Source of the DNA: Pseudomonadota bacterium
GTDB lineage: Bacteria > Pseudomonadota > Gammaproteobacteria > Burkholderiales > Burkholderiaceae_C
Direction of reading: 5' to 3'
DNA: 64,000 nt
NCBI GenBank assembly: GCA_021816585.1
Contig: JAKAXL010000002.1
Coordinates: 124,001-188,000, forward strand
In this document: piece by piece, positions 1-64,000 of the stretch
How positions within the stretch are numbered: position 1 is the first letter of the stretch
Layout: each line of letters starts with the position of its first letter
Position numbers and translations under genes: made by a program
The notes under the pieces: model-generated
Told to the model about the DNA's origin: nothing
The model's input: the letters and a program-made list of their open reading frames with translations, nothing else
Databases searched by the model: none

Positions 1-75
1 CCAGCGGGCCGGATTTCGAGCAGCACGCGCCCGCCGCGCAGATCCATCCACATTCAACCACGCCACCATCCGACC

Positions 76-864
76 ATGGGAAAGCCACGCAAGACCGAGC
101 AGCCTGAGGCTGCCCCTCCTTCCGCGCCGGCAACGCTGCCGACTTCCGCCGATGCGCCACCGACGCACGTCGGGACCGCTGCCAAGCCAAAGCCGGAGCG
201 CAGGCCCCACAGGGTTATGACCGTCCGTGCCACGCTCCCGAATGAATCACGCGCCGAAACGCTTTCGAAGTTGTCCGCGGACGGAATGCTGCCCTTGGCC
301 TTCGCCGCCGACATGTTCGCGCGCGGATTTTCGGGGCAGGACCTGGACCTGACTGCGATGCACGCCCGAATGATGGGCACCGCGAAGGACGCCGCAGCCG
401 GCGATCTGGAGACGCTGGAGCGCATGCTCGCCGGGCAGGCGCAGACGCTGAACATCATGTTCACTGAGCTGGCGCGACGGGCCGCGCTGAACATGGGCAC
501 GCATCTGGACGTGACGGAAACCTACCTGCGGCTGGCGCTCAAGGCCCAGGCTCAGAGCCGCGCGACCGTCGAGGCTCTGGCGGAGATCAAGGCTCCCCGG
601 GCCGTATCGTTCGTGAAGGCCGCACAGGCCAATATCAGCAACGGGCCGCAGCAGGTGAACAACGGCGCCCCGGTCTCGCACGCGCGCTCGGAAGAATCGC
701 CGAAGCCAGCAAACGAACAATCACGCTTGGAGGCCCCGAATGAGTGGAGCACATTGGACACCGGAGCAAAGGCAGCGCCAGCGCGAGGCAATCCAGCGGT
801 GGAAGCCGTGGGAGCAGTCCACCGGGCCGAGGACGCCCGAGGGCAAGGCCGCATCGTCGGCTAA
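76..864 (+). CDS. conserved hypothetical accessory protein (NGPQQVNNG-type)
   Basis: 262-residue protein of unknown function. The N-terminus (about 1-50) is Pro/Ala-rich and low in complexity. The middle (about 60-185) is predicted helical, with a run around METLERML...NIMFTELARRAALNMG and a second helix ending in LALKAQAQSRATVEALAEIK. A short motif NGPQQVNNG follows near residue 195. I recall this layout and motif from hypothetical proteins of Burkholderiales phage-like and island regions, but no function is established. No clear ribosome binding site precedes the ATG. The last 125 bases overlap the next gene in another frame. The C-terminal LDTGAKAAPARGNPAVEAVGAVHRAEDAR stretch resembles the family's usual ending, so the frame is probably read to its stop. 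Confidence 0.65.
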   Translation: MGKPRKTEQPEAAPPSAPATLPTSADAPPTHVGTAAKPKPERRPHRVMTVRATLPNESRAETLSKLSADGMLPLAFAADMFARGFSGQDLDLTAMHARMMGTAKDAAAGDLETLERMLAGQAQTLNIMFTELARRAALNMGTHLDVTETYLRLALKAQAQSRATVEALAEIKAPRAVSFVKAAQANISNGPQQVNNGAPVSHARSEESPKPANEQSRLEAPNEWSTLDTGAKAAPARGNPAVEAVGAVHRAEDARGQGRIVG

Positions 865-964
865 CGCCCTGGTGCATGGCATGTTCGATGCCCGCAGCCG
901 CGAGGCGCTGCGCCACATCCATGAGCTACTGCGCGAGCATCGGAAGGCGCTCAAGCGGCTATGA
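740..964 (+). CDS. small conserved hypothetical protein with STGPRTPEG motif
   Basis: 74-residue basic protein beginning MSGAHWTPEQRQRQREAIQRW. It carries STGPRTPEGKA in the middle, then an Ala/Asn-rich ALVHGMF segment and a C-terminal basic helix (LREHRKALKRL). Small proteins of this type commonly sit next to the preceding gene's family in Burkholderiales accessory regions. Function is unknown; the basic character would suit nucleic-acid binding. The GPxTxEGxxR core recurs in the proteins at 1007-1375 and 6654-7205, which also add a Cys/His cluster that this one lacks. It starts inside the previous gene and overlaps it by 125 bases in a different frame. Both frames look conserved, so I keep both. 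Confidence 0.6.
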   Translation: MSGAHWTPEQRQRQREAIQRWKPWEQSTGPRTPEGKAASSANALVHGMFDARSREALRHIHELLREHRKALKRL

Positions 965-1006
965 CGCGCGGCAATCTGAAAACCCGAACCACATTGGCTC
1001 CTGAGC

Positions 1007-1375
1007 ATGGCGCGACTTTCCAGCTACGACCGGATGATGGCCGAGATCGAGGCCGATCCCGAATATCAGCGCCGCCTCGCGCAGCACATGGCCGAGATCG
1101 ATGAGCGGCAACGCATGCAGTCCTGGGCGGCCGACCGTGTGCGCGCTGCTGGCTTCGACCCCGCCGAAGGACGCGGCCGCAAGCTGCTGGAGAAGATCGA
1201 GCGCACCGCCGGCGACCTGTGCCTGGCCAGGACCCGCCGCGGCACACTGTGCATCGCACTGGGCTCAGGCAACGGCTGGCGCTGCAGGCTGCATGGCGGC
1301 GCTTCGATCGGGCCGAAGACCGATGAAGGCCGCGCCCGCGCGATGGCCAACCTGGTGCAGAACCGGCCGAAGTGA
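1007..1375 (+). CDS. HGG-motif protein with putative Cys3His zinc site
   Basis: 122-residue protein of unknown function. Residues 1-65 are charged and helical. The C-terminal half holds C72, C82, C93 and H96 with spacing C-x9-C-x10-C-x2-H, followed at once by HGGASIGPKTDEGRARA. This matches the general 'CxHGGxSxGPxTxEG' proteins seen in phages and islands. A zinc-binding role for the Cys/His residues is my inference. The same spacing and motif occur in the protein at 6654-7205, so the two are paralogous in this domain. It starts 42 bases after the previous gene and is probably co-transcribed. Confidence 0.65.
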   Translation: MARLSSYDRMMAEIEADPEYQRRLAQHMAEIDERQRMQSWAADRVRAAGFDPAEGRGRKLLEKIERTAGDLCLARTRRGTLCIALGSGNGWRCRLHGGASIGPKTDEGRARAMANLVQNRPK

Positions 1376-1838
1376 GTAGCAGCGCCCAGGTCGACCGCGC
1401 CATCGGCCGCGCGTCATGGGGTTCGGCGCTGCTTATGCGGAAAAGTAGAGGTTTCGCCGGCGAGGGCATCCCCACTCCGGCGCTCCAGCGCAGGAATTGA
1501 TCGCCGAACTGGACAAATCGCCAGACATGGGACGCTAGAGCCAGAAATGGCTTTTGCCGTCGCGGTCGAAAAAGCCGGATTTCCGGCTATCTCGGCGAAG
1601 GAGGGCTGCAGCGGCGCATCGGGGACCGCTACGCGCCTCTGTCATGGGGTCCGGCGGCAGATGGTAAGGGGTGCTCAGGTTCGCAAGCCTAGCGCGGGCC
1701 CTGCGCCACGGTTATCCAGGTAGCGCAAACCCGCGGCGTCGTCATAGCATCCCTCACGTCACATACCGATCACCAGCGGATCTTTTGCCACGCAGCGGAA
1801 GCCGGCGCCGAGCGGCTTGCGATCGACAAGGGGATGAG
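1376..1838. other. gene-poor 463-bp stretch with a repeated 16-mer
   Basis: I see no convincing gene here. A 16-base sequence at 1413-1428 recurs at 1641-1656 with one mismatch (GTCATGGGGTtCGGCG / GTCATGGGGTcCGGCG). A short dyad, AGCCGGA-tt-TCCGGCT, lies at 1573-1588. A 58-codon open frame from 1546 has no recognisable content. The stretch may be decayed accessory DNA. Confidence 0.4.
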
Positions 1839-2384
1839 ATGGCGCTCACGAAGTGCCGCGAATGCGGTAAGGAAATCAGCACCGAGGCAGCATCCTGCCC
1901 GCATTGTGGCGCGCCGAAGCCTGCGATCAAGAAGCCGTCCGACCCGAGCGCGGCAATGGGGTGTTTGGGCATCATCGTCATCCTCGGCGCGATCGCATTT
2001 GGCGTGCACAGCTGCACCTCGGACAGCGGGGCGCCAAAGGGCGGCGCATCTGCTGCAGCAGACGGCTCAACCTGCAAGCAAGATGACCTGCAATGTCGGG
2101 GGGACAACGGCGTCGCAGCGGCCAGCGTCTATTGCAAGGCACCGATCGAAAGTCTGGCGGCCCATGATGTGAAGTGGACCGTTGGCTTTCTGGGAATGAA
2201 ATTCAGTCGATTTCGCTGGACCAACAGTGTCGGCGGTGGAATTACTTTCATCGGCGACAAGGCCGAATTTCAGAATGGCTTCGGCGCCTATACCCCGGTT
2301 GTGTACGAGTGCGACATGGCACCAGACATGAAGACAGTCTTAGCCGTACGCATCGACCGCGAGGGGCGGTTGGACTCGAACTGA
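1839..2384 (+). CDS. zinc-ribbon, single-pass membrane protein of unknown function
   Basis: 181 residues. The N-terminal 25 form a zinc ribbon with two CxxC knuckles: C6/C9 (CREC) and C20/C23 (CPHC). A Pro/Lys linker leads to one hydrophobic segment (about 40-57, MGCLGIIVILGAIAFGV). The rest (about 58-181) would be outside the membrane and contains four further cysteines that could pair. This ribbon-TM-periplasmic layout is common in stand-alone bacterial proteins of unknown role. The chosen ATG has AAGGGG about 7 bases upstream and puts the ribbon at the extreme N-terminus; an upstream in-frame extension to 1671 is unlikely. The gene converges with the minus-strand gene ending at 2390, five bases away. 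Confidence 0.7.
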   Translation: MALTKCRECGKEISTEAASCPHCGAPKPAIKKPSDPSAAMGCLGIIVILGAIAFGVHSCTSDSGAPKGGASAAADGSTCKQDDLQCRGDNGVAAASVYCKAPIESLAAHDVKWTVGFLGMKFSRFRWTNSVGGGITFIGDKAEFQNGFGAYTPVVYECDMAPDMKTVLAVRIDREGRLDSN

Positions 2385-2389
2385 TCGCG

Positions 2390-2983
2390 TCAACCGATGC
2401 ACCTATTCGGGATTTCCCGCATATTGGCCAGCGCATCGGGTTCCTGGGCGATGTGGTCGCTAGGAAAGCGGGACTTCACGCCGCCGGCCACAACCTTCCT
2501 CGCCATGGCCACGGCCTGATCCGCCGCGTCGATGTACGGCATGTAGGGCGACAGGGCGCTGTTGCAGGTCGTAAGCATGTCGCCGCGCGCCTGGAACAGC
2601 AGGTTGTCGGCGATTTCGAGGTTCGTCAGACCGTAAAGGAAGGGCTGCAGCGCCCTGGCGTCCGCGGCGTCGTGGCACCTCAGCGCATCGGCGTAGCTGC
2701 CATGCAGGCGCACCATCTTCGAATAGGCGTCCTCGGCGCGCGCCGATTGGGCGTCGGCAGAGTCCCACTGCGCGTAGGCCTTGGAGCTTGGCGCCGAGTT
2801 CATGGCGCCGGCCAAGTGGATTTCTCGGATCAGGGCCGTGCGAGCCTCCGTGTAGGCGTCCAGCCCCCGTGCGAAGCGAGCCTTGTAGGCCGTCACTGGG
2901 AGGCAACTGGCGGCGTGCGCGGCCGGGCCGGCGAGGCCCAAGCAGAGTAGCGTCGCGCCAAGAACGCCGATGCGGTGGGTCAT
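2390..2983 (-). CDS. secreted helical protein of unknown function
   Basis: 197 residues with a classical signal peptide (MTHRIGVLGATLLCLGLAGP, probable cleavage after AHA at about residue 24). The mature part has cysteines at 27, 103, 140 and 195, which could form two disulfides. It is mostly predicted helix and has no motif I recognise. The start is the ATG directly before the signal peptide; the longer in-frame extension to 3169 lacks any sign of being translated. The gene runs divergently from the operon at 3159 and shares a 175-bp intergenic region with it, so the dyad at 3117-3131 could affect both. A periplasmic binding or inhibitor role is possible but unsupported. Confidence 0.65.
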   Translation of the reverse strand: MTHRIGVLGATLLCLGLAGPAAHAASCLPVTAYKARFARGLDAYTEARTALIREIHLAGAMNSAPSSKAYAQWDSADAQSARAEDAYSKMVRLHGSYADALRCHDAADARALQPFLYGLTNLEIADNLLFQARGDMLTTCNSALSPYMPYIDAADQAVAMARKVVAGGVKSRFPSDHIAQEPDALANMREIPNRCIG

Positions 2984-3103
2984 GTGCGGTCTCCCCGGGG
3001 TTCGGTGTGCCCAGGAAGCATAGTGCCACCTCCGGAGGCGCTGGAAGGGCCGAGGGCGCGCAGCCAGCTGGAACATCTCGCCGCAGGCCGGCGACGTTGC
3101 CCC

Positions 3104-3132
3104 TTGCATTGCTGGTTTATGCAAAGCATAAT
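3104..3132 (+). promoter_or_regulatory. sigma70-type promoter with overlapping dyad operator
   Basis: TTGCAT (3104-3109), a 17-base spacer, then CATAAT (3127-3132), in a locally AT-rich patch 27 bases before the start codon at 3159. The spacer and -10 contain the perfect dyad TTATGC-aaa-GCATAA (3117-3131), well placed to be a repressor site. The -35 is weak and the -10 matches 5 of 6 consensus bases. Confidence 0.5.
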
Positions 3133-3158
3133 TCAGCAAACAGCAAGGGAGAAGGCTC

Positions 3159-3476
3159 ATGATCAGCACCAGCAGTCAGCAGTGGACCCCAGGTCAGCAG
3201 GTCCGCGTCGGCTTTCTCACGCTCACGGTGCGCGCCGCCGTGGCCACGCCCGGCGATTTCGCGCCGGATGCCTACATCCTGACGAACGGAGCCGGCACGC
3301 AGGCCTACAAATTTGTCCCACATCGTGGCCTGGAGAAGATCGGGCCGAGCGAGGCCGCGGCGCTGATCGCCGACCAGGACGCCCGCACGCGCCGAGAGGC
3401 CCTGCAGGTGATGGCGAAGGCCAAGGCTGACGCGGAGGCGTCGCGCACCCTCGACGCCATCTTCGCCCGGGCCTGA
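3159..3476 (+). CDS. hypothetical protein, first gene of a compact operon
   Basis: 105 residues, unknown function. The N-terminal half is beta-rich (GQQVRVGFLTLTVRAAVA, then YILTNGAGTQAYKFVPHRG) and would suit a small barrel. The C-terminal 45 residues are a charged helix rich in Ala and Lys. AAGGGAGAAGG precedes the ATG, so initiation looks strong. It is the first gene after the promoter/dyad at 3104-3132 and is followed after two bases by the next gene. Confidence 0.65.
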   Translation: MISTSSQQWTPGQQVRVGFLTLTVRAAVATPGDFAPDAYILTNGAGTQAYKFVPHRGLEKIGPSEAAALIADQDARTRREALQVMAKAKADAEASRTLDAIFARA

Positions 3477-3478
3477 CC

Positions 3479-3715
3479 ATGAGCGACGATCAGCCGAAGA
3501 AGTCAGGGCGCGGCGGCCCGCGTCCCAACTCTGGTGGCGCGCGTCCAGGATCTGGGCGGCCGCCGGCAGAGGTCAAGAACGAGGTTCACCAGGTGCGGCT
3601 GCCGCCGTGGGCCGTCGCGGCGCTGCGTCTTCTGGGCGGCGGCAGCCTGTCGCGCGGCATCGTGGCTGCGCTGGAGCGGCTGAGCAGGCACGACGACGGA
3701 GCCCCGAAGCCATGA
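3479..3715 (+). CDS. small basic protein with GGxRPxSGG repeats
   Basis: 78 residues. The N-terminus carries two copies of a Gly/Pro/Arg motif (GGPRPNSGG and GARPGSGRP), typical of flexible nucleic-acid-binding tails in phage proteins, including some small terminase subunits. Residues about 33-70 (EVHQVRLPPWAVAALRLLGG...) read as one strand followed by two helices, which is compatible with a ribbon-helix-helix fold; that is inference. The stop overlaps the next start (ATGA at 3712-3715), so the two are translationally coupled. The dyad upstream of the operon would be a natural target if this protein is an autoregulator. Confidence 0.6.
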   Translation: MSDDQPKKSGRGGPRPNSGGARPGSGRPPAEVKNEVHQVRLPPWAVAALRLLGGGSLSRGIVAALERLSRHDDGAPKP

Positions 3716-4026
3716 AGCTGTATCACTCGACGTCTGCAAGTAGGGCTCAGGCGATCCTTGCGGATGGGTTCCGCGACGAGGCCTTCATGGGTGTCGCACG
3801 CGGAGTGTTTTTCGCCGATCGCCCGTTGCTTCCGTTCGATGGCGTCGCGGCGTCCGCAGAGGTCACGCTGGAAGTCATGCCCTCGGCAGCCCTCCAGGAC
3901 GAATGGGAACTGATCGAGGAGGGGCGCCCCGAGGACGCCTATCGCGAATGGCTGGTGCCAGCCGATGTGGCCAATACCTGGCCGTGCCGATTGCTGACGG
4001 AGGACGAACGAGCCGAGATTGACTGA
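3712..4026 (+). CDS. putative ADP-ribosyltransferase-fold (PARP/KptA-like) small protein
   Basis: 104 residues. The start MKLYHSTSAS with H5, the helix AQAILADGF, the strand GVFFAD (31-36) and the strand-turn YREWLVPADV with E79 follow the order of the three conserved elements of H-[YF]-E ADP-ribosyltransferases: 'HGT/HST', 'GxYFAxx' and an acidic residue before 'hhVP'. The family includes PARPs, KptA tRNA 2'-phosphotransferase and several toxins. The assignment is from motif pattern only, and at 104 residues the protein would be a minimal version. An ATG upstream at 3607 in the same frame is ignored because the real start overlaps the previous stop (ATGA). Coupling to a small basic upstream protein could reflect a toxin/antitoxin or effector/immunity pair, but that is untested. 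Confidence 0.6.
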   Translation: MKLYHSTSASRAQAILADGFRDEAFMGVARGVFFADRPLLPFDGVAASAEVTLEVMPSAALQDEWELIEEGRPEDAYREWLVPADVANTWPCRLLTEDERAEID

Positions 4027-4127
4027 TCCACCGCCGCCGGCCGGTTGCCGGCGATGAAGGCGGGCAGGCGCGGTGGTCCAACACTACGCCTGCCCTGACC
4101 ACAACGTGCACACTGGAGGTGCAAGAA

Positions 4128-4580
4128 ATGGCTACTGCCAATGGTAGTTCTGTGGGCGCGACGCCCACGCAGCGGGATCTGCAGTCGATCCCATTCCGAG
4201 GCCACACGGTCTACGTGTGGCGCCAGCCCGAGCCGACGAAGCATGCCTTCGCCTGGCGCGTGGTGCGCGACGTCGATCAGCGAGAGCTTGCCGAGGCCCA
4301 TGCCGACAGTTACGCCGACGCCTGGGGCGCCGCGCTGTCGAGCGTGTCCGCGGGAGGGACACAACCGGAGGCGACGGTGCGCGATCGCCTCGACGCCGTC
4401 GACGCCATCAGCGAAGCGCGGCACATCCTCCGATTCTTGCGGGCTGTCGGGCTCCCCGATGATGTACCGCAGAGCTACGAAAGCGAGGGCTACCGATTCA
4501 TTCTGTCGGACATCTACGGTCGACTGGAGCTCGCCTTGGATGGCCTCGGAGAAAAAGCGACGGAGGTGCATCATGGCTAA
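4128..4580 (+). CDS. hypothetical accessory protein
   Basis: 150 residues, not recognised. The first half includes FRGHTVYVWRQPEP and AFAWRVVRDVDQREL, suggesting a small beta-alpha fold; the second half is helical (DRLDAVDAISEARHILRFLRAVG and a closing helix). GGAGG at 4115-4119 lies 8 bases before the ATG, which decides against the in-frame GTG at 4119. It overlaps the next gene by 8 bases and follows the ART-like gene after a 101-base gap without an obvious terminator, so it is probably in the same operon. Confidence 0.6.
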   Translation: MATANGSSVGATPTQRDLQSIPFRGHTVYVWRQPEPTKHAFAWRVVRDVDQRELAEAHADSYADAWGAALSSVSAGGTQPEATVRDRLDAVDAISEARHILRFLRAVGLPDDVPQSYESEGYRFILSDIYGRLELALDGLGEKATEVHHG

Positions 4581-4932
4581 CAGCATCGGAAATCTCATTC
4601 GCGAGATTGGCGACCTGGCGCTCGATCAGATGAACCGTGAGCAGCTCGAGGCCGTTGCCATGTTCGATGTCCATTCGGAAGAGTTTGCGCCCAACCTCGC
4701 GGACTTGGCCGAGGGGCTGGGCTGCCTGATTGCGCAGGACGCCCAGGATGCCGACGAAGGCCGCATCAGTTCCGGTGTTCTCCAAGGCACTCGGGCGATA
4801 GCGGCTTTCGCCGCGATCAGAGAATCTGTCGACATCATCGCGGCTGTGGGTTACATCACCAACTACGCCACGTCCAAACTGCTGCAGCCCAAGACCTACG
4901 GAGGCCCTGTCGAGGGAAAGAGCCCTGGCTGA
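4573..4932 (+). CDS. hypothetical accessory protein
   Basis: 119 residues, not recognised. It begins MANSIGNLIREIGDLALDQM and is predicted almost entirely helical, with no signal peptide, membrane segment or cysteine cluster beyond one Cys. CGGAGG at 4561-4566 precedes the ATG at a good distance, and the start lies within the last codons of the previous gene, indicating coupling. I rejected the longer frame starting at 4141 because it would lie entirely over the previous gene. Confidence 0.6.
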   Translation: MANSIGNLIREIGDLALDQMNREQLEAVAMFDVHSEEFAPNLADLAEGLGCLIAQDAQDADEGRISSGVLQGTRAIAAFAAIRESVDIIAAVGYITNYATSKLLQPKTYGGPVEGKSPG

Positions 4933-4948
4933 TCCAACCAAGGAAGAC

Positions 4949-5122
4949 GTGGGCGCCGCAGAGCGCGCCCTCCTGCACGCCCTGACCCTGGCCCGCGCGG
5001 TACGCCGCATCGTCGAGAACGCAATGCCAAGTCATGATGACACCGGCGTCGATCGCCTCAGCGCCGTCGAGTTGCTGGTCATGATCGAGACAGAAGCCGA
5101 CGAGGCGTTGGGACACTTCTAG
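4949..5122 (+). CDS. small hypothetical protein, last gene before terminator
   Basis: 57 residues if translated from the GTG at 4949. It reads VGAAERALLHALTLARAVRRI and then ELLVMIETEADEALGHF, an amphipathic helical protein with no recognised family. The frame stays open upstream to CTG 4925, where GAGGGA gives a better ribosome-binding position, so the true start is unsure. Support is its position directly after a coupled gene and just before a good intrinsic terminator. Confidence 0.4.
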   Translation: MGAAERALLHALTLARAVRRIVENAMPSHDDTGVDRLSAVELLVMIETEADEALGHF

Positions 5123-5145
5123 GGCGTCAGCCCGGCAACGATCGA

Positions 5146-5167
5146 CCCGGCCGCGCGCCGGGTTTTT
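5146..5167 (+). terminator. intrinsic terminator of the 3159-5122 operon
   Basis: Stem CCCGGC (5146-5151) / GCCGGG (5157-5162), loop of five bases, followed by TTTTT (5163-5167), 24 bases after the last stop codon. Confidence 0.75.
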
Positions 5168-5218
5168 CATGCATGTTGCAGGCGTTCGATCGGCGCCCAA
5201 GCACTGAGGAGGTGGAAC

Positions 5219-5605
5219 ATGGCGAACCAGGACATTGCTACGGCCGTTCAAACCCTGACCGCGGCGATTGCCGAGCAGATCACAAGCGCAATGCTTAGCC
5301 AGCCACAGGGCGGCGCGGCTGAGCGCCGAAGCGACGGCTGCCAGGGTGCCGGCGGCGCCGCGGACTGCGAAGTCCTCGCGATCGCGGTCCGCGCCGTGCA
5401 GCTGTACGCTGAGACGCACCCCAGGCCGCCACACGTCACGCAGAAGGAAGCCGCGGCGATGCTGCGCATGTCGGAGCCGACCATCCGCAAGCTCATCCAG
5501 TCCGGAGCGCTCAAGCTCAACCGCGCCGGCCGCATTCCGATCGCTCAGGTGGACGAGCTGGCGGCCCTACCAGGAACGCCCCATGTCGGACCCAAGGCCA
5601 CTTGA
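5219..5605 (+). CDS. excisionase/MerR-like helix-turn-helix protein
   Basis: 128 residues. The C-terminal half (about 72-118) is an HTH_17/excisionase-type winged helix: VTQKEAAAMLRMSEPTIRKL as helix-turn-helix, then IQSGALKLNRAGRIPIAQVDELA as the wing and closing helix. The N-terminal half is Ala/Gln-rich with no known domain. Such proteins act as recombination directionality factors or as regulators in mobile elements. GAGGAGG sits just before the ATG. It overlaps the next small gene by 23 bases. Its presence close to a tRNA-adjacent element end supports mobile origin, though the partner integrase is not in the window. Confidence 0.7.
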   Translation: MANQDIATAVQTLTAAIAEQITSAMLSQPQGGAAERRSDGCQGAGGAADCEVLAIAVRAVQLYAETHPRPPHVTQKEAAAMLRMSEPTIRKLIQSGALKLNRAGRIPIAQVDELAALPGTPHVGPKAT

Positions 5606-5792
5606 CGGGGCCACCGAGCGCAATACCGGAGCTCGGTCGAACCCTTCGACCGAGGTTCCCTCGTCCCTCGCCGTCATCGGCCTGACCCGCGATCAGTCCA
5701 GCCGCTACCTGCAACTCGCCGCGATGCCGGATGAACATTTCGAGACGACAGTGGCGACGGCGAGCGTCCGAGCATATGCTGGGACTGCTTGA
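5583..5792 (+). CDS. short hypothetical protein with phage-type LTRDQSSRYLQLAAMP segment
   Basis: 69 residues. The core LTRDQSSRYLQLAAMPDEHFE followed by TTVATA resembles a segment I know from phage and plasmid proteins of ParB-like or methylase-associated type, where it precedes a longer C-terminal region. Here the frame ends 17 residues later, so this may be a truncated remnant of a larger gene. It starts within the end of the HTH gene and is likely co-transcribed with it. Confidence 0.45.
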   Translation: MSDPRPLDGATERNTGARSNPSTEVPSSLAVIGLTRDQSSRYLQLAAMPDEHFETTVATASVRAYAGTA

Positions 5793-5875
5793 GGCAACCC
5801 CTTCCGGTCGCACCTGCGGAAGAGTCCAACGGCACGCGTTGCACTGAACAACAATCGGCGGAGTAGGGGGGAACC

Positions 5876-6526
5876 TTGATTTCGTTACTTCTCGTCGTGC
5901 TCTTGGCGATCCTGGTGTACCTGGATGCCAGGAAGCTTGGTGTGGGCAACGGACTCGTTTCCGGCATGGGCCGCGCCAGCCCTGTAACCTGGTCGCTGCT
6001 GACCCTCTTTGTCGGGATCGTCGGGCTGCCGCTCTACCTGTTCTATCGCGGACGCTACAAGGCCGCCATCCTTGCGCAGCGCGGGGTGGTCCCCGACAGC
6101 GGCTACATCGGCGCCATCTGGATCACGCTTGCCGGCGTACTCGCGATCGCCTTCTACACGTTCAATGCGTCGAGCACGCCTGAACCTGCGCCTTCCCATG
6201 TGCCGCCCATTGCGATTGCTGCTCCCCAACTCTACGCGGCCTACCACGCCAACGAGGTCGCCGCGGACGATCGGTTCAAGCACCGGCTGCTGATGGTCAA
6301 TGGCGTGGTGTCGAGCATCAACAAGAGCTTTGACGGCTCGGTGTGGGTCGGGCTGCGTGACGGCGACCCGATCGGCGTGGTGCAAGCAACCGTCCTCACC
6401 TCGCAGGATCAGCGGGCCGCAGCCCTCAGCAAGGGCAACGAAGTCACCCTCCTATGCGTCGGCGACGGCATGATGCTCGGCTCGCCCATGCTCAGCCACT
6501 GCCGGTTCGATCCGGGCGGCTACTAA
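5876..6526 (+). CDS. membrane protein with tRNA_anti-like OB-fold domain
   Basis: 216 residues. Three hydrophobic segments occupy about 1-17, 38-57 and 77-96. A Pro-rich linker leads to a soluble domain (about 118-212) starting LYAAYHANEVAADDRFKHR, with VNGVVSSI, VWVGLRDG and LSKGNEVTLLCVGDG, closing with a Cys pair (C194, C209). This is the pattern of the tRNA_anti-like OB-fold family, whose members sit in bacterial envelope proteins of unknown role. The start is TTG, with GGGGGGAA five bases upstream; translation from it gives a proper first membrane helix. A terminator follows the stop. Confidence 0.7.
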   Translation: MISLLLVVLLAILVYLDARKLGVGNGLVSGMGRASPVTWSLLTLFVGIVGLPLYLFYRGRYKAAILAQRGVVPDSGYIGAIWITLAGVLAIAFYTFNASSTPEPAPSHVPPIAIAAPQLYAAYHANEVAADDRFKHRLLMVNGVVSSINKSFDGSVWVGLRDGDPIGVVQATVLTSQDQRAAALSKGNEVTLLCVGDGMMLGSPMLSHCRFDPGGY

Positions 6527-6544
6527 CCTCCTCTCCCCGCTCGG

Positions 6545-6563
6545 CCGCCTTCGGGCGGTTTTT
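6545..6563 (+). terminator. intrinsic terminator
   Basis: CCGCC-TTCG-GGCGG (6545-6558) followed by TTTTT (6559-6563), 18 bases past the stop of the OB-fold membrane gene. Confidence 0.8.
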
Positions 6564-6653
6564 CGTGGCTCGCGTGCGCGCTTGGCCGAGGGTTCCGCTT
6601 TGAACCGTCCCGGTCGACTGTTCCTCGCATTGAGTTCCCGAGGAACAGCGACC

Positions 6654-7205
6654 ATGAGCATCAGCACCACACCCGCCGGCAACCCTGTCGGTGCCGCGAA
6701 CGAGGCGCGCCTGCGCGCGAGCGGCGTCAGCCTCACCACCGACTACGGCAAGTGGGCCCTGAGCCTCGCCCGCACATCAAAGGTTCACCTGTGCATGGCG
6801 CGGAAGGATTTCGACTTCGTGTGCATCCAGCCGGGTGATGGTGCCGGCCACCGCTGCGCGCTCCATGGTGGCGCCAGCCGGGGCCCGAGGACACCGGAGG
6901 GCAAGGCACGGTCCGCAGCCAACCTGCGCCAAAACCGCATGCGCGGCCCGATCCACTGGGCTGCCGAAGGGGGTGCAGCGCCAGCGCCAGGCGAGCAGCC
7001 AGCAGCACCCGTTGCGCCGGGCGCCGGCGTGGGCGAGTACCTCACCCACGAGGAGGTCGCCACGCTCACCGGCAAGCAGCGCGCGGCCGCGCAGTGCAGG
7101 GTGCTGCAGGCGCTGGGCATTCCCTTCCTGCGGCGTGACGGCGTGCCAATTGTCTCCCGCGTGCTGGTGCAGCAGGCCATGACCGGCGCCGGCGGCGCGC
7201 GGTAG
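6654..7205 (+). CDS. HGG/Cys3His domain fused to DUF4224
   Basis: 183 residues. Residues 35-95 carry C47, C57, C68 and H71 with the spacing C-x9-C-x10-C-x2-H and HGGASRGPRTPEGKARSA, matching the protein at 1007-1375. An Ala/Pro linker follows. Residues about 127-175 (YLTHEEVATLTGKQRAAAQCRV, then LGIPFLRRDGVPIVSRVLV) match DUF4224, a small domain usually encoded immediately upstream of phage tyrosine integrases. Here no integrase follows; the next 600 bases are gene-poor and end at a tRNA. The ATG at 6654 has GAGGAA upstream, and the frame's earlier codons add nothing recognisable. DNA binding near an attachment site is a plausible but unproven role. Confidence 0.7.
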   Translation: MSISTTPAGNPVGAANEARLRASGVSLTTDYGKWALSLARTSKVHLCMARKDFDFVCIQPGDGAGHRCALHGGASRGPRTPEGKARSAANLRQNRMRGPIHWAAEGGAAPAPGEQPAAPVAPGAGVGEYLTHEEVATLTGKQRAAAQCRVLQALGIPFLRRDGVPIVSRVLVQQAMTGAGGAR

Positions 7206-7823
7206 GACTGGGAGGGTTCGGAGGGTGTTCCAGGCGATTCAGGCCGTGCTGGCGCCGCCCTGCTCGAACCCTGCCGAACGCCTCGGGAACCACCTCAACT
7301 GCAGTTTTCCGGCGTCCTGACGCCGCGGAGGAGGGGGTTTGGATAGGGTTCGGTGCGCCGCGGCTTTTCCGCTCGAGCGAGGGGCCGCGGTTCGGTCCGA
7401 ACTACCGAGATCCAGCACACGATAATGTGCATTATCGGTGTAGGCAATTCGCCACCGGCGCCGCCCCGTGGCGCTCGAGGTGCAGCGCCTCGGCGGCGTC
7501 CGAACCTGGGTTCGGAGGTGCCGGCGATGGCGGTCCGTGACGTCTTGCCGCGCGGTCGTGAGGCCGTCCTGGACGTCCAAGTGCTGGCAGCCGAGGGGCA
7601 CACCGCCCGGCAGCATCATGGGTGGCTGCGCGTCATCGATCTGGGGCGCCGGGCGCTGGAATCATGCCGGCGACATGGGCGGCTGGGTCCGACATTTCCC
7701 TGCGCGAGCTCCATGACCACGGGAGGGCAGGCATTTCGCTCCAACCCTTCCACTGCCATTACATGGCGCCGGTCTGGAGCTATGTGGTTCGGGCGGAATC
7801 GCCCCGGGAGCCGCTATTTTGCT
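7206..7823. other. gene-poor junction between accessory region and tRNA-Ile
   Basis: No credible gene is visible on either strand. It contains the 18-bp palindrome at 7420-7437 and abuts the 3' end of tRNA-Ile(CAU). By position it is the expected attachment-site flank of an integrated element, with the integrase gene either lost or at the far end outside this window. Confidence 0.45.
7420..7437. repeat. 18-bp palindrome with XerCD-site-like geometry
   Basis: CGATAATG-tg-CATTATCG is a perfect inverted repeat with a 2-base centre, and GTGT/ACAC flanks nearly extend it. Read as arms around a 6-base centre it is ...GATAA-TGTGCA-TTATC..., resembling the inner part of dif sites (ATAA-TGTATA-TTAT). 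The outer arms do not match the dif consensus. It could equally be a repressor operator. Confidence 0.4.
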
Positions 7824-7899
7824 TGGTGGGCCCTGCGGGGCTCGAACCCGCAACCAACGGATTATGAGTCCGCTGCTCTGACCATTGAGCTAAGGGCCC
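7824..7899 (-). tRNA. tRNA-Ile(CAU) (lysidine-type tRNA-Ile2)
   Basis: On the minus strand the sequence begins GGGCCCTTAGCTCAATGG and ends AGGGCCC-A-CCA with the CCA encoded. The seven-pair acceptor stem, GGTTCGAGCCC T-arm and anticodon stem GCGGA/TCCGT enclose loop CTCATAA, giving anticodon CAT. The overall sequence resembles E. coli ileX rather than initiator or elongator Met tRNA, so C34 is expected to be converted to lysidine by TilS and to read AUA. Its 3' end faces the accessory region, the orientation in which elements integrate. Confidence 0.9.
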
Positions 7900-8002
7900 G
7901 CGGGGGGCGCGGCGGCGGCGCCTCCAGGGGAAGCGGGGATTCTACCGGTGGGGTCGCGGGCTTCGCGGCGGGTGGGCGCGGCGCCGCGGCGGGCGGCCCA
8001 CA

Positions 8003-8566
8003 ATGCGCGCGATGGGGCGAAGCGCGCGCGGGGTCACGCTGCTGGAGGCGATGGTGGTGGTCGCGGTGATGGCGGTGTGCCTGTGCGTGGCGCTGCCTTC
8101 GCTGGTCGACGCGCTGCGTGCGCAACGGGTGCGCGCGGCCTCGTCGGAACTGCTCGACGCCTTGCGCCTGGCGCGGCTGGAGGCCTTGCGCCTGGGGCTA
8201 CCGGTGCGCCTGTGCCCGAGTTCCGCTGGCCTGGCCTGCGAGCCGGGGGCTCGCTGGGAGCAGGGCTGGGTGGCGCTGGCCGACGAGGGCCCCGCGCGTG
8301 TGCTGGCCGTCGGCGCGCCGCGGCCGGGCGTGCGCATCGACTCCGACCCGGTGCTGGCGCGCGGCGCGCGCTTCGATGCCGCCGGCTGGCCGCGCCAGCC
8401 CGGCGGGGCGCTGCTGATGGGGCGCTGGCAGGTGTGCCCCGCGGGGGACGGCCCGGCGCGCGTGGCCGGGCGCGAACTGGTGATGTCGTCCGGCGGGCGC
8501 CTGCGCGAGGCGGTGCTCGATTGCGCTAACGCTGGCTCAACGCATTGCCGACCAGCTTCGCGGTGA
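8003..8566 (+). CDS. GspH/FimT-type minor pseudopilin
   Basis: 187 residues. The N-terminus has a type IV prepilin signal: a short basic leader ending in Gly, then [20 protein letters not shown] with Glu at +5 of the mature protein. Cleavage after that Gly by a PilD-type peptidase, such as the one at 53584-54453, is expected. The body ([10 protein letters not shown]...[12 protein letters not shown]) follows the GspH/FimT minor-pseudopilin family, with cysteines at typical places. Such proteins prime or cap type IV pili. The ATG at 8012 would serve equally well as the start. Its last 41 bases overlap the 3' end of hrcA on the other strand. Confidence 0.75.
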
Positions 8567-9545
8567 TGTCGACGATGCGGATCATGCGCTCGTAGGGCAT
8601 GCGGGTGGGGCCGATCACGCCGAGGGTTCCGACCACCCGTCCGTCGACCTCGTACGGGGACGTGATCACCGACAGTTCCTCGAAGGGGACCACCTCGTTC
8701 TCGCCGCCGATGTAGATGCGCACCCCCTCGGAGCGGTCGGAGCTTTCCAGCAGGCGCAGCAGCAGGGACTTCTGCTCGAACAGGTCGAACAGCCGGCGCA
8801 GGCTGGCGAGGTCGCCCGACAGGTCGTCGACGCGCAGCAGTTGCTGCTGCCCGGACACCACCACCTGTTCCTGCTGCTCGGCGGCGGCCTGGCTGGCGGC
8901 GGCCACCGCGGCCTGCATCAGCCCGACGATCTCGCCGCGCAGGTTCTCCACCTCGCCGCGCAACTGCGCGGCCATCTGCTCGAAACTCAGGCCGCTGCAA
9001 TGCGCGTTCAGGTAGTTGGCCGCCTCGGTCAGCTGCGACTGCGTGTACGGGTGGGTGGAGGTGATGATGCGGTTCTGCACGTCGCCGGTGGCATCCACCA
9101 GGATCACCAGGATGCGCTGCGCCGACAGGCGCAGGAATTCGATGTGGCGGAACGCGGCGTCGCGCCGCGGGCTCATCACCACGCCGACGAAGTGCGACAG
9201 GTTCGACAGCAGTCGCGCGGCATTGACGATCACCTTCTGCGGCTCCACGCCGGACAGCTCGGAGCGGAAGCGCTGCTCGAGCTCGCCGGCCTCGCCCAGC
9301 GGGTGCGCGGTGAGCATGGTGTCGACGAACAGCCGGTAGCCGCGCGCGGTCGGCACGCGTCCGGCCGAGGTGTGGGGGCTGGCGATCAGCCCGAGCTCCT
9401 CGAGGTCGGCCATCACGTTGCGGATGGTGGCCGCGGACAATTCCAGCCCCGAGGCCCGCGAAAGCGTGCGCGAGCCGACCGGCTGGCCGTCGGCGATGTA
9501 GCGCTCGATCAGGGTCTTGAGCAGGACTCGGGCTCGTTCATCCAT
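8526..9545 (-). CDS. hrcA: heat-inducible transcription repressor HrcA
   Basis: 339 residues, full length for HrcA, which represses groE/dnaK operons by binding CIRCE and responds to GroEL availability. The N-terminal winged helix ([20 protein letters not shown], with [30 protein letters not shown]) is intact. The central GAF-like domain and C-terminal [28 protein letters not shown] are diagnostic. No CIRCE element is seen in this window. An 18-bp palindrome lies three bases before the start codon and contains a -10-like TAAAAT, so transcription may start almost at the ATG. Divergent from nadK. Confidence 0.95.
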
Positions 9546-9547
9546 GG

Positions 9548-9565
9548 GGGGATTTTAAAATCCCC
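9548..9565. promoter_or_regulatory. 18-bp perfect palindrome at the hrcA start
   Basis: GGGGATTTTAAAATCCCC, perfectly self-complementary, ending three bases before the hrcA ATG and about 150 bases upstream of nadK. The AT core contains TAAAAT on both strands and could act as a -10 element. A bidirectional promoter/operator is the simplest reading. Confidence 0.5.
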
Positions 9566-9713
9566 GGCGGCAGGTGTGGGGGCGGCCCGCGGCGGCCGGC
9601 TCCGGCGGCGCCCGCCTGGCGCCGCCTGTGCTGTAATTCCGTGCATTCCCGGCGCGCGCCCGCGGCGCGCGAGCGGTGCGTGCCCATCCGAGCGTGTTCA
9701 CCGCATCGAGCCC

Positions 9714-10610
9714 ATGTCCACTCCCGTTTTCCAGCACGCAGTCCTGATCGGCAAGCACCAGGCCGGCGGAGTCTCGCGCACCCTCGGCGAGATCGCGTCG
9801 TGGCTGACGGTGCAGGGGGTCGAGCCGGTGATCGAGGAACAGACCTCGCTGCAGTGCGAACTGCCGGGCTACCCCAGTGCCACGCTGCAGGAAGTCGGGC
9901 ACGGCGCGTCCGGCGACTGGGTCGCCATCGTCGTCGGCGGCGACGGCACGATGCTGGGCGCGGCGCGCCAGCTGGCGCCTTCGGGGGTGCCGCTGATGGG
10001 CATCAACTCGGGGCGCCTGGGCTTCATCACCGACATCGCCGAGGCGCAGTGGCCGCAGGCGCTGGGCGCGATGCTGGCCGGGCATTTCGAGCGCGAGCAG
10101 CGCGCGGTGCTGGCCGGCCAGGTGCTGCGCGACGGCGAGACGATCTACAGCGGCATCGCCATCAACGACGTGGTGGTCAACCGCAGCGGCGCCACCGGGC
10201 TGGTGGAGTTGCGCGTGGAGGTCGACGGCCGCGCGATGTACGCGCAGCGCGCCGACGGGCTGATCGTGGCCACGCCGACCGGCTCCACCGCCTACGCGAT
10301 GTCGGCCGGCGGGCCGATCCTGCACCCCAGCCTGCCCGGGCTGGTGCTGGTGCCGATCGCCGCGCACACGCTGTCGAATCGCCCGATCGTGCTGCCCGAG
10401 CAGGTGCACATCGAGATCGAGGTGGCGTCGCGCAGCGACGTCGGGGTGAACTTCGACATGCAGCATTTCGCCGACCTGCTCGGCGGCGACCGCATCCGCC
10501 TGCGCATCGCGCCGTACCGCGCGGTGTTCCTGCACCCGCCCGGGTGGAGCTACTTCTCGACCCTGCGCAAGAAGCTGCACTGGCACGAGATCCTCGGGGT
10601 CGAGGACTGA
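9714..10610 (+). CDS. nadK: NAD kinase
   Basis: 298 residues, the normal length. NadK phosphorylates NAD to NADP in the cytoplasm. The GGDGT signature is at residues 75-79, followed by GINSGRLGF and the conserved NDVVVNRS and TPTGSTAYAMSAGGPI segments that form the NAD site. The ATG was chosen because it begins MSTPVFQHAVLIGK, aligning with the family N-terminus; the open frame upstream runs back over hrcA and is not coding. It is divergent from hrcA and followed 31 bases later by recN, the common betaproteobacterial order hrcA-nadK-recN. Confidence 0.95.
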   Translation: MSTPVFQHAVLIGKHQAGGVSRTLGEIASWLTVQGVEPVIEEQTSLQCELPGYPSATLQEVGHGASGDWVAIVVGGDGTMLGAARQLAPSGVPLMGINSGRLGFITDIAEAQWPQALGAMLAGHFEREQRAVLAGQVLRDGETIYSGIAINDVVVNRSGATGLVELRVEVDGRAMYAQRADGLIVATPTGSTAYAMSAGGPILHPSLPGLVLVPIAAHTLSNRPIVLPEQVHIEIEVASRSDVGVNFDMQHFADLLGGDRIRLRIAPYRAVFLHPPGWSYFSTLRKKLHWHEILGVED

Positions 10611-10641
10611 AGCCCCGAACCAGCCCGCCGGATCCCGAACC

Positions 10642-12327
10642 ATGCTGCGCCGACTGCATATCCGTGACTTCGTGCTGGTGGACGAACTCGAGCTGGAGTT
10701 CGGCGCCGGCTTCACCGCGCTGACCGGCGAGACCGGCGCCGGCAAGTCGATCCTGATCGATGCGCTGAAGCTGGCGCTGGGCGAGCGCGGCGACGCCTCG
10801 GTGCTGCAGCCGGGAGCCGCGCGCGCCGAGATCAGCGCCGAGTTCGACACCCCGCCGGAACTCGCGCCGTGGCTGGACGAGCAGGGCTTCGAGCACGACG
10901 CCACCTTGCTGCTGCGGCGGGTCATCGACGCACAGGGGCGCTCGCGGGGTTTTCTCAACGGCAGCCCGGCGACCCTGGCGCAGTTGCGCCGGGCCGGCGA
11001 GGCGCTGGTCGACATCCACGGCCAGCATGCCTGGCAGAGCCTGGCGCGCAGCGACTGCGCGCGCGACCTGCTCGACGCCTACGCCGGCGCGGGTGCCGAG
11101 CGCCAGGCCTGCGCACAGGCCTGGCGCGACTGGCGCGACGCCGACGAGCGCCTGCGCGCGGCGCGCGACGACGCCGGCCAGCTGCAGCGCGAGCGCGAGG
11201 CGCTGCAGCTCGAACTGGCCGAGCTGGAACGCCTGGCGCCGCAGGAAGGTGAATGGGAGCCGCTGAACGCCGAGCACCGGCGCCTGGCGCACGCGGCCGA
11301 GCTGATCGAGCAGCTGCAGGCGGCCTCGGCCTGGCTGGACGACGACGAGACCGGTGCGCTGCGCATGCTGGCGCGCGCGCAGCAGGCGCTGCAGTCGGCC
11401 GCCGGGATCGACGCCGGGCTGCAGCCGCTGCTCGAGCAGATGGAGCAGATGGGCACGCTGGGCGCCGAACTCGGGCATGAGGTGGCGGCGCGGCTGCGCC
11501 AGGCCGACGTCGACCCGCAACGCCTGGCCGAGGTCGACGCGCGCATTTCCGCGTGGCTGGCGCAGGCGCGCCGGCAGCGCGTCGGCGCCGATGAGCTGCC
11601 GGCGCACTGGCAGCGCTTGCGCGCGCGCCGCGAGCAGCTGGAGCAGGGCGCCGACCTCGACGCGCTGGCCGCGCGCGAGCGCGCGGCGCAGGCGGCGCTG
11701 CGCGAGGTCGCGGCGCGCCTGAGCGAGCGCCGCGCCGGCGCGGCGACCCGGCTGGCCGCCGGCGTGCGCCAGCTGATGCAGGAACTCGGCATGAAGGGCG
11801 GAGACTTCGAGGTGGCGCTGCGCGAGCTGCCGCAGCCGCAGGCCGCGGGCGCCGAGTCGGTGGAACTGCTGGTGGCCGGGCACGCCGGCGCCGAGCTGCG
11901 CCCGCTGGCGCGCGTGGCCTCGGGCGGCGAGCTGTCGCGCATCGCGCTGGCGCTGGCCGCCACCACCGCCGCGCAGCAGCCGCTGGGCACGCTGATGTTC
12001 GACGAGGTCGACGCCGGCATCGGCGGCGCCGTCGCGCACACCGTGGGGCGGCTGCTGGCCGGCCTGGGCGCCGACCGCCAGGTGCTGGCGGTGACCCACC
12101 TGGCGCAGGTGGCCGCCGGCGCGTCGCGCCACCTGCAGGTCGACAAGCGCAGCCGCGACGGCCGCAGTTTCAGCCGCGTCGGCGAACTGGACGAGCCGGC
12201 GCGGGTGCGCGAGATCGCGCGCATGCTGGGCGGCGACGCGTCGTCCGAGGTCGCGCTGGCGCATGCGCGTGAAATGCTGCAGGCGGCCGCGGCGCCGCGC
12301 GGGCGGCGCAGGCGTGGCGCGGCCTGA
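10642..12327 (+). CDS. recN: DNA repair protein RecN
   Basis: 561 residues, full-length SMC-like ATPase for double-strand break repair. The Walker A GETGAGKS is at residues 29-36 and VDIHGQHAWQSL is present. A long coiled-coil middle rich in Arg, Glu and Ala contains DPQRLAEVDAR. The C-terminal ABC motifs are ARVASGGELSRIALA and the Walker B LMFDEVDAGIGG. No SOS box was identified upstream, so LexA control is not shown. Downstream rapZ follows 31 bases later. Confidence 0.95.
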   Translation: MLRRLHIRDFVLVDELELEFGAGFTALTGETGAGKSILIDALKLALGERGDASVLQPGAARAEISAEFDTPPELAPWLDEQGFEHDATLLLRRVIDAQGRSRGFLNGSPATLAQLRRAGEALVDIHGQHAWQSLARSDCARDLLDAYAGAGAERQACAQAWRDWRDADERLRAARDDAGQLQREREALQLELAELERLAPQEGEWEPLNAEHRRLAHAAELIEQLQAASAWLDDDETGALRMLARAQQALQSAAGIDAGLQPLLEQMEQMGTLGAELGHEVAARLRQADVDPQRLAEVDARISAWLAQARRQRVGADELPAHWQRLRARREQLEQGADLDALAARERAAQAALREVAARLSERRAGAATRLAAGVRQLMQELGMKGGDFEVALRELPQPQAAGAESVELLVAGHAGAELRPLARVASGGELSRIALALAATTAAQQPLGTLMFDEVDAGIGGAVAHTVGRLLAGLGADRQVLAVTHLAQVAAGASRHLQVDKRSRDGRSFSRVGELDEPARVREIARMLGGDASSEVALAHAREMLQAAAAPRGRRRRGAA

Positions 12328-12358
12328 ACGCCGCGCAACCGAGAAGGGGAGCCAGCCG

Positions 12359-13348
12359 ATGCCATCGCAGACGACGAATCCACCCGGCCCGTCCGACCCG
12401 GCGGATCCGCGGCACACCCCGACGGCGGCGCCGCACGACGCGCGGGCGCTGCGCGTGGTGTTGCTGTCCGGGGTGTCCGGCTCGGGCAAGACCATCGCGC
12501 TGAACTCGCTGGAGGACGCCGGCTACTACTGTGTCGACAACCTGCCGGCGCAACTGGTCGACGAATTGCTGGCGGTGGCGATGCAGGCCGGCTACCGGCG
12601 CCTGGCCATCGCCATGGATGCGCGCGGCGCCGAGGGCCTGGGCCTGCTGCCCGAGCTGGTGCAGCGCCTGCGCGCGCAATGCGACCTGCATTTCATCTAC
12701 CTGGACTGCGGCACCGACACGCTGGTGCAGCGTTTTTCCGAGACACGGCGCGCGCACCCGCTGACGGCGCGTCGCGGCGAGCTGGCGCGCAGCACGCCGG
12801 GGCGGCCTTCGCCGGCATCGGCGCCGGCGTTGGTCGAGGCCATCGAACTCGAGCGCGAGCTGCTCGCCCCGGTGGCCCGGCTCGGGCTGCACATCGACAC
12901 CAGCGGCCTGCGCCCGGCCCAGCTGCGCGCGTGGGTGCGCCAGGTCGTGCAGCTGGAGGCCTCGCGCCTGACCCTGCTGTTCGAGTCCTTCGCGTTCAAG
13001 CACGGGGTGGCGCTGGACGCGGACTTCGTGTTCGACGTGCGCATGCTGCCCAACCCGCATTACGACCCGCAGCTGCGCCCGCTCAACGGACGCGACGCCC
13101 CGGTGGCCGAGTTCCTGCGCGCGCAGCCGACGGTCATGCGCATGCTGGCGAACCTGCGGGACTTTCTCGAGCAATGGCTGCCGGAGATGGCGCAGGACCA
13201 GCGCAGCTACGTGGTGGTGGCCATCGGCTGCACCGGCGGGCAGCACCGCTCGGTGTTCCTGGCCGAGGAGCTGGGGCGCCACTTCGCGCAGCGCCACAGC
13301 GTGCTGGTGCGCCACCGCGAGCTCGACGCCGCCGGCGGCGCGGACTGA
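12359..13348 (+). CDS. rapZ: RNase adapter / nucleotide-binding protein RapZ
   Basis: 329 residues. RapZ binds nucleotides and, in enterobacteria, presents the small RNA GlmZ to RNase E; in betaproteobacteria the target is not established. Walker A GVSGSGKT is at 38-45. DAGYYCVDNLP and the C-terminal VVVAIGCTGGQHRSVF with LVRHREL are diagnostic. The N-terminus has about 30 extra Pro/Ala/Thr residues before the core, and a roughly 15-residue Pro/Ser/Ala insertion follows [19 protein letters not shown] precedes the ATG. Its stop abuts the mutY stop on the other strand without a single base between. Confidence 0.9.
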   Translation: MPSQTTNPPGPSDPADPRHTPTAAPHDARALRVVLLSGVSGSGKTIALNSLEDAGYYCVDNLPAQLVDELLAVAMQAGYRRLAIAMDARGAEGLGLLPELVQRLRAQCDLHFIYLDCGTDTLVQRFSETRRAHPLTARRGELARSTPGRPSPASAPALVEAIELERELLAPVARLGLHIDTSGLRPAQLRAWVRQVVQLEASRLTLLFESFAFKHGVALDADFVFDVRMLPNPHYDPQLRPLNGRDAPVAEFLRAQPTVMRMLANLRDFLEQWLPEMAQDQRSYVVVAIGCTGGQHRSVFLAEELGRHFAQRHSVLVRHRELDAAGGAD

Positions 13349-14434
13349 TCAGTCCGGCGAGGTCTCGCGCAGCAGCCGGCGCACCGGTGCCGGAAGCCCC
13401 AGGCGCAGCGCTTCGTCGAGCGCATACCAGCCGCCCGGCTCGCCGTCTTCGCGTGCCAGCCCATGCGCGCGCACCAGCACCTGCAGCGGTTGCAGCAGCA
13501 GGTCCATGTGGGTCAGCACATGGCGCAGCGGCGCGCCCTCGTGCTGCGCCACCACCTCGCCCAGCTCGCGCGCCTGCTGCAGCGCGCCGGCCGCGTCGTC
13601 GTGGCCGGGCAGGCACCACAGGCCGGGCCAGATGCCGTGGGCGTCGCGGCGCTGCAGCCAGACGCGGGTGGCGCCGGCCTCCTCGCTGCGCGCCCACAGC
13701 AGCACCAGGCTGCGCGTGCGCCGCGCCGCGCGCGGGGCGCGCGCCGTCACCGCCTGCGCCGCCCGCGCATCGCCGCCGCGCGGACAGTCGGCGGTGAAGG
13801 GGCAGCCCGCGCAGTCGGGCTGCGTCGGCGCGCACAGCGTGGCGCCGAGGTCCATCAATCCCTGGGTGTAGGCCTCGATGTCCTGCGGCGGCAGCAGGGA
13901 CTGCGCGAGCTCCCACATCGCGCGCAGCGACGCGGCATCGGCCGGACGCGGCAGCGCGAAGGCGCGTCCCAGCACGCGCTGCACGTTGGCGTCCAGAATG
14001 GCCTCGCGCCCGCCGAAGCAGAACGCGGCGATCGCCGCCGCCGTCGAGCGGCCGATGCCCGCCAGGGCCTGCAGCTGCTCGCGGCTGCGCGGGAACTCGC
14101 CGCCATGCCGCTCGACGAGCTGGCGCGCGCAGGCGTGCAGGTTGCGGGCGCGCCGGTAGTAGCCCAGGCCGCTCCACTGCGCCAGCACCTCGTCCAGCGG
14201 CGCCGCGGCCAGCGCGCGCAGGTCGGGGAAGCGCTGCAGGAAGGCCTCGTAGTAGCGCAGCACGGTGTCGACCCGGGTCTGCTGCAGCATGATCTCCGAC
14301 ACCCACACGCGGTACGGGTCGCGGCTGCGCTGCCACGGCAGGTCGTGGCGCCCGTGCACGCGTTGCCAGGCCACCAGGCGCGGCGCGAACTCCGCGGGCT
14401 CGATACGCCGCGCGGCGTCGTGCTGCGTCGGCAT
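13349..14434 (-). CDS. mutY: A/G-specific adenine glycosylase MutY
   Basis: 361 residues. It removes adenine mispaired with 8-oxoguanine, the partner activity of MutM encoded two genes upstream. The catalytic pair is visible as E47 (SEIMLQQT) and D148 (LDANVQRVLGR) with helix-hairpin-helix LAGIGRSTAAAI. The 4Fe-4S ligands are C201, C208, C211 and C217 (C-x6-C-x2-C-x5-C). The C-terminal NUDIX-like domain that recognises oxoG spans about 230-361. The start ATG overlaps the stop of the dynamin-like gene (TGATG), so the two are coupled. Confidence 0.95.
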   Translation of the reverse strand: MPTQHDAARRIEPAEFAPRLVAWQRVHGRHDLPWQRSRDPYRVWVSEIMLQQTRVDTVLRYYEAFLQRFPDLRALAAAPLDEVLAQWSGLGYYRRARNLHACARQLVERHGGEFPRSREQLQALAGIGRSTAAAIAAFCFGGREAILDANVQRVLGRAFALPRPADAASLRAMWELAQSLLPPQDIEAYTQGLMDLGATLCAPTQPDCAGCPFTADCPRGGDARAAQAVTARAPRAARRTRSLVLLWARSEEAGATRVWLQRRDAHGIWPGLWCLPGHDDAAGALQQARELGEVVAQHEGAPLRHVLTHMDLLLQPLQVLVRAHGLAREDGEPGGWYALDEALRLGLPAPVRRLLRETSPD

Positions 14435-16386
14435 CAGGCGGCTGCCGGCAGCGCCTCGGCGCCGGGCAGCGCGAGCTCGAAGCGGTTGCGCATCTGCTGG
14501 CGCAGTTCGCGCAGTTCGTCGGCACGCTTGCGCAGCTGCTCGATGCGGCGTGCCAGTTCGTCGTCGGTCTGCGCCACCTGCTGCAGGTTGCTCAGGCGCC
14601 GGTGCAGCGAGCGCCGGCGCTCGCGCGCCTGCGCCTGCAGGCTGGCCATCGCCGCGCGGTTCCAGTGCTGCGCGTCGGCCACCCCGCGTTCCTGGATGTT
14701 GCGCAGGCGCGCCTGCGCCGACAGCAGCACGCGGTCGACGTAGGAGCTGCTCTGCAGGCGCAGCCATTGCACGGCGCCGGCGAAACGCAGGTAGTCGGCG
14801 CGCATCGCCTCCAGGTCCAGGCGTGCGCCGTCCAGGCGCAGCGCCTTGGGCGGCGGCACCGAGAAGGCGAATTCGTTGTTCAGGCGCATGCAGGCCGCGG
14901 CCAGCATCGACTGGTTCTCCTCCAGCACCGATTCGGCGCGGTTCATGCTGAGTCCGAGTTCCTCGCAGGCGTCGGCCAGGGCCGCGCGCAGGCCGGTCTT
15001 CAGCAGGGCCGAGCGAAGCTGGCGACGCAGGTTCTCCAGGCGTTGCAGCGCGGGACCCACCGCCAGCAGTTCCTCCACCCGCGCCAGCTGGCGCGCGTTG
15101 ACCGACTGCACCGCCTGCACCAGCCCGAGTGCGGCGTCGATGTCGCTGCGCTCGGACTGCGCGCGCTGCAGCAGCGCCGCCACCGTCTGCTTGCTCTTGC
15201 CCTGCAGCGACTCCAGTTCCATGCGTTGCTCGTCGTGCTGGCGAAGTCGCGCGTCGAGGTCGCGCTCCAGGCGCTGGCGCGTGTCCAGCAGGGTCGCGCG
15301 CCAGCTGCCCTCGAGCCAGTCGCGGCGCTCGCGGTCGGCGCACACGCCCAGCGCGGTCTCCAGTTGCGGCAGGCCCGAGCGTTGCAGCAGCGTGTCGTCG
15401 CCCTGGATGCGCGCCAGCAGGCCCTTGTGGGCGCTGAGCGCGAACACCCGCGACGGCGCCACCTGCAGCACCTGCGCCACCGACTCGCATTGCTTGCGGA
15501 TCTGCGACTGCACCTCGGCGCTGCTGCGCAGCGGGTCCCACAGCGCATCCACCTTGTTGAGCACGACGAAGCTGCGCTCGCGGCCGGCGGCGCCCACATG
15601 CTCGGTCCACAGCTGCAGGTCGCTGCGCGTGACCCCGGCGTCGGCGGCGAGCAGGAACACCACCGCGGCGGCCGACGGAATCAGCGAAAGCGTCAGCTCG
15701 GGCTCGGCTCCCAGCGCGTTCAGCCCCGGCGTGTCGAGCACGCTGATGCCCTGCGCGAGCAGCGGGTGCTCGATGTTGAGCAGCGCGTGACGCCAGCGCG
15801 GGATCTCCACCAGTTCATCGGCGTCCGGCGCGGCCTCGGTCGGGGCATCCTGCTCGTCGAGGTAGAACCCCAGTTCGCGCGCCTGCGACAGCGGTACGCG
15901 CATGGTGTCGCAAAGGCGCTGCAACGCGCGGCTCATGGCCACCGCGTCGCCGGCGGCGAAGGCGTGTTCCTGCCACTGCTGCGGGCGCGCCTTCCAGTCG
16001 CTGAGCAGGCGCGACTCGGCGCGGGTCTCGATCGGCAGCAGGCGCAGCGACACGGCTTGCTCGCGGTCGCTGAAGATCTCCACCGGGCACATGGTCGTGC
16101 GGCCGACGCCGGCCGGCAGCACGCGCTGGCCGCTGCTGCCGAAGAACAGCGCATTGATCAGCTCGGACTTGCCGCGCGAGAGTTCGGCGACGAAGGCCAG
16201 CTGCACCTGATCGCGCTGCAGGCGGCGCTCGAGTTCGGCCATCGGTTCCTGCCACAGCGACGGGTCCAGCGTACTGTCGCCGAGCCAGCCGGCCAGCGCG
16301 GCCAGGCGCGCCAGGCGCTGGTCGCGCCAGGCGCCGAAGCGGCTCCAGGTGTCGGGCTGGACGGCGGGGCGGGGCGGTTCGTTCAT
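14434..16386 (-). CDS. dynamin-like GTPase
   Basis: 650 residues. G1 is AELSRGKS (67-74), G3 DTPG (218-221) and G4 NKVD (277-280), giving a full dynamin-family GTPase domain. A long helical/coiled-coil region then runs to the C-terminus (RQRLERDLDARLRQHDEQ, RRRSLHRRLSNLQQ and LRKRADELRELRQQ). Bacterial dynamin-like proteins remodel or stabilise membranes, but no clear membrane-anchoring hydrophobic stretch is visible here, so the cellular role is open. The start MNEPPRPAVQP lies about 100 bases downstream of three tandem 10-bp repeats. It sits between mutM and mutY in one minus-strand run. Confidence 0.85.
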   Translation of the reverse strand: MNEPPRPAVQPDTWSRFGAWRDQRLARLAALAGWLGDSTLDPSLWQEPMAELERRLQRDQVQLAFVAELSRGKSELINALFFGSSGQRVLPAGVGRTTMCPVEIFSDREQAVSLRLLPIETRAESRLLSDWKARPQQWQEHAFAAGDAVAMSRALQRLCDTMRVPLSQARELGFYLDEQDAPTEAAPDADELVEIPRWRHALLNIEHPLLAQGISVLDTPGLNALGAEPELTLSLIPSAAAVVFLLAADAGVTRSDLQLWTEHVGAAGRERSFVVLNKVDALWDPLRSSAEVQSQIRKQCESVAQVLQVAPSRVFALSAHKGLLARIQGDDTLLQRSGLPQLETALGVCADRERRDWLEGSWRATLLDTRQRLERDLDARLRQHDEQRMELESLQGKSKQTVAALLQRAQSERSDIDAALGLVQAVQSVNARQLARVEELLAVGPALQRLENLRRQLRSALLKTGLRAALADACEELGLSMNRAESVLEENQSMLAAACMRLNNEFAFSVPPPKALRLDGARLDLEAMRADYLRFAGAVQWLRLQSSSYVDRVLLSAQARLRNIQERGVADAQHWNRAAMASLQAQARERRRSLHRRLSNLQQVAQTDDELARRIEQLRKRADELRELRQQMRNRFELALPGAEALPAAA

Positions 16387-16487
16387 CGGCGGGCGGCTGG
16401 GCGCGGGCAGGGGTTCGCGAGGCTGCTGGCTGCATAGCGTAACCGTTTCGTACGCGCGCGCGAAGCCGGGCAGGCGCGAGTCGGTGC

Positions 16488-16517
16488 GGTTTTGCACGGT
16501 TTCGCACGGTTTCGCAC
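16488..16517. repeat. three tandem 10-bp repeats upstream of the dynamin-like gene
   Basis: GGTTTTGCAC, GGTTTCGCAC and GGTTTCGCAC occur head to tail with exactly one helical turn spacing, in the 161-bp gap between mutM and the dynamin-like gene. Helical phasing suggests cooperative protein binding. Confidence 0.5.
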
Positions 16518-16547
16518 GAAATCCCATGCGATTGCGCGCGGCGGCGC

Positions 16548-17369
16548 TCAGCGCCGTTGACAGTGCCGGCAGTAGTAGGTGCTGCGCTGGCCCTGCACCA
16601 GATGCGCCAGCGGCTGCGTGCAGACCCGGCAGGCCTGCCCGGCGCGGGCGTACACCAGGGCCTCGAGCTGGAAGTGCCCTTGCGTGCCGTCGCTGGAGCA
16701 GAAATCGCGCAGCGTGCTGCCGCCGGCGCGCACCGCTTGTTCCAGGGTCGTGCGCAACTCCCCGGCCAGGCGTGCGCAACGCCGTCGCGACAGACGAGAG
16801 CCCGGCGTGCGGGGGTCGATGCCGGCGCGGAACAGGGCCTCGCAGGCGTAGATGTTGCCGACCCCGGCAACCACCGACTGGTCCAGCAGCAGCAATTTGA
16901 CGGCGGCGCGGCGTGCGTGCACGGCGCGCCACAGCATGTCGCCGTCGAATTCCTCCTGCAGGGGCTCGGGGCCGAGGTGGCCGAGCAGCGGATGCGGCGG
17001 TCCGGGTTGCGCATGCCAGACGACCGCGCCGAAGCGCCGCGGGTCGTTCAGGCGCAGTTCGCCGCGGTCGGTCAGCAGCCGGAAATGCTCGTGCGGGCCG
17101 GGCGGCGGCAGGGCCGCGCCGCAGTCCCCATGCCAGCGCAGCGAACCGGACATTCCCAGATGCACGATCAGCCGCCCCGACGGCAGTTCGAGCAGCAGGT
17201 ACTTGCCGCGCCTGCCGACGTCCTCGATGCGCTGGCCGGCCAGGCTGCGCGGCTCGCACTGCAGGGGCCAGCGCAGCGGCTTGCCGAGTTCGGCGCCGCG
17301 AATGCGGCTGCCGCGCAGCGGCTGCAGCAGCGCACGTCGCGTGACTTCGACCTCCGGGAGCTCGGGCAT
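16548..17369 (-). CDS. mutM: formamidopyrimidine-DNA glycosylase MutM/Fpg
   Basis: 273 residues. It excises 8-oxoguanine and formamidopyrimidines with AP-lyase activity. The mature N-terminus PELPEVEV supplies the catalytic Pro and Glu, so the ATG at 17369 is correct even though the frame is open three codons further. LGMSGSLRW and the helix-two-turn-helix region VAGVGNIYACEALFRAGI are intact. The C-terminal zinc finger is C-x2-C (CRVC) ... C-x2-C (CRHC). It runs divergently from the TPR gene, with about 100 bases between. Confidence 0.95.
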   Translation of the reverse strand: MPELPEVEVTRRALLQPLRGSRIRGAELGKPLRWPLQCEPRSLAGQRIEDVGRRGKYLLLELPSGRLIVHLGMSGSLRWHGDCGAALPPPGPHEHFRLLTDRGELRLNDPRRFGAVVWHAQPGPPHPLLGHLGPEPLQEEFDGDMLWRAVHARRAAVKLLLLDQSVVAGVGNIYACEALFRAGIDPRTPGSRLSRRRCARLAGELRTTLEQAVRAGGSTLRDFCSSDGTQGHFQLEALVYARAGQACRVCTQPLAHLVQGQRSTYYCRHCQRR

Positions 17370-17466
17370 GCGCGGCATTGTCCGTCACACCGGCGCGCGG
17401 CGCACGGCAGGCGCCCGCGGCACACTACACTGGAGTTCCGAGCCGAACCGTTTCCTCGATTCACCC

Positions 17467-19272
17467 ATGCGCCCAGCCGTTTCCGCCGCCTTGTCGTTGG
17501 CCGCGCTCGCGCTCGTCTGCGCGATCCGGCCGGCCGCCGCGGAGGCCGCGCCGGCCCTCCCGGCCGCGACCCATGCGGCGCCGATGCAGCGCGTGCGCGA
17601 CGACGCCGAGCAGCAGGCGCGCTGGTTCTATTCCACGCTCACCGGCGAGATCGCGTCGCGCACCGGACATCCCGAGGTGGCCTACGCCGAGCTGCTGCGC
17701 GCGGCGCGGGACATGGACTCGGACGACCTGTTCGAGCGCGCGGTGGCCGTGGCCCTGGGCGCCGGGCACCCCCACGAGGCCTTGACCGCGGTGGACATCT
17801 GGCGCGACATGCAGCCGCGATCGCTGCGCGCGCAGGCCTGGCGCGTGCACCTGCTGCTCGGCCTCAAGCGCGACGACGACGCGGTGGCGGCGAGCGCGCG
17901 CCTGCTCGCCATGACGCCGCAGCAGCAGCGCGAGCAGACCGTGGTCGCGCTGGGCGAGATGCTGCAGGGCCTGCACGACCCGGCGCGTGCGCTGGTGCTG
18001 GCGCGCCGCAGCCTGGCCGCATACCCGTCGATGCCGCAGGCGCAGCTGGTCATCGCCACGCTGCAGGTGCAGGCCGGCCAGGTCTCGGGCGGGGTGGCGC
18101 TGGCGGCGCGCGCGCTGCAGGCCGACCCCTCGCTGCGCCAGGCGGCGGCGCTGCTGCTGCAGCACTACACGGTCGATCCGGTGCGTGCCGACCGCCTGCT
18201 GGCGCGGTACTTCGACAGCAATCCCTCCGATGACGCGTTGCGCCTGGCGTGGGTCGAGTCGGCCGCGCAGCAGCAGCGCGACACCGTCGCGCTGGCGCAG
18301 TGCCGCGTGCTGGCGCAGCGCCGGGCCGGGTTCGCGCAGGTGTGGCTGATGCTGGGTTCGCTGCAGCAGCAGCTCGGCCAGGCGCACGCCGCCGAGACCT
18401 CGCTGCTGCGCGTGCTGCAGCTGGTCGAGCCGGCCGCCACGGCGCCGCAGGCGCCCGTCGCGGCGGCGTCGGCGGCGCAGGAGCCGGCGCAGGCCGTGCC
18501 GCAGGAGGACCTGCAGCGCGTATACCTCGCGTTGTCCGAGCTGGCGCTGCAGCAGGGTGACACCGCCGGCTCCGCGCGCTGGCTGCAGCGCATCGCGGGC
18601 TCCGGCTCCGATGTGGCCGTCACGCTGCAGCGGGCCAAGCTGCTGGCCGCGCAGGGGCGCGGGCGCGACGCGGTGGATCTGGTGCAGGCGCTGCCGCGCG
18701 CAGGCGCCACGCAACGGCGCCAGCGCCTGCTGGCGTTGTCCGAGCTGTTGCAGGCCATGCGGCAGCCGGCGCGCGCCTACGCGGTGCTGGAGTCGGGGAT
18801 GCGCAGCTGGGGGCGCGACGCCGACTACGCCTACGAGACGGCGATGGCGGCGCAGCAGGCGGGCAAGGTCTCGCGAGCGCTGGCGCTGCTGCGCGGCATC
18901 GTGCGCGCGCATCCGCGCTACCAGCCGGGGCTGAACGCGCTGGGCTACACGCTGGCCGATCGCGGCATCGAGTTGCAGCAGGCGCGCGCGCTGATTGAGC
19001 GCGCATTGCGCCTGAGCCCGGGCAATCCTTTCGTGATGGACAGCCTGGGCTGGGTCGAGTTCCGCCTCGGGCACCTGGCGCGCGCGCGCACGCTGCTCGA
19101 GCAGGCCTTGCAGGGGCGCGACGACCCCGGAATCGCCGCGCACCTGGCGGAGGTCGAATGGCGTCGCGGAGCGCCCGCGCGCGCCAGGACGCTGCTGCGC
19201 CAGGCGTGGCGTGCGGCGCCGCACGACGCCACCGTGCAGCGGGTGATGCGGCGGCTGGGGCTGAAGTTCTGA
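17467..19272 (+). CDS. large secreted TPR-repeat protein
   Basis: 601 residues with a signal peptide (MRPAVSAALSLAALALVCAI, cleavage near AAA-EA). Tetratricopeptide-like helical repeats follow for the whole length. The clearest are near the C-terminus: YQPGLNALGYTLADRGIELQ and NPFVMDSLGWVEFRLGHLAR with AHLAEVEWRRG. It belongs to the tetratricopeptide proteins found beside lolB in betaproteobacteria; a periplasmic scaffold role is likely but the partner is unknown. Its stop overlaps the lolB start (TGATG), so the pair is coupled. An Ala/Pro/Gln linker (about 320-345) divides the repeat array. Confidence 0.85.
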   Translation: MRPAVSAALSLAALALVCAIRPAAAEAAPALPAATHAAPMQRVRDDAEQQARWFYSTLTGEIASRTGHPEVAYAELLRAARDMDSDDLFERAVAVALGAGHPHEALTAVDIWRDMQPRSLRAQAWRVHLLLGLKRDDDAVAASARLLAMTPQQQREQTVVALGEMLQGLHDPARALVLARRSLAAYPSMPQAQLVIATLQVQAGQVSGGVALAARALQADPSLRQAAALLLQHYTVDPVRADRLLARYFDSNPSDDALRLAWVESAAQQQRDTVALAQCRVLAQRRAGFAQVWLMLGSLQQQLGQAHAAETSLLRVLQLVEPAATAPQAPVAAASAAQEPAQAVPQEDLQRVYLALSELALQQGDTAGSARWLQRIAGSGSDVAVTLQRAKLLAAQGRGRDAVDLVQALPRAGATQRRQRLLALSELLQAMRQPARAYAVLESGMRSWGRDADYAYETAMAAQQAGKVSRALALLRGIVRAHPRYQPGLNALGYTLADRGIELQQARALIERALRLSPGNPFVMDSLGWVEFRLGHLARARTLLEQALQGRDDPGIAAHLAEVEWRRGAPARARTLLRQAWRAAPHDATVQRVMRRLGLKF

Positions 19273-19895
19273 TGCGGCGCGGCAAATTGCCCGGGGCGCA
19301 GGCGCGCGTGCTGCGGGCCGGCGCGGCCGCGGCGGCGCTGGCGCTGCTGGGAGCCTGCGCGAGCCAGCCGGCGTGGCGCCAGGCGCAGCCGCGCTGCGCA
19401 CGGGACTACGCCGGACGCATCTCGGTGGTGCAGCACCGGCCGGGGGTGAACAACCTGTATGGTTCCTTCGAGTTGCGCCTGGATGCCGACAGCGGCTGGC
19501 TGGAGCTGGCGACGCCGCTCGGCCAGGTGCTGGCGCGCGCGAGCTGGGGGGCGGCCTCGGCGCGTGTCGACGACGGCCACGGCGTGCGCGAGTTCGAGTC
19601 CTTCGAGGACATGACCCAGGCCACGCTGGGACTGCGCCTGCCGCGCGCGGCGCTGCGCGACTGGGTGCGCGGCCTGCCTGCCGCCGCGCTGCCGTGGCAC
19701 GCGCTGCCCGATGGATTCGAGCAGCTCGGCTGGCGCGTCACCGTGCTGCGGCGTGACGCGCGGCCGCATGTGCTGCGCCTGGCGCGGGGCAGCGGCGACG
19801 CTGCCGAGCAGCTGGCGCTGGTCATCGACAGCGCGCGCCGGCTGGGTGCCGGATGCGGGGCCGAGGCGGCCGGCAGCGCGGCCGGCGGGGCATGA
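19272..19895 (+). CDS. lolB: outer-membrane lipoprotein receptor LolB
   Basis: 207 residues. LolB accepts lipoproteins from LolA and inserts them in the outer membrane. The N-terminal signal ends in the lipobox LLGAC with acylated C29. The body has DYAGRISVV, LYGSFELRLD and WLELATPLGQVLARA, and the DWVRGLPAAALPW segment typical of LolB. ATG overlaps the preceding stop (TGATG) and its own stop overlaps the ispE start (ATGA), giving a coupled TPR-lolB-ispE unit, a standard betaproteobacterial arrangement. Confidence 0.9.
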   Translation: MRRGKLPGAQARVLRAGAAAAALALLGACASQPAWRQAQPRCARDYAGRISVVQHRPGVNNLYGSFELRLDADSGWLELATPLGQVLARASWGAASARVDDGHGVREFESFEDMTQATLGLRLPRAALRDWVRGLPAAALPWHALPDGFEQLGWRVTVLRRDARPHVLRLARGSGDAAEQLALVIDSARRLGAGCGAEAAGSAAGGA

Positions 19896-20827
19896 GTCGG
19901 CCGTTGCGCGCGCTGCTCGGCGTGCCGGCGCCGGCCAAGCTCAACTGGTTCCTGCACGTGCTGGGGCGGCGCGCCGACGGCATGCACGAGCTGCAGACGG
20001 TGTTCCAGTTCATCGACTGGTGCGACGAACTGGATTTCGAACTGCGCGAGACCCCCGAGCTGACACGTGAAGGCGGCGATGGACTCCCCGACGAGGACCT
20101 GTGCGTGCGCGCGGCGCGCCTGCTGCAGCGCAGCACGGACTGCCGCCTGGGCGTGCACATGCGCCTGCGCAAGTCGATCCCGGCGCAGGCCGGCCTGGGC
20201 GGCGGCAGTTCCGACGCCGCGACGGTGCTGCTGGCGCTGAACCGGCTGTGGGACCTGGGGCTGCGTCGCGGCGAACTGCTGGAGCTGGCCGCGCAGCTGG
20301 GCGCCGACGTGCCGGTATTCGTGTTCGGGCGCAATGCCTTCGCCGAGGGCGTCGGCGCGCGGCTGCGCGAACTGCGTCTGCCGAGCTGGAACGCGCTGGT
20401 CGCCTGGCCCGGCGAGGGGCTGTCGACGGCGCAGGTGTTCGCGAGCCCATTATTGACAAGAAGCACCCCCGCCTGCACAATGGAGGGCTTTTGCGAGCAC
20501 CTCGATTTCGGCTACAACGATTTCGGCTACAACGATTTCGGTGCCAACGACCTCCAGGCGGCTGCCCTCGGGTTGCTGCCGCGGTTGCGCGAGCTGCAGG
20601 ACTGGCTGGCGCGGCGAGTTGATGGCGAAGGCGGTGGCGAAGGCGGTCGCCGAGGCGCGGTGCGCATGAGCGGTTCGGGTTCGGCGATGTTCGTGCCGTG
20701 GCCGGAGCCCTTCGATCCGATGGATCGTGGCGAAGGGCGATTCGCGGGCGAGGTGCCCGCCGGCTGGAAGGTGCGGCTGTGCCGGGCGCTGCAGGGGCAT
20801 CCGCTGCAGCACTGGGCCGGCGATTGA
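19892..20827 (+). CDS. ispE: 4-diphosphocytidyl-2-C-methyl-D-erythritol kinase IspE
   Basis: 311 residues. This is the fourth enzyme of the MEP isoprenoid pathway, phosphorylating CDP-ME. PAPAKLNWFLHVLGRRADG at the N-terminus and the GHMP ATP loop AGLGGGSSDAATV are intact; MSGSGSAMF is the third GHMP motif. Two unusual places stand out. DFGYN-DFGYN-DFGAN-DLQ is encoded by three tandem 15-bp units (20503-20547) where relatives have one FGxNDLQ. GEGG is duplicated by a 12-bp tandem repeat (20624-20647). The codons for PLLTR (20448-20462) are AT-rich and unlike the rest, and build a promoter-like sequence. Downstream are tRNA-Gln and prs. Confidence 0.95.
   Translation: MSRPLRALLGVPAPAKLNWFLHVLGRRADGMHELQTVFQFIDWCDELDFELRETPELTREGGDGLPDEDLCVRAARLLQRSTDCRLGVHMRLRKSIPAQAGLGGGSSDAATVLLALNRLWDLGLRRGELLELAAQLGADVPVFVFGRNAFAEGVGARLRELRLPSWNALVAWPGEGLSTAQVFASPLLTRSTPACTMEGFCEHLDFGYNDFGYNDFGANDLQAAALGLLPRLRELQDWLARRVDGEGGGEGGRRGAVRMSGSGSAMFVPWPEPFDPMDRGEGRFAGEVPAGWKVRLCRALQGHPLQHWAGD
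20453..20481 (+). promoter_or_regulatory. promoter-like sequence inside ispE
   Basis: A consensus TTGACA (20453-20458), a 17-base spacer and CACAAT (20476-20481). The coding triplets used here (CCA TTA TTG ACA AGA) are rare for this GC-rich genome, which suggests selection on the DNA sequence. It points toward tRNA-Gln and prs, about 520 bases downstream. Confidence 0.5.
20503..20547 (+). repeat. three tandem 15-bp repeats in ispE
   Basis: Units at 20503-20517, 20518-20532 and 20533-20547. The first two are identical (CGATTTCGGCTACAA) and the third differs in three bases. Being a multiple of three, they lengthen the protein in frame. Confidence 0.9.
20624..20647 (+). repeat. 12-bp tandem duplication in ispE
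   Basis: GGCGAAGGCGGT occurs twice head to tail (20624-20635, 20636-20647), duplicating the residues GEGG in frame near the third GHMP motif. Confidence 0.9.
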
Positions 20828-20898
20828 GCTGCTCGCGCGGTACAGGGTTCACAGCCACGCTGCTGCCTGCGATGGGTCGTCAACGACGCAGGATTGCG

Positions 20899-20904
20899 TA
20901 GAAT
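20899..20904 (+). promoter_or_regulatory. possible -10 element for tRNA-Gln
   Basis: TAGAAT at 20899-20904 in the 176-bp gap after ispE, about 100 bases before tRNA-Gln. No good -35 is seen at the proper distance, so this is weak. Confidence 0.3.
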
Positions 20905-21003
20905 TCGAGAGTCACCGGAGGTCTTGCGGGTTACGAGCCCGCGCGATCGACCCGGTTTGCTCGGAGCTCCGGGGCATGGTTGCCCGGGAGCGAGTCGAGA
21001 TGT

Positions 21004-21077
21004 TGGGGAGTCGCCAAGTTGGTTAAGGCACCGGATTTTGATTCCGGCATTCGAGGGTTCGAATCCTTCCTCCCCAG
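21004..21077 (+). tRNA. tRNA-Gln(UUG)
   Basis: TGGGGAG (21004-21010) pairs with CTCCCCA (21070-21076), discriminator G at 21077. The anticodon stem CCGGA/TCCGG encloses loop TTTTGAT with anticodon TTG; the T-arm is GAGGG-TTCGAAT-CCTTC. The 3' CCA is not encoded (CCC follows) and must be added. It lies between ispE and prs, as usual in Burkholderiales. Confidence 0.95.
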
Positions 21078-21184
21078 CCCCCCCTGAGGGCGGTCCCGGT
21101 CCGCAGCGGCGTTCGCTGCCGCTGTCGGCAGCCGGCAGGTGCCCGCGGACTCGAAGCCCTCGCAGCGCAAGTGCAGTACCCACC

Positions 21185-22156
21185 ATGAACTCCCACGCGG
21201 CCGATTTCGTCGTATTCACCGGTAACGCCAATCCGGCGCTGGCGCAGCAGGTGGTGGACCAGCTGGGAATCGGGCTCGGCCAAGCCTATGTCGGGCGTTT
21301 CTCCGACGGCGAGGTGACCGTCGAGATCCAGCAGAACGTGCGCGCGCGCGAGGTCTTCATCCTGCAGTCGACCTGCGCGCCGACCAACGACAGCCTGATG
21401 GAACTGCTGGTGATGGCCGACGCGCTGAAGCGGGCCTCGGCCGAGCGCATCACCGCGGTGATCCCGTATTTCGGCTATGCGCGCCAGGACCGTCGTCCGC
21501 GCTCGACCCGCGTGCCGATCACCGCGAAGGTGGTGGCCAACATGCTGCAGGCGGTGGGCATCGCGCGCGTGGTGACCATGGACCTGCATGCCGACCAGAT
21601 CCAGGGATTCTTCGACATCCCGGTCGACAACATCTACGCGTCGCCGATCCTGCTCGGCGACCTGCGCGCGAAGAACTACTCCGACCTCATCGTGGTCTCG
21701 CCGGACATCGGCGGCGTGGTGCGCGCGCGCGCGCTGGCCAAGCTGATGGACTGCGACCTGGCGATCATCGACAAGCGCCGGCCCAAGCCCAACGTGTCCG
21801 AGGTGATGAACGTGATCGGCGAGATCGACGGTCGCAACTGCATCATCATGGACGACATGGTGGACACCGCCGGCACGCTGACCAAGGCCGCCGAGGTGCT
21901 CAAGGAGCGCGGCGCGCGGCGCGTCGTGGCCTATTGCACGCACCCCGTGTTCTCGGGGCCGGCGATCGAGCGCATCAACGCCAGCGACCTCGACGAGGTG
22001 GTGGTGACCAACACCATCCCGCTGCGCGAGGCCGCGCTGGGCAGCGCGAAGGTGCGCCAGCTGTCGGCGGCGCAGCTGATCGCGCAGACCATGATGCGCA
22101 TCGCGCAGGGCGGCTCGGTGCTGCAGCTGTTCAACGACCAGGAAACCCTGTTCTGA
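21185..22156 (+). CDS. prs: ribose-phosphate pyrophosphokinase
   Basis: 323 residues, full length. Prs makes PRPP from ribose-5-phosphate and ATP for nucleotide, histidine and tryptophan synthesis. The N-terminus [35 protein letters not shown] and the PRPP-binding loop [15 protein letters not shown] are conserved, as is [18 protein letters not shown]. The ATG at 21185 begins [11 protein letters not shown], matching relatives; an open frame runs upstream through the tRNA and is not coding. rplY follows behind a 109-base structured leader. Confidence 0.97.
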
Positions 22157-22168
22157 AGCCTTTTTGCC

Positions 22169-22250
22169 GCCGCGGCCGTCGTGGCCGCGGCTTCCCGGAC
22201 GCCGTGTTGGTCGCGAACACGGCGCCTACATCCCGGGACCCGCGGGTCCC
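22169..22250 (+). promoter_or_regulatory. three consecutive hairpins in the rplY leader
   Basis: Hairpin 1: GCCGCGGCC (22169-22177) / GGCCGCGGC (22183-22191), 5-base loop. Hairpin 2: GCCGTGTT (22201-22208) / AACACGGC (22216-22223), 7-base loop. Hairpin 3: the 16-base palindrome GGGACCCGCGGGTCCC (22235-22250), ending just before the CAGGAG ribosome binding site. The first could end prs transcription, but no T-run follows. The set may be an autoregulatory ribosomal-protein leader. Confidence 0.55.
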
Positions 22251-22265
22251 TACTCAGGAGTCGAC

Positions 22266-22895
22266 ATGAAAGTCGTCGCTTTCGAACGTCAGGCGCAAGG
22301 TACCGGTGCGAGCCGCCGCATGCGCAAGGCCGGCAAGGTCCCCGGCATCGTCTATGGCGGTGATCTCAAGCCGCAGCTGATCGAGCTCGATCACAACGCG
22401 CTGTATCACGCGCTGAAGAAGGAGCAGTTCCATTCGTCGGTGCTGGACCTGACGGTGGGCGAGCAGCAGACCAAGGTGCTGCTGAAGTCCTTCCAGGCGC
22501 ACCCGTTCAAGCCCCTGGTGCTGCACGTGGACTTCATGCGCGTCGCCGCCGACCGCAGGATCTCGATGAAGGTTCCGCTGCACTTCAAGGGCGCCGAGGA
22601 GTCCCCGGCGGTCAAGCTCGAGGGCGCGATGATCAGCCACGTGATCAGCGAGCTCGAGGTGTCGTGCCTGCCGGCCGACCTGCCCGAGTTCCTCGAGGTC
22701 GACCTCAGCGGCCTGCACAAGGGCCACTCGCTGCACGTCAACGACCTGAAGCTGCCGGCCACCCTGACCGTGGTCACCCACGGTGCGGAGAACCCGGTGA
22801 TCGCCACCGTGCTGAGCAAGGGCGGCGAGTCCGCCGGCGAAGCCGCGGAGGCGGGTGCCGAAGGCGCCGCGCCGGCGGCGCCCGCCGCGTCCTGA
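22266..22895 (+). CDS. rplY: 50S ribosomal protein L25 (long CTC/TL5 form)
   Basis: 209 residues. The N-terminal 90 are the 5S-rRNA-binding L25 domain ([20 protein letters not shown], then [15 protein letters not shown]). Residues about 95-185 are the extra beta domain of the CTC/TL5 class ([42 protein letters not shown]). The tail is Ala/Glu/Gly-rich and disordered. CAGGAG precedes the ATG. In many relatives pth follows rplY; here it does not, and a hairpin terminator and a minus-strand gene come next. Confidence 0.95.
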
Positions 22896-22932
22896 GCGCC
22901 CGCCCGGTCCGGGTCGGGCTGCATGCAGCCGC

Positions 22933-22954
22933 AACGCCGCCTTCGGGCGGCGTT
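22933..22954 (+). terminator. terminator after rplY
   Basis: AACGCCGCC-TTCG-GGCGGCGTT, nine-pair stem with a UUCG tetraloop, followed by a single extra T (22955). Being symmetric it can also serve the minus-strand thioesterase gene ending at 22988. Confidence 0.65.
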
Positions 22955-22987
22955 TGCACTGCTGCGCGGCCCGTGCCGCGCTTGCGG

Positions 22988-23383
22988 CTATTCGGCCGGC
23001 ACCGGGCGCGGGCGCCGGTCCGTGCCGACCGCGACGTAGGTCAGCGTGGCTTCCGTGACGCGGAACACCTGGGTGTCGGGGATGCCGCGCTCGGCGTATA
23101 CCTCGACCTCGATGGTGATCGAGGTGCGGCCCACCCGCACCACCTTCGCATACAGCGACAGCAGGTCGCCGACCATCACCGGATGCTTGAACACGAACTG
23201 GTTCACCGCCACCGTGGCCACGCGGCCCTTGGCGCGGCGCGCGGCGGCGATGCCGCCGGCGATGTCGACCTGCGCCATGATCCAGCCGCCGAAGATGTCT
23301 CCGTGCATGTTCACGTCGGACGGCATCGGCTGGATGCGCAGGATGGGTTCGGGCTGGGTCGGAAGACTCTGGGTGGATTCCAC
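22988..23383 (-). CDS. acyl-CoA thioesterase of the YciA hotdog family
   Basis: 131 residues from the GTG at 23383. The hotdog-fold motif MHGDIFGGWIMAQVDIAGGIAA contains the catalytic Asp region, and VAVNQFVFKHPVMVGDLLSLYA follows the family. YciA-type enzymes hydrolyse a range of acyl-CoAs in the cytoplasm. The frame is also open from a TTG at 23425, adding MPCFAHGSPIPITA, which relatives lack. The GTG start gives the usual length, but neither has a strong ribosome binding site. It is divergent from the ABC transporter. Confidence 0.85.
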   Translation of the reverse strand: MESTQSLPTQPEPILRIQPMPSDVNMHGDIFGGWIMAQVDIAGGIAAARRAKGRVATVAVNQFVFKHPVMVGDLLSLYAKVVRVGRTSITIEVEVYAERGIPDTQVFRVTEATLTYVAVGTDRRPRPVPAE

Positions 23384-23486
23384 GGCGGTGATGGGAATGG
23401 GGCTCCCGTGCGCAAAGCAGGGCAAGGCTCAATAATGCATCATTCGGCGGCCGCGCGCGCGGCCGTGCCTGCCTGAGCCCCCGCGC

Positions 23487-25337
23487 ATGCGAGACCATTC
23501 CCGTTCCCCGTCGCCGTCGGAGTCCGGCCCCCCGTCGGCGCCGGGCGCGCGCTGGGCGGCGCTGCGCCATCTGGCCCCGTACCTGTGGCAATACCGCGTG
23601 CGCGTGGTGCTCGCGCTGGTCATGCTGGTGACCGCGAAGGTCGCCAACGTCGGTGTGCCGATCGTGCTCAAGCACATCGTCGACGACCTGCAGCTCAAGC
23701 CCGGGGATCCGCGCGCGGTGCTGGTCGTGCCGGTGGCGCTGCTGCTCGCCTACGGCGCGCTGCGCATCGGCGTGTCGCTGTTCACCGAATTGCGCGAGGT
23801 GGTGTTCTCGCGGGTCACGCAGGGCGCCGTGCGGCGCATCGCGCTGCAGGTGTTCGAGCACCTGTTCTCGCTGTCGCTGCGCTACCACCTGCAGCGCCAG
23901 ACCGGGGGCATGTCGCGGGACATCGAACGCGGCACCCGCAGCATCTCCAGCCTGGTCTCGTTCACCCTCTACAGCATCCTGCCGACCCTGGTGGAGATCG
24001 GGCTGGTCATCGGCATCCTGGTGGCGCGCTACGACATCTGGTTCGCCGCCATCGCGCTCGGTGCGCTGGTGCTGTACGTGGGGTTCACGATCGGCGTCAC
24101 CGAATGGCGCACCGGGTTGCGCCGAACCATGAACGAGCAGGACTCGCGCGCCAACCAGCGCGCGGTGGACGCGCTGCTGAACTACGAGACGGTGAAGATC
24201 TTCGGCAACGAGAGCTGGGAGGCGCGGCGCTACGACGACAACATGAAGCGCTGGATGCATGCGGCGGTGCTGTCGCAGAACTCGCTGTCGGTGCTGAACC
24301 TGGGGCAGAACGTGATCATCGCGCTGGCCGTCACGCTGCTGGTGTGGCGCGCCACCGTCGGCGTGGTCGCCGGCACCATGAGCCTGGGCGACCTGGTGCT
24401 GGTCAACGCCTTCATGATCCAGCTGTATGCGCCGCTGGGCTTCCTGGGCGTGATCTACCGCGAGCTGCGCCAGTCGCTGACCGACATCGAGCGCATGTTC
24501 ACGATCCTGCACCAGGAGCGGGAGGTGGCCGACTCGCCGCAGGCCTTCGAGCTGCAGGTCGGCGCCGGCAGCGTGCGCTTCGAGGACGTTCACTTCGCCT
24601 ACCTGCCCGGGCACGAGGTGCTCAAGGGGCTGAGCTTCGAGATTCCCGGCGGCACCACGGTGGCCGTGGTGGGGCCCTCGGGCGCCGGCAAGTCCACGCT
24701 GTCGCGCCTGCTGTTCCGGTTCTACGACCCGCAGTCCGGCCGCATCCTGATCGACGGCCAGGACATCCGCGGGGCGACCCAGTCCAGCCTGCGCGCAGCG
24801 CTCGGGCTGGTGCCGCAGGACACCGTGCTGTTCAACGACACCATCGCCTACAACATCGCCTACGGGCGTCCCGGTGCCAGCCGCGAGAGCGTCGAGGAAG
24901 TCGCGCGCGCGGCGCAGATCCACGATTTCATCGTGCGCCAGCCGGCCGGCTACGAGACCCAGGTCGGCGAGCGCGGGCTCAAGCTGTCCGGCGGCGAGAA
25001 GCAGCGGGTGGCCATCGCGCGCGCGTTGCTGAAGAACCCGCCGGTGCTGATCTTCGACGAAGCCACGTCGCAGCTCGACTCCGCCAACGAGCGCGCCATC
25101 CAGTCCGAGATCCGCGATGCCGCGCGCGACCGCACGACCCTGATCATCGCCCACCGGCTGTCCACCGTGGTCGACGCGCACCAGATCCTGGTGCTCGCGG
25201 ACGGGAACATCCAGGAGCGCGGCACGCATGCCGAGCTGCTCGCCGCCGGCGGCCTGTACGCGCGCATGTGGGAGCTGCAGCAGCAGGGCGACACGGCGCC
25301 CGCGCAGTCCGAGCCGGGATGGCCGAAGGTGGCCTGA
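23487..25337 (+). CDS. Atm1/HMT1-type ABC transporter, fused membrane and ATPase domains
   Basis: 616 residues. The N-terminal transmembrane domain (about 25-330) includes LRHLAPYLWQYRVRVVLALVML and VANVGVPIVLKHIVDDL, with NYETVKIFGNE typical of mitochondrial Atm1 relatives. Walker A GPSGAGKS is at 396-403. LSGGEKQRVAIARALLKNPP is the signature and LIFDEATSQLD the Walker B. Atm1 relatives export glutathione-linked sulfur/iron compounds or heavy-metal conjugates from the cytoplasm; the substrate here is inferred from family only. It is followed by pyrC 57 bases later without a visible terminator. Confidence 0.9.
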   Translation: MRDHSRSPSPSESGPPSAPGARWAALRHLAPYLWQYRVRVVLALVMLVTAKVANVGVPIVLKHIVDDLQLKPGDPRAVLVVPVALLLAYGALRIGVSLFTELREVVFSRVTQGAVRRIALQVFEHLFSLSLRYHLQRQTGGMSRDIERGTRSISSLVSFTLYSILPTLVEIGLVIGILVARYDIWFAAIALGALVLYVGFTIGVTEWRTGLRRTMNEQDSRANQRAVDALLNYETVKIFGNESWEARRYDDNMKRWMHAAVLSQNSLSVLNLGQNVIIALAVTLLVWRATVGVVAGTMSLGDLVLVNAFMIQLYAPLGFLGVIYRELRQSLTDIERMFTILHQEREVADSPQAFELQVGAGSVRFEDVHFAYLPGHEVLKGLSFEIPGGTTVAVVGPSGAGKSTLSRLLFRFYDPQSGRILIDGQDIRGATQSSLRAALGLVPQDTVLFNDTIAYNIAYGRPGASRESVEEVARAAQIHDFIVRQPAGYETQVGERGLKLSGGEKQRVAIARALLKNPPVLIFDEATSQLDSANERAIQSEIRDAARDRTTLIIAHRLSTVVDAHQILVLADGNIQERGTHAELLAAGGLYARMWELQQQGDTAPAQSEPGWPKVA

Positions 25338-25394
25338 GTCCTACCATCGCTTCCCTACGGGGCCGCCGCCGCGCGGCGCGCAATCGAGATCTCC

Positions 25395-26486
25395 ATGCAA
25401 GCACCCGAGCACAGCCTTCGCATCACCCGGCCCGACGACTGGCACCTGCACCTGCGCGACGGCGACGCGCTGCGCTGGACGGTGCCGTGGAGCGCCGCGC
25501 AGTTCGCGCGCGCCATCGTCATGCCCAATCTGAAGCCGCCGGTGGTCGACACCGCGCAGGCGCTGGCCTACCGCGACAGGGTGCTGGCCGCGCGTCCGCC
25601 GGGTTCGGACTTCGAGCCGCTGATGACCCTGTACCTGACCGATCGCACCGCGGCGCAGGAAATCGCGCGCGCACGCGCCAGCGGCGCGGTGCACGGCGTC
25701 AAGCTGTACCCGGCGGGCGCCACCACGAACTCCGACAGCGGGGTGACCGACCTGCGCCTCGTGCGCCCGGTGCTGGAAGCCATGCAGCGCGAAGGCATGC
25801 CGCTGCTGGTGCACGGCGAAGTCACCGATCCCGAGGTCGACGTGTTCGACCGCGAGGCGGTGTTCATCGAGCGCCACCTGCAGTCCATCCGGCGCGATTT
25901 CCCGGCGCTGAAGATCGTGCTGGAGCACATCACCACGTCGCACGCGGTGGATTTCGTGCTGGCCCACGACGCGCGCGATGCGCGCGGCGCGCCGCTTCTG
26001 GGCGCCACCCTCACGGCGCACCACTTGCTGCACAGCCGCAACGCGATGTTCCGCGGCGGACTGCGCCCGCACTACTACTGCCTGCCGGTGCTCAAGCGCG
26101 AAAGCCATCGCCGGCGCCTGCTCGACGCCGCCTGCAGCGGCGACCCGCGCTTTTTCCTCGGCACCGATTCGGCGCCCCATGCGCGCGGCGCGAAGGAAGC
26201 CGACTGCGGCTGCGCCGGCTGCTTCAGCGCGATGCATGCGCTCGAACTGTACGCGCAGGCCTTCGAGCAGGCCGGCTGCCTGTCGCGCCTGGAGGCCTTC
26301 GCGAGCCATTTCGGCGCCGATTTCTACGGGCTGCCGCGCAATCGCGACAGCATCGAGCTGCGGCGTCAGCCGTGGAGCGTGCCGGACAGCCTGCCGTACC
26401 TGGACACGCGGATCGTCCCGGTGGACGCCGGCACCGAGCTGGGCTGGCGCGCCGTTTGCGATGCTGCATCGCAGCAACAGGCATAA
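25395..26486 (+). CDS. pyrC: dihydroorotase
   Basis: 363 residues, class II dihydroorotase of pyrimidine biosynthesis. The zinc ligands HLHLRDG are near residue 16, the carboxylated lysine is in [17 protein letters not shown], and [20 protein letters not shown] and [13 protein letters not shown] follow. ATG 25395 gives [20 protein letters not shown], the family N-terminus. The TAA stop is part of the probable -10 element of rnpB just downstream, so the two genes are tightly packed. Confidence 0.95.
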
Positions 26487-26487
26487 T
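26482..26487 (+). promoter_or_regulatory. -10 element of rnpB overlapping the pyrC stop
   Basis: CATAAT at 26482-26487, eight bases before the mature 5' end of RNase P RNA, with the TAA of pyrC inside it. No good -35 at 17 bases is evident; TTGCGA lies 20 bases upstream. Confidence 0.45.
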
Positions 26488-26494
26488 CCGCACT

Positions 26495-26830
26495 GGCGAA
26501 GCAGACTGGGCAGCCGCGCCGCGCAGGCGGTGAGGAAGGTCCGGACTCCACAGGGCAGGGTGACGGCTAACGACCGTGCGCGGTGACGCGACGAACAGGG
26601 CCACAGAGACGAGCATGCGCGGCGCGAGCCGCGCGGAGGTGAAACGCGGCAACCTCCACCCGGAGCAACACCAAATAGGCAGGCGAAGGCGCCGCAAGGC
26701 GCCGGGAGCGCGGCCCGCGCGAGCCTGCGGGTAGGTGGCATCGAGCCGTCACGGTAACGTACGGCCCAGAGGAATGGCTGCCACGCCGGGAGACCGGCGC
26801 ACAGAATCCGGCCTATAGGTTTGCTTCGCC
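26495..26830 (+). ncRNA. rnpB: RNase P RNA, bacterial class A
   Basis: About 336 bases. The ends pair as GGCGAAGC (26495-26502) with GCTTCGCC (26823-26830), helix P1. Diagnostic conserved blocks are present: GAGGAAGGTCCGGACTCCAC near the 5' side, CAGGGCAGGGTGACGGCTAA, CAACCTCCACCCGGAGCAAC, and ACAGAATCCGGCCTATAGG near the 3' end. It is the catalytic RNA for tRNA 5' maturation. The ends are inferred from P1 pairing, so they may be off by a few bases. Confidence 0.95.
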
Positions 26831-27072
26831 TTCTTTCCCACCGGCTTATCCCCCACTTGCAACTCGGCGACGGTCGCCACGGCGCGGCTGCGCGCTGCCT
26901 GCTTGCGCCTGCGCCGGGGTCGGTCTCGCAGCGTCCCATCTCAAACCAATACTTGCACCGTGGGCTTCAAGTCCTTATTTCAAGTGATATTTTTGCCTTG
27001 AAACTGTGTGGACATACAGTGCCTAAATTCTCGCTAAGTCATTGTTTGAAAAGCGAAATTTGGGTGGTGCTA

Positions 27073-27101
27073 TTGACGGGGCACGGAATGCCCCATACAG
27101 T
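27073..27101 (+). promoter_or_regulatory. probable Pmra promoter
   Basis: TTGACG (27073-27078), 17-base spacer, TACAGT (27096-27101). The spacer is mostly an inverted repeat GGGGCA-cggaa-TGCCCC (27078-27094). The -10 touches the first MraZ box, so bound MraZ would block polymerase. Confidence 0.55.
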
Positions 27102-27133
27102 GCAGCCAAGTGCAGAAAAGTGGGTGAAAGTGC
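27099..27133 (+). promoter_or_regulatory. four 10-bp-phased MraZ-type boxes
   Basis: AGTGC at 27099, 27109 and 27129 and AGTGG at 27119, each exactly 10 bases apart, between the promoter and the mraZ start. MraZ is known to bind short G-rich direct repeats with this spacing upstream of its own operon. The boxes here read AGTGS rather than the TGGGN of E. coli. Confidence 0.7.
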
Positions 27134-27172
27134 AGCGACTTCACCCGGCGGCGGGCGGAATCGGAGAGGCGC

Positions 27173-27601
27173 GTGTTCATCGGCATATCGGCATTGACGC
27201 TGGACGGCAAGGGTCGCATGACCGTGCCTGCGCGTCACCGCGACGTGCTGCTGGCCCAGGCCGCCGGTCGCCTGACCCTGACCAAGAGCCCGGAGGGCTG
27301 CCTGCTGCTGTTCGGTGAGCAGCAATGGCAGGAATTCCACGCCAAGATCGCGGCGTTGCCGATGTCGGCGCAGGGCTGGAAGCGCATCTACCTGGGGCAC
27401 GCCACCGAGACCGAGATCGACGCCAGCGGCCGCGTGCTGATTCCCCCGGAACTGCGCAAGGCCGCGCAGATCGAGCGGGAGATCGACCTCATCGGCATGG
27501 GTTCGCATTTCGAGGTCTGGGACCGCGCGACCCACCAGGCGCGCGAGGCCGCGGTGATCGAGGCGGGAATGCCCGACGCCGTGCGCGACATCGTGGTGTG
27601 A
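27173..27601 (+). CDS. mraZ: transcriptional regulator MraZ
   Basis: 142 residues, usual length. It has two SpoVT/AbrB-like halves: FIGISALTLDGKGRMTVPAR with HRDVLL, and ETEIDASGRVLIPPELRKAA. MraZ forms ring-shaped oligomers and represses its own division/cell-wall operon; it can also act on rsmH. The start is GTG, with GGAGAGG upstream. First gene of the mra/dcw cluster, directly behind its own putative binding repeats. Confidence 0.95.
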   Translation: MFIGISALTLDGKGRMTVPARHRDVLLAQAAGRLTLTKSPEGCLLLFGEQQWQEFHAKIAALPMSAQGWKRIYLGHATETEIDASGRVLIPPELRKAAQIEREIDLIGMGSHFEVWDRATHQAREAAVIEAGMPDAVRDIVV

Positions 27602-27613
27602 AGGTGTCCGGCG

Positions 27614-28600
27614 ATGCCGCAATCCTCCCCCCACGCTGCGGCCCCGCTGCAGCATCGCACCGTGTTGCTTCGGCAGGCCGTCGACTGGCTGCTCGGCGAT
27701 CCGCAGGGCGTGTACGTGGACGGCACCTTCGGTCGTGGCGGACACACGCGCGAACTGCTCTCGCGGCTCGGTCCGGGGGCGCGCGTGGTGGCGCTGGACC
27801 GCGACCCGCAGGCCATCGAGGCCGGCCAGGAACTGGCGCGCGCCGATTCGCGCCTGCAACTGGTGCACGCGGCGTTCTCGCAATGGGGCGAAGTCCTGGA
27901 CGGGCTGGGAATCGGCCGCGTGCAGGGACTGTTGCTGGACCTGGGGGTGTCGTCGCCGCAACTCGACGACCCGCAGCGCGGTTTCAGCTTCCGCGCCGAC
28001 GCCCGGCTCGACATGCGCATGGACACCACACGCGGGATCACCGCGGCGCAATTCCTCAGCGAGGCCGACATCCATGAAATCACCAGGGTACTGCGGGACT
28101 ATGGCGACGAACGGGCTGCTTTCGCGATTGCAAAGGCGATTGTGGCTGGCCGCGAACGGGGCCAGCCCGTCACCCGTACCGCCGAGCTTGCCGCCCTCGT
28201 TGCGCAAGCGGTGCGCAGTCGCGAACCGGGGCAGGACCCCGCAACGCGCACCTTTCAGGCTCTTCGGATTCACGTCAATGCCGAACTCGCCGAACTCGAG
28301 GCGGCGCTCGCGCAGGTGATGCAGCGCCTGGCTGCGGGAGGGCGACTCGTGGTCATCAGCTTCCACTCCCTCGAGGACCGCATCGTCAAGCAGTTCATGC
28401 AGGGGCATGCGCGGGCACCCGCGCTCACTCCGCAGCAGCGCCGCCTGCCGCTGGCGCCGCAGCCCTTCGTGCCGGGGCTGCGCCTGCTGGCGCGCGTGCG
28501 CGCCGACGCGGCCGAGCAGCGCGACAACCCGCGCAGTCGCTCGGCCGTGATGCGCGTGGCCGAGCGGCTGGCCCCTGCCGCCCCGGGGGAGGCCGCGTGA
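27614..28600 (+). CDS. rsmH: 16S rRNA (cytosine-1402-N4)-methyltransferase RsmH
   Basis: 328 residues. It methylates C1402 of 16S rRNA using [16 protein letters not shown] is near the N-terminus, SAM loop [14 protein letters not shown] follows, then [21 protein letters not shown], and [19 protein letters not shown] and [17 protein letters not shown] toward the C-terminus. It starts 12 bases after mraZ. Its stop overlaps the ftsL start (GTGA). Confidence 0.97.
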
Positions 28601-28896
28601 CCCGCCTGAACCTGCTGCTGCTGGCCATCGACGTGGTCTGTGCGATGAGCCTGGTGCGCTCGCAATACGAGGCGCGGCGCGCCTTTGCTGCGCTCGACGC
28701 CGCGCAGCAGCGCGCGATGCGGCTCGAACTCGACCACGACCGCCTGCAGGTCGAGCTGCGCGCGCTTTCCGTGCCCGTGCGCATCGAGACGCAGGCACGC
28801 GGCGAGCTGGGCATGGTGCCGATCACCCCGGCGCGCACCGACTACGTCAGCGCGGCGCGCGCTCCGGGAATCGCCGTGAACATTCCGACGCGCTGA
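28597..28896 (+). CDS. ftsL: cell division protein FtsL
   Basis: 99 residues. Short cytoplasmic tail, one membrane segment ([17 protein letters not shown], about 3-19), then a periplasmic coiled coil ([20 protein letters not shown]...LQVELRAL). It assembles with FtsB and FtsQ and activates FtsWI. Start GTG in the GTGA overlap with rsmH. Size and position are as expected; sequence identity in this family is low, so the call rests on position plus topology. Confidence 0.9.
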
Positions 28897-28906
28897 GCAC
28901 GGGACC

Positions 28907-30664
28907 ATGAAACTCGCCTCGCGCCCCTTCGCCATTCCCGCGCAGCGTCGCAACAGCCACCTGCTGCACCTGCGCCTGCCGCCGGGGCGGGCGTGGGTGA
29001 TCAAGGGACTCATGTTCCTCGCCTTCGCCGCGCTGGGCCTGCGCGCGCTGTGGATCCAGGGCATCACGACCGGCTTCTACCAGCGCCAGGGCGACCTGCG
29101 CTTCGTGCGCACCATCGAGCTGCCGGCGCTGCGCGGACGCATCCTCGACCGCAACGGCAACATCCTGGCCTCGAGCATTCCGGTGAAGACCATCTGGGCC
29201 GACCCGCAGACGCTGCATGCCGACCCGCGCCAGGTCGACGAACTGGCCTCGATCCTCCAGCTCGACCCGCGGCAGCTGCAGCAGCGTTTCGCGCTGGACC
29301 GCCAGTTCGTGTACGTCAAGCGCCAGGTCGAGGTCGACGTCGCGCGCAAGGTCGAGGCGCTGCACATCAAGGGCGTGTACCTGTCGCCCAGCTACCGTCG
29401 CTACTACCCCGAGGGCGCGGCGGCGGCGCAGCTGCTGGGCTTCACGGACATCGAGAACCAGGGGCGCGGCGGACTGGAGCTGCAGTTCCAGCACATGCTG
29501 GCCGGACATCCCGGGACCCGCAAGGTCATGCAGGACCGCCTGGGCAACGTGATCGAGGACGTGGAGGGCGGCACGCCGCCGGTCAACGGTGCCGACGTGC
29601 AGCTGACCATCGACAGCAAGATCCAGGACCTGGCCTACCAGGCGCTCAAGCAGGCGGTGCAGGACAGCCATGCGAAAAACGGCAGCGCCGTGGTCATGGC
29701 GGCCAACGGGCAGGTGCTGGCGATGGCCAACTACCCCAGTTTCGACCCCAACAAGCGCAGCGGCTACACCAACGCCGACATGCGCAATTACGCGTTGACC
29801 GACATCTACGAGCCCGGCTCGGTGATGAAGCCCTTCACCATCGCCGCGGCGCTGCAGGACCACGTGATCACGATGCACAGCATCTTCCACACGGCACCGG
29901 GCTGCATGATGATGTACGGCAACCGGATCTGCGACGACTCGAACAACGGCACCATCGGACTGCCGCAGGTGATCGAGTACTCGAGCAACGTCGCGACCGG
30001 GCAGATCGTCATGCGCATGAAGCCGCAGGAGCAGTGGGACATGTACACCGCGGTCGGCTTCGGCCAGCGCCCGCAGGTGCCGTTCCCCGGCTCGTCCAGC
30101 GGGCGGCTGCGGCCGTGGAAGTCCTGGCGCCCGATCGACGCGGTGACCCAGGGCTTCGGCTACGGCCTGGCGGTGTCGACCTTCCAGCTGGCGCACGCCT
30201 ACCTGCTGTTCGCCGACGACGGCAAGCTGCCGGCGGCCACGCTGCTGGAGAATGCGCCGCCGACGCCGGCGGTGCGCCTGGTCTCCCCCGAGGTCGCCGC
30301 CGACATCCGCTCGATGCTCGCGCTGGTGACCACGCCCACCGGCACCGCGCCGCGCGCGCAGGTCCCGGGCTACGCCACCGGCGGCAAGACCGGCACCGCC
30401 TATATCTGGAAGGGCAACGCTTACGACCACCATGATTTCCGTGCCCAGTTCGCCGGCATGGTGCCGATCAACCACCCGCGGCTGGTGATGGCCGTGTCGG
30501 TGGATCAGCCGCAGGGCGCCCGGCACTTCGGCGGGCAGATCGCCGCCCCGGTGTTCTCGCAGGTGATGGCGCAGGCGCTGCGCATTCTCGGCGTGCCGCC
30601 GGACCTGCCGGTGACGCCCGACGTCGCTCCGGCCGGCCAGCTGCAGGCGGGAGCCGCCGGATGA
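28907..30664 (+). CDS. ftsI: peptidoglycan D,D-transpeptidase FtsI (PBP3)
   Basis: 585 residues. N-terminal membrane anchor (about 26-48), pedestal domain with GRILDRNGNILASSIPVK, then the transpeptidase. Active-site S305-V-M-K, the SxN motif S359-S-N361, and K494-T-G are all present. FtsI cross-links septal peptidoglycan together with FtsW, encoded downstream. The stop overlaps the murE start (ATGA at 30661). Unusually, the conserved nucleophile motif reads SVMK rather than the more common STVK/SxFK; the family tolerates this. Confidence 0.96.
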   Translation: MKLASRPFAIPAQRRNSHLLHLRLPPGRAWVIKGLMFLAFAALGLRALWIQGITTGFYQRQGDLRFVRTIELPALRGRILDRNGNILASSIPVKTIWADPQTLHADPRQVDELASILQLDPRQLQQRFALDRQFVYVKRQVEVDVARKVEALHIKGVYLSPSYRRYYPEGAAAAQLLGFTDIENQGRGGLELQFQHMLAGHPGTRKVMQDRLGNVIEDVEGGTPPVNGADVQLTIDSKIQDLAYQALKQAVQDSHAKNGSAVVMAANGQVLAMANYPSFDPNKRSGYTNADMRNYALTDIYEPGSVMKPFTIAAALQDHVITMHSIFHTAPGCMMMYGNRICDDSNNGTIGLPQVIEYSSNVATGQIVMRMKPQEQWDMYTAVGFGQRPQVPFPGSSSGRLRPWKSWRPIDAVTQGFGYGLAVSTFQLAHAYLLFADDGKLPAATLLENAPPTPAVRLVSPEVAADIRSMLALVTTPTGTAPRAQVPGYATGGKTGTAYIWKGNAYDHHDFRAQFAGMVPINHPRLVMAVSVDQPQGARHFGGQIAAPVFSQVMAQALRILGVPPDLPVTPDVAPAGQLQAGAAG

Positions 30665-33591
30665 GCGCCGTGCTCGACTCCCCGGGCAGCGTGCTGCATG
30701 CGCTGCGCGCGCTCGCTTCGCCGCAGGCCGCGCTGTGCACCGATTCGCGCGAGGTCGGCGCCGGCGACGTGTTCGTCGCCTGGCCCGGCGCCGCCGCCGA
30801 CGCGCGGCGTCATGTGGCCGACGCGCTCGCGCGCGGGGCCTGCGCGGCGTTGGTCGAGCACGACGGCGCCGAGGCCTTCTCGCTGCCGCCGCGGGCGCTG
30901 CGCGTACGCGGTCTGCAGGCGCTGGCGGGGGAGATCGCCGATGCCTGGCACGGCCATCCGTCGCGCTCGATGCGCGTGCTGGCGATCACCGGCACCAACG
31001 GCAAGACCTCCACCGCGTTGTGGACCGCGCAGGCGCTGCAGGCGGCGGGCCGGCGCTGCGGGGTCATCGGCACCCTCGGAGCCGGCGTGCCCGGGGCGCT
31101 GCGCTCCACCGGCCTGACCACCCCGGATCCGGTGCGCCTGCATGCCGAGCTGGCGCGCATGCTGCAGCGCGGAATCCTTCACTGCGCGATCGAAGCCTCG
31201 TCCATCGGCATCGTCGAGCAGCGCCTGGCGGGGCTGCGCATCCATGCCGCCGCGTTCAGCAACCTGACGCAGGACCACCTCGACTACCACGGCACGATGC
31301 AGGCCTACGCGGCGGCCAAGCTGCGCCTGTTCGAGTGGCCGCAGCTGCAGGCGGTGGCGGTCAACGTCGACGATCCCTTCGGCGTCGAGCTGGCGGCGCA
31401 GTGCCGGCGCCGCGCCATCGCCACCCTGCGCGTGGCGATGCGCGCGCGGGCGGACGCCGCCGAATGGCTGGCCGAGGCGCCGCAGGACCGCGACGCCGGC
31501 ATGCTGCTGCGGCTGCGCCGCGGCGCGCACGACGGCAGCATCGAGCTGCCGCTGCTGGGCGAATTCAATGCCTCCAACGTGCTGCTGGTGTGCGCGCTGC
31601 TGGAATCGTGCGGGCTGCGCTGGGACGAGGTGATGGCGGCGCTGCGCGCCATCCAGCCGGTGCCCGGACGCATGCAGCCGCTGGGCGGCAAGGCGGCGCC
31701 GCTGGTGGTGGTCGACTACGCCCACACGCCGGACGCGCTGGCGCAGGCGCTGCAGGCGCTGCGCGGGGTCGCGCGTCGCCGCGCGGGCAGCCTGTGGTGC
31801 GTGTTCGGCGCCGGCGGCGACCGCGATCGCACGAAGCGCGCGCCGATGAGCGCCGCCGCGGAAGCCTGTGCCGATCGCGTCGTGCTGACCAGCGACAACC
31901 CGCGCAGCGAGGCGCCGCAGGACATCCTCGACCAGCTGCTGGCAGGCGCCGTGGCGCCGGCGCGGATGCTGGTGCTGGGCGAACGCGCGCAGGCCATCGC
32001 GCAGACCGTCGCGCATGCCGATGCACGCGACGTCGTGCTGCTGGCGGGCAAGGGCCACGAGGCGACGCAGGAGCTGCGCGGCCGCCGCATCGCGTTCAGC
32101 GACGCGCTGCACGCGCGTGCAGCGCTGGCGGCGCGCGGCGGCGGCTGGTTCAACCTGCGTGAACTGGCGCAATGGACCGGCGGCGAGTGCTTCGGGGATG
32201 CGGCCTGCGCGATCGCCGGGGTCGCCACCGACAGCCGGCGCATCGGCGCCGGCGACCTGTTCGTGGCATTGCGCGGCGAGCGCCACGACGCGCATGACTT
32301 CCTGCCGCAGGTGGCCGCCGCGGGCGCTTGCGCGGTGCTTGCCGAGCAGGGTGTGGAGCGCCTCGGGCTGCCGGGCGTGCAGGTCGACGACAGCCGTCGC
32401 GCGCTGGGCGAACTGGCACGCGCGTGGCGCGCGCAGCAGCCGGCGATGCCGCTGATCGCGGTGACCGGCAGCAACGGCAAGACCACGGTCACGCAGATGC
32501 TGTCGAGCATCCTCGCGGCATGGCATGGCGAGCAGGGCCGCCTGGCCACGCAGGGCAACTTCAACAACGACATCGGCGTCCCGCTGACCCTGCTGCGCCT
32601 GCGCCCGCAGCATCAGGCCGCGGTGGTCGAGATGGGCATGAACCATCCCGGCGAGATCGCCCGGCTGGCCGAGATCGCCGCGCCCGACGTCGCGCTGGTC
32701 AACAACGCCCAGCGCGAGCACCTGGAATTCATGCACAGCGTGGAGGCGGTGGCGCGCGAGAACGCGCAGGTGCTGCAGGCGCTGCCGCCGCAGGGCGTGG
32801 CCGTGTTCCCGGCCACCGACGCCTTCGCCGGCCTGTGGGCCGGACTGGCGGCGCCGCGCCGGCTGCTGCGCTTCGCGCTGCGCGACGGCGAGGCGCAGGC
32901 GCAGCAGCCGCCGGCCGAGCTCGAGGGGTGGGTGCTGGCGCCCGCCGGCGACGCCGCGATGCGCCTGCAACTGCGCCTGCGCGGCAGCGGCGTGGGCGCG
33001 CAGGTGGCGCTGCGCCTGCTCGGGCGCCACAACGCGCACAACGCGCTGGCCGCCGCCGCCGCGGCGCTGGCCGCCGGCGCACCGCTGGACGCCGTGGTGC
33101 GCGGGCTGGAGGACTTCGAGCCGGTCGGCGGGCGCATGCAGCGCTTCACGCTGCGCCGCGCCGACGGCCGCGAATGCCTGCTGATCGACGACACCTACAA
33201 CGCCAATCCCGATTCGGTGCGCGCCGCCATCGACGTGCTGGGCGCGCTGCCCGGCCGGCGCGTGCTGGTGCTGGGGGACATGGGCGAGGTCGGCGACCAG
33301 GGCCCGCAGTTCCACGCGGAGGCCGGGCGCGCGGCGGCCGAACACGGATTGCAGGGCCTGTGGACCGTCGGCAGCGCGGCACGCGCCACGGCCGACGCGG
33401 CCGGCGCCGCCGGGCTGGCTGCGCGTCATGCCGACAGTTTCGAGCAGCTCGACCTGGACGCGCTCGCCGCGGATCCGGCCGACGCGATGCTGGTGAAGGG
33501 TTCGCGGTTCATGCGCATGGAGCGCGTGGTCGCCGCATTGCGCGCGCGCTGCGGCGGCACAGGCGCCGGGGAGTCCGAACATGCTGCATAG
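30661..33591 (+). CDS. murEF: MurE-MurF fusion (UDP-MurNAc tripeptide ligase / D-Ala-D-Ala ligase)
   Basis: 976 residues in one uninterrupted frame. Residues 1-about 490 are MurE: ATP loop GTNGKTS at 111-117 and DNPR from D412, the motif marking meso-diaminopimelate-adding enzymes. Residues about 495-976 are Mur[21 protein letters not shown] loop GSNGKTT at 603-609, and [11 protein letters not shown]. No Met or start codon with a ribosome binding site lies at the junction, so MurF is not made separately by an obvious route. The fusion couples two successive cytoplasmic steps of UDP-MurNAc-pentapeptide synthesis. Such fusions are known from Bordetella. It overlaps mraY by 11 bases. Confidence 0.95.
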
Positions 33592-34759
33592 CCTGGCTCT
33601 GTGGTTGGTGCAGGTGTCGCCGGAACTACGTTTCTTCCGGGTGTTCAACTACATCACCTTCCGTGCGGTGATGAGCACGCTGACCTCGCTGCTGATCGGG
33701 CTGGCGGCGGGCCCGGCGCTGATCCGCAAGCTCACCGCGATGAAGGTCGGGCAGGCGGTGCGCACCGACGGGCCGCAGACCCATCTGATCAAGACCGGCA
33801 CGCCGACCATGGGCGGGGTGCTGATCCTGCTGGCGATCACCGCGTCGACCCTGCTGTGGATGGATCTGTCGAACCGCTTCGTCTGGCTGGTGCTGCTGGT
33901 CACGCTGGGATTCGGGGCCATCGGCTGGGTCGACGACTACCGCAAGGTGGTGCATCGCGATCCCAACGGCATGCGCTCGCGCGAGAAGTACTTCTGGCAG
34001 TCGCTGATCGGGGTCGTCGCCGCCTTCTACCTGGCGTTCGCGGTGTCGGGCAACGGCAACGCGCAGGTCTGGCACCTGTTCGTGGCCTGGCTGCGCAGCG
34101 GCCTGAGCATGCCGCTGCCGCCGGCGGCCGACCTCATCGTCCCCTTCTTCAAGACCGTCAGCTACCCGCTGGGCATCACCGGCTTCATCGTGCTGACCTA
34201 TTTCGTGATCGTCGGCTCGAGCAACGCGGTGAACCTGACCGACGGCGCCGACGGACTGGCCATCATGCCCACCGTGATGGTCGGGGGGTCGCTGGGCGTG
34301 TTCGCCTATGTCAGCGGCAACTCCGTGTTCTCGCACTACTTGCTGTTCCCCTACATCGCCGGCAGCGGCGAGTTGCTGATCTTCATCGGCTCGATGGTCG
34401 GTGCCGGGCTCGCCTTCCTGTGGTTCAACGCCTACCCGGCACAGGTGTTCATGGGCGACGTCGGCGCGCTGGCGCTGGGCGCCGCGCTGGGCACCATCGC
34501 GGTGATCGTGCGCCAGGAGATCGTGCTGTTCATCATGGGCGGGGTGTTCGTCGCCGAGACCGTGTCGGTGATGATCCAGGTCGGCTATTTCAAGTACACG
34601 AAGAAGAAGTACGGCCAGGGCCGGCGCATCTTCAAGATGGCGCCGCTGCATCACCACTTCGAGCAACTCGGCGTGAAGGAGTCGCAGGTGGTGATCCGCT
34701 TCTGGATCGTCAGCATGATGCTGTGCCTGGCCGGGCTGGCCAGCCTGAAGCTGCGATGA
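33581..34759 (+). CDS. mraY: phospho-N-acetylmuramoyl-pentapeptide transferase MraY
   Basis: 392 residues with about ten membrane segments. It transfers phospho-MurNAc-pentapeptide to undecaprenyl phosphate, making lipid [16 protein letters not shown] and [14 protein letters not shown] (Asp pair), [13 protein letters not shown], and the HHHFE-type motif in [13 protein letters not shown] are all conserved. It starts inside the last codons of murEF. Its lipid carrier is recycled by UppP, encoded at 59613. Confidence 0.97.
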
Positions 34760-34769
34760 GCGCCGCGTC

Positions 34770-36314
34770 ATGAGAGCCGACATGTTGCGCGACAGGGGCG
34801 TGCTGGTGCTGGGGCTGGGCATCTCCGGGCTGGCGATGCTGCGCTGGTGCGCGCTGCAGGGCGCGCGCGTGCGTGCCGCCGACAGCCGCGCCGAGCCGCC
34901 GGGGCTGGCGGCGCTGCGCGAAGAGCTGCCGCAGGTGGAGGTGCAGCTGGGAGCTCCCGGCGCCGGGCTGCCCGACGGCGTCGACCTGGTGTGCGTGAGC
35001 CCGGGCATCGCCCCGTCCGACGCCGCCTTCGGCGAATGGCTGCGCCAGGCGCGCGCGCGCGGAATCGACGTGATCGGCGAGCTGTCGCTGTTCGCGGGCG
35101 CGCTGCGCGGCCTGCACGACGCGCAGGGCTACGCCCCGGCGCTGATCGGCGTCACCGGGACCAACGGCAAGACCACCGTGACCGCGCTGACCGCGCGGCT
35201 GCTGCAGGCCGCCGGGCTCGATGCGGTGGCGGCCGGCAACATCGGGCCGGCGATGCTCGACGTGCTGGCCGGGCGCCTGCGCGAGCAGCGCCTGCCGCAG
35301 GCCTGGGTGCTGGAATTGTCGAGTTTCCAGTTGCACGGCGTGGACGATTTCGCGGCCACCGCGGCCTGCGTGCTCAACGTCACGCAGGACCACCTCGACT
35401 GGCACGGCAGCATGCAGGCCTACGCCGACGACAAGGCACGCGTCTTCGGACCGCTGCCGTGGACCTTGCCGGGAGCGCCCGGGCTGATGCTGTTGAACCG
35501 CGACGATCCGCGGGTCATGGCGATGCGCCGCGACGGGCGCCGCATGCAGAGCTTCGGGCTGGACGCGCCGCGTCGCCCCGGCGAATGGGGCGTGGTGCGC
35601 GAGCACGGCATGGACTGGCTGGCGCGCACGCCGGCCGCCGACGACGAGACGCCGAAGCCGTCGCGGCGGGCGCGCCGTGTCGAGTCCGACGAAGCGCAGG
35701 CGCCGCGGCCGCAGCACCTGATGCCGGCCGACGCGCTGCGCATCCGCGGACGCCACAACCAGGCCAATGCACTGGCGGCGCTGGCGCTGGCCGCTTCCAC
35801 CGGCGCGGCGCTGGCGCCGATGCTGCATGGCCTGCGCGAATACCGCGGCGAGCCCCACCGCATGCAGTCGCTGGGCGTGCTCGACGGCGTCGAGTGGATC
35901 GAGGACAGCAAGGGCACGAACGTCGGCGCCACCGTCGCTGCGCTGGCGGGCATGGATCGTGCGGTGCTGCTGATCGCCGGTGGCGACGGCAAGGGACAGG
36001 ATTTCTCGCCGCTGGCGCTCGCGGCGCGGGGACGCGTGCGCTGCGCGCTGCTGATCGGTCGCGATGCCGCGGCGCTGGAGCAGGCGCTGGACGGCTGCTG
36101 CGAGCGTGAGCGCTGCGCCGACCTCGGCGAGGCGGTGCGGCGCGCGGCGCAGCTGGCGCGCGCCGGCGAGGTCGTGCTGCTGTCGCCAGCCTGCGCCAGT
36201 CTGGACATGTTCCGCGACTACAAGCAGCGCGCCGAGGTGTTCGCGCGCGAAGTCGCCGAACTCGCCGCCGCGCGCGGGGTCCTGCTGGACGCCGGCGGGG
36301 AGGCAGCGGCATGA
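34770..36314 (+). CDS. murD: UDP-N-acetylmuramoylalanine--D-glutamate ligase MurD
   Basis: 514 residues, longer than the roughly 440 of E. coli. VLVLGLGISGLAMLRWCA is the N-terminal dinucleotide-like fold, GTNGKTTVTALTA the ATP loop, LELSSFQLHGVDDF and NVTQDHLDWHGSM follow, and WIEDSKGTNVGATVAAL and LSPACASLDMFRDYKQR close the protein. The extra length is a charged insertion (EWGVVREHGMDWLART... PSRRARRVESDEAQ) before the HNQANALAAL segment. Its stop overlaps ftsW (ATGA). Confidence 0.96.
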   Translation: MRADMLRDRGVLVLGLGISGLAMLRWCALQGARVRAADSRAEPPGLAALREELPQVEVQLGAPGAGLPDGVDLVCVSPGIAPSDAAFGEWLRQARARGIDVIGELSLFAGALRGLHDAQGYAPALIGVTGTNGKTTVTALTARLLQAAGLDAVAAGNIGPAMLDVLAGRLREQRLPQAWVLELSSFQLHGVDDFAATAACVLNVTQDHLDWHGSMQAYADDKARVFGPLPWTLPGAPGLMLLNRDDPRVMAMRRDGRRMQSFGLDAPRRPGEWGVVREHGMDWLARTPAADDETPKPSRRARRVESDEAQAPRPQHLMPADALRIRGRHNQANALAALALAASTGAALAPMLHGLREYRGEPHRMQSLGVLDGVEWIEDSKGTNVGATVAALAGMDRAVLLIAGGDGKGQDFSPLALAARGRVRCALLIGRDAAALEQALDGCCERERCADLGEAVRRAAQLARAGEVVLLSPACASLDMFRDYKQRAEVFAREVAELAAARGVLLDAGGEAAA

Positions 36315-37537
36315 AGTGGCCCATGCAGCGCGAAGCGCGCCCGGGCTCGCCGGACATGCCGATGCCGGTGCGCGTCGGCTACGTCGGCCCGCGCGCCTCG
36401 CGCATGCTCGACTTCGACCAGAACCTGCTGTGGGTGATCGTGCTGCTGCTGGCCTTCGGGCTGGTGATGGTCTATTCGGCGACCATCGCGATCCCCGAGG
36501 ATCCGTACTACGCGCACTGGAGCCAGTTCCACTTCTTCTGGCGCGACCTCGTGGCCGTCGCGCTGGGGCTGGGCGCCGGCTGGGTGGCCTTCCAGTTCCC
36601 GATGAGCTTCTGGCAGCGCTGGGCGCCGTACCTGTTCATCGCCTCGCTGGTCCTGCTGAGCGCCGTGCTGCTTCCCTTTGTCGGCAAGGGGGTCAACGGT
36701 TCGCGGCGCTGGATCCCGCTCGGCGTGCTGAACTTCCAGCCCTCCGAACTGGTCAAGCTGACCATCGTGCTCTATGCCGCGGACTTCATGGTGCGCAAGC
36801 AGCAGGTCAAGCAGAGTTTCGCCAAGGCCTTCGCGCCGATGGCCGCGGCGCTGGCCTTCATCGGCCTGCTGCTGCTGGCCGAACCCGACATGGGCGCCTT
36901 CCTGGTGATCGCGTCGGTGGCCATGGTCATCCTGTATCTCGGCGGGGTCAACGGGCGCATGTTCATGGCCCTGTCGGTGGTCGTGATCGGCGCATTCGTG
37001 TTGATGATCGTGCTGTCGCCCTGGAGGCGCGACCGCATCTTCGCGTACCTGAACCCGTGGGCGCAGGCGAATGCCGAAGGCAGCGCCTACCAGCTCGCGC
37101 ACGCGCTGATCGCCGTCGGACGCGGCCACTGGTTCGGCGTGGGCCTTGGCGGCAGCGTGGAAAAGCTGCACTACCTGCCCGAGCCGCAGACCGACTTCCT
37201 GCTGGCCATCATCGGCGAGGAGCTGGGCTTCGCCGGGGTCATCGCGCTGATCCTGGTGTTCGCGTGGCTGACCAAGCGCGCCTTCGACATCGGGCGCCAG
37301 GCGCTGGCGGCCGACCGCATGTTCTCGGCGCTGGTGGCGCAGGCCATCGGCGTGCTGATCGGCGGGCAGGCCTTCATCAACATCGGCGTCAACCTCGGCC
37401 TGCTGCCGACCAAGGGCCTGACGCTGCCGCTGCTGAGCTACGGCGGCTCGGCCACGCTGGTCTCGCTGATCGAGCTGGCGCTGCTGCTGCGCGTGGACTA
37501 CGAGAACCGGGTGCTGATGCGCGGGGGGCATGTATGA
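36311..37537 (+). CDS. ftsW: septal peptidoglycan polymerase FtsW
   Basis: 408 residues, SEDS family with about ten membrane helices. The first helix is [41 protein letters not shown] is the catalytic-loop region, and [20 protein letters not shown] near the end is the SEDS signature. It polymerises septal glycan strands with FtsI. An N-terminal cytoplasmic tail of about 40 residues precedes the first helix. ATGA overlaps on both sides (murD and murG). Confidence 0.96.
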
Positions 37538-38610
37538 GCCAGCATGCCCGGCGCGCGCTGATCATGGCCGGCGGCACCGGCGGACACATCTTTCCCGGGC
37601 TGGCGGTGGGCGAGGGCCTGCGCGCCGCCGGCTGGGACGTGGCCTGGATGGGCGCGCCCGGCGGCATGGAGTCGCGCCTGGTGCCGCCGCAGGGCTATCG
37701 CATGCGCTGGGTCGACTTCGGCGGCGTGCGCGGCAAGGGGGTGGCGCGACTGCTGCGCCTGCCGCCGCAACTGCTGCGGGCACTGCTGCAGGCGGCACGC
37801 GCGTTGCGCGACGAGCGGCCGCGGGTCGTGCTCGGCATGGGCGGCTACATCACGGTGCCGGGCGGCCTGCTGGCGCGCCTGTACGGTGCGCGCCTGGTGC
37901 TGCACGAGCAGAACGCGGTGGCGGGCATGAGCAACCGCTTCCTGGCACGACTGGCGTCGCGCGTGCTGTGCGCCTTTCCCGGCGCGCTGCCCGGCGCGCA
38001 ATGGGTCGGCAACCCGGTGCGGCGGGCGATCCGCGAGCTCGCCGACCCGCGCCAGCGCTATGCGTCGCGCAGCGGGCCGCTGCAGCTGCTGGTGGTCGGC
38101 GGCAGCCTGGGCGCTCGCGCCCTCAACGAGATGCTGCCGCGCGCGCTGGCGCTGATCGAGCCGCCGCTGCGCCCGCGTGTCGTGCACCAGAGCGGGCGCG
38201 GGCAGCTGCAGGCGCTGCGCGAGGCCTACGCCGCGGTCGCGGTCGAGGCGGACTGCCGCGAATTCATCGACGACATGGCCGGCGCCTACGCGCAGGCCGA
38301 CCTGGTGGTGTGCCGCGCCGGCGCCTCCACCGTCACCGAAGTGGCGTGCGCCGGAGTGGCCGCGCTGTTCGTTCCCTTTCCCTACGCGGTCGACGACCAC
38401 CAGAGCGCGAACGCCCGCTATCTCGCGACTCCCGGCGCCGCGCTGCTGGTGCAGCAATCCGAGCTGGATGCGCCCGGGCTCGCCGACCGCCTGCGCGGGC
38501 TGCGGCGCGAGTCCCTGTGCGAGATGGCCTGCAAGGCGCGCGAGCTGGCGCGCAGCGATGCCGTCGAGCGCATCGTCGCCGTCTGCGAAGCGCTGGACTC
38601 CCCGACATGA
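37534..38610 (+). CDS. murG: UDP-GlcNAc:lipid I transferase MurG
   Basis: 358 residues. It adds GlcNAc to lipid I to make lipid II at the inner face of the membrane. [66 protein letters not shown] and [24 protein letters not shown] are the family motifs. The frame is open far upstream across ftsW in another reading, but the ATG at 37534 overlaps the ftsW stop and gives the correct N-terminus. It overlaps murC by four bases. Confidence 0.96.
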
Positions 38611-40016
38611 AACACGCCATCCGTCACATCCACTTCGTCGGCATCGGCGGCGCCGGGATGAGCGGCATCGCCGAGGTGCTGCTCAATCTGGGCTACGGCG
38701 TCAGCGGCAGCGACCTCGGCGACAACGCCGCCGTGCAGCATCTGCGCGCCATCGGTGCGCGCGTGCATGTCGGGCACGACGAGTCGAATGTCGCGGGCGC
38801 CGACGCGGTGGTCGTGTCCACCGCGGTGGGCTCGGACAACCCGGAGGTGCGGGCGGCGCGCGCGCGCCACATCCCGGTGGTGCCGCGCGCGGTGATGCTG
38901 GCCGAGCTGATGCGCCTGCGCCGCGGCATCGCCATCGCCGGCACGCACGGCAAGACCACCACCACCAGCCTGGTGGCCAGCGTGCTGGCCGAAGGCGGGC
39001 TGGACCCGACCTTCGTCATCGGCGGGCGCCTCAACAGTGCCGGCACGCATGCCAAGCTGGGCGGCGGCGAATACATCGTGGTCGAGGCCGACGAGTCGGA
39101 CGCGTCGTTCCTGAACCTGCTGCCGGTGATGGCGGTGGTGACGAACATCGACGCCGACCACATGGACACCTACGGCCATGACATGGCGCGGCTGCGCCAG
39201 ACCTTCGTCGAGTTCCTCGGCCGGCTGCCGTTCTACGGCGCGGCGATCCTGTGCATCGACGACCCCGGCGTACGTGCGATCCTGCCCTTCGTGTCCAAGC
39301 CGGTGACTCCGTACGGGCTGGGCGAGGATGCGCAGGTGCGCGCGGTCGACGTGCGCGCGGCCGGCGGCGGCATGGAGTTCACCGTGCTGCGGCGCAACGG
39401 CGTGGTGCTGCCGCCGTTGCAGGTGCGTCTGAACCTGCCCGGGCTGCACAACGTGCGCAACGCGCTGGCGGCGATCGCGGTGGCCGCCGAACTCGGCGTC
39501 GACGACGCCGCCGTGCGCAAGGCGCTGGCCGAGTTCCGCGGCGTCGGACGGCGCTTCCAGCGCTGGGGCGAGATCGCCGCGGCCGGTGGCGGCAGTTTCA
39601 CGCTGATCGACGACTACGGCCACCACCCGGTGGAGATGGCGGCGACGCTGGAGGCGGCGCGCGGCGCCTACCCCGGGCGGCGCATCGTGCTGGCCTTCCA
39701 GCCGCATCGCTACACCCGCACGCGCGACCTGTTCGAGGACTTCGTCGCGGTGCTGGGCAAGGCCGACGCGGTGCTGCTGACCGAGGTGTACGCGGCCGGC
39801 GAGGCGCCGATCGTCGCCGCCGACGGACGCAGCCTGGCGCGCGCGCTGCGCGTGGCCGGGCGCATCGAGCCGCTGTTCGTCGAGGACGTGCAGCAGTTGC
39901 CGCGGGCGATCACCGAATTCGCGCGCGACGGCGATGTGGTGCTGTGCATGGGCGCCGGTTCCATCGGCACGGTGGCCGCGCGCCTGGCCGCGCAGCGCGA
40001 GGAGAGTGCGGCATGA
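38607..40016 (+). CDS. murC: UDP-N-acetylmuramate--L-alanine ligase MurC
   Basis: 469 residues. [22 protein letters not shown] at the N-terminus, ATP loop [39 protein letters not shown], and [18 protein letters not shown] with [17 protein letters not shown] near the C-terminus identify it. It attaches L-Ala to UDP-MurNAc in the cytoplasm. No murB lies next to it, as in other betaproteobacterial clusters. Coupled to murG and ddl by ATGA overlaps. Confidence 0.97.
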
Positions 40017-40996
40017 GCGGCCCGGCTTCGTTCGCGGATGCGCGCGCCTTCGGCCGCGTGGCCGTGCTGTTCGGCGGCCACTCCACGGAACGCGAGGTGT
40101 CGCTGATGTCGGGCCGCGGCGTGCTGCAGGCGCTGCTGGCGCGCGGGGTCGACGCCTTCGGCTTCGACCCCGCCGAACAGCCGTTGCAGCGCCTGCCCGA
40201 ACTCGGCGCGCAGCGCGTGTTCATCGCGCTGCACGGGCGCTTCGGCGAGGACGGCACCGTGCAGGGCGCGCTCGAGCTGCTGGGCCTGCCCTACACCGGC
40301 TCCGGCGTGCTGGCCTCGGCGCTGGCCATCGACAAGCACATGACCAAGAAGCTGTGGCACTGCGAGGGCCTGTCGACTCCGGCCTGGCGCGTCGTCGGCG
40401 ACGCCGCGCAGGCGCGCGAGGCGGCCGAGCAGCTCGGACTGCCGCTGATCTTCAAGGCCAGCCATGAAGGCTCGACGTTGGGACTGGCGCGCGCCGACAC
40501 GCCGCAGCAGGTCGAGGCCGCGTGGGCGGAGGCGGCGCGCTTCGACAGCATGGTGCTGGCCGAGCAGTTCATCGCCGGCGACGAGGTCACCTGCGCGGTG
40601 CTGGGCGAGGGTGCCGGAGCGCGCGCGCTGCCGCTGGTGCGCATCCAGGCGCCGGGCGGCAACTACGACTTCGAGCACAAGTACTACAGCGACGACACGC
40701 GCTACCTGTGTCCCGCGCAGCTGCCGCCCGGCGAGGAGCCGGCGATCGCCGAGCTGGTGCTGGCCAGCTATCGCGCGCTGGGCTGCCGCGGCTGGGCGCG
40801 CGCCGACGTGATGATCCGCGCCACCGACCGCAGGCCCTTCCTGCTCGAGATGAACACCAGTCCGGGGATGACCGGGCATTCGCTGGTGCCGATGGCGGCG
40901 CGCGCCGCGGGTATCGACTACGAGCAGCTGTGCCTGCAGCTGCTGGCCGACGCGCGTCTGGACAACCCGTCGCGCGGGCCCGGGGGATCGGCATGA
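40013..40996 (+). CDS. ddl: D-alanine--D-alanine ligase
   Basis: 327 residues, ATP-grasp enzyme of the DdlB type. [19 protein letters not shown] is the N-terminal motif, [27 protein letters not shown] and [15 protein letters not shown] follow, and [19 protein letters not shown] closes the active site. It makes the D-Ala-D-Ala used by the MurF half of the fusion protein. Coupled to murC and ftsQ by ATGA overlaps. Confidence 0.96.
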
Positions 40997-41820
40997 ACGG
41001 CACGCTGCGCAACGAGTTGCCGCTGGACATCCGGTTGATGAACTTCACCAGCCGCGCGCTGGTGTGGCTGTTCATCGCCGGCGCGCTGGGCGCCGGTGCC
41101 AACTGGCTGCTGCATCGCCCGTGGTGGGCGATCCGCAGCGTGCGGGTCGAGGGCCGGCTGCAGCATGTCAGCGCCACTGCACTGCGCAGCGAGGCCTTGC
41201 CGCGGGTGCAGGGCAACTGGTTCACCGTCAGCCTGTCGACGGTGCAGCAGGCCTTCGAGCAGGTGCCGTGGGTGCGCAAGGCCGTGGTGCAGCGGGTGTG
41301 GCCGCTGTCGTTGCTGGTGCAGCTGCAGGAGCAGCAGCCGCTGGCGCTGTGGGTGGACGCCACCGGCAGCGCCATCGGACTGGTCGACGTGCAGGGCGAC
41401 AACTTCGAGGCCAACCTGGGCGAGGTGCAGGACATGGGGCTGCCGCGGTTCTTCGGCCCGCCGGGCAGCCAGGCCCGCGTGACGGCGATGTACCGCCAGC
41501 TGCAGCAGCGCTTCGCGCCGCTGCACTGGCGCATCGCCGAGCTCGGCCTGGGCACGCAGGGCGACTGGCAGGTGCAGGTCGCCGGCGGGCCGCGCATCGA
41601 CCTCGGGGCCGATTCCGACGCGCCGGCCTTCGCGGCGCGGCTGCAGCGCTTCCTGCGCCTGGAGCCGGACGTCGCCGCGCACTACGGGCGCACGGTCGCT
41701 TCGGCCGACCTGCGCTATCCGAACGGCTTCGCGGTGGCTTTCGCGAATCCCGACCAGAACAAGGCCGCCGGTGCATCGCGCGGTACACGCAGCAGGAACA
41801 CCTCGAGGGGAGCTCGGTAA
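40993..41820 (+). CDS. ftsQ: cell division protein FtsQ
   Basis: 275 residues. A short cytoplasmic tail is followed by one membrane helix (about 23-40, [18 protein letters not shown]), then the POTRA domain ([24 protein letters not shown]) and the FtsQ beta domain ([30 protein letters not shown]). It recruits FtsB/FtsL to the septum. The C-terminal tail is Arg/Ser-rich and disordered. The TAA stop is immediately followed by the ftsA ATG. Confidence 0.93.
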
Positions 41821-43068
41821 ATGGCGAAGGAGTACAAGGACCTGGTGGTCGGCCTGGACATCGGCACGTCCAAGGTGTCGGCCATGGTCGGCGAGATCCT
41901 GCCGGGGCAGGAGCAGGCCGCCGGCACGCTGAAGATCGTCGGCATGGGGCAGGCCGGCACCGCCGGCATGCGCCGCGGCGTGGTGGTGGACATCGAGGCC
42001 CTCGTGCAGTCGATCCAGTCGGCGCTCAAGGAGGCCGAGCTGATGGCCGACTGCCGCATCACGCGCGTGATCACCGGCATCACCGGCAGCCACATCCGCG
42101 GCCAGAACTCCGAGGGCATGGTGGCGATCAAGGATCGCGAGGTCGCGCCCAACGACGTGATGCGCGTGATCGAGACGGCCAAGGCGGTGAACATCCCGGC
42201 CGACCAGCGACTGCTGCTGGTGGAGCCGCAGGAGTTCATCATCGACGGCCAGGAGGTGCGCCAGCCGGTGGGCATGAGCGGGATCCGCCTGGAGACCAAG
42301 GTGCACATCGTCACCGGCGCGCAGACCGCGGCCGAGAACGTGGTCAAGTGCGTGCGCCGCTGCGGGCTGGAGGTCGACGCGCTGGTGCTGCACCCGCTGG
42401 CGTCCAGCCACTCGGTGCTCACGCCCGACGAGAAGGAGCTCGGCGTGGTGCTGGTGGACGTCGGCGCCGGCGTCACCGACGTGGCGATCTACACCGGCGG
42501 CTCGATCCGCCACACCGCGATCATCCCGATCGCCGGCGAGCTGATCACCAGCGACATCGCGATGGCGCTGCGCACGCCGACCAAGGACGCCGAGGACATC
42601 AAGATCGAGCATGGCGTGGCCAAGCAGCTGCTGGCCGGGGTCGACGAGCGCCTGGAGGTTCCGGGCCTGGGCGACCGCGGCCCGCGCATGCTGTCGCGCC
42701 AGGCGCTGGCCGGCGTGATCGAGCCGCGCGTGGAGGAGATCTTCTCCCTCGTGCAGCAGGTGGTGCGCGAGTCGGGCTACGAGGAGGTGCTGTCCTCCGG
42801 CGTGGTGCTGACCGGAGGCGCGTCGCTGATGCCCGGCATGGTCGAGCTGGGCGAGGACATCTTTCTCAAGCCGGTTCGCCTGGGCCTGCCGCAGTACAGC
42901 GGGCCGCTGGCGGACATGGTGCGCAGTCCGCGCAATTCCACCGCGATGGGCCTGTTGCTGGAGGCGCTGACGCAGCGCCAGCGAGGCGCCCGCGCGGGAG
43001 GAAGCAAGTCGGGCAGCGCAGGGGGGCTTCTGACCCGCGTACGCGACTGGTTCGCGGGCAATTTCTGA
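41821..43068 (+). CDS. ftsA: cell division protein FtsA
   Basis: 415 residues, actin-like. VVGLDIGTSKVSAMVGEI is the phosphate-1 loop, VITGITGSHIRGQNSEGMV lies in the 1C domain, VLVDVGAGVTDVAIYTGGS is the phosphate-2 motif, and SGVVLTGGASLMPGMVELGE the adenosine motif. The C-terminus LLTRVRDWFAGNF is the amphipathic membrane-targeting helix. It tethers FtsZ to the membrane. It starts directly after the ftsQ stop. Confidence 0.97.
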   Translation: MAKEYKDLVVGLDIGTSKVSAMVGEILPGQEQAAGTLKIVGMGQAGTAGMRRGVVVDIEALVQSIQSALKEAELMADCRITRVITGITGSHIRGQNSEGMVAIKDREVAPNDVMRVIETAKAVNIPADQRLLLVEPQEFIIDGQEVRQPVGMSGIRLETKVHIVTGAQTAAENVVKCVRRCGLEVDALVLHPLASSHSVLTPDEKELGVVLVDVGAGVTDVAIYTGGSIRHTAIIPIAGELITSDIAMALRTPTKDAEDIKIEHGVAKQLLAGVDERLEVPGLGDRGPRMLSRQALAGVIEPRVEEIFSLVQQVVRESGYEEVLSSGVVLTGGASLMPGMVELGEDIFLKPVRLGLPQYSGPLADMVRSPRNSTAMGLLLEALTQRQRGARAGGSKSGSAGGLLTRVRDWFAGNF

Positions 43069-43159
43069 TTCGTGGTTTTTCACGGGGGCCCGTCGTCCGC
43101 GGCGGGCAGGTCGAAGCAGGTAGGCAGGTCCATTTCTAGTTCCAGGACGGAGGTGCAAC

Positions 43160-44356
43160 ATGGCGTTTGACATGATCGAGGACGCGAACGACGGAGCGTT
43201 CAACAACGGGACCAACATCAAGGTCATCGGGGTCGGTGGCGGCGGCGGCAACGCGGTCGAGCACATGATCGCCAGCGGCGTGAAGGGCGTGGAGTTCATC
43301 TGCGCCAATACCGATGCGCAGGCGCTCAAGAGCTCGAGCTCGCACCGCTTCATCCAGCTCGGGCGCACCGGGCTGGGAGCCGGCGGCAAGCCGCAGGTCG
43401 GGCGCGACTCGGCCGAGCAGGCGCAGGCGCAGATCCGCGAGACCCTGACGGGCGCGCACATGCTGTTCATCACCGCGGGCATGGGCGGCGGCACCGGCAC
43501 GGGCGCGGCGCCGGTGGTGGCGCGCATCGCGCGCGAGATGGGCATCCTGACGGTGGCCGTGGTGACCAAGCCCTTCGAGTTCGAGGGCACCAAGCGCCTG
43601 GGCAACGCCGAGTCGGGGCTGGAGGAGCTGGAGAAGAACGTCGATTCGCTGATCGTGGTGCTCAACGAGAAGCTGCTCGAGGTCTACGGCGACGACATCT
43701 CGCAGAAGGAGGCCTTCGCGAAGGCCAACGACGTGCTGAAGAACGCCACCGGCGGCATCGCCGAGATCATCAACGTGCCGGGCATGATCAACGCCGACTT
43801 CGAGGACGTGAAGACGGTGATGGGCGAGCCCGGCAAGGCGATGATGGGCACCGCGGTGGCCAGCGGCGCCGACCGCGCCCGCCTGGCGGCCGAGCAGGCG
43901 GTGGTGTGCCCGCTGCTCGACGGCGTGGACCTGTCGGGTGCGAAGGGGGTGCTGGTCAACATCACCGCCGACGATTCGCTCAAGCTGAGCGAGACCCGCG
44001 AGGCGATGAACGCGATCCGCGCCTATGCGTCGCCCGATGCGCACATCATCTTCGGCACCGTCAACGATCCGTCGATGGGCGACTCGCTGCGCGTGACCGT
44101 GCTGGCCACCGGGCTGTCGCGCGCGAAGGCGGCATCGAAGGCGGCGCCGACCCTGACCGTGCTGCGCACCGGCACCGACGCGGCGCCGCTGAGCATGGGC
44201 GCGGCGCTCGGCGGAGCCAGCGTGGAGGCCAGCCAGATCCCGGCGATCTGGCGCAATCCCCGCGGCGGCGCGCCGTCGGCGCATGTCAGCGCGCTGATGC
44301 AGGGCGGCATGGAGGAAATGGAAATCCCGGCCTTCCTGCGCAAGCAGGCGGACTGA
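43160..44356 (+). CDS. ftsZ: cell division protein FtsZ
   Basis: 398 residues. IKVIGVGGGGGNAVEHMI is the N-terminal GTP-binding strand; the tubulin signature GGGTGTG is at 109-115; NVDSLIVVLNEKLLEVYGDD and NADFEDVKTVM follow. The C-terminal peptide MEIPAFLRKQAD is the conserved FtsA/ZipA-binding tail. GACGGAGG precedes the ATG within a 91-base gap after ftsA, where a separate promoter could lie. A hairpin without a T-run (44400-44422) follows the gene. Confidence 0.98.
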   Translation: MAFDMIEDANDGAFNNGTNIKVIGVGGGGGNAVEHMIASGVKGVEFICANTDAQALKSSSSHRFIQLGRTGLGAGGKPQVGRDSAEQAQAQIRETLTGAHMLFITAGMGGGTGTGAAPVVARIAREMGILTVAVVTKPFEFEGTKRLGNAESGLEELEKNVDSLIVVLNEKLLEVYGDDISQKEAFAKANDVLKNATGGIAEIINVPGMINADFEDVKTVMGEPGKAMMGTAVASGADRARLAAEQAVVCPLLDGVDLSGAKGVLVNITADDSLKLSETREAMNAIRAYASPDAHIIFGTVNDPSMGDSLRVTVLATGLSRAKAASKAAPTLTVLRTGTDAAPLSMGAALGGASVEASQIPAIWRNPRGGAPSAHVSALMQGGMEEMEIPAFLRKQAD

Positions 44357-44391
44357 AGCCAGCCTGAGCGCACCTGCGTCGCGGCGCGGTC

Positions 44392-44437
44392 GCGTAGGGC
44401 AGGACCTTTCCCCGGGGTCCTGTCGCAACGCTACGCA
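44392..44437 (+). repeat. two-part hairpin after ftsZ
   Basis: Inner stem CAGGACC (44400-44406) / GGTCCTG (44416-44422), flanked by outer GCGTAG upstream and CTACGC downstream. No T-run follows, so it is not a classical terminator; it may be an attenuation or RNA-stability element between ftsZ and lpxC. Confidence 0.4.
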
Positions 44438-44538
44438 CCGCGCCCGTCGCCCCCCGGCGCGCGCGCCCTGCCTCCGGCGCGCGCGCAGCGGGGGCGTCGC
44501 CGTCCGCCGCGCCGAGCACGCGGTCGCGCGATCCCGAT

Positions 44539-44544
44539 TAGAAT
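44539..44544 (+). promoter_or_regulatory. probable -10 element of lpxC
   Basis: TAGAAT at 44539-44544 in an AT-rich patch about 60 bases before the lpxC start, within the 248-base gap after ftsZ. No convincing -35 is seen at the standard distance. Confidence 0.4.
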
Positions 44545-44604
44545 TGAAGATAACAATGAACAGGCAGGTTGCGATTGAGAAAACCAGAGTTCCGAGGCCC
44601 GTCG

Positions 44605-45531
44605 ATGCTCGCGCAGCGCTCCATCCGTTCCGCCACCCGCGCCGTGGGCGTGGGGCTGCATAGCAGCGAGCGGGTCGAACTCAGCCTGCTGCCCGCGCCC
44701 GCCGACAGCGGCATCGTGCTGCGCCGCGTGGACCTGCCGCAACCGGTCAGCATCGCGCTGAGTCCGAAGGCCGTGGTGGACACGCGCATGGCCACCACGC
44801 TGGGCAGCGGCGACGCGAAGATCCACACCGTCGAGCACCTGCTGTCGGCCTGCTGCGGTCTGGGCGTGGACAACCTGGTGGTCGAGGTGGATGCCGAGGA
44901 GATCCCGATCCTGGACGGCTCGGCGTCGTCCTTCGTCTACCTGCTGCAGTCCGCCGGACTCGAGGAACAGGCGGCGCCGCGGCGCTTCGTGCGCGTGCGC
45001 AAGCCGGTCGAGGTGCGCGTGCAGGAGCGCGACGGAGACAAATGGGCGCGCCTGGAGCCCTACGATGGATTCCGGCTGGATTTCGCGATCGAGTTCGCGC
45101 ACCCGGCGATCGACCGTACCGCGCAGGACTTCCGCTTCGAGTTCTCGATGCCCGAGTACGTGCGGGAGATCGCCCGCGCGCGGACCTTCGGCTTCATGCG
45201 CGACGTCGACGCGCTGCGCGAGATCGGGCTCGCCCAGGGCGGAAGCCTGGAAAACGCCATTGTCATGGACGAATCGCGCATCCTGAACCAGGACGGCCTG
45301 CGCTTCGATGCCGAGTTCGTCAAGCACAAGATGCTCGACGCGATCGGCGACCTGTACGTGATCGGCCACCCGATCCTCGGCGCCTACAGCGCCTACCGCA
45401 GCGGCCACGCGGTGAACAACGCGCTGCTGCGCGCGCTGAGCAGCGATCCCGAGGCCTTCGAGATGGTCGTGTTCGACGACGAGACGGCGGCCCCGGCGGG
45501 ATTTCGCGCGCCGCTGCGCAGCCTGTACTGA
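44605..45531 (+). CDS. lpxC: UDP-3-O-acyl-N-acetylglucosamine deacetylase LpxC
   Basis: 308 residues from the ATG giving [20 protein letters not shown], the family N-terminus; an in-frame ATG 36 bases upstream is less likely. It catalyses the committed, zinc-dependent step of lipid A synthesis. [16 protein letters not shown] and [11 protein letters not shown] carry first-domain residues; DEFVKHK-type segment [20 protein letters not shown] holds zinc ligands, and [15 protein letters not shown] the catalytic His. Last gene of the dcw cluster, as usual. Confidence 0.97.
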
Positions 45532-45558
45532 CCCGGCTGCGCGCCGCGTCGCCGCGGC

Positions 45559-46053
45559 TCAGCCGGCGCGACGCGCCGCGCGCATGCTGCGCAGGCGTTC
45601 GCGCACCTCGGGCGGCGCGGCGCTGGCCTGCGGCCGTGCGGCGGGCGGGGCGGCGCCGCCGCCGGCGCCCTGCGGCATCAGCACGCGGACCTGGATGCGC
45701 GCCAGCGGCCAGCCGGCGCCCTGCAGGCGCAGCAGCAGCATCGGCACGTGCAGCTTGAGCTTGGCCGCCACCGCGGGGGAACTCGCATGCAGGGTCCAGG
45801 TCGCGTCGGCGAAGCGGCCGGGCAGCACTGCGCCGGCCAGCGTGGCGCCGAGCAGGCGCGACAGCTCCGCGCCCATGCGCCGGGAGTCCAGGGCCTGCTG
45901 CTTCAGGCCCAGCAGCGTCGGCGTGCGCTGCATCCACTGGTGCAGGCTGGCGGCCGGCGCGCCGCCGGCGGCCATGCCGCGCCGGCGCTTCGGGCGCGCC
46001 GGTCCGGCGGTGTTCGAAGCGTCGCCGGTGGCTGGGGCGCAGACGGGGGACAT
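45559..46053 (-). CDS. dciA: DciA-type (DUF721) protein, putative DnaB loader
   Basis: 164 residues. The core HQWMQRTPTLLGLKQQALDS followed by LLGATLAGAVLPGRFADATW and LHASSPAVAAKLKLHVPMLL matches the DUF721/DciA domain, which loads or activates the replicative helicase in bacteria lacking DnaC. Position between lpxC and secA is the usual one in Burkholderiales. The N-terminus (about 40 residues) and C-terminus are Ala/Arg/Pro-rich and disordered. The start is uncertain: ATGs at 46167 and 46176 are in frame upstream. The open frame running much further upstream across secA is spurious. Confidence 0.8.
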   Translation of the reverse strand: MSPVCAPATGDASNTAGPARPKRRRGMAAGGAPAASLHQWMQRTPTLLGLKQQALDSRRMGAELSRLLGATLAGAVLPGRFADATWTLHASSPAVAAKLKLHVPMLLLRLQGAGWPLARIQVRVLMPQGAGGGAAPPAARPQASAAPPEVRERLRSMRAARRAG

Positions 46054-46263
46054 GGCGCGGTGGCAGGGCTCGGGGGGCGCCACGGCGGCGCCCCGGCTCC
46101 CATTGTCTCCCAGGCCGGCGCGGCCCGCGCGTCGAGCCCGCCCCGACGACGGCGCCGGCGTCGGCATGGTGACTAGAATGGCACTTTTGCGCGAACACGA
46201 CCGGGGCCGGTGCCCCGTGTGCCAGGCGGTCGCCGCCTTGCGCGGCCGCAACCCACCAGATCC

Positions 46264-49065
<2,802 letters not shown>

Positions 49066-49111
49066 GCGACACCGCGGCGCCGGCAGGCCTTTCCAGCAGG
49101 GAGTTCCTCTC

Positions 49112-50347
49112 ATGGCCGTGAATCTCCAGGCCCCCGACGCTTCGGCGCTGCACCCGGTAGGCGGCGTGCGCATCGGTATCGCCGAGGCCGGCATGCGCAA
49201 GGCGGGTCGGCGCGACCTGACCGTGTTCGGCTTCGACCCCGGCACGCGGGTTGCCGGCGTGTTCACGCGCAACCGCTTCTGCGCGGCTCCGGTGCAGGTT
49301 TGTCGAGAACATCTCGGCGAGTCGCGCTGCGCCCCGGTGCGCGCGATGGTGGTCAACACCGGCTGCGCCAACGCCGGGACCGGCGAGCCCGGGCTGGCCG
49401 CGGCGCGCGCGAGCTGCGACGCGCTGGGCGCGCTGCTCGGCGTGCCGCCACGGCAGGTGCTGCCGTTTTCCACCGGCGTGATCCTCGAGCCGCTGCCGCT
49501 GGACCGGCTGCGCGACGGGCTGCCGCGCGCCGTCGCCGCGCTGCGCGACGACGCCTGGGCCGACGCCGCGGCCGCCATCATGACCACCGACACGGTGCCG
49601 AAGGCGGCCAGCGAGCGCGTGCTGATCGACGGCGTGGCGGTGCACGTGACGGGAATCGCGAAGGGGGCGGGAATGATCCGCCCCGACATGGCGACGATGC
49701 TGGGTTTCATCGCCACCGATGCCGCGGTCGAGCCGGGCCTGCTGGCGCAACTCGTGCGCGAGGTGGCCGACGCTTCCTTCAATTGCATCACCGTCGACGG
49801 CGACACCTCGACCAACGACTCGCTGGTCATCGCGGCCACCGGAGCCTGCGGGCTGGAGCCGATCGCCGACGCCGCGAGCGCACAGGCGCGCGCGCTGCGC
49901 GACGCCCTGCTGCGCGTGGCGCAGCGCCTGGCGCAGGCCATCGTGCGCGACGGCGAGGGCGCGACCAAGTTCATCACCATCGACGTGCAGGGCGCGCGCA
50001 GCGTCGCCGAGGCCCGGCTGGTCGGCTATGCGGTGGCGCATTCGCCGCTGGTGAAGACGGCATTCTTCGCCAGCGACCCCAACCTCGGACGCATCCTGGC
50101 CGCGGTCGGGTACGCCGGTATCGACGACCTCGACGTCGGCGGGGTCGAGCTGTACCTCGACGACGTGCACGTGGCCACGCGCGGCGGACGCCACCCCGAC
50201 TATCGCGAGGCCGACGGCCAGCGCGTGATGGCCAAGCCGGAAATCGGGGTGCGCATCGTGCTCGGTCGCGGCGCGCGGCAAGCCACCGTGTGGACCTGCG
50301 ACCTGTCGCACGACTACGTGTCGATCAACGCCGATTACCGGAGCTGA
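49112..50347 (+). CDS. argJ: bifunctional ornithine acetyltransferase / N-acetylglutamate synthase ArgJ
   Basis: 411 residues. It transfers acetyl from N-acetylornithine to glutamate in arginine synthesis. The autocleavage site lies in [20 protein letters not shown] (Thr nucleophile in ATML), and [11 protein letters not shown] and TDTVPKAAS precede it. [14 protein letters not shown] and [19 protein letters not shown] are further family motifs. ArgH, the last enzyme of the pathway, is encoded at the other end of the window. GCAGGGAG precedes the ATG. Confidence 0.97.
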
Positions 50348-50349
50348 GC

Positions 50350-51264
50350 ATGCCGGGCCGATCCTCCTCCGCGGCCGGGGCGGCTGCACTCGCGCCGGTC
50401 GAGCGCGTGGCCGCGCTGCTCGAGCAGGCCGAGCGCGTGCTCGGGCGCCTGGAGCAACTGCTCAGTCCCGGCGTGCCGCAGCCCGACTGGGATGCGGCCG
50501 TGGCGTTTCGCTGGCGCCGCCGCGGCACGCAGGCCTGGTTGCAGCCGGTGGCGCAGCCGGCGGTGATCCGCTTTTCCGACCTGCATGGAGTCGACGAGCA
50601 GAAGGCTCGCCTGGAGCGCAACACGCGCCAGTTCGTGGGCGGGCGCCCGGCCAACAACGTGCTGCTGACCGGCGCGCGCGGCACCGGCAAGAGTTCGCTG
50701 GTGAAGGCCTGCCTGCAGGCCTTCGCGTCGAAGGGGCTGCGACTGGTGGAGATGGACAAGGCCGACCTCGTCGACCTGCCCGAACTGGTCGAGCTGGTGC
50801 GGGGCCGACGCGAGCGCTTCATCGTGTTCTCCGACGACCTGTCCTTCGACCAGGGGGAGCCGGGCTACAAGGCCCTGAAGTCGGTGCTGGACGGATCGGT
50901 CGCCGGCACCGCCGACAACCTGCTGATCTACGCCACGTCGAACCGCCGCCACCTGCTGCCCGAGTACATGCGCGAGAACCTGGAGGCCACGCACGACGAA
51001 AGCGGCGAGGTGCATCCGGGCGAGGGCACCGAGGAGAAGGTCTCGCTGTCGGACCGTTTCGGGCTGTGGCTGAGCTTCTACCCCTTCGACCAGGACCATT
51101 ACCTGCGCATCGCCGAGCATTGGCTGCAGGCCTTCGGGCTGAGCGAGCAGCAGGCGCGCGCGGCGCATGCCGAGGCGCTGCTGTGGGCGCTCGAACGCGG
51201 CTCGCGCTCGGGGCGCATCGCCTGGCAGTTCGCGCGGGATTATTGCGGCCGCAAGCGGCGATGA
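50350..51264 (+). CDS. DUF815-family AAA+ ATPase
   Basis: 304 residues. VIRFSDLHGVDEQKARLERN leads to Walker A LLTGARGTGKSSLVKACL, Walker B FIVFSDDLSFDQGEPGYKALKS, and ATSNRRHLLPEYMREN, the DUF815 signature. Members are found across Proteobacteria, often beside argJ/mutT/yacG, but their job is unknown; a helicase- or protein-remodelling role is inferred from the fold only. It starts two bases after the argJ stop and precedes mutT by 34 bases. Confidence 0.9.
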   Translation: MPGRSSSAAGAAALAPVERVAALLEQAERVLGRLEQLLSPGVPQPDWDAAVAFRWRRRGTQAWLQPVAQPAVIRFSDLHGVDEQKARLERNTRQFVGGRPANNVLLTGARGTGKSSLVKACLQAFASKGLRLVEMDKADLVDLPELVELVRGRRERFIVFSDDLSFDQGEPGYKALKSVLDGSVAGTADNLLIYATSNRRHLLPEYMRENLEATHDESGEVHPGEGTEEKVSLSDRFGLWLSFYPFDQDHYLRIAEHWLQAFGLSEQQARAAHAEALLWALERGSRSGRIAWQFARDYCGRKRR

Positions 51265-51298
51265 GCGGCGTGTCGAGCGTAGCGAGGAGGGTCGTCCC

Positions 51299-51733
51299 AT
51301 GAACGCGCCGCAGCGCGAGCCGGTGGCCGTGGCGGTGGGGGTGCTGCTGCGCGACGACGGGTCGTTCCTGCTGGCCAGCCGTCCCGACGGCAAGCCCTGG
51401 GCCGGTTACTGGGAATTTCCGGGCGGCAAGATCGAAGCCGGCGAGACGGTGCAACAGGCGCTGCGCCGCGAATTGCGCGAGGAACTCGCGATCGAGATCG
51501 AACAGGCCGAATTCTGGCGCTCCTGTCGGGTGGACTACCCGCATGCGCTGGTCGATCTGCAGTTCTGCAAGGTGCGCGACTGGCAGGGCGAACCGCATCC
51601 CTGCGAGGGGCAGAGCCTGGCCTGGCAGCAACTGCCGGTACAGGTGCATCCGGTGTTGCCGGGGACCATCCCGGTGTTGCGCTGGCTGGCCGAGGAGCGC
51701 GGCCACAAGGGTCCGACGCACCGGCCGGACTGA
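51299..51733 (+). CDS. mutT: 8-oxo-dGTP diphosphatase MutT (NUDIX)
   Basis: 144 residues. The NUDIX box GGKIEAGETVQQALRRELREEL is complete (Gx5Ex7REUxEE). VAVGVLLRDDGSFLLASRPDGKPWAGYWEFPGG matches MutT, which removes oxidised dGTP; MutM and MutY of the same GO system are encoded at 13-17 kb. The frame is open upstream within the previous gene, but the ATG at 51299 has AGCGAGGAGGG in front and gives the family N-terminus. It converges with yacG. Confidence 0.9.
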   Translation: MNAPQREPVAVAVGVLLRDDGSFLLASRPDGKPWAGYWEFPGGKIEAGETVQQALRRELREELAIEIEQAEFWRSCRVDYPHALVDLQFCKVRDWQGEPHPCEGQSLAWQQLPVQVHPVLPGTIPVLRWLAEERGHKGPTHRPD

Positions 51734-51795
51734 GCCCGCCGGGTCTTGCGCCGCGCGGCGCGGGCCGCCGCCCGGCGGGGCGGGCCGCGACGGTC

Positions 51796-52029
51796 TCAGT
51801 GGCGCGGCACGCCGCCGCGCGCCGCCGGCGCCAGGGGCGCCTCGGGCAGGTCGTCGTCGGCTTCCTCGGGCTTGGCGGCCACGCGATAGCTCTCGCTGGA
51901 CCAGGCGCCGAGGTCGCCGTTCTTGCAGCGTTCGGAGCAGAAGGGGCGCCAGGGGTTGTCGGCCGAATACACGCTCGGCGCGCCGCACCCCGGGCAGGCG
52001 ACGATGCGCGGCTTGCCGGTCACGGGCAT
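51796..52029 (-). CDS. yacG: DNA gyrase inhibitor YacG
   Basis: 77 residues. The zinc site is CPGCG and [14 protein letters not shown], exactly the YacG pattern (CPxC...PFCSxRC). YacG binds GyrB and inhibits gyrase. The C-terminal 25 residues are acidic then Ala/Pro-rich. Its ATG lies within the 3' end of zapD (10-base overlap), and it ends the minus-strand pilB-pilC-pilD-coaE-zapD-yacG run. The longer open frame extending to 52962 lies over zapD and is not used. Confidence 0.9.
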
Positions 52030-52829
52030 AGCGCGAGCTCGAATTGCACGTCGCTGGACACCGGCTTGAGCTTCCAGTCGGAGTCCGGGCGCATGTAGCG
52101 CACCGAGACCATCAGGCGGTGCCCGGTGATCTCGGGAATCACGCCGAGGGTCCCGTCGACCCGCAGGCGCATCAGCTGGTAGTTGCGACCGCCCAGGTTC
52201 TGCTGGTAGGTGCCGGCCTGTGCCACGCTCTTGTGCGGCATGCCGGCATCGCGCAGCAGGCGCAGCAGCAGCTCGACGCTCATGGCCAGCGGGCCGAAGG
52301 CCTCCATCCAGCGGGTCAGGTCCTCGCGCCGCTGCTCCTCCGGCAGATGCTGCCACGCGTAGTACGCGGGCAGGTCGAATTCGCAGGTTCCGCCGGGAAT
52401 CCCGGCACGGCTGCGGATCGACATCAGCCATTCGTTGTCGGCCAGCGACTGTCCGGGCTTGCCCATCTGCTGGCTCAGGCCCTGGAAGGCGGCGTCGATC
52501 TCCGCCAGCACTTCCTCGAGCGTGGCCTCCGACACCGCCGGGTTGCCGCGGTAGCCGAGGTACTGCTGGCGCTGGCGTTCCAGGTCCTTGAGCATCTCGC
52601 CCTTCAGATCCTGGCGCGAGCTCACGTCCATGATCTCGAACATCGACAGCAGCGCGTGGTGATGGTCGAACGGGTGCCCCCGCTGCATCAGGAACGAGTT
52701 GCGGCGAAACAGGTATTCGAGCCTGAGCAGGGTGCGAACACGCTCGTTCAGCGGATATTCGTACAGGATCACGGGCCGGTGCGGGTTGGGGCGCGGCGTA
52801 GAGGCCGGGGCGGGGTGCCGCCGCGGCAT
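52020..52829 (-). CDS. zapD: cell division protein ZapD
   Basis: 269 residues from the ATG at 52829. The family core starts at [22 protein letters not shown]; a GTG at 52772 would place the start exactly there and give the usual 250 residues, so the N-terminal 19 Pro-rich residues may not be translated. [24 protein letters not shown] and [25 protein letters not shown] are diagnostic. ZapD cross-links FtsZ filaments. It follows coaE after a 129-base gap. Confidence 0.93.
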
Positions 52830-52958
52830 GCCTGAGAATAATGCATGGTTCCACCGGGTCCGCGCCCTGCTCGCGCGGCCTGCGACCCTGGGCCCAAGCG
52901 CTGGCAGGCCGCCGTCCAGGCAGGCTGCCGGCCATTGTCACGCATGTGCGGCGGGAAT

Positions 52959-53591
52959 TCAAATGCCCTGCGGGGGCAGCAGGCTGCGGTGCAGGCGCAG
53001 CGCCTGTTCGCGCAAGCGGGCGAGGTCCGCGGAATTGTCGATCACCCAGTCGGCCGCAGCCAGTCGTTGTTCACGGGTGGCTTGCGCGTCGAGGATGCGT
53101 TGCACCTGCTCGCGCGAAAGCCCCGATCGTTGCATGACGCGCCGTATCTGCTGCTCGGCAGGGCAGTCGACGACCACGATGCGCTCGACGCGCCCACGCC
53201 AGCGCGCCAGCGATTCGACCAGCAGCGGCACCACCAGCACCACGTAGGGCCCGGGCAGGGTCTCGGCCAGCTGCTGCAGGCGCGCGCCGATCAGCGGGTG
53301 CAGGATGGCTTCCAGGCGCGCCCGCTGGCGCGCGTCGGCGAAGGCCAGTTCGCGCATGCGCGCGCGGTCGAGCGCGCCGCCGGCGTCGATGGCCTGCTCG
53401 CCGAAGGCTTCGCGGATCGGCGCGATGGCCTCGCCGCCGGCGGCGGTGAGTTCATGCGCGATGGCATCGGCGTCGATCACCGCCGCACCGAGCTCCTGCA
53501 GCATGGCCGCCAGCGCCGACTTGCCCGAGCCGATGCCGCCGGTCAGGCCGATGCGCGCGCGCGCGCGTGCCGCCCGCGTCGATTCAGGCAC
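52959..53591 (-). CDS. coaE: dephospho-CoA kinase
   Basis: 210 residues. It makes the last step of CoA synthesis. P-loop [34 protein letters not shown] and LVVPLLVES...[19 protein letters not shown] match CoaE. The start is GTG, overlapping the pilD stop by eight bases. Its position after pilD is the standard gammaproteobacterial/betaproteobacterial arrangement. The first ten residues ([10 protein letters not shown]) are an extension. Confidence 0.95.
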
Positions 53592-54453
53592 CGCCGCCCA
53601 GCAGCCACGCCACCAGGCGCTGCGGCCCGAGGTACAGACTCAGCAGTCCGGCCGCGGCGAGGAAGGGGCCGAAGGGGATCGGGTGTCCCGGCTTGAGCGC
53701 GCCGCTGCGCTGCAGCGCGATGCCGAGCACCGCGCCGCAGATGGCCGACAGCAGGATGATCGGCAGCAGCGCCAGCGGTCCGAACCAGGCGCCGAAGACG
53801 GCGAACAGCTTGAAGTCGCCGAAGCCCATGCCCTCCTTGCCGGTCAGCAGCCGGAACACCTGGTAGACGCTCCACAGGCTGGCGTAGCCGATGGCCGCGC
53901 CGAACACGGCCTGCGGCAGGAAGGCGGGGTCGAGCCAGGCGTGCAGCAGCAGGCCCAGCCACAGCAGAGGCAGCGTGACGCCGTCGGGCAGCAACGTGGT
54001 GTCCAGGTCGATCAGCCCCAGCGCCAGCAGGCCCCATGCCAGCACCACGGTGCCGGCGGTCCATGCCGACATCCCGTGCTGCCACACCAGCGCCGCGGCG
54101 ATCGCCGCGCTGGCGATTTCCACCAGCGGGTAGCGCAGCGAGATGCGCGTGCCGCAGGCCGAGCAGCGCCCGCGCAGCAGCAGCCAGCTCAGCACCGGGA
54201 TGTTCTCCCACCACGCGATGGCGTGGCCGCAGGCGCCGCAGCGCGAACGCGGGCGCAGCAGGTCGAAGGCCTCGGCGGGTTCGTCCGGCAGTTCCAGCGT
54301 GGCCAGCGCCTCGCTGCGCCAGCCGCGCTCGAGCATCACCGGCAGGCGCAGGATCAGCACATTGAGGAAGGAGCCGACGAGCAGCCCGAACAGCGCCGCG
54401 GCGAACACCGCGAAATCCGCCGGCATTGCCTGCACCAGTGTGCCGCCGCTCAA
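53584..54453 (-). CDS. pilD: prepilin peptidase / N-methyltransferase PilD
   Basis: 289 residues, polytopic membrane protein. LLVGSFLNVLILRLPVML is the N-terminal motif, the cytoplasmic loop has two CxxC pairs (CGAC and CSAC), and the aspartyl protease residues sit in ALGLIDLDTTLLPD and GMGFGDFKLFAVFGAWFG. It cleaves and methylates type IV prepilins and pseudopilins. The TTG start overlaps the pilC stop; the ATG at 54426 (MPADF) is an alternative. Confidence 0.95.
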   Translation of the reverse strand: MSGGTLVQAMPADFAVFAAALFGLLVGSFLNVLILRLPVMLERGWRSEALATLELPDEPAEAFDLLRPRSRCGACGHAIAWWENIPVLSWLLLRGRCSACGTRISLRYPLVEIASAAIAAALVWQHGMSAWTAGTVVLAWGLLALGLIDLDTTLLPDGVTLPLLWLGLLLHAWLDPAFLPQAVFGAAIGYASLWSVYQVFRLLTGKEGMGFGDFKLFAVFGAWFGPLALLPIILLSAICGAVLGIALQRSGALKPGHPIPFGPFLAAAGLLSLYLGPQRLVAWLLGGGA

Positions 54454-55670
54454 CCCACCACCTTGCCGAGGTTGAAGATCGGCAGGTACATCGCGATCAC
54501 CAGGCCGCCGATCAGGATGCCCAGCACGACGATGATGATCGGCTCGAGCAGGCTCGACAGCGCCTTGACCAGCTCATCGACCTCTTCCTCGTAGATGTCG
54601 GCCACCTTGCCGAGCATCGAGTCCAGCGAGCCCGACTCCTCGCCGATCGAGGCCATCTGCAGCACCAGCGGCGGAAACACCTGGCTGCTCTGCATCGACA
54701 AGGTCAGGCTGGTGCCGGTGGAAACCTCCTGCTGGATCTTCTCGGTGGCACGCTGGTAGACGATGTTGCCCGCCGAACCCGCCACCGAGTCCAGCGCCTC
54801 GACCAGCGGTACGCCGGCGCCGAACATGGTGGACAGCGTGCGGGTCCAGCGCGCCAGTGCCCCCTTCTGCACCAGCTGGCCGAACACCGGCAGGCGCAGC
54901 AGCGCGCGGTCCAGCAGTTCCTTCACCCGGTCCGAGCGCTTCCAGCTCTGGAAGGCGAAATAGCCGCCGAGGATCAGCACGCCGAACAGCACGTACCAGT
55001 AATGCACGAAGAAGTCCGAGATCGCGATCACCACCAGGGTCGGCCCGGGAAGCTGCGCGCCGAATTGCGCGAACACGCCCTTGAAGGTCGGCACGACGAA
55101 CAGCATGATGATCGTGACCACGATCATCGCGACGATCATCACGGCGATCGGGTAGGTCAGCGCGGACTTGATCTTTCCCTTGATCGCCAGGGTCTTTTCC
55201 TGGTAGGTGGCCAGGCGGTCGAGGATCAGTTCCAGCATGCCGGCCTCCTCGCCGGCCTCCACCAGGTTGCAGTACAGGTGGTCGAAATACTTCGGGTACT
55301 TGCGAAACGCCGCCGACAGGCTGGTGCCGGTCTCGACGTCGTTGCGGATGTCGACGATCAGGCGCGCCATCGACGCGTTCGGGTGGCTGCGCGAGACGAT
55401 GTCGAAGGACTGCAGCAGCGGCACCCCGGCGCGCAGCATGGTCGCCATCTGGCGCGTGAAGGTCGTCAGGTCCTTCGAGCGGATCGAGCGCGTGCCGCCG
55501 ATCTTGCGCTTCTTCAGCTTGGTCACCAGGATGCCCTGGCGGCGCAGCGAGGCGTTGACGATGTTCTCGCTGCCGGCCCGCATCTCGCCGCGCTGCACGC
55601 GGCCCTGGCGGTCCTTGCCCTCCCAGACGTACAGGAATTCCTTCGCGCTACGCACCGCAGCCGTGGTCAT
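54450..55670 (-). CDS. pilC: type IV pilus inner-membrane platform protein PilC
   Basis: 406 residues, GspF/PilC family. VWEGKDRQGRVQRGEMRAGS starts the soluble domain; TTFTRQMATMLRAGVPLLQSFDI and the repeated second domain ARWTRTLSTMFGAGVPLVEALD show the internal duplication. Three hydrophobic segments are present (one near 175-200, one near 225, one at the C-terminus MYLPIF). It couples the PilB ATPase to pilus assembly. 33 bases after pilB. Confidence 0.96.
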   Translation of the reverse strand: MTTAAVRSAKEFLYVWEGKDRQGRVQRGEMRAGSENIVNASLRRQGILVTKLKKRKIGGTRSIRSKDLTTFTRQMATMLRAGVPLLQSFDIVSRSHPNASMARLIVDIRNDVETGTSLSAAFRKYPKYFDHLYCNLVEAGEEAGMLELILDRLATYQEKTLAIKGKIKSALTYPIAVMIVAMIVVTIIMLFVVPTFKGVFAQFGAQLPGPTLVVIAISDFFVHYWYVLFGVLILGGYFAFQSWKRSDRVKELLDRALLRLPVFGQLVQKGALARWTRTLSTMFGAGVPLVEALDSVAGSAGNIVYQRATEKIQQEVSTGTSLTLSMQSSQVFPPLVLQMASIGEESGSLDSMLGKVADIYEEEVDELVKALSSLLEPIIIVVLGILIGGLVIAMYLPIFNLGKVVG

Positions 55671-55703
55671 GGTCGCTCCCCTCGATGCGCCCGCCGCGGG
55701 GCC

Positions 55704-57449
55704 TTATTCATTGGTCACCGCCAGCACCTCCTCGAGGGAGGTCAGGCCCTGGCGCACCTTCACCAGCCCGGACTCGCGCAAGGTGCGCACGCCCTCGCGC
55801 CGCGCCTGCGCCGCGATGTCCAGCGCGGTGCCGTGGTCCAGGATGATGCGCTGGATCTCCTCGCTGATCGGCATGGCCTGGTAGATCCCGAGGCGGCCCT
55901 TGTAGCCGGTGCCGCCGCAGGCACTGCACTTGCCGGGCTTGTAGGGCTTCCAGCTGCCGTCCAGCTCGGACTCGGCGAAACCCGCCTCCAGCAACGCCGC
56001 GGCCGGGATGTCGAGCGGCGTCTTGCACTGCTGGCACAGCTTGCGCGCCAGGCGCTGCGCGGTGATCAGGATCACGCTGGACGCGATGTTGAAGGCCGGC
56101 ACCCCCATGTTCATCAGCCGGGTCAGCGTGGTCGGCGCGTCGTTCGTGTGCAGCGTGGAAAACACCATGTGGCCGGTCTGCGCGGCCTTGATCGCGATGT
56201 CGGCGGTCTCCAGGTCGCGGATCTCGCCGACCATGATGATGTCCGGGTCCTGGCGCAGGAAGGCGCGCAGCGCGGTGGCGAAATTCAGCCCCGCCTTCTC
56301 GTTCACGTTGACCTGGTTGATCCCGGCGAGGTTGATTTCCGCCGGATCCTCCGCGGTGGCGATGTTCACGCCGGGCTGGTTCAGCAGGTTCAGGTACGAG
56401 TACAGCGACACCGTCTTGCCGCTGCCGGTCGGGCCGGTCACCAGCACCATGCCGTAGGGGCGGCGGATGGCGTGCAGCACGCGGTCCTTCTCGTCCGGTT
56501 CGTAGCCGAGGCTGTCGATGCCCATCTTGGCCAGCGACGAGTCCAGGATCCGGATCACGATCTTCTCGCCGTGCAGCGTCGGCAGCGTGCTGACCCGGAA
56601 ATCGATCGCGCGTTCCGGGCCGAAGCGCAGCTTCATGCGCCCGTCCTGCGGCACGCGGCGCTCGGCGATGTCCAGGCGCGAGATCACCTTGATGCGCGAC
56701 GCCAGCTTTTCCTTGATCGCCACCGGGGGCTGCGCGATCTCGCGCAATTCGCCGTCGACGCGGAAGCGGATCCGGTAGAAATTCTCGTAGGGCTCGAAGT
56801 GCAGGTCGGACGCGCGCATGTTGACAGCGTCCACCAGCATCTTCTGCAGGAAGCGAACGACCGGTGCGTCGTCGACATCTGCGCCGGCGTCCTTCTCGGC
56901 CGCCGACTCGCCGGTGCCGTCGTCGAGGTCGGCGAGGTCGAAGTCGTCGCCGGCCAGCGCGCTCAGCTGCGCATTGGCGGTCTGCGTGTTCTGGTCGATC
57001 CAGCGCTGCAGCTTGTCGTACTCGACCACCACCAGGTCGACCGGCGACTGCGACTGGAACTTGATCTTGTCCTCGGCCTCGTGGTCCGCCGGGTCGGCGG
57101 TCGCCACGATCAGCTTGTTGCCCCGCTTGATCAGGGGCAGCACTTTGTAGGACTTGATGATCTGCGGGTCGATCAGTCCGGCGGGGATGCGCGCGGCGTC
57201 GAAGGCGTCGAGGTCGAGCAGCGGCAGTGCGAAGGTGCGGCTGATCCAGTGCGCCAGGTCCGAGGCCCCCATGGCGCCGCCGCCGACCAGTTCGCCGATG
57301 AAGCTCGTGCGGTTTTCACTCGCACGCTTCTGAATCTGTTCGGCATTGGCGCGCGCCAAGTGGCCGGATTGCACCAATGCATTGGCCAAGCCCGAAAGTT
57401 GCACGGGCGAGCGGCTGCTGGCGGGCGTAGCTTGCAGGACAGTGGACAT
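55704..57449 (-). CDS. pilB: type IV pilus extension ATPase PilB
   Basis: 581 residues. N-terminal GSPII_E domain (SFIGELVGGGAMGASDLAHW), then ATPase: Walker A VTGPTGSGKTVSLYSYLNLL, Asp box EDPAEINLAGINQVNVN, Walker B IIMVGEIRDLETADIAIKAA, His box MVFSTLHTNDAPTTLTRL, and a tetracysteine zinc site (CQQC ... CSAC). It powers pilus extension at the cytoplasmic face. An acidic insertion (GDDFDLADLDDGTGES) sits before the ATPase core. First gene of the minus-strand run; the 174-base gap upstream shows CATAAT on the minus strand but no clear -35. Confidence 0.97.
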   Translation of the reverse strand: MSTVLQATPASSRSPVQLSGLANALVQSGHLARANAEQIQKRASENRTSFIGELVGGGAMGASDLAHWISRTFALPLLDLDAFDAARIPAGLIDPQIIKSYKVLPLIKRGNKLIVATADPADHEAEDKIKFQSQSPVDLVVVEYDKLQRWIDQNTQTANAQLSALAGDDFDLADLDDGTGESAAEKDAGADVDDAPVVRFLQKMLVDAVNMRASDLHFEPYENFYRIRFRVDGELREIAQPPVAIKEKLASRIKVISRLDIAERRVPQDGRMKLRFGPERAIDFRVSTLPTLHGEKIVIRILDSSLAKMGIDSLGYEPDEKDRVLHAIRRPYGMVLVTGPTGSGKTVSLYSYLNLLNQPGVNIATAEDPAEINLAGINQVNVNEKAGLNFATALRAFLRQDPDIIMVGEIRDLETADIAIKAAQTGHMVFSTLHTNDAPTTLTRLMNMGVPAFNIASSVILITAQRLARKLCQQCKTPLDIPAAALLEAGFAESELDGSWKPYKPGKCSACGGTGYKGRLGIYQAMPISEEIQRIILDHGTALDIAAQARREGVRTLRESGLVKVRQGLTSLEEVLAVTNE

Positions 57450-57623
57450 GGCAGGGTGCTGGGGACCCTCGAATGATGCTGTGTGGCGGGCGGCTTGTAA
57501 ATCCGGCTGCTCCCAGCGCGGGAGGAATCCTCAGATTATGTAGCAGGAACGCAAGAAATCCCGTGCAACCCCGCGATTGCCCACGCATTCTCCACCCGAA
57601 GCCGAGGCGCGGATTCCCGGCAA

Positions 57624-58145
57624 TCAGGGTTGTTGCATCTCCAGTGGATCCTGCACGGCGTCGGCGCCGGCGCGCGCGCAGGCTTCGTCGGTCAGCCCCG
57701 AGGGCGCTCCACTGACCCCGATCGCACCATACAGCATCCCGGCCGCGTGGATCGGCACCGCGCCGGCCTCGAACAGCAGTCCGGGCACATGCGCCAGGCC
57801 GCTGGCCGCGCGTGCCTGCAGGCTCGAGGTCGGACTGTCGAAGGAGGCTGCCGTGTAGGCCTTGAGGCGGCTCACCCGAAGGCTCAGTTCGGGGGCCAGC
57901 ACGTCGCGCAGCATGACCTGCGGCAAGCCGTCGCGGTCCACCACCGTGACCGCCACCTGCAGCCCCTTGGCGCGGCAGCTGGCCAGCGCGGCCTGCGCGG
58001 CCTGCAGCGCGGTGTCCAGGCTCAGGCGGCGCACCGCCACCGACAGCGGCTGCGCCGCGCTTGCCGCGGCAACCCCGCCGCAGGCCAGCGCCAGCGCCAG
58101 CAGCGCGGCCAGGGCGCCGCCGGTGCCCCTCAGCGTTCGCTCCAT
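57624..58145 (-). CDS. secreted GlcG/HbpS-like (DUF336) protein
   Basis: 173 residues with a signal peptide (about 1-31, ALAALLALALACGGVAAASA). The mature part SLDTALQAAQAALASCRAKG, VAVTVVDRDGLPQVMLRD, KAYTAASFDSPTS and GAVPIHAAGMLYGAIGVSGA matches the GlcG/HbpS family. Some members bind haem, others are linked to glycolate or corrinoid metabolism; the ligand here is unknown. The start overlaps the tautomerase gene by 16 bases, so they are co-translated, and two c-type cytochromes lie just upstream. Confidence 0.85.
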   Translation of the reverse strand: MERTLRGTGGALAALLALALACGGVAAASAAQPLSVAVRRLSLDTALQAAQAALASCRAKGLQVAVTVVDRDGLPQVMLRDVLAPELSLRVSRLKAYTAASFDSPTSSLQARAASGLAHVPGLLFEAGAVPIHAAGMLYGAIGVSGAPSGLTDEACARAGADAVQDPLEMQQP

Positions 58146-58315
58146 AATGTCCCCCCGGTGGCCCAGTTCGCGCGCGAGACCTCGTTGAGCAGGATGTCCA
58201 CCGCATCCGGGGAACACTTCAGCGTGTCGACGACGGCCTGCGTGATGGCCTCGACCAGTTGCTTCTTCTGCTCCGGGCTGCGTCCCTCGAACATGTCGAC
58301 GCGGATGGAAGGCAT
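58130..58315 (-). CDS. 4-oxalocrotonate tautomerase-family protein
   Basis: 61 residues, the size of a 4-OT monomer. After Met removal Pro1 is the catalytic base (PSIRVDMFEGRSPEQKKQLV), and AITQAVVDTLKCSPDAVDILL is the family helix. The usual Arg11 position is occupied within EGRSPEQ, and the C-terminus ANWATGGTLWSER matches the 'NWGxGG' tail. The substrate is not known; the neighbours do not include a meta-cleavage pathway. Confidence 0.85.
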   Translation of the reverse strand: MPSIRVDMFEGRSPEQKKQLVEAITQAVVDTLKCSPDAVDILLNEVSRANWATGGTLWSER

Positions 58316-58425
58316 TCGATCGGCTCCTTGCTGGGGTGTGCGATGCTTGACGTCGGATGGGCGACGCCCTTCGCCGACGGCGCCCGTGCCCGATTATCGA
58401 CGGCAGTGCGCAAAACAGAAAGCAC

Positions 58426-58447
58426 AAAGCCGCCCGCGGGCGGCTTT
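58426..58447. terminator. bidirectional terminator, 22-bp perfect palindrome
   Basis: AAAGCCGCCCG-CGGGCGGCTTT, perfectly symmetric, 23 bases beyond the stop of the cytochrome gene at 58470 (minus strand). Short A/T runs are part of the stem. It ends the cytochrome unit before the tautomerase gene. Confidence 0.65.
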
Positions 58448-58469
58448 CGAGGCGACGCGGTCGCGTCGC

Positions 58470-58853
58470 TCAGGGGCGCGGATCGCGTGCCTTGTCCGGC
58501 TCGTACAGCGGGGTCTTCAGGCTGGACACGTAGGCCGCGATGTCGTGCAGGTCCTTCGCGTCGAAGCGCGCGACCATTCCGGCCATGATGGGATTGTTCC
58601 GACCGTACAGCGGGGTCTGGTGCTTGGCCTGGTACTGCTGCAGCGCGTGGAACAGGTACGACTCCGGCTGGCCGGCGATGATCGGGTAGGTCGGCGAGAC
58701 CGGCTTGTCGAGGCCGGCGCCGTGGCAGGCGATGCAGCCGCCCTGCTTGACCAGCTCCTCACCCTTCTTCAGGTCGGCGGCATGCGCGCTGCCCAATCCG
58801 GCGATGGCCGCGGCGACGCCGAGCAGGGACAGACGTGCGAACGTGGAATTCAT
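58470..58853 (-). CDS. small class I c-type cytochrome
   Basis: 127 residues, signal peptide 1-25 (ending GSAHA), then one haem site C40-I-A-C-H44. The distal Met ligand is probably in NPIMAGMVARFDAKDLHDIAAYVSSL. This matches cytochrome c553/c4-like periplasmic electron carriers. The paired gene upstream is its likely duplicate or partner; the 11-base spacing implies one transcript. Confidence 0.88.
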   Translation of the reverse strand: MNSTFARLSLLGVAAAIAGLGSAHAADLKKGEELVKQGGCIACHGAGLDKPVSPTYPIIAGQPESYLFHALQQYQAKHQTPLYGRNNPIMAGMVARFDAKDLHDIAAYVSSLKTPLYEPDKARDPRP

Positions 58854-58864
58854 GGCGTGGTTCC

Positions 58865-59197
58865 TCACTGGGCGCTGCCCGGGCGGGGGCGGGAATAGTA
58901 GGCCGCGATGTCGGCGATTTCCTGGTTGGTCAGCGAACTGGCGATCGCGCGCATCGTCTGGTTGTTTCGCTGGCCGTCGCGGTATTCCTTCAGCGCCTGC
59001 TCGATGTAGCCGGCGTTCTGCCCGTTGAGCATCGGGACCTCGTACACCTCGGGGAACGCTACACGGTAGCCGGTGGAGTTGTGGCAACCCTCACACATGA
59101 ACACGTCCTGCTTTCCGGTTGCCGCATTTCCCTGGATGGTCTGGGCTTGGGCACCGGCAGCAAGCAGGAGCGTGAAGGCAAAGATCAGCTTTTTCAT
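58865..59197 (-). CDS. small class I c-type cytochrome
   Basis: 110 residues, signal peptide 1-19 (MKKLIFAFTLLLAAGAQAQ), one haem site C35-E-G-C-H39. VPMLNGQNAGYIEQALKEYRDGQRNNQTM contains the likely Met ligand and SLTNQEIADIAAYYSRPRPG is the closing helix. It resembles the cytochrome encoded just downstream (shared QxxYxxxLxxYxxGxR.N and IADIAAYxS pattern), indicating tandem duplication or a two-domain cytochrome c4 split into separate genes. ATG 59197 chosen because it begins the signal peptide. Confidence 0.88.
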   Translation of the reverse strand: MKKLIFAFTLLLAAGAQAQTIQGNAATGKQDVFMCEGCHNSTGYRVAFPEVYEVPMLNGQNAGYIEQALKEYRDGQRNNQTMRAIASSLTNQEIADIAAYYSRPRPGSAQ

Positions 59198-59612
59198 CGC
59201 GGGCTTGTCTCGGTAATGGATGGACGGAACGGGTGCCCCGAAAGCGCACTTCGGGCCGTGTCCCCCGGCCCGCAAGGTCCCTCAGGCAAACGCAGCGCGG
59301 CCTGGCCATCGCCCGCGGACCCGGACGGGCCCGCGGGCCCGGACGGATCCGGCCCACGGCGCACTGCGGCAACCAAAGCGTGCTGATTATAGGGATGCGA
59401 TCGCCCCGGTCGGGCGGGCGGACGGTTCCCGTCACGCGACTTCGCTTCGCATTTTGACATCTCGCAGCGATGCGCCCGCGTCGACGCGCCGTGACGCGCA
59501 ATCCGCCGGTCCCATACCCCGGCCGCGGCCCGGCGCGCCAAAGCTGCAAGAATGCGCGGTGCGCGAAGCGCTCCGGCGTGGGCCGGACCCGCGCCCCAAC
59601 CCTGGAGTCCGC
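59198..59612. other. 415-bp divergent regulatory region between cytochromes and uppP
   Basis: No gene seen. On the minus strand a perfect TATAAT lies at 59396-59401, about 200 bases before the first cytochrome start, without a good -35. The rest is GC-rich, with Gly/Pro-type repetitive codons (GGACCCGGACGGGCC) around 59320 and no family match. Confidence 0.5.
59396..59401 (-). promoter_or_regulatory. -10 element for the cytochrome pair
   Basis: TATAAT on the minus strand, isolated in GC-rich DNA and pointing to the two cytochrome genes. The -35 position 17 bases away reads CGACCG, so an activator may be needed. Confidence 0.4.
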
Positions 59613-60443
59613 ATGCATTCGAACCTGTACCTGCTGGCCATGGCGGCACTGCAGGGCGTGACCGAGCTTTTCCCCATTTCCAGCCTGGGACACAGCATTC
59701 TCGTGCCCGCGCTGGCGCACTGGCCCATCGATCGCGAGGCCGAGTGGTTCCTGCCCTTCGTCGTCGTGCTGCACCTGGGGACCGCGGCTGCGCTGCTGCT
59801 GTATTTCCGCCGCGACTGGATCGGCCTGATCGGCGGCTGGCTGCGCGCGCGCGGCGGCGCCGGCAACGAGCAGGCGCGCACCCTGTGGCTGCTGGTCGTG
59901 GGCAGCATCCCGGCCGGCGTGCTGGGGCTGCTGCTGGCGCACCGCATCCGCGACCTGTTCGGCGGTTTCGCGTTCGCCGCGGTGGCGCTGGCGCTCAACG
60001 GCGTGCTGCTGATCGCGGGCGACCGCCTGAAGAACCGCAGCGCCAGCGGCAGCCTGGCGCGCCTGAGCTTCGGGCGTGCGTTCATCGTCGGCGCGGCGCA
60101 GGCACTGGCGCTGATTCCCGGTTTCTCGCGCTCCGGCGCGACCCTGGTGGCGGGGCTGGGGGTCGGGCTCGAGTACGAGGCGGCGGCGCGCCTGTCCTTC
60201 CTGCTGGCCACGCCGATCATCGCCGCCGCCGGCCTGCTCGAGGTGCCCAAGCTGCTGCGCGCGAGCCTGCCGCCGGGCCTGCTGGAACTGGTGCTGCTGG
60301 CGGGCCTGCTGTCGGGCGTGTGCGCGTGGCTGTCCACCTGGTTCCTGATGCGCTGGTTCCGCGGCCACGAGATCCGCGCGCTGCGTCCCTTCGGGCTGTA
60401 CTGCATCGCGGCGGGGGTGATCGCCTTGCTGCTGCCTCACTGA
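59613..60443 (+). CDS. uppP: undecaprenyl-diphosphatase UppP (BacA)
   Basis: 276 residues with about eight membrane helices. LQGVTELFPISSLGHSILVP is the first conserved loop and GFSRSGATLVAGLGVGLEYEAAARLSFLLATP the second, with PGxSRSG. It recycles the lipid carrier of peptidoglycan synthesis used by MraY and MurG. The ATG 59613 has CCTGGAG upstream and gives MHSNLYLLAMAAL; the frame is open upstream but has no plausible start. Confidence 0.95.
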   Translation: MHSNLYLLAMAALQGVTELFPISSLGHSILVPALAHWPIDREAEWFLPFVVVLHLGTAAALLLYFRRDWIGLIGGWLRARGGAGNEQARTLWLLVVGSIPAGVLGLLLAHRIRDLFGGFAFAAVALALNGVLLIAGDRLKNRSASGSLARLSFGRAFIVGAAQALALIPGFSRSGATLVAGLGVGLEYEAAARLSFLLATPIIAAAGLLEVPKLLRASLPPGLLELVLLAGLLSGVCAWLSTWFLMRWFRGHEIRALRPFGLYCIAAGVIALLLPH

Positions 60444-60455
60444 GCGCGGGGGAGC

Positions 60456-61220
60456 TCAGGGATCCGCGCGCAGCAGGGCGCGCAGCACAGGCAGCTGGCG
60501 CCGGCTCACCGGCAGCGTCTCGGGGACGCCGCGCAGGCGCAACACCCAGTCGGAACTGTCGGCGGCGTCCCCCGCCTGCGGTGCAGGCGGCGCACCGTCG
60601 GCGCGCTCGAGGCGGGCGATGGCGTGGCGCGCGACCAGCGCGCTGCGGTGCGTGCGCACGAAGTGCTGCCCGAATCGCTGCTCGAGCTCGCCCAGCGAAT
60701 GCTCCGACAGGTAGCTGCGGGCGGCCGTGCACACCAGCGTGTACTTGTCCTGCGCGCGAAAGTACAACACCTCGGTCAGCGCAACCCGCAGCAGCGCGCC
60801 GCGCTCGACGATGGCCAGCGCCGGCGCCGCCGCAGCAGCTTGCGTGGCTGCCGCGGCACGCCGTTGCTGCACGCGCAGCAAGGCCTGTTGCAGTCGCTGC
60901 GCACGCACCGGCTTGGTCAGGTAGTCGTGGGCGCCGTGCTCGAAGGCTTCCAGCGCGTGCTCCTCGTGCGCGGTGACGAACACCACCGCGGGAGCCGGCG
61001 CAGCGCATGCGATCTCGGCGGCCAGGCTCAGGCCGCTTTCGTCGGGCATCTGGATATCGAGCAGCACGAGGTCGTAGACCTTGGCGCGCAGCAGCGCGCG
61101 CGCGGCGGCGGCGTCGCCGGCCTCGTCCACCTGCGCGTGCCGCCCCGGCTCGATTTCCGCCAGCAGCCGGCGCAGGCGCCGGCGCGCCAGGGCTTCATCG
61201 TCGACCAGCAGGATGTTCAT
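60456..61220 (-). CDS. LytTR-family response regulator (AlgR-like)
   Basis: 254 residues. Receiver domain 1-about 120 with acidic pair D7/D8, phosphoacceptor D55 (LVLLDIQMPD) and K near 103 (YLTKPVRAQRL). Ala-rich linker. LytTR DNA-binding domain about 150-254 (LTEVLYFRAQDKYTLVCTAA, HSLGELEQRFGQHFVRTHRSALV). Such regulators bind direct repeats near -35 and control pili, alginate or other surface traits. It overlaps the kinase gene by four bases and converges with uppP 12 bases away. Confidence 0.92.
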   Translation of the reverse strand: MNILLVDDEALARRRLRRLLAEIEPGRHAQVDEAGDAAAARALLRAKVYDLVLLDIQMPDESGLSLAAEIACAAPAPAVVFVTAHEEHALEAFEHGAHDYLTKPVRAQRLQQALLRVQQRRAAAATQAAAAAPALAIVERGALLRVALTEVLYFRAQDKYTLVCTAARSYLSEHSLGELEQRFGQHFVRTHRSALVARHAIARLERADGAPPAPQAGDAADSSDWVLRLRGVPETLPVSRRQLPVLRALLRADP

Positions 61221-62230
61221 AGCGGAAGCCGCAGGCGCACCCGCCAGCGCGTGCCGCGCTCGTCGCGCGTCGGGCCGTGGCGGATGTCCGCGTCCAGGTC
61301 GTACAGCAGGCGCAGGCGCTGCCCGATGTTGGCCAGCGCCACCCCGGTGCCGCTGTGACGCGGCGTCTCGCTGCGCTCGACGTAGTCGTTGCTGACGTCG
61401 ATCTGCAGGTGGGAGCCGCGTCGGCGGATGGCCACGTCGATCGCGCAGGGGCGCGAACTCGACTCCACGCCGTGGCGCACCGCATTTTCCAGCAGGGGTT
61501 GCAGGGTCAGCGCCGGCATGCGCAGGTCCAGGCAGGCCTCGTCCACCTCCCAGTGCACGCGCATGCGCGCGCCGAAGCGCACGTCCTCGATGTCGAGGTA
61601 GCGCCGCGCCAGTTCCAGTTCATCGCGCACGCTGCCGATGTGACCGCTGCTGCCGACGCTGGCCCGGAACAGCGCGGCCAGGTCCTCCAGCACCTGCTCG
61701 GCGCGCTGTGGCTGTTCGTGCACCAGCGCGCTGGCCGCGTTCAGCGCGTTGTACAGGAAATGCGGTCGGATGCGCGATTGCAGTTCGTCCAGCCTGGCTC
61801 GCACGTGGGCCGGGTCCAGCGCCTGCGCGCGCAGGCGCTGATGCTGCAGCAGCAGCGCCGCCAGCACCGCGCCCAGCGCCGCGCCGCGCCAGTCGGGCAA
61901 GGCCGGCCGCGGGCCGGTGAGCAGCCACGCCACCGCGGCCTGCGACAGCCACACCGCCAGCGCGCCGGCCGGCAGCGCGGCGGCCGTCTGCAGCCGTGCG
62001 TCGCGCCACAGCCGCGAGCCGCCGCACATGACGATCAGCCACAGCGCCACGGCCGGCTGCGCCACCGCCAGGTCGTGCAGCAGCAGCGGCGCCCACGCCG
62101 CGGCCGTCGCGGCGCCGCCGAGCCCCGGCAGCAGCGCCGCCAGGTTGGCCAGCAGCAGTGCGCGCAGCGCCGCTCCGGGGCTGCAAAGGTCGAGCGTCGC
62201 GCGCGCGACACGCCGCGCGGGGGCGATCAA
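61217..62230 (-). CDS. LytS/AlgZ-type sensor histidine kinase
   Basis: 337 residues. The N-terminal half has four hydrophobic segments (about 24-115). The His_kinase domain has phosphoacceptor H157 ([20 protein letters not shown]). The ATPase part is [16 protein letters not shown] and [18 protein letters not shown]. The start is TTG, supported by GGGAG seven bases upstream and by a proper N-terminus. It pairs with the LytTR regulator downstream and lies divergently to argH, the common betaproteobacterial arrangement. Confidence 0.92.
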
Positions 62231-62298
62231 TACAATCTCCCGCTGGTGCCGCCTGCCGAGCAGGCTCCGATCCCCCGATTTCCCTTCATCGTGCTCCC

Positions 62299-63696
62299 AT
62301 GAGTTCTTCCCTCGACCGCAAGAGCCAGGCCTGGTCGGCGCTTTTTTCCGAGCCGGTCGACGCGCTGGTGCAACGCTACACGGCCTCGGTCGGTTTTGAC
62401 AAGCGCCTGGCCCTGTTCGACATCCAGGGCTCGCTGGCGCACGCGCGCATGCTGGCGGCGCGCGGGATCATCGGCGCGCAGGATCTGGCCGACATCGAGC
62501 GCGGCATGGCGCAGCTGCGCGAGGAAATCGAGCAGGGACGCTTCGAATGGAAGCTCGAGCTCGAGGATGTGCACCTGAACATCGAGGCGCGGCTGACCCA
62601 GCTGGTCGGCGACGCCGGCAAGCGCCTGCACACCGGGCGCAGCCGCAACGACCAGGTGGCCACCGACATCCGCCTGTGGCTGCGCGACGCGGTGGACCGC
62701 ATCCAGGCGGCGCTGCGCGCGCTGCGCCTGGCGCTGGTCGATCTGGCCGAGCGCCACGCCGACACCCTGATGCCCGGCTTCACCCACCTGCAGGTGGCGC
62801 AGCCGGTGACCTTCGGCCACCACCTGATGGCCTATGTGGAGATGTTCGGGCGCGACGCCGAGCGCCTGGCCGATGCGCGCCGGCGCATCAACCGGCTGCC
62901 GCTGGGGGCGGCGGCGCTGGCCGGCACCAGCTACCCGCTGGACCGCGCGATGGTGGCGCGCGAACTCGGCTTCGAGGCGCTGAGCCAGAACTCGCTGGAC
63001 GCGGTCAGCGACCGCGATTTCGCCATCGAGTTCTGCGCCGCCGCCAGCCTGGCCATGGTGCACGTGTCGCGCCTGAGCGAGGAGCTGGTGCTGTGGATGA
63101 GCCAGGCCTTCGGCTTCATCCGCCTGCCGGATCGCTACTGCACCGGATCGAGCATCATGCCGCAGAAGAAGAACCCCGACGTTCCCGAGCTGGCGCGCGG
63201 CAAGTCGGCGCGCGTCATCGGGCACCTGAGCGCGCTGCTGGTGCTGATGAAAGGCCAGCCGCTGGCCTACAACAAGGACAACCAGGAAGACAAGGAGCCG
63301 CTGTTCGATGCCGCCGACACGCTGCTCGACACGCTGACCCTGTTCGCCGACATGATGGCCGGCGTCGAGGTCGACGCGCAGGCGATGCGCCGCAGCGCGC
63401 TGAAGGGCCACGCCACGGCCACCGACCTGGCCGACTACCTGGTGAAGAAGGGCCTGCCGTTCCGCGACGCCCACGAGGCGGTGGCGCTGGCCGTGCGCGA
63501 ATGCGCGCAAAGCGGGCGCGACCTGTCCGACCTGACCCCCGCCGAGCTGCAGCGTCTGCACCCGGCGGTGCAACCCGACGTCACCGAGGTGCTGGGACTG
63601 GCCGGCTCGGCGGCGTCGCGCGACCTGGTCGGCGGCACGGCGCCGCGCCAGGTGCTCGAGCAGGTGCGCCGGGTGCGCGCCGAACTCGGCGCCTGA
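62299..63696 (+). CDS. argH: argininosuccinate lyase
   Basis: 465 residues. It cleaves argininosuccinate to arginine and fumarate. [58 protein letters not shown] and the fumarase signature [12 protein letters not shown] are all present, as is [12 protein letters not shown]. The ATG at 62299 is chosen because it yields [20 protein letters not shown]; the frame extends upstream without support. ArgJ, an earlier step, is encoded at 49112. Confidence 0.97.
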
Positions 63697-63709
63697 GGGG
63701 CGCCGCAGC

Positions 63710-64000
63710 TCAGGTCTTGGGCAGCGTGACGCCGCGCTGCCCCTGGTACTTGCCGCCACGATCGCGGTAGCTGGTCTCGCAGACTTCGTCGCTTTCGAAG
63801 AACAGCACCTGTGCGCAGCCCTCGCCGGCGTAGATCTTCGCCGGCAGCGGCGTGGTGTTGCTGAACTCCAGGGTCACGTAGCCCTCCCATTCGGGTTCGA
63901 AGGGGGTGACGTTGACGATGATCCCGCAACGCGCATAGGTGCTCTTGCCCAGGCAGATGGTCAGCACGTTGCGCGGAATGCGGAAGTACTCGACGGTGCG
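63710..64000 (-). CDS. dcd: dCTP deaminase, C-terminal part (5' end beyond window)
   Basis: About 96 codons are visible, ending at 63710; the gene begins outside the window on the right. [46 protein letters not shown] and [21 protein letters not shown] are diagnostic for Dcd, which converts dCTP to dUTP. The ending [11 protein letters not shown] is the usual nucleotide-binding tail, so the 3' end is intact. Confidence 0.93.

Follow-up and report, generated by a model that had tools for sequence, protein, structure and literature searches.

A predicted minimal ADP-ribosyltransferase-fold protein, probably carried as cargo by a prophage-like element

In ADP-ribosyltransferases (ARTs) of the H-Y-E type, a histidine and a threonine hold NAD+, an aromatic residue stacks on the nicotinamide, and a glutamate drives the transfer. 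Several are known from mobile elements and from defence against them. PMC12421852 presents AcrIF11, encoded by phages, prophages and plasmids, as an anti-CRISPR ADP-ribosyltransferase that counters host defence of the type I-F CRISPR kind by modifying Csy1, and describes one AcrIF11 homologue as most similar to diphtheria-like ARTs, with the key residues H-F-H-D. The same paper places ARTs in over 40% of jumbo phages and in only 3% of siphoviruses and podoviruses (PMC12421852), so that a small element carrying an ART would be unusual. ARTs also occur in the anti-phage systems DarTG (PMC9503650) and CmdTAC (PMC11618068), which have partner genes.

The window, i.e. the whole stretch of 64,000 nucleotides that was analysed, contains a gene for a candidate minimal protein of this superfamily.

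3712..4026, plus strand: minimal ADP-ribosyltransferase-fold protein (P0001), 104 aa (translation, family alignment A3, AlphaFold2 model, Foldseek and VIA-align)
3724-3726 (H5), 3808-3810 (F33) and 3946-3948 (E79), plus strand: predicted active site of the 104-aa ART

A first-pass annotation had listed the three H-[YF]-E elements in order, and the translation agrees: H5 lies in LYHST (residues 3–7), followed by GVFFAD (31–36) and by E79 in YREWLVPA (77–84). The ATGA coupling it described is also present, the start of this frame overlapping the stop of ORF 3479-3715. Neither Pfam nor NCBIfam has a family matching P0001 at E ≤ 1. The same holds in Pfam for each of the five family members described below, none of which has a PADLOC match. 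Neither the PHROG matches of the family (E 0.011 at best) nor its matches to PDB profiles (E 0.32–1.8) reach significance. Used as a query, P0001 finds no relatives in PDB sequences, IMG/VR, phages, plasmids or genome_contigs; tblastn of P0001 and of its viral relative P0007 against 50,697 phage records also finds none, and searches with P0007 (plasmids and phages) and with its relative P0005 (plasmids) returned no matches. Among the papers listed by literature searches, none was recognised as a description of the family, which for a nameless family is weak evidence of absence. To judge from these searches the family is unnamed in the databases consulted; the superfamily itself is known. With a GC content of 0.629 overall and 0.724 at third positions, the gene is near the bottom of the range for the region. 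This does not mark the gene as foreign, because the gene at 4573 has comparable values (0.603 and 0.725).

Relatives were instead recovered with sequence patterns. A DNA-pattern scan for YRE[FWLC]xxPA over genome_contigs matched 49 stretches, among them two intact relatives (in loci L060 and L064) and one broken copy (L048); the remaining 46 were dropped after their frames had been read. Both intact relatives are full-length and have a histidine at the right distance from the YRE motif. In single pairwise BLASTP comparisons with P0001, the L060 protein (P0005, from a MAG titled Rokuibacteriota) scores 48.1 bits (38% of 97 columns) and the L064 protein (P0006, from a MAG titled Chloroflexi) 31.6 bits (34% of 96 columns). 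P0006 is the weaker relative, and tblastn of P0001 on its locus did not reach E 0.01. Patterns from a three-sequence alignment (A1) matched 43 stretches and yielded two viral contigs, encoding P0007 (L093) and P0008 (L094). The relatives from the two MAGs and the two viral contigs are 34–42% identical to P0001. An 85-aa frame that looks XRE-like by eye (L093:971-1228) lies 44 bp upstream of P0007.

The alignment of the five intact members (A3) has 18 invariant columns: L3, H5, T7, I15, L16, G19, F20, G31, V32, P38, E66, G71, Y77, R78, E79, L81, P83 and A84. Conservation of H5 and E79, to which the original assignment had been tied, is thus complete (5/5), as is that of T7, and the context of E79 is YRE[FW]L[VM]PA. 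The second position of the triad, which follows G-[VI], is F33 in P0001, tryptophan in three members and leucine in P0005, and so is aromatic in four of the five.

The family is rare and patchy among the genomes searched. A profile (A2) matched 1 of 200 genomes of the taxonomic family to which the window belongs (the genome of the window itself), 1 of 149 in the phylum of L048 and 1 of 241 in that of L064 (each only the seed genome), and 2 of 95 in the phylum of L060 (the seed and genome G1598). Broken or partial copies are found in a Terriglobia genome (L048, L097), in G1598 (L105) and in the Rokuibacteriota genome (L098/L106). Other candidates were set aside. Searching the same taxonomic family with P0001 gave matches in 48 of 399 genomes at E ≤ 0.1; those outside its own genome (at most 22.4 bits, mostly partial, inside long frames) were rated as chance, including that in G339 (E 1.9e-4, residues 20–70). 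The class search gave 4 of 369 genomes at E ≤ 0.02, own included, and G671 (E 4.6e-4, residues 55–93) was dropped on the same ground. Matches in L007 and L024 covered residues 4–78. Four plasmid records matched P0001 at E 3–9: those of Bradyrhizobium (NZ_CP088290) and a Ruegeria plasmid were rejected, since the matching DNA was unannotated or read in another frame, and two further Bradyrhizobium plasmid matches fall under a site-specific integrase. A query with residues 1–23 of P0001 brought up the Halobaculum protein P0003, which was also rejected because it has only the start LYHSTAAAKLPAILTDG in common with P0001. A Halobaculum plasmid gene pair (L042:988-2034) encodes a possibly ART-like 182-aa protein with LYHSTAAAKLPAILTDG near its start, downstream of a protein that begins INLRVPEEL. 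Three early motif scans gave, respectively, three matches without a relative among them, 1 of 398 (its own genome) and none; of three later ones, one gave none and two only the viral contigs already known.

Structure prediction points to the same fold. The AlphaFold2 model of P0001, built with the five-sequence family as input, has a pLDDT of 83.7 and a pTM of 0.77. In Foldseek searches of the PDB, ART titles account for all 50 of the matches listed, out of 135, and for all 50 listed again after re-alignment with VIA-align; for the P0007 model they account for 42 of the 50 listed. Each single PDB match is weak for both models. Viral fold matches in BFVD include A0A6J5P2M9 (E 2.9e-3), the protein A0A1C9EH91 of Mycobacterium phage Tonenili (5.7e-3) and the protein S5WKF0 of phage PaBG (0.02). 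The split beta-sheet core of ARTs, for which a predicted structure had been proposed as a check, is present in both predicted models; in that of P0001, H5 and T7 lie on the predicted strand 2–8 and E79 starts the predicted strand 79–82. Since the key columns are invariant in all five members and the predicted fold agrees, the active-site motif is more than chance. Family conservation and two structure models thus support the annotation of this protein as ART-like, with an ART fold and ART active-site residues.

The two genes upstream belong to a family of elements, and not to the ART.

3159..3476, plus strand: opening gene of the operon, encoding 105 aa; matched by tblastn in 6 of 10 sibling loci
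3479..3715, plus strand: 78-aa basic protein with the motif GGARPGSGRPP; relatives in 8 of 27 same-genus genomes
3683..4026, plus strand: approximate insert relative to siblings (alignment A5, raw junctions)

The operon starts at 3159, and ORF 3479-3715 begins 2 bases past the end of the first gene. As a guess, the 78-aa protein could bind DNA, for example as a ribbon-helix-helix factor. A protein like that of the 3159 gene was found in 1 of 70 family genomes (its own), in a sample where the genus was represented by one further genome. The search for relatives of the 3479 protein found them in 9 of 70 genomes, counting its own. Ten loci around these relatives were fetched from the 8 same-genus genomes, and in most of them a 3159 homologue lies upstream of the 3479 homologue. 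None of the ten has an ART at E ≤ 1e-4, and no 3479 homologue was found in the 11 loci around ART relatives (the broken copy L098/L106 left out). The proposal that the two genes form a toxin-antitoxin-like pair is not supported by this comparison: of the 9 genomes with the 3479 family among the 70 searched for it, only its own has the family next to an ART, and the adjacency count suggested at the time finds the family without an ART in 10 of 10 other loci. The 3479-3715 gene is not a dedicated antitoxin; it belongs to a family of elements that occur in the genus. Viral matches to the 3479 protein (42 loci) include none with an ART at E ≤ 0.1, and were not accepted as homologues, since 40 of the 42 stop by residue 45 and cover mainly the GGARPGSGRP stretch.

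The sibling loci show what occupies the ART position when the gene is absent. Locus L159, from a close sibling element in a same-genus genome (G308), resembles the window element throughout (integrase 90%, replication protein 83%, helicase 85% and tape measure 83% identical). L160, L161, L163, L164, L166 and L167 have several genes in common with it, L162 has three, and in L165 and L168 the 3479 gene is the only shared one. The 3479 homologue of L159 ends in ...ALEKLKLRE, and the leader found behind the ART gene in the window comes immediately after it. The same empty site is found in six loci (L159, L162, L163, L164, L165 and L166). In L160 and L161 a 68-aa gene, helix-turn-helix-like by eye, occupies the ART site and is followed by the same leader; L167 and L168 are without an ART and their downstream sequence diverges. 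Aligned with the siblings, the end of the 3479 gene in the window diverges from about position 3683 and synteny returns at about 4027, so that the insert comprises the last codons of the 3479 gene and the ART gene, where the siblings have a short 3479-gene end. The site is thus empty or replaced in the siblings, as for a moron-like cargo gene, with synteny throughout in L159 and in part in the others. Because the 3479 gene recurs without the ART and the sibling site is empty or otherwise filled, the ART is probably cargo; gain by insertion would be a simpler history than repeated loss.

The operon lies within an integrated element bounded by exact repeats.

7824..7873, no strand: right attachment repeat, 50 bp, inside a tRNA-Met gene (7824-7899, minus strand); exact repeat
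5876..6526, plus strand: superinfection-exclusion Sie-like protein (phrog_8545, E 1.5e-17)

The left copy of the repeat is at C53:114468-114517 (L036:4468-4517), and with both copies the element spans 17,406 bp. From the left it encodes an integrase (phrog_1, E 4.2e-20), a replication initiation protein and a DnaB-like helicase, and it also encodes a tail completion protein and a tape-measure protein. On the right side an excisionase-like domain is found at 6582-7205, and 5219-5605 encodes a helix-turn-helix whose matches are to excisionases and to a small-terminase family (E 6e-6). The Sie-like gene, a further accessory one, has no match in the sibling L159. Among the 20 distinct element proteins scanned there is no capsid, portal or large-terminase match, which suggests a prophage remnant or a satellite-like element.

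Sequence around the coding regions was compared as well.

3100..3158, plus strand: likely promoter region of the operon, holding a 6-bp dyad (3117-3131)
4027..4130, plus strand: leader of the gene that follows, conserved (nine sequences aligned in A6; consensus fold)
4128..4580, plus strand: 150-aa gene (MATANGSSVG...); in 6 of 10 sibling loci a homologue lies downstream of that of the 3479 gene

A promoter with a perfect dyad had been annotated ahead of the operon. The dyad itself is real (TTATGC-AAA-GCATAA), but a 6-bp dyad with a loop of 0–6 appears in 264 of 2000 mononucleotide shuffles of the same 103-bp stretch, which makes it weak evidence, and TTATGC...GCATAA is absent upstream of the 3159-gene homologue in all 6 sibling loci compared, one of which (L161) has a different dyad. 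The stretch holds a second 6-bp dyad at 3078. A promoter ahead of 3159 is nonetheless likely from the sequence. A consensus scan for sigma-70 gave no sites in the promoter region; by eye, the siblings have CTTGCA-like and TATAAT-like boxes in common with it. An outer imperfect dyad, again by eye, reads TTGCTG...CAGCAA in the window and TGATGAAA...TTTCATCA in L159. Seemingly changed on both sides between siblings, it is perhaps an operator. With similar boxes and an outer dyad in the siblings, the promoter would belong to the elements.

The leader is conserved in eight sibling loci (L159-L166). Its predicted fold has three hairpins, the third of which encloses the ribosome-binding site: an invariant TGCAC/GTGCA stem surrounds GGAG. 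In the hairpins 3 of 25 pairs are changed on both sides with pairing kept. The four Rfam matches all fall below gathering and were taken as chance. The leader is possibly a translation-control element. A homologue of the 4128 gene follows it in L159, L163, L164 and L166; in L165 and L162 the gene behind the leader starts differently.

Taken together, these observations favour, with a probability of roughly 0.6, a minimal stand-alone ART of an unnamed family, which acts as an intracellular effector and is cargo within one operon of the 17.4-kb prophage-like element. The protein would probably be co-transcribed from the promoter ahead of 3159. By analogy with H-Y-E enzymes, NAD+ would bind in the cleft of the split beta-sheet, held by H5-x-T7 of strand 1, with F33 packing or stacking against its nicotinamide side; E79, on a late strand, would polarise the ribose for transfer of ADP-ribose to a target in the same cell. 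A mono-ADP-ribosyltransferase effector, with putative activity on a host or competitor target, is the most likely assignment, and that target would most likely be a macromolecule of the host or of a rival element. Service to the element seems its likeliest use, because the ART is a lone cargo gene with no antitoxin or hydrolase partner among the 6 neighbours scanned. It could lie in anti-defence, in host modulation as proposed for T4-type ARTs, or in competitor exclusion, the last suggested by the Sie-like neighbour.

Of the competing explanations, the one that fares best, though still unlikely, is a defence or exclusion enzyme directed against other phages independently of 3479-3715, for instance one that modifies RNA or DNA in the course of infection. 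The Sie-like gene in the same element fits such a role, as does the occurrence of ARTs in DarTG and CmdTAC. However, those systems have the partner genes mentioned above, whereas the 6 neighbours scanned here show only helix-turn-helix and sigma-factor Pfam types, and the ART family has no PADLOC match. A KptA/Tpt1-like enzyme of RNA-end repair, passing a 2'-phosphate to NAD+, is improbable: the alignment is confined to the C-terminal lobe (residues 91-177 of 8tfz), 104 aa leave no space for the N-terminal RNA lobe, and Pfam gives no match at E ≤ 1. It is just as improbable that the fold serves binding without catalysis. PARP13 is an inactive ART-fold protein of that kind, and it is among the structural matches; position 33, moreover, is not strictly aromatic in the family, but H5, T7 and E79 are all present in every intact member. 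Least probable of all is a self-harming toxin within a module for defence or stabilisation, its antitoxin being the product of 3479-3715, since the ATGA overlap with a small basic protein upstream and the XRE-type-looking frame in the viral locus are outweighed by the separate occurrence of the two families (0/10 and 0/11 loci) and the lack of PADLOC matches for the five members.

The preferred reading, a stand-alone effector carried as cargo, extends tentatively to a family of ~100-residue ARTs for anti-defence or host takeover, swappable and passed between distant phyla by mobile elements; this wider proposal is doubtful. Such a family would be recognised by the signature L-[YF]-H-x-T...G-V...YRE[FW]L[VM]PA, and its member in the window would be inserted between two genes that are neighbours in related tail-encoding elements. 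Minimal ARTs are easily missed without a family model, and the conserved active site and signature make this family searchable. In addition, L159, a close element without the ART at the same site, offers a comparison of gene presence and absence for effects on host, phage and transfer. Should the protein turn out to act enzymatically against defence, it would add to the short list of proteins, AcrIF11 among them, known to counter defence by catalysis.

Compared with described systems, the 104-aa ART lacks the RNA-binding N-terminal lobe of KptA/Tpt1 and has no Pfam match. It is about half as long as DarT toxins (8baq, 7omu; 208 residues in 8baq), has no Pfam or PADLOC match, and shows no DarG-type macrodomain in the 6 neighbours scanned, from 3159 to 5605. 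CC0527 of Caulobacter (2o0p, 2o0q), a protein of the DUF952 type, is 12–13% identical to it, and the 104-aa ART has no Pfam match at E ≤ 1. The phage proteins from BFVD (A0A6J5P2M9, A0A1C9EH91 and S5WKF0) are alike in fold, with 121–162 aa and 13–23% identity; S5WKF0 carries the annotation putative RNA 2'-phosphotransferase, and other BFVD matches are annotated as ART or DarT. AcrIF11 resembles the 104-aa protein by description, both being ARTs of mobile elements; the late acidic residue is E in the protein described here and D in the AcrIF11 homologue (PMC12421852).
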